In this document: positions 1 through 33,425 of the stretch, piece after piece
How the letters are laid out: each line of letters opens with the position of its first letter
Numbering within the stretch: the first letter of the stretch is position 1
DNA from: an uncultured Pelagibacteraceae bacterium
Lineage (GTDB): Bacteria; Pseudomonadota; Alphaproteobacteria; Pelagibacterales; Pelagibacteraceae
Reading direction: 5' to 3'
Assembly: GCA_902606105.1 (NCBI GenBank)
Contig: CACLFK010000008.1
Location: forward strand, 1 to 33,425
Length of the DNA stretch: 33,425 nt
The notes under the pieces: generated by a model
The model's input: only the letters and a program-made list of their open reading frames with translations
Databases searched by the model: none
What the model was told of the DNA's origin: nothing
Made by a program: the position numbers and the translations under genes

Positions 1-1
1 T

Positions 2-1357
2 ATGAAATTAAATGCTACTGCAGAGATGATACCTATTTCATGGAGAGAATTGGCTGAGCCCCATCCATTTGTGCCTGTTGAACAGATGGAGGGTTACAGA
101 GAACTGTTCACTGATCTTAAAAATTGGCTAAGATCAATCACTGGTTTTTCTGGAGTTTCGCTTCAGCCAAATGCAGGTGCTCAAGGTGAATATGCAGGAT
201 TAATGGTAATACGAAAATATCACTTAGAGAGAGGTGATCAAAATAGAAATATATGTTTAATACCTAGCTCAGCACATGGAACTAATCCAGCAAGTGCACA
301 AATGGTAGGAATGAAAGTTGTAGTTGTTGATTGTGATAAAGAAGGTAATGTAGATTTTGAAGATTTAAAAAAAAAAGTAGAAACACACTCAGAAAATCTT
401 GGAGCTTTAATGGTTACATATCCTTCTACACACGGTGTTTTTGAAGAAAAAATATCAGATATATGCGATTTAATTCATAAGCATGGTGGTCAAGTTTACA
501 TGGATGGCGCAAATTTAAATGCACTTGTAGGAATTGCAAAACCTGGAAATTTTGGTCCAGATGTTTGTCATATAAACTTACATAAAACATTCTGTATTCC
601 ACATGGTGGAGGTGGACCGGGTATGGGTCCTATTGCTTGTAAAAGACATTTACAAGTTTATTTGCCCAATCATTCTGTTGTTAAAGATTGTGGTCCTTCA
701 ACTGGTATAGGTGCAGTTTCTGCGGCACCTTGGGGGAGCTCAAGTATTTTATCTATTTCATGGATGTATATAAAAATGATGGGATCCCAGGGTTTAAAAT
801 TAGCTACAGAAGTCGCAATATTAAACGCTAATTATATAGCTCATAAATTAAAAAACCATTTTCCAATTTTGTATAAAGGTACTAATGGAAATGTTGCTCA
901 CGAATGTATTATTGATATTAGATCAATTAAAAGTGAAACAGGTATAACGGAAGAAGATATAGCAAAAAGATTAATAGACTATGGATTTCATGCACCAACA
1001 ATGTCATGGCCAGTTGCTGGTACAATGATGATAGAACCAACAGAGAGTGAAAGTTTAACTGAAATAGATAGATTTTGTGATACTTTAATAAATATTAAAT
1101 CAGAAATAGAAATGATCAAGTCTGGTAAATTTGATAAAGTAGATAATCCAATTAAAAATGCACCTCATACTGACCTTGAGCTTTCATCAGATGAGTGGGA
1201 ACACAAATATTCTAGACAACAAGCAGCGTATCCTGCAAAATTCTTGAAAACAAATAAATTTTGGCCTCCAGTTGCAAGAGTAGACAATGTGTATGGAGAT
1301 AAAAATATTTTTTGTACTTGTCCAAATATGGATGAGTTTAAAGAAGATGCAGCATAA
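2..1357 (+). CDS. gcvP: Glycine dehydrogenase (decarboxylating), P protein, 3' part only
   Basis: This is the C-terminal half (451 residues visible) of the PLP-dependent P protein of the glycine cleavage system, which decarboxylates glycine and passes the aminomethyl group to the lipoyl H protein. The first visible Met belongs to the internal MKLNA motif of the family, so it is not a start codon; roughly 500 residues lie upstream of the window. The PLP-binding lysine is K195 of the visible part in [16 protein letters not shown], a family signature, and [11 protein letters not shown] and [10 protein letters not shown] are also present. The frame is open to the TAA at the end. The next gene starts 6 bases downstream on the same strand, so read-through transcription is likely. 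Identity is close to certain; only the 5' end is missing. Confidence 0.96.
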
Positions 1358-1363
1358 ATAGTA

Positions 1364-2602
1364 ATGAAAATTGCTGTTGTCGGCTCAGGTATTTCAGGTT
1401 TAAGTGCCGCATACTATTTGTCTAAAAAACATCATGTAGATCTCTTTGAAAAAGAAGATCATTTTGGCGGCCATTCTCATACTATAGACTTAACGTTTAG
1501 AGAAAAAAAAGTTTCTGTTGATATTGGTTTTATAGTATTTAACTTTCAAACTTACCCAAATTTAATAAATTTTTTTAAAGAAAATAATATTGAAATCGAA
1601 AAAAGCAACATGTCTTTTTCAGTTTCGGTTGATAATACGAATTTTGAATATTGTGGAAAAGGGATAAATGGTATTTTTTCTAACAGATTTAATTTATTTA
1701 ATTTTAAATTTCTAAGGATGTTTTTTGATATAATAAAATTTTATAAAAAAAGTGACAAAGAAACAATTTTTGAGAGTAAATTAACTTTAGGTGAATATCT
1801 TGAAAAAAATAAATTATCAAAACCATTTATTGATTATCATATAATCCCCATGGTTTCAGCCATTTGGTCAATGCCACCATTAGAGGCAAGTAAAATGCCA
1901 ATTAGTTTTTTTATAAAATTCTTTAAAAATCACGGTTTGTTTAAATTAAAAAATAGACCCCAGTGGTACACTGTAGCTAATAGAAGCAGAACTTATGTAA
2001 ATCGGATTATTTCTAAAATTAGTGGAGAATATTATAAAAATTATAAAGTTCATAAATTAAAAAGAAAGTCCTCTGGTATTGATTTATACTATGGAGGTCA
2101 AAGTGATTTTTTTGATTACGATAAAGTGGTTATAGCAACTCACGCAGATGAAGCGTTAGAATTAATTGATGAACCATTAGAGGAAGAAAAAAAAATTTTA
2201 TCTAATTTTAGCTATAAAGAGAACATTGCATACATTCATACGGACAGCAGAGCTATGCCTAAAAATAAAAAAGCTTGGTGCTCTTGGAATTCATCTATTG
2301 ATGATAAAGATACTAAAAAGAATTCTATTAGTTATTGGCTAAATCTTTTGCAAAACTTAAAATGTAAAGAAGATATTTTTTTGACATTAAATCCATATTT
2401 TGAGATTGATAAGTCAAAAATACTCAAAAAAGTTACTTTTACTCATCCCTATTACGATCAGAGGGCATTAGATACTCAACACGAGCTTTCTAAATTACAA
2501 AATCAAAGAGATCTGCTTTTTTGTGGAAGTTATTTCGGTTACGGATTTCATGAAGATGGAATAAAATCATCCATTGAAATGCTGAAAAACCTTAATGATT
2601 AA
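1364..2602 (+). CDS. FAD-dependent amine oxidase-type oxidoreductase (COG2907-like) of the cfa cluster
   Basis: A 412-residue flavoprotein of the flavin amine oxidase / phytoene desaturase superfamily. The dinucleotide-binding motif VGSGISGLSAAYYL (GxGxxG at residues 7-12) is at the very N-terminus, followed by the FEKEDHFGGHSHT segment typical of the family, and YFGYGFHEDGIKSS near the C-terminus matches its second FAD-contact region. It is followed by DUF1365 and a Cfa-type methyltransferase with overlaps of 8 and 1 bases, a gene trio that recurs in proteobacteria and is linked there to singlet-oxygen responses and to modification of unsaturated phospholipid acyl chains. By inference it oxidises or desaturates a methylated acyl chain, possibly on the route to furan fatty acids. 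The exact substrate cannot be read from sequence. Confidence 0.85.
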   Translation: MKIAVVGSGISGLSAAYYLSKKHHVDLFEKEDHFGGHSHTIDLTFREKKVSVDIGFIVFNFQTYPNLINFFKENNIEIEKSNMSFSVSVDNTNFEYCGKGINGIFSNRFNLFNFKFLRMFFDIIKFYKKSDKETIFESKLTLGEYLEKNKLSKPFIDYHIIPMVSAIWSMPPLEASKMPISFFIKFFKNHGLFKLKNRPQWYTVANRSRTYVNRIISKISGEYYKNYKVHKLKRKSSGIDLYYGGQSDFFDYDKVVIATHADEALELIDEPLEEEKKILSNFSYKENIAYIHTDSRAMPKNKKAWCSWNSSIDDKDTKKNSISYWLNLLQNLKCKEDIFLTLNPYFEIDKSKILKKVTFTHPYYDQRALDTQHELSKLQNQRDLLFCGSYFGYGFHEDGIKSSIEMLKNLND

Positions 2603-3359
2603 TTCTTGTATTTACACTGGAACAGTAATCCATAAACGATTTAAACCGAAAAAACACTTCTTTAAATACAAAGTATTTTCATTACTCCTAGACTTATCTG
2701 AATTAGAGACATTAAGTAATAAAATAAGTTTTTTTTCTTTAAATCGTTTTAATCTTATTAGTTTTCAAGAAAAAGATCATGGACAGAGAGATGGTACATC
2801 TCTTACTGAATGGGTTAAAAAAAACTTGCAACAAAATAATATTAATTCAGAAAACATTAAAATTAAAATTTTATGTTACCCGAGAATATTAGGATATGTA
2901 TTTAATCCTCTTAGTATTTTTTTCGTTTATGATAACCAGGAACAGTTGGTATCAATCTTATATGAAGTAAAAAATACTTTTGGGGAACAACATACTTATG
3001 TATTTAAAGTGAATGATAAAAACAATTTAATAAAGAATAATTGTAAAAAGAAATTTCATGTATCTCCATTTATTGAAATGAATTGCCAATATTTTTTTAA
3101 AATATTAAAACCGGGAGATAGATTATCAGTAATTATTGATCAATATGACAAGGAAGGAAAAATTTTATTTGCTTCTCAAGATGGGGAAAGAAAAGAATTA
3201 AATAGTACACAATTAATTAAATCATATTTAAAACATCCTTTAATGACTTTAAAAATTATTTCTGCGATACATTTTGAAGCGTTTAAATTATGGATAAAAG
3301 GAATAAGGTTAGTCAAAAAAAAATTTAATATTAAAAATAATTTAACAGTTGAGAATTAA
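2595..3359 (+). CDS. DUF1365 family protein of the cfa cluster
   Basis: A 254-residue DUF1365 (COG3496) protein. Recognisable family features are the start SCIYTGTVIHKRFKPKKHFF, the LCYPRILGYVFNPLSIFFVY segment around residues 93-112, and the later YEVKNTFGEQHTYV and KKFHVSPFIEMN blocks. Its start codon overlaps the end of the flavoprotein gene by 8 bases and its stop overlaps the methyltransferase start, so the three genes are almost certainly co-translated. The biochemical role of DUF1365 is not established; its constant pairing with a flavin amine oxidase and a cyclopropane synthase-like methyltransferase implies a part in acyl-chain modification. No signal peptide is evident. Confidence 0.86.
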   Translation: MINSCIYTGTVIHKRFKPKKHFFKYKVFSLLLDLSELETLSNKISFFSLNRFNLISFQEKDHGQRDGTSLTEWVKKNLQQNNINSENIKIKILCYPRILGYVFNPLSIFFVYDNQEQLVSILYEVKNTFGEQHTYVFKVNDKNNLIKNNCKKKFHVSPFIEMNCQYFFKILKPGDRLSVIIDQYDKEGKILFASQDGERKELNSTQLIKSYLKHPLMTLKIISAIHFEAFKLWIKGIRLVKKKFNIKNNLTVEN

Positions 3360-4537
3360 TGTTTTTAAATAAAATATCAGACAAATTAGTTTTTAATTTT
3401 TTAAGTAAGATTGATTATGGATATCTTGAGATTAAAACTTTTGATGGAGAACTTCTCAATTTTGGAAATCAAGAGGAACCACTTTCTGCCAATATAATAA
3501 TTAAAAAACCAAATTTTAATTATAATTTAATACGTGGTGGAAGTATTGGTTTTGCCGAATCTTATATGAGAGGTGAGTTTGAAACAGACAATCTTTCAAA
3601 TTTAATTGAGCTTACTGCAAGAAATATAAAAATTATTCATAGGTTTTCTGGTTTACTTGATGTTCCAGTAATTAATTTTATTAAAAATAAAATTATTAAA
3701 AATACAAAAAGTAGAAGCAAGGAGAATATTGCTAAGCACTATGATTTAGGGAATGAATTTTTTGCACTATGGCTTGATGATACTTTAACTTATTCGAGTG
3801 CTATATTTAACGAAAATTCAAAAAACCTATCTGAGGCACAAAATAACAAATATCAAAAACTAATTGATCTTATTAGACCGAAAAATGGTGATAAAGTTTT
3901 AGAAATTGGTTGTGGGTGGGGAGGTTTTGCCGAGTATTTAGGTAAAAAATATGATGTAAAACTTGATTGTATTACTATTTCAAAAAAACAATTTGAATAT
4001 GCTAAAGAGCGAATTCACAAATGTGGTTTAAATGAAAAAGTTAATATTGAGATAAAAGATTACAGAGATTTGCAGGGAAAATATAATTCAATTGCTTCAA
4101 TAGAAATGATCGAGGCTGTTGGGTTAAACTATCTTGATGGATATTTTAAAACTATAAAAGATAATTTATCAGGGGGTGGTAAAGCAGCTATTCAAGCAAT
4201 AACAATCGATGATAATTTATTTGATAGATATAAAAACAAACAAGATTTTATTCAAAAATATATATTTCCTGGGGGATTTCTTCCCAACAAAAACAGCATA
4301 AATAGATATGTTTCAGATAACGGGTTAACAATTAACTCATATATCTCTTACGCAGATCACTATGCCAACACTCTAGAAATTTGGAGGAATGAATTTGTGA
4401 AGAAATGGGAGTTAATAAAAAATCAAGGTTTTGATTTAAAATTTAAGAGAATGTGGGAGTTTTATCTATCTTACTGTGAAGCTGGTTTTAAATCAAAGAA
4501 CATAGATCTAATTCAATTTTCACTTCAAAACAAATAA
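3359..4537 (+). CDS. cfa: Cyclopropane-fatty-acyl-phospholipid synthase family SAM methyltransferase
   Basis: A 392-residue member of the Cfa/mycolic acid methyltransferase family, which transfers a methyl or methylene group from S-adenosylmethionine to the double bond of a phospholipid acyl chain. The lipid-side motif HYDLGNEFF is at residues 127-135, with WLDDTLTYSSA just after it. The SAM-binding loop VLEIGCGWGGF spans residues 180-190, and IEMIEAVG follows in the catalytic domain. The ATG overlaps the TAA of DUF1365 (TAATG). Members in this gene neighbourhood may produce methylated rather than cyclopropane fatty acids, as in the furan fatty acid route known from purple bacteria, so the product should not be assumed from the name. 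The family call is secure; the exact product is inference. Confidence 0.9.
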   Translation: MFLNKISDKLVFNFLSKIDYGYLEIKTFDGELLNFGNQEEPLSANIIIKKPNFNYNLIRGGSIGFAESYMRGEFETDNLSNLIELTARNIKIIHRFSGLLDVPVINFIKNKIIKNTKSRSKENIAKHYDLGNEFFALWLDDTLTYSSAIFNENSKNLSEAQNNKYQKLIDLIRPKNGDKVLEIGCGWGGFAEYLGKKYDVKLDCITISKKQFEYAKERIHKCGLNEKVNIEIKDYRDLQGKYNSIASIEMIEAVGLNYLDGYFKTIKDNLSGGGKAAIQAITIDDNLFDRYKNKQDFIQKYIFPGGFLPNKNSINRYVSDNGLTINSYISYADHYANTLEIWRNEFVKKWELIKNQGFDLKFKRMWEFYLSYCEAGFKSKNIDLIQFSLQNK

Positions 4538-4555
4538 CTGATAAAAAGGACATAT

Positions 4556-5104
4556 ATGCAAAATATTAAATTAATTAAATCTATTTCATTGATAATTTGT
4601 GCTTTCTTAATTACAAGTTGTTCAAATAATAGTGCTATGAAACCAGAAGATTTTAAAAATAAAGAACCAAGATTGATAATTGAAGAATATTTAAGTGGAA
4701 ATGTTAAGGCCTGGGGTGTTTTACAAAATAGATCAGGTAAAGTTACAAGACAGTTTAACGCTGATTTAAACGGGACATGGGATGGCAAACAATTAGTTTT
4801 AAAAGAAAAATTTAATTGGGATGATGGAGAAGTTCAAGACAGAGAATGGACAATAAATAAAATTGATGAGCATAACTATGAGGGAACCGCAGGTGATGTT
4901 GTAGGTAAAGCTAAAGGTTATTCATATGGTCCAGCCTTTAAATTTGAATATGTTTTATTGGTTCCAGTAAAAGGAAGAGAATTAAAAATTACATTTGATG
5001 ATTGGATTTTTAAACAGGATGACCGTGTAGCAATCAATAGAGCTACTATGACAAAATTTGGTTTTAAAGTTGCTGAGCTAACAGTAGTATTTGTTAAAGA
5101 TTAA
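4556..5104 (+). CDS. DUF3833 lipoprotein
   Basis: A 182-residue predicted lipoprotein. The N-terminus has two lysines, a hydrophobic stretch and the lipobox LITSC, so the mature protein would start at Cys22 and be membrane-anchored on the periplasmic side. The rest resembles DUF3833, with a beta-rich body containing FNADLNGTWDGKQLVLKEKF and a C-terminal region ending in AELTVVFVKD. A good ribosome binding site, AAGGA at 4546-4550, precedes the ATG by 5 bases, and the gene lies 18 bases after cfa. DUF3833 genes often accompany cfa/DUF1365 clusters; the function is unknown. Its stop overlaps the end of the convergent SDR gene by 4 bases. Confidence 0.82.
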   Translation: MQNIKLIKSISLIICAFLITSCSNNSAMKPEDFKNKEPRLIIEEYLSGNVKAWGVLQNRSGKVTRQFNADLNGTWDGKQLVLKEKFNWDDGEVQDREWTINKIDEHNYEGTAGDVVGKAKGYSYGPAFKFEYVLLVPVKGRELKITFDDWIFKQDDRVAINRATMTKFGFKVAELTVVFVKD

Positions 5105-5862
5105 TTATTTTTTTGATATTTTGTCAATCGACCTACTAAATAAAAATATAACTTACTAGGCAGAAAACTTAAAATTTTAAGTGTAATTGTAAGTGCTTTT
5201 GGAAAATGAATTTCAAAAGATTTTTTATTAACCAAACCATCATAAATTTGATCTGCAGCATATTCTGGTGTTTTTAAGAAAGGCATTTTAAAATCATTTT
5301 TATCTGTCATAGGAGTTTTTATAAATCCAGGTGATACTAAACAAACACGAACGTTAGATCTCTTAAAATCAAAATATAGGCTTTCAGCTAAATTATTTAA
5401 TGCAGATTTAGATGGACCATAGCCTGTAGAATTAGGAAGACCCCTGTAACCAGCGATAGAGGAAACAATAGTAATTACACCATTTTTTCTGTCTTTAAAG
5501 TGTTGCTCAACAGCTTTAATGGTATTTACAGTCCCAAAAAAATTTACTTTAAACACCTCTTCCATTTGTTCTACATCAATATCTTTTTCTTTCCTAGGGT
5601 TCCATGTCCCTGTTGAAAAAAAACAAATATCGATATCATTAAATTTATTTTTAATTTCATTGAATACCTCAAAACAATTTTCTTTACGAGTAACATCTAA
5701 AGGAAAAGCTGTAATATTTTCATATTGACCACAAAGTTCATTTAATAATTCCACTCTCCTTGCAGAAACCGCAACATTCCATCCTTTACTAGAAAATTTA
5801 ACAGCTAGGGCCTTACCGATACCTGTACTCCCCCCTGTGATCCATATTGTTTTTTTATTCAT
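5101..5862 (-). CDS. Short-chain dehydrogenase/reductase
   Basis: A 253-residue classical SDR. The NAD(P)-binding GGSTGIG motif is at residues 10-16, and the catalytic set is Ser134/Ser135 in VSSIAG, Tyr148 and Lys152 in YGPSK. An Arg pair (ARR, residues 35-36) after the second beta strand is compatible with NADPH use, though this is only a hint. It is convergent with the DUF3833 gene (4-base overlap) and divergent from tspO, with only 23 bases between the start codons. SDRs of this type are often found in cfa/DUF1365 clusters, so a role in lipid or aldehyde reduction is plausible. The substrate is unknown. Confidence 0.9.
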   Translation of the reverse strand: MNKKTIWITGGSTGIGKALAVKFSSKGWNVAVSARRVELLNELCGQYENITAFPLDVTRKENCFEVFNEIKNKFNDIDICFFSTGTWNPRKEKDIDVEQMEEVFKVNFFGTVNTIKAVEQHFKDRKNGVITIVSSIAGYRGLPNSTGYGPSKSALNNLAESLYFDFKRSNVRVCLVSPGFIKTPMTDKNDFKMPFLKTPEYAADQIYDGLVNKKSFEIHFPKALTITLKILSFLPSKLYFYLVGRLTKYQKNN

Positions 5863-5885
5863 AGTTAATCGTATATATTACTAAC

Positions 5886-6353
5886 ATGTTTAAAAATAAA
5901 TTTTTAACTTTTATATCCTTTCTTCTGGTCACTTTTGGAGCTTCAGCTATTGGAAGCTTAGCAACAATTAATTATAAAGATCCATGGTACTCATTATTGA
6001 ATAAACCAATCTTTAATCCTCCAGATTGGGTTTTTGGACCTGTCTGGACGACTTTGTACTTGATGATGACACTTGCAATATGGTTATTTTGGCATTCAAA
6101 GAGTAGGAATAAAAATACAGTTTATGTTTATTTAATTCACCTAGTGTTTAATACTGCTTGGAGCGTAGTTTTCTTTATTTTTCACAATATGGTCTTAGCT
6201 TTATTTGTGTTAATTTTATTAATTGGACTGATAATTAATCTCATTTTAAGATTTAAACGTGTCAATGTAGTTAGTTCCTATTTAATGATTCCTTATTTAC
6301 TTTGGTGTAGCTTTGCACTATTTCTCAATATTAATCTTATAATGATAAATTAA
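5886..6353 (+). CDS. tspO: TspO/MBR (translocator/tryptophan-rich sensory) family protein
   Basis: A 155-residue integral membrane protein with about five hydrophobic segments, the normal size for TspO. The hallmark PPDWVFGPVWTTLYLMM is at about residues 42-58, and there are the aromatic residues (W, Y, F) that line the ligand pocket in this family. TspO proteins bind porphyrins and related tetrapyrroles and are tied to light and oxidative-stress responses in alphaproteobacteria; the sequence gives the family, not the ligand. It is divergent from the SDR, and the next gene begins 1 base after its stop, so the two downstream genes form a transcription unit. Confidence 0.9.
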   Translation: MFKNKFLTFISFLLVTFGASAIGSLATINYKDPWYSLLNKPIFNPPDWVFGPVWTTLYLMMTLAIWLFWHSKSRNKNTVYVYLIHLVFNTAWSVVFFIFHNMVLALFVLILLIGLIINLILRFKRVNVVSSYLMIPYLLWCSFALFLNINLIMIN

Positions 6354-6354
6354 T

Positions 6355-7458
6355 ATGGATGACGTTGTAGTAATAGGTGGTGGTATAATTGGAGCAGCAA
6401 CAGCTTACTTTCTATCTAAAGAAGGTAGAAAAGTAAAAGTGATTGAAAGAGATCCTACCTATAAAACTGCTTCATTCCCACTATCTTTGGGCGGGTTTAG
6501 AAGACAATTTTTTCAAAAAGAAAATATTTTATTAGGAAAATTTGCTAGAGAATTTATTAATCAAATACCACAATTATTAAAAACTGAAAAAAATCCAAAC
6601 CCTACTGCTAGTATGGTAACAAATGGTTATTTACTAATGTTTGGACCTGAGCATGCTGAAGAACAATACAGAGCATTAGAAAATCACAAAAAGTGTGAAG
6701 CAGGAACAAAAAATATTAAAGGGTCAGAATTAACAAAAATATTTCCTTATATAAATAATGAGGGAATAGAAACTGCAACTTACACTGATAATCAAACGGA
6801 AGGATGGATTGATCCGTTTCTTTTTCACAGCGCTTTAAAAAGTAAAGCAATTGAGCTTGGTGCTGAATTTGTTAAAGGAGAAATTAAAAGTATTGAAGAT
6901 GTTAAGGCTAAAACAATTGTTTCTGCAGCAGGTTGTTGGACAAAAAAATTACTTGAAGATATTCCTGTTGTTCCTCAAAAACACACAGTTTTTAGGGTAA
7001 AATGTCCAACCTATATAAAAGAAATGCCTTTAAGTGGTGATTTAACAACAGGTGTTTATTGGCGACCAGAGGGTGGTGAATATTTAGCAGGATCACCTCT
7101 TTCAGTATTTGATGCAGAGGATTTAGAGCCAGCATGGAACGATTTTGAAGAATTAGTTTGGCCAGCATTAGCAAAAAGAATACCAGCTTTTGAGGAATTA
7201 AAATTAACAGGTGGGTGGGCTGGTTACTACGATTGCAATAAATTAGATAACAATGCAGTAGTTGGAAAACATCCAAAATATGAAAATGTATATATGGCAT
7301 CTGGTTTTACTGGTAGAGGTTTAATGCAAGCTCCTGGCGTTGGTAGAGCTTTAACAGAATTAATAACAACAGGATCTTATCAGACTATAGATATTAGTGA
7401 TTTTTCAGTTGAGAGAGTATTAGGTAATAGTGCAAGACATGAGCCTTATGTCCTTTAA
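6355..7458 (+). CDS. FAD-dependent oxidoreductase (DAO superfamily, FOXRED1-like)
   Basis: A 367-residue flavoprotein of the D-amino acid oxidase/sarcosine oxidase superfamily. VVVIGGGIIGAATAYFL gives the FAD-binding GxGxxG at residues 8-13, and the segment ERDPTYKTASFPLSLGG, followed by FRRQFFQKENI, resembles the human complex I assembly factor FOXRED1 and its bacterial relatives. The C-terminal flavin-contact region VYMASGFTGRGLMQAPGVGRA is intact. It lies 1 base after tspO and ends 3 bases from where the restored selO reading frame would end. The likely reaction is oxidation of a secondary or N-methylated amine such as sarcosine or dimethylglycine, or an assembly role; sequence alone does not decide. 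Confidence 0.82.
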   Translation: MDDVVVIGGGIIGAATAYFLSKEGRKVKVIERDPTYKTASFPLSLGGFRRQFFQKENILLGKFAREFINQIPQLLKTEKNPNPTASMVTNGYLLMFGPEHAEEQYRALENHKKCEAGTKNIKGSELTKIFPYINNEGIETATYTDNQTEGWIDPFLFHSALKSKAIELGAEFVKGEIKSIEDVKAKTIVSAAGCWTKKLLEDIPVVPQKHTVFRVKCPTYIKEMPLSGDLTTGVYWRPEGGEYLAGSPLSVFDAEDLEPAWNDFEELVWPALAKRIPAFEELKLTGGWAGYYDCNKLDNNAVVGKHPKYENVYMASGFTGRGLMQAPGVGRALTELITTGSYQTIDISDFSVERVLGNSARHEPYVL

Positions 7459-7461
7459 GTT

Positions 7462-7553
7462 CTATGTACCACAAAAGGTTTTATATTTTTCTTTGCCCAA
7501 AGGTGCAGGTGATTGGAATTCAGAAATATTTTTAATATCATAAGGATTTTTTT
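7462..7553 (-). pseudogene. selO: Out-of-frame 3' tail of selO after an A7 homopolymer
   Basis: Removing one A from the run of seven (plus-strand T 7547-7553) lets the selO frame continue through NPYDIKNISEF and PAPLGKEKYKTFCGT to a TAG at 7462-7464, 3 bases from the stop of the convergent flavoprotein gene. The NPYD motif and the Cys third from the end are what SelO proteins have at their C-terminus. The tail fills the otherwise empty gap between 7459 and 7537, which supports it being real gene sequence. It could be a sequencing or assembly indel, a true mutation, or a site corrected by polymerase slippage on A7. Confidence 0.85.
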
Positions 7554-8932
7554 AACACAGACAATAATTTGGTCATAATATCAAAATTGTTATTATTCGC
7601 AGCTAATAATGCTTCTTCAACTTTGTGATTTCTTGGAATTATATTTGGATTTACTTTCTGCATAAGTTGAAGTTGTTTTTCTTTAGTTGAATTATTTAAA
7701 GATGATCTTGCTTTCCAGCTATTTAGCCATTGATTAAAACTTTTGCCCGTATAAATTTTATCATTAATAGAAACCCCCATTAAGTAACAAAATGTATTTG
7801 TATAATCAGCTTTATTTTTTTCCATCCAATCCATTAAAGATTTGATTAAATTCTTATCATTCTTTTCTTCTCCAAATAAACCCAGCTTATCTCTCATCAT
7901 ACTCAACCATTTGTCTTCATAAATTTTCTGAAAATTGTCAATTATTTCAGATGCTATTTTAATTGCTTTATCCTCGTTTGTATCAATTATTGGAATCAGA
8001 CACTCAGCAAATCTTGCTAAGTTCCATTTAGCAATTGGTGGTTGATTTGAATATGAATATCTACCAAATTTATCTATTGAACTAAATACGGTTTTAGGAT
8101 CATAATGATCCATAAAAGCACAAGGACCATAATCTATTGTTTCTCCTGAGATAGTCATATTGTCTGTATTCATAACACCATGAATAAAACCAACTCTCAT
8201 CCAATCAACTATAAGATCACATTGTTTTTGTAAAACGAGATTTAATAAATCTAAAGCTTTATTTTGCGAAGATTTTAACTCGGCAAAATGTCGATTAATT
8301 GTATAATTAACTAACATTTTTAATTCTTCAACATTTTGTCTGGCTGCAATATATTGAAAAGTGCCAACTCTTATATGACTTGATGCTACCCTGGTTAAAA
8401 TTGCTCCTTGTAATAAATTTTCTCTGACAACTTTTTCACCTGTTTTGACTACAGCAAGACTTCTAGTTGTTTGAATATTTAAATAATGAATAGCTTCACT
8501 TATAATATATTCTCTTAGCATTGGCCCTAATGCAGCACGTCCATCACCACCTCTGGAGAACGAAGTTCTTCCGCAACCTTTGAATTGAATATCAAAACGA
8601 CTATTTTTATTTACTAAATGCTCACCTAATAAAATTGCTCTGCCATCACCCAACATAGTAAAATGACCAAACTGATGTCCTGCATATGCTTGTGCAATAG
8701 TGTTCGTATTATAAGGCAATGAATTCCCAGAAAAAATTTCAGCTAATTTTTTTTTATCTATCTTTGAAAAATCTAAATTTAACTTTTTAGCAAGTTCTTC
8801 ATTTAATACTACTAACTCAGGATCATGAACTGGTGTGGGTTTTATATTTTCTTTAAAAGTTTCAGGAAGCTTTGAATATGAATTATCAAAATTCCAATTG
8901 ATATAATTTTTCACAGGTTTATAAAGTTCCAA
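7538..8932 (-). CDS. selO: SelO (YdiU) pseudokinase-fold protein AMPylase, 3' end frameshifted
   Basis: SelO transfers AMP from ATP to Ser/Thr/Tyr of target proteins using an inverted kinase-like active site. This 464-residue ORF has the GGDGRAALGPMLREYI block and the metal/nucleotide residues N248 and D257 in HGVMNTDNM...DYGP, plus Cys261 in YGPCAFMD. The family normally ends with a conserved Cys a few residues from the C-terminus. Here the frame ends at KKSL, but the adjacent frame continues with NPYDIKN and ends in KTFCGT, so one extra A in the A7 run (T7 at 7547-7553 on the plus strand) shifts the frame. Corrected, the protein would be 489 residues, a normal SelO length. The start used is TTG at 8932, without a clear Shine-Dalgarno; GTG at 8914 is the alternative. 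Confidence 0.9.
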   Translation of the reverse strand: MELYKPVKNYINWNFDNSYSKLPETFKENIKPTPVHDPELVVLNEELAKKLNLDFSKIDKKKLAEIFSGNSLPYNTNTIAQAYAGHQFGHFTMLGDGRAILLGEHLVNKNSRFDIQFKGCGRTSFSRGGDGRAALGPMLREYIISEAIHYLNIQTTRSLAVVKTGEKVVRENLLQGAILTRVASSHIRVGTFQYIAARQNVEELKMLVNYTINRHFAELKSSQNKALDLLNLVLQKQCDLIVDWMRVGFIHGVMNTDNMTISGETIDYGPCAFMDHYDPKTVFSSIDKFGRYSYSNQPPIAKWNLARFAECLIPIIDTNEDKAIKIASEIIDNFQKIYEDKWLSMMRDKLGLFGEEKNDKNLIKSLMDWMEKNKADYTNTFCYLMGVSINDKIYTGKSFNQWLNSWKARSSLNNSTKEKQLQLMQKVNPNIIPRNHKVEEALLAANNNNFDIMTKLLSVLKKSL

Positions 8933-8980
8933 ATATTATTTAAAATTTCTTACTATTTTCAAGTTTTTTATATTCAATAT

Positions 8981-8986
8981 ATTATA
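8981..8986 (-). promoter_or_regulatory. Candidate -10 element for selO
   Basis: TATAAT reads on the minus strand at 8986-8981, 49 bases before the selO start codon, in the 121-base gap that also holds the fdh hairpin. No good -35 is visible; the expected place falls inside the hairpin. In DNA this AT-rich the motif can occur by chance, so this is weak. Confidence 0.25.
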
Positions 8987-9003
8987 GAGTTTAGATTGAA
9001 TAA

Positions 9004-9037
9004 TTAAAGGTGGTCTATTTTAGTAAACCACCTTTAA
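9004..9037 (-). terminator. Stem-loop downstream of the formate dehydrogenase gene
   Basis: An 11-bp perfect stem: TTAAAGGTGGT at 9004-9014 pairs with ACCACCTTTAA at 9027-9037 around a 12-base loop. It begins 17 bases past the stop of fdh (minus strand). On the minus strand the 3' arm and following bases are only moderately U-rich, so it may be an imperfect intrinsic terminator or an RNA 3'-end stabiliser. It separates fdh from selO. It is the strongest hairpin I noticed in any of the intergenic gaps. Confidence 0.55.
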
Positions 9038-9053
9038 TAAGTTTTAGTGTAAG

Positions 9054-10253
9054 TTATTTTTTCTTGTACTTAGCTGCTTCCTCTGATCCACCTGTGGCTG
9101 ATCCTTTACTATACGAGTGAGCACCCATACCAGCTAATTGACCATCTTTAACAATAAGGTATTGATTTCTGATTTCGCTACCTGCAAAGAAACATTCCAA
9201 AATTTCTCTTACTCCATCAGCATATCTTGCTTGAGCAGATAATGAGGTTCCAGATGTATGTGGTGTCATTCCATGATTTGGCATAGTTCTCCAAACATGA
9301 TCATTTGGAGCTGGCTGTGGAAACCAAACGTCTCCGGCATATCCACTTAATTGTCCACTTTCTAAAGCTTTAGCAATAGCCTCACGATTGCAAATTTTAC
9401 CTCTAGCAGTATTTACAATGTATGCACCTTTTTTCATTTTACCAATCATTGCTTCATCAAATAAGTTTTCAGTTTCTGGATGGAGAGGACAATTAATTGT
9501 CACAACATCACAAACTTTAACCATTGACTCCACAGAGTCATGAAAAGTTAAATTTAATTCTTTTTCAACACTATCAGGCAATTTATGCCTATCAAAGTAA
9601 TGTAAATGTACATCAAAAGGTTTCATTTTTCTTAGCGCATCTAAACCAATACGACCTGCAGCTACAGTTCCTATATGCATACCTTCAACGTCATAAGATC
9701 TTTGTACAGCATCTGCAATATTCCAGCCTCCTTCATTAACAATCCTATGTTGATTATGATAATCCCTCACCATTGAAACAATCATCATAACTATATGTTC
9801 AGCTACTGATCTTGAATTACAAAATGTAACTTCTACCACATCAATTTTGTTATCCATTGCTGCTTGTAAATCAACATGATCTGATCCTATTCCTGCAGTA
9901 ATAGCCATTTTTAAATTTTTTGCTTTTGCAATTCTCTCTTTCGTTAAATAATAAGGAAAAAATGGTTGAGATATAACTATATCAGCATCAACTATATGTT
10001 TATCAGCTTCACATCCATCGCCATCTTTACTATTTGTAACAATAAATTCATGACCATTAGACTCTAAATATTTTCTTAATCCCAATCCACCTGAAACGCA
10101 TCCTAATAACTCTCCTGGTGTAAAGTCTCTACCTTTTGGACTAGGTAAAGTCATTCCATCGGGATATTTTTCTAATTTAGGAAGATCACCAAGGGGATAT
10201 GATTTTGGCATTCCACCTTTTGGATCATCATATAATACACATAATATCTTCAT
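9054..10253 (-). CDS. fdh: NAD-dependent formate dehydrogenase (metal-free, D-2-hydroxyacid dehydrogenase family)
   Basis: A 399-residue enzyme oxidising formate to CO2 with reduction of NAD+. It aligns by position with the well-studied Pseudomonas formate dehydrogenase: Asn146 in TFCNSRS, the nucleotide loop GTVAAGRIG near residues 195-203, the NAD-selecting Asp221 in YFDRHKLP, Arg284 in NTARGKI, and Gln313 and His332 in FPQPAP and MTPHTSGT. All catalytic residues are present. The ATG has a strong AGGAG ribosome binding site about 7 bases upstream. It needs no molybdenum, although mobA and moeA lie close by. It would drain formate from C1 metabolism and give NADH, fitting the methylotrophy-like C1 oxidation known in SAR11. 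A stem-loop follows the gene. Confidence 0.95.
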   Translation of the reverse strand: MKILCVLYDDPKGGMPKSYPLGDLPKLEKYPDGMTLPSPKGRDFTPGELLGCVSGGLGLRKYLESNGHEFIVTNSKDGDGCEADKHIVDADIVISQPFFPYYLTKERIAKAKNLKMAITAGIGSDHVDLQAAMDNKIDVVEVTFCNSRSVAEHIVMMIVSMVRDYHNQHRIVNEGGWNIADAVQRSYDVEGMHIGTVAAGRIGLDALRKMKPFDVHLHYFDRHKLPDSVEKELNLTFHDSVESMVKVCDVVTINCPLHPETENLFDEAMIGKMKKGAYIVNTARGKICNREAIAKALESGQLSGYAGDVWFPQPAPNDHVWRTMPNHGMTPHTSGTSLSAQARYADGVREILECFFAGSEIRNQYLIVKDGQLAGMGAHSYSKGSATGGSEEAAKYKKK

Positions 10254-10330
10254 TTATTCTCCTGTATGTAATAAAACATTAATTTATTTTTTGGCCATCT
10301 AACCTTATTTTTGAGAGGCTAGCAAACAAA

Positions 10331-10795
10331 TTATTTCTTAGACGGATAATTTTTTTTTAGAATAAATCGATTAATAATTATTGCGAAAATAATAATAATT
10401 ATTGAACCAGAAATCACTGGGGTTAGCAAGTAGTCTAATGACACACTACCCAAGATGACTATGATTGGATTACCACCAGCAGGAGGATGAGTAACATTTA
10501 GCAATATCATTAAACCAACTCCAAAACCAACAGCTAAAGGTATTGTTAAATATATTGGCAAAGGGACAAAGTATAAAAAAATTATTCCTACAAGTGCAGT
10601 AAGAAGATGACCAAAGAAAACATTTTTTGGCTGTGCAAAAGGACTTTCCGGGTATCCGTAGAGTAATACCATTGAAGATCCAAATGAAGCAATTAAAAAT
10701 ATTCCATACTCGGTTTTATAAGTAAGAAGAGTTAATATTCCTATTGTGATAACTGAAAATAAACCTGCAAAGAATGATTGTCTTATATTTCCCAT
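10331..10795 (-). CDS. HPP family integral membrane protein
   Basis: A 154-residue protein with four to five hydrophobic segments and the HPP family signature THPPAGGNPIIVILG at about residues 102-116, preceded by LIASFGSSMVLLYGYPESPFAQPKN, also typical. Plant HPP proteins have been linked to nitrite transport; the bacterial role is not settled. It starts 3 bases after the NifU-like gene on the same strand, so they are probably one operon, and it ends 77 bases before fdh. The charged tail KKNYPSKK is expected to be cytoplasmic. Confidence 0.85.
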   Translation of the reverse strand: MGNIRQSFFAGLFSVITIGILTLLTYKTEYGIFLIASFGSSMVLLYGYPESPFAQPKNVFFGHLLTALVGIIFLYFVPLPIYLTIPLAVGFGVGLMILLNVTHPPAGGNPIIVILGSVSLDYLLTPVISGSIIIIIFAIIINRFILKKNYPSKK

Positions 10796-10798
10796 AAT

Positions 10799-11197
10799 TT
10801 AATTTGATACTATTTTTTTTAGTGCGTTAAAAGGAAGAAGAATACATTCCTTTCTAGATATATTATTATGGTCAAACAATTTACTTAAAAAAGACCATTT
10901 TTTTTCTATAGTTTCATGATTTTTATTAAAAAAAGATTTTGCAAAATTACAGAGTTCATTAATTTTATTTTTTTTTGAGTTAATTAAATTTTTTGACAAT
11001 AAACTTGCGGTAGCTTGACAATAAATACATGATTTTCCCTGATAACCAAAATCAATCAGTTTTTCATCTTTTATTACAAGCTTAATTTGTATTTCATCAC
11101 CACATAATGGATTTTTGGATTTAGCAAAGTGAGTATAGTTTTTGATATTTTTATTATTCTTTGTGTCAGAAGCGATTTCTAAAATTTTAAGATCCAT
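10799..11197 (-). CDS. NifU/IscU/SufU-like Fe-S scaffold-type protein
   Basis: A 132-residue protein of the NifU N-terminal domain family. The three cluster-ligand cysteines are in order: Cys in NPLCGDEI, Cys in GKSCIYCQATASLL, and Cys in SRKECILLPFNAL. An extra Cys in the second motif (CIYC) is seen. The residue before the last Cys is Glu rather than the His of IscU, which is nearer to the SufU-like subgroup. I chose the ATG at 11197, preceded by AAAAGAAAT, over an in-frame TTG at 11215. It lies divergent from mobA. Whether it assembles clusters or mainly moves sulfur is not decidable here. Confidence 0.78.
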   Translation of the reverse strand: MDLKILEIASDTKNNKNIKNYTHFAKSKNPLCGDEIQIKLVIKDEKLIDFGYQGKSCIYCQATASLLSKNLINSKKNKINELCNFAKSFFNKNHETIEKKWSFLSKLFDHNNISRKECILLPFNALKKIVSN

Positions 11198-11240
11198 AAT
11201 ATTTCTTTTAATCAAGAGTTAATGTTTTATATTTTGTCTC

Positions 11241-11849
11241 ATGGACCATAACAGTATTTTAGGCACTGTGCTAGCAGGCGGAATGTCTTACAGGTTTGGA
11301 GAAGATAAATCTCAAGTAAAATTAGATGGAAAGCTCCTTATTGATTATATTTTATCAGAAATAGTTGATGAATTTAAAGAAATTTTGATAGTGACTAATA
11401 ATCAAATTACATTTCACAAATCTAAAAAAATATCAACAATTAAAGATTTTAAAAAAGGACAAGGACCTCTAGGTGGAGTTTTAAGTGCAATGAAATGGGC
11501 AAAGGAAAAAAATAGTAATTATAGATGGATCTCAACTTTTCCAGTAGATACGCCATTTTTTAAAAAGGAGATTTTAAAAAAGTTTTTAAGTGAAATAAAT
11601 GTAGAAGAAAGTAAACTTTTTTTTATTAAATCAAATAATATAAGACATAATATTTTTGGCTTATGGTCTATCGATTTAATGGAAAAATTAGAGGAAGATT
11701 TAAATAAGGGACATAAAAAAGTTGAAACATGGGCAAATAGTATTGGAGTAAAAATTATAAATATAGAATTTATGTGTAAAGATCCTTTTTTTAATATCAA
11801 CACTAAAGATGACTTAGAAATAGCAAAAGAAAAGATAAAAAATGATTAG
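11241..11849 (+). CDS. mobA: Molybdenum cofactor guanylyltransferase
   Basis: A 202-residue nucleotidyltransferase that attaches GMP to molybdopterin. The N-terminal nucleotide-binding signature LAGGMSYRFGEDKSQVKLDG begins at residue 11, and PVDTPFF carries the metal-binding Asp. It overlaps the moeA start by 8 bases, which supports the molybdenum-cofactor assignment over other NTP transferases. The product is needed only by DMSO reductase-type molybdoenzymes, none of which is in this window; the neighbouring formate dehydrogenase is not one of them. Confidence 0.87.
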   Translation: MDHNSILGTVLAGGMSYRFGEDKSQVKLDGKLLIDYILSEIVDEFKEILIVTNNQITFHKSKKISTIKDFKKGQGPLGGVLSAMKWAKEKNSNYRWISTFPVDTPFFKKEILKKFLSEINVEESKLFFIKSNNIRHNIFGLWSIDLMEKLEEDLNKGHKKVETWANSIGVKIINIEFMCKDPFFNINTKDDLEIAKEKIKND

Positions 11850-13095
11850 TTATCAAAATTCAATAAAAATCTTAAACAGAGGTAGACTTAATATCAAAAA
11901 TGAAAATATTTTAAGCACAAAATCTTTAAATAGAGTTTCTTCTTCAAATATTTATTCAAAATTTAATTATCCAGCTGGAAATAATGCTGCTTTTGATGGT
12001 TATGCAGTTAATTCAAGTGATACTAAAAAATTAAATAGACTAAAACCGAAAGCCTTCAAAATAATAGGATCTATATCTGCTGGAGATAAGCCATTTAAGA
12101 AAAAAATTAAAAAATTTGATGCAGTAGAAATAATGACTGGAGGAATTATTCCAAAAGCTTTTAACACAATTATTCCAATAGAAAGAATTAATTTTTACCC
12201 AAATAAAAAAATTAGAAAATTTATCATGATTAATAAAAAAATAACTAAATATGATAATGTAAGATTTGCAGGGTCTGATTATAAAAAGGGTGAACTTGTT
12301 ATAAAAAAAAATTCTATAATTTTACCAAAACATATATTGGCTATAAAAACTTTGGGTATAAAAAATATTAAGGTTAAAAAAAAAATAAATATTTTATTTT
12401 TTTCAACAGGGAATGAGATCTCTAATAAGGATATCATAGCTAATTGGAAAGTTAGAAATTCTAACAGTCATTATATAAAGAGCCTAAATAATAATTTTTT
12501 ATTTAATTTTAAAAATGGAGGTATACTAAAAGACAATCATCAAAACATTTTTAAGTATAAAATTAAAAAAATATTGAATTCTAAGATAGATATTATCATT
12601 ACCTCCGGGGCGGTTTCAGCTGGAAAATTTGATTACATACCAAGTGTTGTTAAAACACTGAATTTGTCTCATTTTTTTAAAAGTGTAGCAATTAGACCAG
12701 GTAAACCAATTCTATTTGCCAAGGTTCAAGGTAAACAAAAAGCTATTTTTGGTTTACCTGGAAATCCAATGTCATCAACTGCTTGTTTTAGATTTTTTGT
12801 TTATCCCTATATTTCAAATCTTTTAGGTTTAAATGTAGAAAAACCAGTTAAAGCTATTTTAAAAAATGATTTTTTAAAAAAGAAAAAATTTACTAGATTT
12901 GCAAAGAGCAAACTAAACACAACCAAAGATGGAAAAATAGAAGTTAGTATTTTAAAAGGTCAGGAGTCATTCAGAATTAAATCTTTTGTTAAATCAAATA
13001 TTTGGGCTTTATTACCATCAGGAAAGTCTAAATTTAAAAAGGGTGAGATCATTGATTGTTATTTTCCGAACAATCCAAATCAAAGTTTGATTTAG
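11842..13095 (+). CDS. moeA: Molybdopterin molybdenumtransferase
   Basis: A 417-residue MoeA, which inserts molybdate into adenylylated molybdopterin. Family motifs in order: NNAAFDGYAVN near residue 48, IMTGGIIPKAFNTIIPIE, FFSTGNEIS, ITSGAVSAGKFDYIP (the counterpart of the usual TGGVS.G..D loop), then RPGKPILFAKVQGK and FGLPGNPMSS. The protein is extremely lysine- and isoleucine-rich even by the standard of this window, which follows from A-rich codons. Overlap with mobA shows a two-gene operon. The conserved loop reads SGAVSAGKFD rather than GGVSVGDYD, a small departure but seen in a recognisable context. Confidence 0.88.
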   Translation: MISYQNSIKILNRGRLNIKNENILSTKSLNRVSSSNIYSKFNYPAGNNAAFDGYAVNSSDTKKLNRLKPKAFKIIGSISAGDKPFKKKIKKFDAVEIMTGGIIPKAFNTIIPIERINFYPNKKIRKFIMINKKITKYDNVRFAGSDYKKGELVIKKNSIILPKHILAIKTLGIKNIKVKKKINILFFSTGNEISNKDIIANWKVRNSNSHYIKSLNNNFLFNFKNGGILKDNHQNIFKYKIKKILNSKIDIIITSGAVSAGKFDYIPSVVKTLNLSHFFKSVAIRPGKPILFAKVQGKQKAIFGLPGNPMSSTACFRFFVYPYISNLLGLNVEKPVKAILKNDFLKKKKFTRFAKSKLNTTKDGKIEVSILKGQESFRIKSFVKSNIWALLPSGKSKFKKGEIIDCYFPNNPNQSLI

Positions 13096-13145
13096 TAAAT
13101 ACATTTTTGTTGTAGAAAATTCTATTTAGAACTAGATTTCTGCAT

Positions 13146-14051
13146 ATGTTAGAGCTCAAAAGTCCTAAAATCGCTGTTCCTGTTGTTTTGTTTGCTGGAC
13201 TATTGTGGTCGTTTGGCCCTTTGGTTGTAAGGTATATGGATAATCCACATCTAGTTCCTTGGCAATATATCTTTGGAAGAGGTCTTACTATTTTTATTTT
13301 GTTAAATCTTTATTTATTTTTTGAAGAAGGAAAAAATTTTTACAAAAATTATTATAAAATTGGCCTGTCAGGATTAATTGGTGGTTCAGGTCTTGGGATT
13401 GCAATGATTACTTTTATTTATTCAATCACGAATACTAGTGTTGCTATAACTTTACTATGTCTTGCTGCAATGCCCTTTTTTACAGCATTATTAGCTTTTT
13501 TATTTTTAAGAGAAAAAATTTCTTTTAATGTCTGGGTATCAATTATTATTGCTACTATCGGTATACTAATTATGGCTATAGGCAACAATGGTGAAAAATC
13601 TTTAATAGGTTTTGTATTTGGACTTACATCCTCAATAGGCTTCTCAGTTTTTTCTGTAACTTTAAGATGGAGAAAAGAAACTCCTAAATTTACTACAGTT
13701 GCTTTTGCTGGTTTTTTTTGTTTTGTATTTGCTTCAATTGCAATTATTGCAAATGATTTAGTTTTTTTTTCTACAAGTTATAATGGATCATTATTTTCTC
13801 TTCATGGTACTTTAGTGTGTTTTGGATTAATTTTGTACTCAATTGGCTCTAAAGCAATACCTGCTGCTGAACTAACTTTATTATCATTAACAGAAGTTAT
13901 CGGTGGAATATTCTGGGTATGGTTACCATTATTTGGCATCAATGAAGTACCTGATACAAATACAATTATTGGTGGTTTTTTTCTTTTTGTATCAATAATC
14001 TATTACAGTCTTATTATGCGATGGAATAAAAGATATATCGCCTTAAATTAA
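13146..14051 (+). CDS. EamA/DMT-superfamily membrane transporter
   Basis: A 301-residue protein with about ten membrane segments arranged as two EamA repeats, the standard drug/metabolite transporter layout. GLLWSFGPLVVRYMD at the N-terminus and LLCLAAMPFFTALLAFLFLREKI at the end of repeat one are typical, as is AAELTLLSLTEVIGGIFWVWL in repeat two. It ends 3 bases before the amidinotransferase-like gene, which is followed 2 bases later by the threonine aldolase, so the three are likely one operon. This suggests it carries an amino acid, guanidino compound or related metabolite, but DMT substrates cannot be read from sequence. Confidence 0.87.
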   Translation: MLELKSPKIAVPVVLFAGLLWSFGPLVVRYMDNPHLVPWQYIFGRGLTIFILLNLYLFFEEGKNFYKNYYKIGLSGLIGGSGLGIAMITFIYSITNTSVAITLLCLAAMPFFTALLAFLFLREKISFNVWVSIIIATIGILIMAIGNNGEKSLIGFVFGLTSSIGFSVFSVTLRWRKETPKFTTVAFAGFFCFVFASIAIIANDLVFFSTSYNGSLFSLHGTLVCFGLILYSIGSKAIPAAELTLLSLTEVIGGIFWVWLPLFGINEVPDTNTIIGGFFLFVSIIYYSLIMRWNKRYIALN

Positions 14052-14054
14052 TTT

Positions 14055-15170
14055 ATGAGTAAAAATAATATTATTGTTAATAGTTGGAATGAGTGGGATC
14101 CTCTAAAACATGTTATAGTTGGTAAAGCTGATGGTACTTGCATTCCTGCGCCAGAACCAGCTTTAGATGCAAAAGTTCCTGAAGATAGTGATATGAGAGG
14201 ACAGTTTGGACCAAGAACGAAAGACACAACAGATAAAGCTAATCAATTATTAGATGATTTTGCAGCCTTGCTTGAAAATAGAGGAATTAAAGTTGATCGA
14301 CCAACCCCTATCAACTTTAATCAAAAAACTTCAACACCTGATTGGGAAGCGGAAACCATGTTTGGCTGTATGCCTCCAAGAGATGTTTTGTTGACTGTTG
14401 GAAATGAAATATTGGAGGCAACAATGAGTTACCGTTCCAGATGGTTTGAATATTTATGCTATCGGCCGCTATTACAGAACTATTATAATCTAGATCCAAA
14501 TATGCGACATGAGTCTGCTCCAAAACCAAGATTAACAGAATTAGATTATAGAAAAGATTATCTTTCAGATAAAATTGGAGTTGATAAAAGATTAGAGTGG
14601 ACTGAAAAAAAGCTCTTTGTAACGACAGAGGAGGAACCTTTATTTGATGCAGCAGATGTTTTAAGATTTGGAAAAGACCTAGTAGTACAACATGGTTTTA
14701 CTACAAATCTAAAAGGTATAAATTGGCTCAAAAGACATTACAAAGATCATAGAGTTCATGCAGTAAATTTTCCAGGTGATCCATACCCAATCCATATTGA
14801 TGCAACCTTCACTCCAATTAAAGAGGGATTAATTATTAATAATCCACAAAGAAGATTGCCTAATGAACAGAGAAAACTATTTGAAAATAATGGTTGGGAA
14901 ATAATTGATAGCGCGCAACCTGCACATAACGAGCCACCACCTTTATGCTATTCATCTACTTGGCTCTCCATGAATGTACTTGTTTTAGATCCAAAGACTG
15001 TTTGTGTTGAAAAAAGTGAAATTTATCAAGCTGAACAACTAGATAAGTTAGGAATGGAGGTCGTTCCAGTGGAACTAAGAGATGCTTATGCATTTGGTGG
15101 AGGTCTTCATTGTTGCACAGCAGATGTTTATAGAGACGGTGTATTAAAAGATTACTTTCCAAAGCAATAA
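14055..15170 (+). CDS. Glycine amidinotransferase-like enzyme
   Basis: A 371-residue guanidino-group transferase closely resembling arginine:glycine amidinotransferase, which makes guanidinoacetate and ornithine. The catalytic triad can be placed: Asp in LFDAADVLRFGKD (D201), His247 in YPIHIDATF and the nucleophile Cys353 in FGGGLHCCTADVYR, the counterpart of FGGGFHCWTCDV in animal enzymes. The middle of the protein (residues 215-250 and 290-315, including YSSTWLSMNVLVLDPK) also follows the animal enzyme. A second Cys directly follows the nucleophile. Position between a transporter and a threonine aldolase that makes glycine fits a glycine acceptor. Other amidino acceptors cannot be excluded. 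Confidence 0.85.
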   Translation: MSKNNIIVNSWNEWDPLKHVIVGKADGTCIPAPEPALDAKVPEDSDMRGQFGPRTKDTTDKANQLLDDFAALLENRGIKVDRPTPINFNQKTSTPDWEAETMFGCMPPRDVLLTVGNEILEATMSYRSRWFEYLCYRPLLQNYYNLDPNMRHESAPKPRLTELDYRKDYLSDKIGVDKRLEWTEKKLFVTTEEEPLFDAADVLRFGKDLVVQHGFTTNLKGINWLKRHYKDHRVHAVNFPGDPYPIHIDATFTPIKEGLIINNPQRRLPNEQRKLFENNGWEIIDSAQPAHNEPPPLCYSSTWLSMNVLVLDPKTVCVEKSEIYQAEQLDKLGMEVVPVELRDAYAFGGGLHCCTADVYRDGVLKDYFPKQ

Positions 15171-15172
15171 TT

Positions 15173-16219
15173 ATGGTGCAGATTAAGACTAAAAGAGAAA
15201 GAGTACAATTTGCTTCAGACAATGTTACGGGAGCATGTCCTGAAGTTTTAGAAGCAATTCTAAAAGCAAATGATGGCGATAGAACCCCTTATGGAAATGA
15301 TCAAATATCCACGGATTTACAAAATAAATTTTCAGAAATTTTTGAAAAAAAAGTAATTGTTTTTCCTACTGCATCTGGAACAGCTTCTAACGCGTTGGCG
15401 CTTTCAACAATGACACCATCATTTGGTAATATTTATTGTCATAGATTTTCACATATAAATACTGATGAATGCGGAGCACCTGAATTTTATACTGGAGGTG
15501 CAAAATTAGTTAATATTTATGGTGATGACGGAAAAATTACAGCTAAAGAACTAGATGAAAATGTAAATGGTAAAGATATTGTTCATCATACTCAACCTTC
15601 TTCAGTAAGCATAACACAATTAACTGAAACTGGAGAGGCTTACCAGTTAGATGAGATTAAAGAAATTTCTGATGTTGCACATCACCATAAATTAAATATC
15701 CATATGGATGGTGCGAGATTTGCAAATGCATTAATATCTTTAAACTGTTCACCAGCAGAAATGACATGGAAATCAGGGATAGATGTATTGTCTTTTGGGG
15801 CTACTAAAAATGGCTGTTTAGCAGCCGAGGCAATTATTTTTTTTAAACCTGAATTAGTTGGGAACTTACCTTTTTTAATGAAAAGAGCAGGGCATTTATT
15901 ATCTAAGATGAGTTTTGTCTCTGCCCAATTAGATGCTTATATTTCTAACGATGTTTGGTTAAAAAATGCAAAGCATGCCAATTTAATGGGTAAAAAATTA
16001 AGCAATGGATTAAACAAATATCCAGAAATTAAACTTGCATATCCAACCCATGCAAATGAGATATTTGTAAAAATTCCTGAGAAAATTATTAAGCAATTGA
16101 ATTCTGAAGGATATACAATTAATGATGATGAGTGGGATGGTAAAGCTGTTAGGCTTGTAACTGCCTGGAATACTGATCCTAATGATATTGATAATTTTTT
16201 AAATATAATTAAACCTTAG
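15173..16219 (+). CDS. ltaE: Low-specificity L-threonine aldolase
   Basis: A 348-residue PLP enzyme of the fold type I aldolase group, cleaving threonine to glycine and acetaldehyde. HMDGAR (Asp179) and LSFGATKNG with the PLP lysine K212 are family signatures. It begins 2 bases after the amidinotransferase-like gene, so its product glycine would be available to that enzyme; this coupling is inference. SAR11 bacteria are known for an unusual glycine/serine requirement, which makes a glycine-producing aldolase physiologically interesting. It ends 1 base from the convergent small ORF at 16221. Confidence 0.92.
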   Translation: MVQIKTKRERVQFASDNVTGACPEVLEAILKANDGDRTPYGNDQISTDLQNKFSEIFEKKVIVFPTASGTASNALALSTMTPSFGNIYCHRFSHINTDECGAPEFYTGGAKLVNIYGDDGKITAKELDENVNGKDIVHHTQPSSVSITQLTETGEAYQLDEIKEISDVAHHHKLNIHMDGARFANALISLNCSPAEMTWKSGIDVLSFGATKNGCLAAEAIIFFKPELVGNLPFLMKRAGHLLSKMSFVSAQLDAYISNDVWLKNAKHANLMGKKLSNGLNKYPEIKLAYPTHANEIFVKIPEKIIKQLNSEGYTINDDEWDGKAVRLVTAWNTDPNDIDNFLNIIKP

Positions 16220-16220
16220 A

Positions 16221-16448
16221 TCAATTAGGGCTTTGTCTTAAATAATTTATGTATTTAATTACCTCGTCGAATTTACTGTCATCTATATCTTTGTAGCTAT
16301 TATTAAATTTATTTTTAACAGCAAGCGCTACATGTGCATAAGGATTACGTCCTTTAGGGTGATTTGGATGTTCTGGTAATTGACCTTCCAAATAATCGCC
16401 AGCTTCCTGAATAATTTTCCAGAGTTTACTTGCGTTTTCTTTGTTCAT
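16221..16448 (-). CDS. Small conserved-looking hypothetical protein (75 aa)
   Basis: I do not recognise a named family. The 75-residue product is compact and charged, with no signal or membrane segment. It has two helical-looking parts: residues 1-22 around SKLWKIIQEAGDYLEGQL and residues 50-72 around YKDIDDSKFDEVIKYINYL. Between them is a Pro/His/Gly-rich turn, LPEHPNHPKGRNPYAHVA, that looks like a conserved motif. It fits exactly between its neighbours (1 base from ltaE, divergent from the epoxide hydrolase), which favours a real gene. Function unknown. Confidence 0.6.
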   Translation of the reverse strand: MNKENASKLWKIIQEAGDYLEGQLPEHPNHPKGRNPYAHVALAVKNKFNNSYKDIDDSKFDEVIKYINYLRQSPN

Positions 16449-16476
16449 ATTTCTGCATCGATGCTTTATCTAATTC

Positions 16477-16504
16477 TAGCATAGTGAATAGCATAGTTTA
16501 TAAT
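16477..16504 (+). promoter_or_regulatory. Candidate promoter with tandem 12-bp repeat upstream of the epoxide hydrolase
   Basis: In the 77-base divergent gap, TAGCATAG occurs twice with a 12-base period (16477-16484 and 16489-16496), directly followed by TATAAT at 16499-16504, 21 bases before the epoxide hydrolase ATG. A 10-bp palindrome, GCATCGATGC, sits at 16455-16464. The arrangement could be a promoter with an operator, but no good -35 is visible and the DNA is AT-rich. Confidence 0.35.
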
Positions 16505-16525
16505 TTTAGTAATTAAATTTTAAAA

Positions 16526-17707
16526 ATGATTAAAGAATTTAACATTAATTTTACTGAAAAAGAGATTTCTTTGATTTATCAAAAAGTTAAACATTATCCT
16601 TGGGATTCAGTAAAGGATTTAGATGGCTGGGAACATGGAACTAACAAAAAATATTTAAAAGAGTTATGTGATTATTGGATTACTAAATTTGATTGGAGCA
16701 AACATGAGTTAGAAATAAATAAATTTAATAATTATACAACTAAAATAGAGGGTATAAAAATTCATTTTATCAAAATAAAAGGAAGCAGCGAAAATTCAAT
16801 GCCATTACTTTTGATGCATGGTTGGCCTGGATCCATAATTGAATTTCTACATATTATTGAAAAACTTGCTCATCCAGAAAAATTTGGAGGAGATAAAAAA
16901 AACTCTTTTGATGTAATAGTCCCTTCTTTGCCAGGATTTGGTTTTTCAGGAAGTCCATCAAAGCCAATGGGGCCAAGAAAAATGTCTGAAATATTAAATA
17001 AACTAATGATTGAAAATCTTGGTTATAAAAATTATATGGCTCAAGGAGGTGATTGGGGCGCAACTATTGCTAATTGGCTAGGTTATGATCATTCAAAATA
17101 TTGTAAAGCAATTCATATAAACTGTCTAACTATGCGTCACCCTGAAGGTCCACAATCTGATGAAGAAAGAAATTGGCAAAAAAAATTTAATGAAGATCAA
17201 ATTATGCAAGAAGGATATAGAACTCAACAAGCAACAAAACCTCAATCTTTAGGTTATGGAATGATGGACAGTCCAGTTGGTATAGCCGCCTGGATAACTG
17301 AAAAAATGTACTCATGGTCAGATTTAAAGAATAACGATATTGAAAGTGTTTACTCTAAAGATACGTTATTAGCGAATATAATGATTTATATTTTAACAAA
17401 GACATTTGATACAGCTAGTTGGATTTATTTTGGTAGAAGAGAGGAAGGAGGAAGATTTTTTCCAAAGGATTTTAAAAAAATTGAAATTCCAACAGCAGCA
17501 GCAATATTTCCAGCTGAAATGTCTGAATGGCCGCCTAGGTCTTATGTTGAAAGAATATTTAATATTAAACAATGGAATGAAATGCCAGCAGGAGGTCATT
17601 TCGCTGCATTAGAAAAGCCGGATCTTTTAGTTGATGATATTATAAAATTCAGAAGAAGTTTAAGATATGATCCTTATGATGAAAGAGGTGGTCAATTTAA
17701 TCATTGA
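16526..17707 (+). CDS. Epoxide hydrolase (EHN-domain alpha/beta hydrolase)
   Basis: A 393-residue protein with the N-terminal EHN domain of microsomal-type epoxide hydrolases (starting FNINFTEKEISLIYQKVKHY) and an alpha/beta hydrolase core. The oxyanion motif HGWPGSIIEF starts at residue 88, the nucleophile Asp166 lies in QGGDWGATIA, and the catalytic His358 is in AGGHFAALEKPDLL. It would convert an epoxide to a vicinal diol in the cytoplasm. Its end overlaps the convergent ABC ATPase gene by 11 bases. The natural substrate is unknown; the gene stands alone in its transcription unit. Confidence 0.9.
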   Translation: MIKEFNINFTEKEISLIYQKVKHYPWDSVKDLDGWEHGTNKKYLKELCDYWITKFDWSKHELEINKFNNYTTKIEGIKIHFIKIKGSSENSMPLLLMHGWPGSIIEFLHIIEKLAHPEKFGGDKKNSFDVIVPSLPGFGFSGSPSKPMGPRKMSEILNKLMIENLGYKNYMAQGGDWGATIANWLGYDHSKYCKAIHINCLTMRHPEGPQSDEERNWQKKFNEDQIMQEGYRTQQATKPQSLGYGMMDSPVGIAAWITEKMYSWSDLKNNDIESVYSKDTLLANIMIYILTKTFDTASWIYFGRREEGGRFFPKDFKKIEIPTAAAIFPAEMSEWPPRSYVERIFNIKQWNEMPAGGHFAALEKPDLLVDDIIKFRRSLRYDPYDERGGQFNH

Positions 17708-18752
17708 GAATTCTAATATCTTTTTCATCAAGAATTAAAAATACTTCTTCACCAACTTTGAATACATGATTTGTATCTCCAGAAATAACGTATAATTTTC
17801 CTATATCAGAATTTAGAATATATTGATAACTGCTACCAACAAAAGAAGCATTATTTACTGATGCATGAATACAATTATTATTATTAGTTGTTTCAATTCT
17901 AATTTTTTCTGGTCTCAAAGCAACAGAAACTGAGTTTTCAAAATTCTTGTCACTTTCAATCTTAATTCTCATTTCTGCCAGTTTTAATTCATATGTATTG
18001 GATTGCTTACTAACTATTTCAGCTTTAACAACGTTTGCGTCACCAATAAAATTTGCAACAAACTTATTTTTTGGAAAGTTATAAAGATCTTTAGGATTTC
18101 CATCTTGAGCAATAACAGCATTATTCATTACAATTACTTTGTCAGATATTGCTAAAGCTTCTTCTTGGTCATGAGTTACATAAATCGTGGTTACACCAAG
18201 TTTTTGTTGTATTTCTCTTATATCTTCTCGGACCTGCCTTCTTAATTTTGCATCTAAATTTGAAAGAGGTTCATCGAAAAGCAATACTTTTGGTTCTAAA
18301 ACAATTGCTCTTGCAACAGCAACCCTTTGCTGTTGTCCACCTGATAGTTCTGATGGCATTCTATTTTCGTATCCTTCAAGATTTACAAGTTTTAGTGTTT
18401 CCAATGATTTTTGGATATACTCTTCCTTTTCTATATTTATCATTTTTAAACCATAAGAGACATTTTCAATAACACTCATATGCGGAAATAAAGCGTAAGA
18501 TTGAAATACCATTGATACATCTCTGTCAGTTGCAGGCAATAATGTTACGTCCTCATCATCAACTAATATTTTACCACTTGTAGCTCTTTCGAGACCTGCA
18601 ATGATTCTTAGTGAAGTAGTTTTTCCACAACCTGATGGACCAAGCAAAGTAGTTAAAGTTCCAGCTTCAAATTTACAGCTAACATTATCTACTGCTGTAG
18701 TTTCATTAAATTTTTTTGTTATGTTTTCAAACTTTACTTCTGCTTTTTTCAT
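17697..18752 (-). CDS. fbpC: Iron(III)-type ABC transporter ATP-binding protein
   Basis: A 351-residue ATPase of the FbpC/PotA-like group. Walker A GPSGCGKTT is at residues 38-46, the Q-loop Gln84 in VFQSYALFP, the signature LSGGQQQR from residue 136, and Walker B VLLFDEPLSNLD around 156-167. A TOBE-like region occupies the C-terminal 110 residues. Its ATG overlaps the stop of the upstream permease ORF (TAATG), so the two are translated together. The pairing with a two-repeat FbpB-type permease supports ferric iron or a related substrate; spermidine/putrescine or phosphonate relatives share the ATPase type. No substrate-binding protein gene is in the window, which may be due to the rearrangement in the neighbouring ORF. 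Confidence 0.88.
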   Translation of the reverse strand: MKKAEVKFENITKKFNETTAVDNVSCKFEAGTLTTLLGPSGCGKTTSLRIIAGLERATSGKILVDDEDVTLLPATDRDVSMVFQSYALFPHMSVIENVSYGLKMINIEKEEYIQKSLETLKLVNLEGYENRMPSELSGGQQQRVAVARAIVLEPKVLLFDEPLSNLDAKLRRQVREDIREIQQKLGVTTIYVTHDQEEALAISDKVIVMNNAVIAQDGNPKDLYNFPKNKFVANFIGDANVVKAEIVSKQSNTYELKLAEMRIKIESDKNFENSVSVALRPEKIRIETTNNNNCIHASVNNASFVGSSYQYILNSDIGKLYVISGDTNHVFKVGEEVFLILDEKDIRILND

Positions 18753-21202
18753 TATCCTAAATTTCCTTGTAAAATTCCTGCGGCCTGATCTCTTCTTCCT
18801 AATTTACGTTTTCCTATAATTAATTGCATCAAAGTAATTGTAATCAGCATTACTACAATTAAAGCAGATGAATACACTATTGCAAGGCCGTAGTCATTAT
18901 TTTCTAATCGTCCTAGTATGTATGAAACAGCTAAGTCGTAATTTGCACTTACCAAGAAGATAACTGCACTAATTGCTGTCATGGCTCTTACAAAACTAAA
19001 AACTAAAGATGCTGTAATAGCAGGTTTAAGTAATGGAAGAATTATGTTTCTAAATGTTTGAGAGCTTGAAGCATTTAAAGTTGAAGAAGCTTCATCCAAA
19101 TGTGGATCTAGTTGGTTCATAGCAGCTATCCCTGCTCTTACTCCCACAGGCATGTTTCTGAACACAAATGCAATTACTAAAATTATTCCTGTTCCAGTCA
19201 ACTCAAGAGGAGGAACATTAAAGGCAAAAACGTAACTTACACCAATAACACTTCCAGGTATTGCAAAGCTTAACATCGTACCAAATTCAAAAGCGTTTTT
19301 ACCCCTAAACTTATGTCTTGTTAGTAAATAAGCAGTTAAAATTCCTATTGCAGCAGTAGGAAAAGCTGAAATTATTGCTATCGTAAATGTAGTATTAAAA
19401 GAATTCCATGCTGTACCGGTCCATAACAATCCTCTTTCTTTGACCCAATCAACGCTAAAAGCCTCAATATAATGTTTTAATGTAAAGCTATGATCAACAC
19501 CCCACATTTCAACAAAACCTCCAAACATGATCATTACATAAATTACAAAAGTAATTGATGCCCAAGGAAGTACAGCTGAATAAATCATCCATTTTGCTTT
19601 TTTGGGAAGTTCAGGATGAACTCCACTATCGCCTTTTCCAGAAATTGAAATATATGATTTTTTTCCTAACCATTGATTTTGAAGATAAAATACTACTAGA
19701 ACAACTGATAATAAAATCATAGCAAGAATTGCAGCTTTAGTTTCATCATATTGCGCACCAACAATTGCAAAAAATATTTCAGTAGACAAAACATCATATT
19801 CAGCACCAAGTACTAACGGATTACCAAAATCTGCTAAGCTTTCAATAAAACCAAGTAAAAATGCATTTGCTATTCCTGGTCTCATCAATGGTAATGTAAC
19901 TGTTTTGAAAACTTGCCACCTTGATGCTCTTAATGTTTGTGAAGCTTCTTCCATTGATGGACTAACACTTTCAAGTTCATCATCGATTTTTATCTTTCCC
20001 TCACCTGATAAAGACAATTTTTTATTATTATATTTAATATTTAATTTCTGGTTTTTAAAATTAATATTCTCATTAGCGGATGGGAAAAAAACATCAATAA
20101 AATCTTGTTTTTTTAAATTAATAGCATCTAAAGTTATATTTGACTGAATATTTAAATTTTTATCATTATTTTTTAAAATATAATTAATTTTATTAAAATT
20201 TTCTTCTAATTTTATTTCTCCCTCACCATTAATTGATAATAAATTTTTACTATACTCTAATTTTAACTTATGATTTTTTAAAACAATTTCCTCATTTACT
20301 TTTGGGAAATAGTCTAAGATATAGCTTTCTCTCTTATATTTAAGGTGATCTAAATCAATATCAGACTTAAGAAATATATTTTTAAATTTAAAATTTTTAT
20401 TAAGCTCAAAACTAAAATTGTTAATTGAGCTAAAAATCGTGTTATCAAAATTTAAATTTTTTAAAGTTAAGTTTACTACTTTTAAAAAATTATTTGATAA
20501 AATAGAATTTTTATTTTCAATAATTCCATCGACGTAAAAAATATCTTCTTCGTGATTGACATCTATTTTTTTTGAAAAAAAATTAATTTTATTTGTTGCA
20601 AATTTTATTTCTTGGAATTTAAATTCTCGTTTCTTTAGGTTAAATATAAAATTAATTTTTTCGAAAATATAATTATTGAATATTTGAATTTTTCCATTTT
20701 TTATTATGCCTTTTACTTCATAGTCATCTTTAATTTTCCCATTTTCATCATAATTGATTTTTAAATCCAATATTACATGACCTTTTTTTATAATTTTTTC
20801 TAAAATAAATAATTCCGGACCCTTGTAAGCCGCTCTAGCAAATTTAATTAAATCACCTATCGGCAACGATTTTGATCCTATTTCAAGATTTGATGAAACA
20901 AATTTATTTTTAATTATTGATGCAAGAGATACTTCTGTTTCTATATATTCTAATTCAAGTGGTTTATTATAATAATAGACAGTAGCACCAACTGTTTTGG
21001 CATTAAATTTTAAACTGAAAGGATCTAATTTCAATTTTATTTTTTTTAGATCGAGTCGTAAATTTTTATTACTCTCGCTAATTTTATTTTTGATCTGTTT
21101 GTTAAAACTTTCAGTTTCAATTCCGATTGTACTTAAATAAATTATCGGTAAAAAAATTAAAATTGCAACAGTTATAAAAAACTTTAATAAAAATTTTTTC
21201 AT
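18752..21202 (-). CDS. Chimeric ORF: AsmA/DUF3971-like N-terminal half joined to a truncated FbpB-type ABC permease
   Basis: An 816-residue ORF made of two unrelated parts. Residues 1 to about 408 are a membrane-anchored AsmA-like protein: one N-terminal TM segment, then a periplasmic beta-rich region with two similar repeats (each with FP...NE...K.N.KL, then a GEG.IK strand). From about residue 410 the sequence becomes an iron-type ABC permease, starting inside it at ESVSPSMEEASQTLRASRW, the first EAA loop. What follows is two TM segments of the first permease repeat and the complete second repeat, with its EAA loop at about 700-724. Four TM segments of repeat one are missing. As joined, the first EAA loop would lie on the periplasmic side, so a working fusion is unlikely. 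A deletion or assembly join is the best reading. It overlaps prfB by 4 bases. Confidence 0.85.
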   Translation of the reverse strand: MKKFLLKFFITVAILIFLPIIYLSTIGIETESFNKQIKNKISESNKNLRLDLKKIKLKLDPFSLKFNAKTVGATVYYYNKPLELEYIETEVSLASIIKNKFVSSNLEIGSKSLPIGDLIKFARAAYKGPELFILEKIIKKGHVILDLKINYDENGKIKDDYEVKGIIKNGKIQIFNNYIFEKINFIFNLKKREFKFQEIKFATNKINFFSKKIDVNHEEDIFYVDGIIENKNSILSNNFLKVVNLTLKNLNFDNTIFSSINNFSFELNKNFKFKNIFLKSDIDLDHLKYKRESYILDYFPKVNEEIVLKNHKLKLEYSKNLLSINGEGEIKLEENFNKINYILKNNDKNLNIQSNITLDAINLKKQDFIDVFFPSANENINFKNQKLNIKYNNKKLSLSGEGKIKIDDELESVSPSMEEASQTLRASRWQVFKTVTLPLMRPGIANAFLLGFIESLADFGNPLVLGAEYDVLSTEIFFAIVGAQYDETKAAILAMILLSVVLVVFYLQNQWLGKKSYISISGKGDSGVHPELPKKAKWMIYSAVLPWASITFVIYVMIMFGGFVEMWGVDHSFTLKHYIEAFSVDWVKERGLLWTGTAWNSFNTTFTIAIISAFPTAAIGILTAYLLTRHKFRGKNAFEFGTMLSFAIPGSVIGVSYVFAFNVPPLELTGTGIILVIAFVFRNMPVGVRAGIAAMNQLDPHLDEASSTLNASSSQTFRNIILPLLKPAITASLVFSFVRAMTAISAVIFLVSANYDLAVSYILGRLENNDYGLAIVYSSALIVVMLITITLMQLIIGKRKLGRRDQAAGILQGNLG
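19969..19980 (-). other. Fusion junction between the AsmA-like and permease reading frames
   Basis: On the minus strand the AsmA-like repeat runs GEGKIKIDDELE and the permease begins LESVSPSMEE, so the join lies within codons for (E)LES, about residue 410. Both parents plausibly encode Leu-Glu here, consistent with a join at a short microhomology of about 8 bases (CTTGAAAG). The join happens to be in frame. Confidence 0.7.
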
Positions 21203-22294
21203 TTACTTTTATAGAGTGATTGTTCTAAAAATTCATCCAGATCACCATCTAAAATTTTATCTGGACTAGTGCTTTCAAAATTCGTTCGGTTATCTTTAAC
21301 TAATCTGTAAGGTTGTAGTACATAGGATCTTATTTGGTGGCCCCATCCAATTTCAGATTTTGAGTTTTCAGTATTTTGATTTTCTTCTTCTCTTTTCTTC
21401 ATTTCATAATCGTACAATCTAGCTTTCAGCATATTCATACATGTTTCTTTATTTTTATGTTGTGATCTTTCGTTTTGACACTGTACAACAATTTTGGAAG
21501 TTAAATGTGTAATTCTTACAGCGCTATCAGTAGTATTTACATGCTGGCCACCTGCTCCACTAGATCGATAAGTATCTATTCTCAGATCTTTTTCTGAAAT
21601 TTCTATATTAATATTTTCGTCAACAACTGGATATATCCAAATACTTGCGAAACTTGTATGCCTTCTTGCACCTGAGTCAAATGGAGATATTCTGACTAAA
21701 CGATGAATACCAGACTCTTTTTTAAGCCAACCAAAAACATAATCCCCTTCTATCTTTATCGTTGCTGACTTAATTCCAGCCTCATCTCCTTTATGTTCAC
21801 TTATTAAGCTAGATTTAAAATTTTTTTTATCAGACCATTTTAAATACATTCGTCTTAACATATCAGCCCAATCTTGACTCTCAGTACCTCCAGCACCTGC
21901 ATGAATCTCAATATAACAATCTAATGGATCCGCTTCGTTTGATAAAAAGCATTTGATTTCACTTTTTTTTATTTCCGACTTTAGTTGTTTAATATTTTTT
22001 AATATTTCTCCTTGAACGTCTGAATTATTTTCCTCCAAAGCTAATTCATTTAAATCTTGAAAATCATTTAATTTTTCAACAGATGCATTTAAAGAATTTA
22101 TTAAATCTTCAAAAAATTTCTTTTCTTTAACTATTTTTTGAGAATTACTTTTATCCTGCCAGAAATTGGCTTCTAGCATTTTTGTATTTAGAGATTGAAG
22201 TTTTGAATAAATACTATTATTTTCAAAGATACTCCTTAATTCTTTGATTTATTTTATCTATTTCTTCTTTGTAATTTTGGAAATTATCACTCAT
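21199..22294 (-). CDS. prfB: Peptide chain release factor 2, made by programmed +1 frameshift
   Basis: RF2 releases nascent chains at UGA and UAA. The long reading frame carries the UGA-recognition motif SPF in RISPFDSGARR and the catalytic GGQ in SSGAGGQHVNTTDSAVR. It lacks the RF2 N-terminus; this is encoded by a 23-codon frame starting at ATG 22294 (MSDNFQNYKEEIDK...) that stops at TGA 22225-22223. AAGGAG TAT CTT TGA at 22237-22223 is the classic recoding site: a Shine-Dalgarno-like element 3 bases before the CTT slip codon and the in-frame UGA. Slipping +1 reads CTT GAA and joins the frames into 364 residues, the normal RF2 length. The ATG overlaps the PBP1a stop (TAATG). The low activity of RF2 at this UGA gives autoregulation. 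Confidence 0.95.
22223..22237 (-). promoter_or_regulatory. prfB: prfB programmed +1 frameshift signal
   Basis: Minus-strand reading is AAGGAG TAT CTT TGA. The AGGAG element pairs with the 16S rRNA 3' end while CTT is in the P site and UGA in the A site, with the same spacing as in Escherichia coli (AGGGGG TAT CTT TGA). After the +1 slip, the next codon is GAA. Confidence 0.93.
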
Positions 22295-24630
22295 TAATAA
22301 AACTTTAGTATATTATTGCCATCTAATCTATCTGTATTTGAGTAAAGAACTTTTCCATTAATCACATTTTCTTTTTTAAAGACCTCTATGATTGTATTTT
22401 TTGAGGAAAATTTAGCTTTTTGACCTGTTTTAGGATCTACTACCATCATAATTGTATCTTTGGCTGCCTTAAATGGTCTGGCATCTGATTTTTTTACTGC
22501 TTGCTTAATAAAATCCTTAAAAATTGGTAGTGCAGTTTTTGAGCCAGTTTCGAATTTTCCAAGAGGTGAAGGATTATCTGAGCCCACATAAACCCCTACT
22601 AATAAGTTTGAGGTAAAGCCAATAAACCAAGTATCTGTGTTTTTGTTTGTTGTTCCAGTTTTGCCGGCAATATTTAAGTTCAAGTCTCTAAGTTTTTTTG
22701 CTGTACCTCTTTGAACCACACCTTCAAGTATAGAGGTTATTTGATATGCAGTTTCGGGTGAAAAAATTTGCTTATAGTTATTTTTAATTTTTGGATAATC
22801 GTTACTCAAGTAAGAAATTTGATCACAATCTATGCACTGTCTCAAGTTATTATGGTATATAGTATTTCCTTCACTATCTTGAATTCTATCAATTAATATT
22901 GGCTCAACAAGTTTTCCACCATTTATAAAAGCTGAATAAGCTGACGTTAAATTTATAAGTGTAGTCTCAGCAGAACCTAATGATATAGACAATAATTCCT
23001 CTGGATTTTCATAAATTTTGAGATCTTTTGAGAAATCTATAATTTTTTTTATGCCAAGGTTCTGAGCAATTCGTACAGTCATTAAATTTCTAGATTTTTC
23101 CAATCCAGTTCGAAGTGTAGATGGACCATAAAATTTTTTTCCATAATTTTCAGGTTTCCACATTTTTAGATCATCACCTTGATCTAAAACTAAAGGTGCA
23201 TCTAATACTAACGATGTTGGAGTATAATTATTTTCTAATGCTAATGCATAAACAAATGGTTTAAAAGCAGATCCTGGCTGCCTATTTGCTTGAGTCGCTC
23301 TATTAAATTCACTTTTTTTAAAACTAAATCCACCACTAAGTGCTAAAATCCTACCAGTATAAGGATCCATAACAACAATTCCTCCATTAATTTTAGGTAA
23401 TTGTTTTAAACTAAATTTTTTATCACTTGTTTTTTTCACATATATAATATCTCCTGGCTGCAATAAATTTTTAAATTCTTTTTTGGTCCAAGAAATATCT
23501 TTGTACTCAATAATACCTTGAATTTTATCTTCAGTTTCAATTTCTACTGAAAATTTATTTATTTTTTTTACTATTGCTAATGACCATTTAATCGATTTTT
23601 CTAAATCAAATTTTTTTAAATCTTTATTCCAATTATTACTATAAATCTTGCTAGTTAATGGTCCTCTCCAACCTTTTCTTTGATCATATGAAATTAATCC
23701 GTTTCTCAAAGCGTTTGTAGCAATTTTTTGAAACTCTAAATTGATAGGTGTATTTATATTGAACCCTTGTTTGTATACTTTATCATAGGTAAAATTTTCT
23801 ATTACACTTTTTCTTACATCCTCAATAAAATATTGCGCATCTTCTAGATAAATTTTCTTATTTTTACTTAATATAATTTCTTGATTTTTTAATTTCTCAT
23901 ACCACTTAGAGGTTATGTAATTATTATCTAATAAATTTTTTAAAACTAGATTTCTTCTAAATTTTGCAACTTGAATATCTCTATATGGATTGTACCTACT
24001 TGGAGCCTTAGGTAATGCCGCTAGTAATGCAGCTTCTGAATAATTTATATTCCTAATTGATTTGTCAAAATATTCCAAGCTAGCAGCCGCTATTCCATAT
24101 GCTCCACTTCCTAAATATATTTGATTTAAGTATAATTCTAAAATTCTTTCTTTAGAAAGTGCTCTTTCGATCCTAAATGCCAAGATTGCTTCTTTAATTT
24201 TTCTATTAATACTTACTTCATTTGTTAATAAAAAATTTTTAGCAACTTGTTGCGTTATTGTTGAGGCGCCCTCTAATCGCTTAGAGGAAATAATGTTAGA
24301 TATATTATTAACTACTGCTCTCAATACCCCTTTAGCATCTACACCTGGATGTGAAAAAAAATTTTTATCTTCTGCGGATAAAAAAGCATTTATTACATTT
24401 TTAGGGATTGAGCTGTAAGGTACAAAAACTCTTTTTTCTTTAGAAAAGTCTGCAACAAGCTCTCCTTCGCCTGAGTAAACCTTGCTTGAAACAGGTGGTT
24501 TGTAATTTTTTAAAAATTTATAATCTGGAATGTCATTTGAATAAGTCCACAATACACCAACTATCAAAACACTAGTTAAAAGAACTATAGATATAGAAAA
24601 AATAAGAATATTCTTTAAAAATTTATGCAT
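22294..24630 (-). CDS. mrcA: Penicillin-binding protein 1A (bifunctional glycosyltransferase/transpeptidase)
   Basis: A 778-residue class A PBP that polymerises glycan strands and crosslinks them in the periplasm. One N-terminal TM segment (about residues 6-29) is followed by the GT51 motifs SAEDKNFFSHPGVD, GASTITQQVAKNFLL and AALPKAPSRYNPYRD. The transpeptidase motifs are SAFK in RQPGSAFKPFVYA, SRN in KSRNLMTVRIA, and KTGT in IAGKTGTTNKNTDTW. An OB-like inserted region lies between the two domains. All catalytic motifs are intact. It heads a minus-strand operon with prfB, whose ATG overlaps its stop. A TATAAT 9 bases before the ATG (24645-24640, minus strand) would imply a very short leader, but this is weak. 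Confidence 0.93.
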   Translation of the reverse strand: MHKFLKNILIFSISIVLLTSVLIVGVLWTYSNDIPDYKFLKNYKPPVSSKVYSGEGELVADFSKEKRVFVPYSSIPKNVINAFLSAEDKNFFSHPGVDAKGVLRAVVNNISNIISSKRLEGASTITQQVAKNFLLTNEVSINRKIKEAILAFRIERALSKERILELYLNQIYLGSGAYGIAAASLEYFDKSIRNINYSEAALLAALPKAPSRYNPYRDIQVAKFRRNLVLKNLLDNNYITSKWYEKLKNQEIILSKNKKIYLEDAQYFIEDVRKSVIENFTYDKVYKQGFNINTPINLEFQKIATNALRNGLISYDQRKGWRGPLTSKIYSNNWNKDLKKFDLEKSIKWSLAIVKKINKFSVEIETEDKIQGIIEYKDISWTKKEFKNLLQPGDIIYVKKTSDKKFSLKQLPKINGGIVVMDPYTGRILALSGGFSFKKSEFNRATQANRQPGSAFKPFVYALALENNYTPTSLVLDAPLVLDQGDDLKMWKPENYGKKFYGPSTLRTGLEKSRNLMTVRIAQNLGIKKIIDFSKDLKIYENPEELLSISLGSAETTLINLTSAYSAFINGGKLVEPILIDRIQDSEGNTIYHNNLRQCIDCDQISYLSNDYPKIKNNYKQIFSPETAYQITSILEGVVQRGTAKKLRDLNLNIAGKTGTTNKNTDTWFIGFTSNLLVGVYVGSDNPSPLGKFETGSKTALPIFKDFIKQAVKKSDARPFKAAKDTIMMVVDPKTGQKAKFSSKNTIIEVFKKENVINGKVLYSNTDRLDGNNILKFY

Positions 24631-24733
24631 TTTAATTCCATTATATCTTGGAATTTGTTAAAGATAAGGCACAAAAATTAATCAAAATTTATTTTAAATT
24701 AAAAAATTTAATGAAATCAACAATTATAATATC

Positions 24734-26536
24734 ATGGAAAAAAATTTATACATCGATGCTTCGCATCCAAATGAGACTAGAGTTGTTCTTAAATCTGACG
24801 AAAATATTGAAGATTACGAATACGAAGGTTTAAAAAATAACCTAATAAAAAATAATATTTATTTAGGCAAAGTAAGTAGAATTGAGCCATCTCTCCAGGC
24901 AGCTTTCGTTGACTTTGGAAGAGATAGGCATGGTTTTCTGTCTTTTAATGACATCCAATCAGATTATTATCAAATACCAAAAGCTGATTTAGATAAAATT
25001 AAAGAAGAAGAAGAAAAAGCTAGAGAAGAACTTTCAAAAGAAGTCGAGGCTAAAGAGGAAAAAAATATCGCTGAAGGAAAATTAGAGATAGATGATCCTA
25101 TTGAAAGAGAATTAGAAAATCAGACAGAAATTAAAGAAGTTATAGACGAAAAGAATAATACTGAAGAAGAAAAAGAAAAAAAGAAAGAAAATAAGTTTAG
25201 GTTTAAAAGATATAAGATTCAGGAAGTTATAAAACCAAATCAGGTTATACTTGTTCAGGTTATTAAAGATGAGAGAGGTCAAAAAGGAGCTGCACTTAGT
25301 ACTTTCATTTCTATCGCTGGAAAATATATAGTTTTAATGCCGAATACACCAAAAGGTGGGGGTATTTCGAGAAAAATTTTTAATCCTGCTGATAGAAAAA
25401 AAATTAGAACAATATTAAATGAAATCGAAATTCCAAAAGAAATGGGATTAATTGTTAGAACGGCAGGTAGTAATAAAACTAAAAATGAAATCAATAATGA
25501 TTTAACAACTCTTATAAAAACCTGGGGTCAAATTAAAGACAATGCAATTAATTCTATTGCTCCATCACTTATTCATCAAGAAAGTGAAATTATTAAAAGA
25601 ACTTTGAGAGACATGTTTGATGATAATACCCAAAATATAATTGTGGAGGGTACAGATGGTTATAAAAAAGCACAGTCTTTTATGAAAACAATGATGCCAT
25701 CTAGTGTTAAAAAAGTAAAAAAATATAGAGGCAAAGTACCTTTGTTCATTGAGGAAAATATTGAGCAAAAACTCAATCAAATCTTTGACTCTGAAATTAA
25801 ACTTAGATCAGGAGGTTATTTGGTTATTAACCCTACTGAAGCATTAGTATCCATAGATATAAACTCTGGAAGCTCCATAAAAGGTAAAAATGTTGAAAGC
25901 ACAGCGTTAGACACAAACATCGAAGCAGCAGAGGAAATTGCAAGACAAATTAAAATAAGGGATTTATCCGGTTTAATTATAATAGATTTTATTGACATGC
26001 TAAGTTATGGAAACAGGAGATTAGTTGAGAGAAAATTAAAAGAAAAATGTAGGTCAGATAGAGCTAGAATTCAGATAGGCAGAATAAGTAACTTTGGTCT
26101 TTTAGAAATGTCTAGGCAAAGATTAAGGGAAAGTGCCATCAAATGGAAAGTTACTTTAACAGACGAGTCTTTTGCACAGAAACTGCTTAAAATTGTTGAA
26201 TTAAAAGCTGTTTTAAACAAAGCAAAATTTGTAGAGTTAAAAGTTTGTAAAAAAATTTCTGATTTTTTAAAAGAAAACTTTGTTAATGATTTAACTTATT
26301 TTGAAAAAAAAAACAAAATTACTCTCGATATAATCAGCGATAATTCATTAATTATTCCTGAATATATAATAAATGTTCAAAACAAATCAAAAAAAACTAT
26401 AGAATTAGTTGAGTATTATGAAAAACTCAAAAATTTAGAACTACAAAATAAAGAAGATAAGATAATCAAAAATAAAGAAAAAAAAACTTACAAAAAAACT
26501 TACAAAAAAAAAAGATTTTATAAAAAAGCTAAATAA
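24734..26536 (+). CDS. rne: Ribonuclease E/G family endoribonuclease
   Basis: A 600-residue RNase E/G. It starts [16 protein letters not shown], followed by an S1 domain split by a highly acidic/lysine-rich coiled-coil-like insert (about residues 95-160), as in other alphaproteobacteria. The catalytic Asp pair is D375 in VSIDINSG and D418 in IIIDFIDM, with the 43-residue spacing of the E. coli enzyme (303/346). After [13 protein letters not shown] the Zn-link CPxC motif expected of RNase E is absent. The C-terminus is a short, lysine-rich tail with a [12 protein letters not shown] repeat; there is no long degradosome scaffold. It is divergent from PBP1a across a 103-base AT-rich gap. Confidence 0.92.
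26481..26504 (+). repeat. Two tandem 12-bp repeats in the RNase E tail
   Basis: AAAAAACTTACA occurs twice in a row (26481-26492 and 26493-26504), encoding the repeated KKTY of the basic tail. Because the unit is a multiple of three, copy-number change would keep the frame. Confidence 0.8.
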
Positions 26537-27302
26537 TTCCTTCAGTTGGAGACGAGGGACTTCCCATTAATATTTTGGCTATTCTGCCTGAGTTGTAAGA
26601 TTGTCTTCCAGCTATAACTGCATTTTTAAAAGCTAATGCCATTTCAAATGGTTTTTTTGCTTTTGCTATTGCTGTATTTACTAAAACACCATCACAACCA
26701 AGTTCCATTGCAATTGTTGCGTCTGATGCTTGACCCAGGCCTGCATCGATAATAACAGGAAGTTTAGTTTGCTTTCGAATAATTTGAACATTAATTTTAT
26801 TTAATATTCCTAAACCAGAGCCAATCGGTGCCGCTAAAGGCATAATTGCATCTGCTCCTGAATTTTCTAAACGTTTTGCCATTAAAGGATCATCATTACA
26901 ATAGACCATAACCCTAAATCCTTCTTTGGCGAGGACCTCGGTTGTTTTTAAGGTTTCAATCATGTCTGGAAATAAATTCGTTTTATCTCCTAAAACTTCA
27001 AGCTTGACCAACTTCCATCCTCCAATTTCTCTTGCTAGTCTCAAAGTTCTTAGTGCATCTATTGAGTTGAAACAGCCTGCTGTATTTGGAAGATAGGTAA
27101 TCTTTTTTGGATCAATGTAATCCATTAAAAGCGGTTTTTTTTTATCTGAAATATTAACACGTCTTACAGCAACTGTTACAATTTCTGCACCAGAAAATTT
27201 TATTGCCTTTGCACATTCTGACATACTTTTATATTTTCCAGTTCCAACAATTAATCTTGAGTCAAATTTTTTTTTTGCAATTATTAACTTATCTTTTTTC
27301 AA
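26529..27302 (-). CDS. thiG: Thiazole synthase
   Basis: ThiG condenses deoxyxylulose phosphate, dehydroglycine and the ThiS thiocarboxylate to the thiazole of thiamine. The family pattern is clear: [14 protein letters not shown] at the start, [34 protein letters not shown], the Schiff-base Lys in [21 protein letters not shown], and [29 protein letters not shown] place the start at TTG 27302, because GGAGGAGG sits 5 bases upstream; a TTG at 27317 would also be in frame but has no ribosome site. It follows thiS on the same strand. The convergent rne ends inside its last codons (8-base overlap). Confidence 0.95.
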
Positions 27303-27303
27303 A

Positions 27304-27513
27304 TTATCCTCCTCCAATAAAATGAACTATCTCAATTTTATCATCTTTTTTTAATTTTATATTGCTAGTTCTTTTTTTATCAATAATTTCTTGATTTAAT
27401 TCAATTGCCACTTTTTTTATTGGAATATTAAGATTTTTTAAAAGATCATGCAGCTTAGAGTTATTCAAAACTGTTTTAACTTTACCATTTACTTTAATTT
27501 TTATTTTTTTCAT
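27304..27513 (-). CDS. thiS: Sulfur carrier protein ThiS
   Basis: A 69-residue ubiquitin-like sulfur carrier starting [13 protein letters not shown] and ending [14 protein letters not shown]. The C-terminal Gly is adenylated and thiocarboxylated and donates sulfur to ThiG. The start is the ATG at 27513; a longer in-frame extension to 27714 runs antisense through aroQ and is rejected. The last three codons, GGA GGA GGA, also form the Shine-Dalgarno sequence of thiG. Divergent from aroQ with only 16 bases between start codons. Confidence 0.92.
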
Positions 27514-27529
27514 CGTATATAAGTGCTGA

Positions 27530-27979
27530 ATGACTAATAAAATAATTATTATTAATGGTCCAAATCTTAATCTATTAGGTGAAAGAGAACAATCACAATA
27601 TGGATCAGATACATTTGAGGAATTAAAAGAAAAATGCTTTAAAAAATCAAAAGAAATTGATTTAGAAGTAAACTTTACACAATCAAATTTAGAAGGTGAA
27701 ATTGTAAATATCATTCAAGAAGCTAGAAATGAATACAAAGGAATGATAATTAATGCAGCAGGGTTTACACACACATCAGTAGCAATTAGAGATGCTCTTA
27801 GTCTATTCAAAAAACCAATAATCGAATTACATATATCTAATATTTATAAAAGAGAGGATTTTAGACACAAATCTTTAATAAGCGATATAGCAACTGGTGG
27901 TATTTTTGGTTTAGGTACTGAAGGTTATATTTTAGCCATAATTTCTATACAAAAGATCATAAAGAATGAAAATCGATAA
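27530..27979 (+). CDS. aroQ: 3-dehydroquinate dehydratase, type II
   Basis: A 149-residue type II dehydroquinase of the shikimate pathway. Key segments: NGPNLNLLGERE at residues 10-20, the catalytic Tyr24 in SQYGSDTFEEL, INAAGFTHTSVAIRDAL, and ELHISNIYKREDFRHKS with the catalytic His. It overlaps accB by 14 bases, starting the aroQ-accB-accC operon known from many alphaproteobacteria. Confidence 0.95.
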   Translation: MTNKIIIINGPNLNLLGEREQSQYGSDTFEELKEKCFKKSKEIDLEVNFTQSNLEGEIVNIIQEARNEYKGMIINAAGFTHTSVAIRDALSLFKKPIIELHISNIYKREDFRHKSLISDIATGGIFGLGTEGYILAIISIQKIIKNENR

Positions 27980-28400
27980 AAAAATTATTAAAGAATTAAA
28001 CGAATATCTAGAAGAGTTTAATCTTACTGAAATAGAAATTACTGAGAAAGATACCAAAATTAAAGTCTCAAAATATACAAGATCTAACATTAATCAGCCT
28101 TCAATGGTTGCGAATAATTCACCAAATGAAAAAAATATTTTGGAAAATAATAAAAGTATTAAAAATGGTATTGAAGTTACATCTCCAATAATCGGCACTG
28201 CTTACCACGCGCCTGAACCAGGTGCAAAAAAATTTATTGAAGTAGGCAAAAAAATAAAAAAAGGTGACACAATAATGATTGTTGAAGCCATGAAGACAAT
28301 GAATCATGTGCCCTCCTCATCTGATGGAATTGTTAAAGAAATATGTATCGATGATGGCCAACCGGTTGAATTTGGTCAAACTCTTATAGTTTTAGAATAA
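27966..28400 (+). CDS. accB: Biotin carboxyl carrier protein of acetyl-CoA carboxylase
   Basis: A 144-residue BCCP. The N-terminal 35 residues are a charged helix (MKIDKKIIKELNEYLEEFNL), followed by an Asn/Ser/Pro-rich linker, then the biotinyl domain from about residue 70. Lys110 in IVEAMKTMNHV is the biotinylation site, and GTAYHAPEPGAKKFIEVG is the thumb-containing loop region typical of bacterial AccB. The accC gene starts 3 bases after its stop. Confidence 0.95.
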   Translation: MKIDKKIIKELNEYLEEFNLTEIEITEKDTKIKVSKYTRSNINQPSMVANNSPNEKNILENNKSIKNGIEVTSPIIGTAYHAPEPGAKKFIEVGKKIKKGDTIMIVEAMKTMNHVPSSSDGIVKEICIDDGQPVEFGQTLIVLE

Positions 28401-28403
28401 ATA

Positions 28404-29741
28404 ATGTTTAAAAAAATTTTAATTGCTAACCGTGGGGAAATTGCGGTTAGAATTATTAGAGCTTGTAAAGAATGGGGGATATCAACTGTTGCTGTACATT
28501 CTGATGTTGATCGAGATAGTATGCATGTTAGACTTGCTGATGAGAGTGTTTGTGTAGGATCTCACCAACCTCAGAACAGTTACTTAAATATTCCTGCATT
28601 GATGTCTGCTATAGAGTTAACCAATGCTGAAGCTGTTCATCCTGGTTATGGTTTTCTCTCAGAAAATGCAAGTTTTGCAAAAATATTAGAGGAAAATAAA
28701 ATTAAATTTATCGGAGCGTCCTCCAAATTAATCTCGATGATGGGAGATAAAATTCAAGCAAAAAAAATTGCAAAAGAAAATGGATTACCAGTTATTGAAG
28801 GTTCTGAGGATGGTGTAAAAGATATAACTCAAGCTAAGGAACTTTGTAAAAAAATTGGTTTTCCAATTTTAATTAAAGCATCAGGTGGTGGTGGTGGAAA
28901 GGGTATGAAAATCGTTTACAAACAGGAGGAATTTGAAAAATTATTTTCTACTGCTAAATCAGAGGCACAAAAATATTTTGGAAATGACGAGGTCTACATT
29001 GAAAAATTTTTTCAAAATCCTAGGCATATTGAAGTACAGATTTTAGCTGGAAAGAACCGAGTTGTGCATCTTCATGAAAGAGATTGCTCAGTCCAAAGGA
29101 GACATCAAAAACTTATTGAGGAGACACCGAGTCCAGTTTTAAATAATGAAATTAGAAAAGATCTATTTAAAAAAACGGTGAATATGGTTGAAAAAATTGG
29201 TTATATGGGTGCTGGGACAGTCGAATTTATATATGAAGATGGTAAATTCTATTTTCTTGAGATGAATACTAGGGTCCAAGTAGAACATCCAGTAACAGAG
29301 ATGGTTACAGGAATTGATATTATTAAAGAGCAAATTTGGATTGCGTTTTCAGATGAGACAGCATTAAAACAAAGTGACATTAATCCAAGAGGGCATGCAA
29401 TTGAGTGTAGAATTAATGCTGAAGATGCAAGTAAAAACTTCCAACCTTCTCCAGGGATTATTGGAATGTGTCATCAACCTTCCGGTTTTAGAACAAGAGT
29501 AGATGGAGCTATATACCAAGGCTATAAAGTGACTCCTTATTACGACAGTATGATTTGCAAGTTAATTTGTCATGGTCGAAATAGAACAGAAGCAATTCAA
29601 AGAATGAATAGATCTTTGGATGAATTTGTAATTGAAGGAATTACAACAACTATTCCTTTACATAAAAAACTTTTAAACCATAAAAAATTTATTGAGTCTG
29701 ACTTCAATGTAGGATGGATAGATAAAGAAAAAATTATTTAA
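28404..29741 (+). CDS. accC: Acetyl-CoA carboxylase biotin carboxylase subunit
   Basis: A 445-residue ATP-grasp enzyme that carboxylates the biotin on AccB with bicarbonate and ATP. It begins FKKILIANRGEIAVRIIRAC; the glycine-rich ATP loop KASGGGGGKGMK, the RDCSVQRRHQKLIEE segment, and EMNTRVQVEHPVTEMVTG are all intact, and the length is normal. Its last bases overlap the convergent DUF2155 gene by 4. In many alphaproteobacteria an aat gene follows accC in this cluster; none is present here. Confidence 0.97.
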   Translation: MFKKILIANRGEIAVRIIRACKEWGISTVAVHSDVDRDSMHVRLADESVCVGSHQPQNSYLNIPALMSAIELTNAEAVHPGYGFLSENASFAKILEENKIKFIGASSKLISMMGDKIQAKKIAKENGLPVIEGSEDGVKDITQAKELCKKIGFPILIKASGGGGGKGMKIVYKQEEFEKLFSTAKSEAQKYFGNDEVYIEKFFQNPRHIEVQILAGKNRVVHLHERDCSVQRRHQKLIEETPSPVLNNEIRKDLFKKTVNMVEKIGYMGAGTVEFIYEDGKFYFLEMNTRVQVEHPVTEMVTGIDIIKEQIWIAFSDETALKQSDINPRGHAIECRINAEDASKNFQPSPGIIGMCHQPSGFRTRVDGAIYQGYKVTPYYDSMICKLICHGRNRTEAIQRMNRSLDEFVIEGITTTIPLHKKLLNHKKFIESDFNVGWIDKEKII

Positions 29742-30142
29742 TAGCAGTTTACAAGCCAAATATCATAAACTGGATGGTCGAAAGGAGTTATAGATGGACT
29801 TGAGGAAAACATCCATCCATTAAAAACAAAAACTTCGTCATTATTTGAGTTATTAAGGTCTGTAACTTGCAAATAAGCAGTAATTTCTGGGTGATCGTCA
29901 AATTCTGAATTTTTACACTTTAAACTTTTTATTGATAAGTCTTCATATGAAGCTAAATCTCCATTTTTTAATTTCAATAGTGTATTTTTTGAGCTTATTT
30001 TATCTAGAATTTTAATATCTGTATAAGTACCCTCTAAGTTACTTTGCGAAAATGCAAATGAAAATAAAGAAAAATAAACAAAAATTATTAGGTTTAATTT
30101 AAGACTATTCTTTCCAGCTTTTATATTTTTTTTTTGCTCCAT
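29738..30142 (-). CDS. DUF2155 exported protein
   Basis: A 134-residue DUF2155 protein. A basic N-terminus and the hydrophobic LKLNLIIFVYFSLFSFAFS (about residues 14-32) form a signal peptide or anchor. The C-terminus carries the family hallmark FNGWMFSSSPSITPFDHPVYDIWLVNC. Its function is unknown; in alphaproteobacteria it sits next to the NDUFA12 gene, which here overlaps its 5' end by 38 bases. The ATG at 30142 is used because no later ATG/GTG/TTG precedes the signal segment. Confidence 0.85.
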   Translation of the reverse strand: MEQKKNIKAGKNSLKLNLIIFVYFSLFSFAFSQSNLEGTYTDIKILDKISSKNTLLKLKNGDLASYEDLSIKSLKCKNSEFDDHPEITAYLQVTDLNNSNNDEVFVFNGWMFSSSPSITPFDHPVYDIWLVNCY

Positions 30143-30464
30143 CTTTATTTTTATTGGGATAGTATGCTTGATCAGTACCTGTCAAATTAGATTGATGAGG
30201 TTTTTGCCATTCATATTTTTCAAGAATATGTTTTTTCTCTATTTTGTTGGGAGTAAAATGCATCCATGAGTACCACTCAACTGGAATTTTTGATGCATCA
30301 ATTGTATCAGCATATATAACCCACCTCTTCCCTTTTTTACTTTGATAGTATTTGTTACCAAGCTCATCTGTTCCAATGAGTTTTCCAAAAAAAATAGTTT
30401 TTAACCTAGTTCCAAATGTATCTTGATTCCACCAAATGAAAATTTTTTTTAATAGTGTCAACAT
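30105..30464 (-). CDS. NDUFA12/B17.2-type NADH:ubiquinone oxidoreductase 17.2 kDa subunit
   Basis: A 119-residue homologue of the mitochondrial complex I accessory subunit NDUFA12, found in alphaproteobacteria. Characteristic are FIWWNQDTFGTRLKT, LIGTDELGNKYYQSK, KRWVIYADTIDASKIPVEW and WMHFTPNK, ending in the PHQSNLTGTDQAYYP segment. I use ATG 30464; a TTG at 30485 is in frame but poorer. The core nuo genes are not in this window. The gene is divergent from the TSCPD protein across about 110 AT-rich bases with no clear regulatory element. Confidence 0.9.
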   Translation of the reverse strand: MLTLLKKIFIWWNQDTFGTRLKTIFFGKLIGTDELGNKYYQSKKGKRWVIYADTIDASKIPVEWYSWMHFTPNKIEKKHILEKYEWQKPHQSNLTGTDQAYYPNKNKDGAKKKYKSWKE

Positions 30465-30577
30465 TATTATTTTTCTTTTTTTCAATTAAAAATTGTAAAA
30501 TTAAAATTAGACTAAAATGTGAATAAGTATATAAATTAAATGATTCATTATTCAAATTATTTTTAAATTGAGGTTAA

Positions 30578-31402
30578 ATGGCAAAATATCTAGTTGAAAC
30601 GTATTATACGTGCACATTCAAAGTCAATCATTATTTAGATGACATAAATGAAACAGAATTAAAAAATTTAGAAAAAAGAGATGATGGGAAATTCGAGGTT
30701 TTGGATGTTAAATTAGATAATAGAAAAACTAAAAGTCTTGACCCTAAAAATAATAAAATTGCAGATAATAAAAATGTTGAAATATTAAACAATACAGAAA
30801 ACCTAAATCCAATTAGTAAAGAAAACGTTGTAACAAATCTTAATAAAGCTTCAGAAAGAGGTGGGAAAAGATTTGGTATGCCCGATCGAAGAAAAGGATA
30901 TATCCAGAAGGCGACCATTGGAGATCATAAGGTTTATCTACATACTGGCGAATATGAAGATGGAAAAATTGGAGAAATATTCATAGATACGAGTAAGGAA
31001 GGTGAACTAGTAAAAGCATTAATGAATAATTTTGCAATTGCAGTTTCTCTTGGTCTTCAATATGGGGTGCCTTTGGATGAGTTTATTAGTGCATTTGTTG
31101 GAACAAAATTCGAGCCATCAGGTAAAGTTTTAGGAAATGACAGAATTTTGAGCGCTACGTCAATTTTAGATTATATTTTTAGGGAACTAGCAATTTCTTA
31201 TCAAAACAGAGAAGATCTCGCTCATACACCCTCTATTGGTGGAAACGAGACAAATGGTTCAGATGATCAAAACTCAGACGATCAAAATCAATTACTAAAA
31301 ATTGTTAAAGATATTACAAGCAAAGGATTTGTAAGAAACAATTATAAAAAAAATCTAGTGGATCTATCTGACGTTAAAATCAGCCTAAAGGGAAAAAAAT
31401 AA
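30578..31402 (+). CDS. TSCPD-type protein homologous to the C-terminal region of class II ribonucleotide reductase
   Basis: A 274-residue stand-alone protein. It starts [20 protein letters not shown], then [11 protein letters not shown], a low-complexity Asn/Lys linker (about residues 55-90), and from [20 protein letters not shown] a block that matches the end of B12-dependent NrdJ. This block includes [42 protein letters not shown] and [12 protein letters not shown]. It has no catalytic barrel and no C-terminal redox CxxC, so it is not a reductase by itself. A regulatory or partner role for ribonucleotide reductase is inference. GAGG lies 6 bases upstream of the ATG. Confidence 0.83.
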
Positions 31403-31405
31403 TTT

Positions 31406-33190
31406 TTAATTTTTAGTTTTTATTAAGATATTTAATTCTTTCAATTGATCTTGATTAATCTCTGATGGAGCGTTCATCATTAAATCTTGAGCATTTTGGT
31501 TCATTGGAAACATAGTTACTTCTCTTATATTTTTTTCATTTGCTAAAAGCATTACAATCCTATCTATCCCAGGTGCAATACCACCATGTGGTGGTGCGCC
31601 ATAACTTAATGCATTAATCATCCCACTAAATTGTTCATCTACCTCTTCCTTAGTGTAACCTGCAATTGAAAAGAGTTTATACATAAGATCAGGTTTATGA
31701 TTTCTTATTGCACCAGAAGATAACTCTATTCCATTACAAACTATATCATATTGATAAGCGAGAATATTAAGAGGACTTTCAAAATCACTGTCTTTTAATT
31801 CGCCCTGTGGCATTGAAAATGGGTTATGACTAAATTTAATTTTATTTGTTAGTTCATCTTTTTCAAACATAGGGTAGTCAACTATCCAACAGAAAGCAAA
31901 AGTGTCATCATCAATTAGATCTAAATCTTTTGCAATTTTATCTCTAGCTATTGCTGTTATTTTTTCTAATTCATTTTGCTTTCCACATGCTAAAAAAATA
32001 CTATCCCCTATCTTAGATTTAGTGATTTTCATTAGTTCTAATAGTGCCTCTTCAGAAAAAAATTTTCCTACTGGTCCTTTAGCCAAAATTTTATTATCTT
32101 TTTCAAAAGTAAAGTATGCTAATCCAGAAGCACCTTGATCTTTAGCCCATTTATCAATATTATCAAAAAAACTTCTAGGTTTATCTTTTGTATTTTTAGT
32201 AATGATACATCTAACTTTAGATCCAGATCTTACTAATTTTTTAAAAATATCTAGTGAAACATCATCTCTACTAAATATTTCTGTAATATCATTTATAACA
32301 AGAGGGTTTCTTAAATCAGGTTTATCACTTCCATACTTAAGCATTGCTTCAGAGTAAGGTATCTTTGGGAAAATCTCATACATTAATTTTTTATCGGTAA
32401 AATTTTTAAAAGTATTAACCATTAGTTTTTCTATAATATTGAATACATCCTCTTGCTCAACAAAAGACATTTCCAAGTCGAGTTGGTAGAATTCACCAGG
32501 ACTTCTATCAGCTCTAGCATCTTCATCTCTAAAGCAAGGAGCTATTTGAAAATACTTATCAAAACCCGATACCATTATTAATTGCTTAAATTGTTGTGGA
32601 GCTTGAGGTAAAGCATAAAATTTTCCTGGGTTTAAACGACTAGGTACAAGAAAATCTCTAGCTCCTTCAGGGCTAGAAGAAGTTAAAATTGGAGTTTGAA
32701 ATTCTAAAAAGCCTAATTTTGTCATTTCATTTCTTATGTAAGAAATAACTTTTGATCTTAAAATGATATTTTCATGAATTTTTTTTCTTCTTAAATCTAA
32801 AAACCTATATTTTAGTCTTATTTCTTCTGCATATTCTTGATCACTAAAAACAGGTAATGGTAATTCTTTACAAGTACCTAATATCTCATATTCTAATATT
32901 GCTACCTCAATTTCTCCAGTGTCAATATCTTTGTTTTTGGTTTCATCTGAACGATTTACTACCTTGCCATTAACCTTAATAACAGTCTCTAGCTGTATTT
33001 TTTCTAATTCTGAAAAATTTTTATTTTCTTTATCAATTATGCACTGAGTAATTCCATAATTATCTCGAAGATCAATAAATAGTAAATTTCCATGATCTCT
33101 TTTTTTGTTTATCCATCCAGAGAGAAGGACATTTTTATCAACATCACTTTTTCTTAACTCGTTACATCTATGTGTTCTGTACTTATTCAA
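31406..33190 (-). CDS. aspS: Aspartyl-tRNA synthetase
   Basis: A 594-residue bacterial-type class II AspRS. The anticodon-binding OB domain is at the N-terminus (VLLSGWINKKRDHGNLLFIDLRD), followed by motif 2 (FRDEDARADRSPGEFYQLDLEMSF), the GAD insertion domain, and motif 3 (PPHGGIAPGIDRIVMLL). His33 in RDHGN is the residue type associated with non-discriminating AspRS that also charges tRNA-Asn; the second diagnostic position is ambiguous. The start is TTG at 33190, with AGGAG about 5 bases upstream inside the end of hda. It is immediately downstream of hda and convergent with the TSCPD gene. Confidence 0.96.
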   Translation of the reverse strand: MNKYRTHRCNELRKSDVDKNVLLSGWINKKRDHGNLLFIDLRDNYGITQCIIDKENKNFSELEKIQLETVIKVNGKVVNRSDETKNKDIDTGEIEVAILEYEILGTCKELPLPVFSDQEYAEEIRLKYRFLDLRRKKIHENIILRSKVISYIRNEMTKLGFLEFQTPILTSSSPEGARDFLVPSRLNPGKFYALPQAPQQFKQLIMVSGFDKYFQIAPCFRDEDARADRSPGEFYQLDLEMSFVEQEDVFNIIEKLMVNTFKNFTDKKLMYEIFPKIPYSEAMLKYGSDKPDLRNPLVINDITEIFSRDDVSLDIFKKLVRSGSKVRCIITKNTKDKPRSFFDNIDKWAKDQGASGLAYFTFEKDNKILAKGPVGKFFSEEALLELMKITKSKIGDSIFLACGKQNELEKITAIARDKIAKDLDLIDDDTFAFCWIVDYPMFEKDELTNKIKFSHNPFSMPQGELKDSDFESPLNILAYQYDIVCNGIELSSGAIRNHKPDLMYKLFSIAGYTKEEVDEQFSGMINALSYGAPPHGGIAPGIDRIVMLLANEKNIREVTMFPMNQNAQDLMMNAPSEINQDQLKELNILIKTKN

Positions 33191-33425
33191 TTATTCTCCT
33201 AAAGCCTCTTTTATAATTTTAAAGTCGATTGACTTTTTTCTTTTTAAACTAATTTCGTCGATTTTATATATGAAATCAGATATTTTACCATAAGATCTGC
33301 TTATCCTTTTGATAATAAAATCTATTAATCTTTTATTAATTGAGATCTGACGATCAGATAAATTTTTTAATATTAAAGCATATATCAAATCATCCTCAGG
33401 TTTTTCTATTTGTGATAGTAGAAAA
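33191..33425 (-). CDS. hda: HdaA-like DnaA-family regulator, C-terminal part
   Basis: The frame is open to the window edge, so only the last 77 residues are seen. QIEKPEDDLIYALILKNLSD, RQISINKRLIDFIIKRISRS and the following YGKISDFIYKIDEIS match the lid region of the small DnaA-like AAA+ proteins (Hda/HdaA) that promote hydrolysis of DnaA-ATP. The DnaA DNA-binding domain IV is absent, since the protein ends right after the lid, which favours Hda over DnaA. The stop is directly followed by the aspS start codon. Confidence 0.8.
   Translation of the reverse strand, partial: FLLSQIEKPEDDLIYALILKNLSDRQISINKRLIDFIIKRISRSYGKISDFIYKIDEISLKRKKSIDFKIIKEALGE

Follow-up and report, generated by a model that had tools for sequence, protein, structure and literature searches.

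Is the selO gene of this uncultured member of the Pelagibacteraceae really cut short in the cell, was one nucleotide added on the way from cell to assembly, or does the break mark a slippage site from which the longer product is still made? The window, that is, the whole stretch of 33,425 nucleotides analysed here, is contig C8 of a 1.03 Mb assembly, which consists of 49 contigs and is 72.6% complete. The selO ORF lies on the minus strand (7538-8932). Counted from a TTG at 8932 it encodes 464 amino acids ending in SVLKKSL; a GTG at 8914 is a possible alternative in-frame start. Across the break the minus strand reads TTA AAA AAA TCC TTA TGA, the stop codon occupying 7540-7538. The frame is lost at a run of seven A (7553-7547, minus strand), in place of which the nearest relative has six. 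In another frame of the minus strand 28 codons followed by a stop (7548-7462) encode NPYDIKNISEFQSPAPLGKEKYKTFCGT, and 3 bp separate this stop from that of the convergent plus-strand gene (6355-7458, 367 amino acids), which we take, from inspection of its sequence alone, to be a FAD-dependent oxidoreductase. The run of seven A, the KKSL end and the continuation NPYDIKN...KTFCGT reaching 7462 had been pointed out in a preliminary description of the locus, and the minus-strand sequence bears out all three.

Owing to the one extra A, the SelO encoded in the window lacks its last 28 amino acids. The body of the protein belongs to the SelO family: it matches Pfam PF02696 with E=1.7e-112 over profile positions 3-464 of 466, and the ORF scores above the cut-off for the NCBIfam YdiU family protein. 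Over the body, the window copy and its group fall into the same family (PF02696) as the SelO/YdiU protein adenylyltransferases of E. coli (6k20, 6iii) and P. syringae (6eac), with AMPylation as the putative activity.

The selO loci of relatives were compared; of 593 candidates the 80 best were kept. All of them belong to records of Pelagibacteraceae, Pelagibacterales or Candidatus Pelagibacter, which makes the window's genome one of SAR11, and the closest, AG-325-K09, has 88% protein identity. In 80 of these best 80 loci the reading frame runs into a tail that ends in CGT. Because of this agreement the displaced tail of the window is, judging by the sequences, not a chance reading. Some relatives (L013, L019) do have seven A at this place, followed there by CC and read in frame as Lys-Lys-Pro; in relatives with Asn at the break site the A run is shorter. 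Relatives with the same seven A and without the KTFCGT tail would have spoken against the preliminary description. They were looked for among the 80 loci, all of which keep the tail, and the attempted refutation failed.

In a second search the query was the intact SelO of the nearest relative, and 399 genomes of the genus were covered. It matched 212 genomes; the matches listed comprise 150 rows from 149 genomes, and 63 weaker matching genomes lie outside them and are uncounted. This set and the 80 loci overlap. All 148 other genomes among the matches listed reach the last residue of the query (489), and the window's genome ends at 462. An in-frame stop somewhere within the match was found in 5 of these 148 genomes; of the five, the one inspected (in G138, apparently locus L055) sits ahead of the start. 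Because the best 80 loci and the 148 other listed genomes keep the Cys tail, the break is private to this assembly among the relatives examined. An explanation by a programmed, conserved frameshift or by an alternative C-terminus with a function of its own has the A run itself in its favour and nothing more; with the break in 0 of 80 relatives' loci and in 0 of the 148 other genomes among the matches listed, we give this explanation hardly any credence.

The tail was then compared with that of the nearest relative. It differs by 4 nonsynonymous and 6 synonymous codon changes in 28 codons, the body by 45 nonsynonymous and 72 synonymous changes in 437. At least four nonsynonymous differences occur in 32% of 28-codon windows of the body, thus the tail resembles the nearest relative at about the level of the body. 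A branch test in which L055 served as outgroup gave, counted by codon, 10 nonsynonymous and 26 synonymous changes on the window branch and 7 and 21 on the sister branch; 53 differences could not be assigned. Relaxed selection on the selO body was considered and rejected, since the branch test shows none; the evidence is weak and mixed. In 210 near-invariant columns the window has 3 deviations, possibly including its shifted last residues; of the 81 sequences three have 3 deviations, the window included, and one has 4. The tail is intact and constrained, and neither tail nor body gives a sign of decay, from which it follows that the change in selO is either very recent or absent from the cell.

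If the seven A are real, some full-length SelO might be made by transcriptional slippage that drops one A or adds two, or by ribosomal slippage, as proposed for Blochmannia and Buchnera. The intact and constrained tail would suit such rescue, for which the available text of PMC3017870 gives a poly-A precedent in AT-rich symbionts, and ribosomes are known to shift on runs of A (PMC5009743, in the part accessible). The length of the run fits poorly. A transcriptional slippage site would be expected to have about nine A or T, slippage is described at runs of 9 (same part of PMC5009743), and the run here is 7. According to the accessible part of PMC5574713 slippage rises exponentially with run length, so that seven A is short, and most homopolymer slips in E. 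coli and Buchnera add nucleotides, while the frame here would need the loss of one A or the gain of two; the transcript study saw no frame-restoring error in either species. The ribosomal route leads to the wrong end: A_AAA_AAA does stand in the -1 phase, in accordance with the X_XXY_YYZ pattern, but the -1 frame ends in KPFVVHRT and the conserved tail needs a +1 shift. The site is also absent from all relatives seen. Like the poly-A frameshifts of Blochmannia and Buchnera, the selO break comes from an indel of one base within an A run, the frame being otherwise intact; unlike them it is unshared with the relatives examined, falls in a short run (7) of a free-living lineage and is known here from DNA alone. 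We consider rescue by slippage improbable. The preliminary description had listed it beside a sequencing indel and a recent inactivating change: the latter two share nearly all the probability, and product-restoring slippage is unsupported, as the site is missing from the relatives seen and the ribosomal slip leads to the wrong frame.

Frame splits in other genes bear on the choice between the two remaining explanations. Proteins of the nearest relative (G127) were compared with 801 kb of the window genome, in which 322 genes were testable. Three of the 322 were split between frames, and the reverse test in G127 gave 0 of 324. All three broken genes carry a one-A change within an A run. Beside selO they are an EutA/arylmalonate-decarboxylase-like gene (L128, near 3437; contig C15 of the window genome, G000) with one extra A and a family-3 solute-binding protein gene (L130, near 9674; contig C17 of the same genome) with one A missing; both are intact in the nearest relative, from whose copies the names were taken. 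In the sister assembly G138, of only 67% completeness, trmD (L198, near 3347; contig C3) has gained one A in an A run and is thereby split between frames; a second copy of the gene was looked for there and not found. Around the 80 selO loci there was one split beside 343 supported ORFs, an SDR-family oxidoreductase gene of a sister assembly (L004, near 5817), again at an A run. The selO gene is not special: the same kind of lesion occurs in unrelated genes of the window genome and of sister assemblies.

Four genomes were then compared (E<=1e-10), with 520 genes tested in the window genome, 444 in G127, 320 in G138 and 232 in G343. A single split was found across G127, G138 and G343, that of trmD in G138. 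The excess of breaks in the window genome (3/520 versus 1/996 in the three sister assemblies) was not significant, p=0.12, nor was it with the 80-locus set added to the controls (2/1340, p=0.14). The scan missed the break of selO, with its short tail; selO was added from the pairwise test, and equally short breaks in the controls would escape. Rows with internal stops numbered 17 in the pairwise test of the window genome and 10 in the reverse. Seven of these genes were inspected and turned out to be over-extended starts, last-residue differences or one spurious ORF. The four-genome comparison had 18 mid-gene stops (6, 3, 4 and 5 per genome), 14 of them in ORFs of at most 161 amino acids, and only the window ORF was inspected. 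The idea of an assembly full of indels was rejected: with 3 of 322 tested genes broken, all at A runs, the noise is low.

The reading that we prefer, tentatively and at just under an even chance, is a private slip of one A at the DNA level, slightly more likely technical than cellular. The extra A would have entered at a short A run, in this assembly only, and slightly more probably while the genome was amplified, sequenced or assembled than in the cell; the living population probably has an intact selO. The relatives and the contig pattern suggest that the assembly derives from a single cell. A common single-cell workflow, when benchmarked, gave 3.0 indels per 100 kbp as the mean over three cultures, according to the available parts of PMC6122165 and PMC8443664; this exceeds what was found here, 3 frame breaks over the 479 kb of coding sequence tested, the two counts being not like for like. 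The breaks resemble indel errors of single-amplified genomes in that they are private one-base indels of low rate, one of which, in a sister assembly, hits a gene that is generally essential; unlike the benchmarked errors, their technical origin is one that we infer from assembled sequence. TrmD is generally essential, and for this reason the trmD break in G138 is easiest read as an artefact. Other considerations stand against a technical origin. The average of 3.0 may overstate the error for a genome of SAR11 size, since in the accessible part of a benchmark (PMC5519541) mismatches and indels tended to be fewest in the SAGs of Prochlorococcus, whose genome is small. Rampant homopolymer error should break more of the 305 coding A runs of at least nine. 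The nearest relative has 0 of 324 genes broken, though the difference is not significant (p=0.12).

The other serious explanation is a real, very recent replication slip of +1 A in the sampled cell, of a lineage without MutS and MutL. The cell would have lost the SelO tail, the gene being dispensable to the genus, and the break would be a rare segregating allele. We rate this as somewhat short of an even chance. Domain families of MutS and MutL were matched in none of 31 genomes (the window's own, 18 of the same genus and 12 from another family within the order); 15 of the 31 are at least 90% complete, and controls were positive in 11 of 14. The lineage thus appears to lack mismatch repair by MutS/MutL, and the accessible part of PMC12374537 reports mutS and mutL missing in SAR11 subclades Ic and IIa.A. 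Dispensability is suggested by the patchy presence of selO in the genus (E<=1e-60 in 34 of the 57 genomes with a completeness of 90% or more), and three of the four other broken genes (EutA-like, solute-binding protein, SDR) would also seem dispensable by name. Natural indel rates above the methodological limit do occur in SAGs (PMC8443664, available part). Against a slip in the cell, no second cell with the break was seen among the relatives examined, the like break in trmD of G138 speaks for some of these indels being unreal, and technical error at the published level (the benchmark cited above, seen in part) could suffice. Published error of single-cell assemblies on the one side and loss of MutS/MutL on the other make technical error and real slippage both plausible.

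Substrate for slippage is abundant: 741 ORFs of at least 100 amino acids in the window genome, some of them perhaps not genes, contain 963 runs of seven A, 514 of eight and 305 of at least nine. In SAR11 without mismatch repair and with thousands of coding A runs, one-A slips might toggle dispensable genes such as selO across the population at a high rate, so that cells differ in their broken set, a diffuse phase variation; we regard this as a long shot. What had been seen at this locus was seen correctly; it looks like an ordinary, private one-base slip, which may be technical, and not like a new mechanism. Single-base breaks at A runs in SAR11 assemblies are by themselves no evidence of gene loss. 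With MutS/MutL lost and coding A runs abundant, the frameshift load per SAR11 cell would become measurable, if technical indels can be subtracted. A literature search found no paper joining SelO with Pelagibacter; on frameshifts or homopolymer indels in SAR11, none of the papers listed was on point, judged by title. A scan of viral contigs found no relative.

The missing tail carries a cysteine for which a role in redox control had been suggested. In SelO a Cys272-Cys476 disulfide is described as regulatory (PMC8097203, available part). Counted from the TTG, the window ORF has Cys at 120, 238, 271, 311 and 382 (six less from the GTG at 8914); position 261, proposed earlier for the internal partner, is not a Cys. 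The third-from-last residue of the relatives, a Cys as in E. coli SelO, is in the register of E. coli Cys476, judged from the 7 residues remaining on each side. The window frame lacks it, and all 81 other aligned sequences have it (80 of them distinct, P0001 and L002 being one gene). The redox suggestion stands as far as the lost Cys is in this register. Its other half fails: at the position of E. coli Cys272 all 82 aligned sequences, 81 of them distinct, have Phe, in an alignment ungapped around this position. Because of this Phe the described disulfide cannot, by the alignment, form as such in the SAR11 SelO group. Cys271 (in a DYGPC motif) is invariant in 82 of 82 and lies 12 residues upstream of the Phe; it could possibly be a substitute partner of the C-terminal Cys, and SAR11 may pair the redox cysteines of SelO differently. 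The group is thus unlike E. coli SelO in having Phe for Cys272 with an invariant Cys 12 residues upstream, and the window copy also in lacking the last 28 residues. The predicted structure of an intact relative SelO has a mean pLDDT of 77, with values below 50 at residues 250-284 and 484-489, so the model is unreliable in the regions of both Cys271 and the C-terminal Cys. Cys120 (window 8573-8575), in the motif KGSGRTS, is found in the window only; of the 82 sequences 80 have Ser and 1 has Thr at this position.
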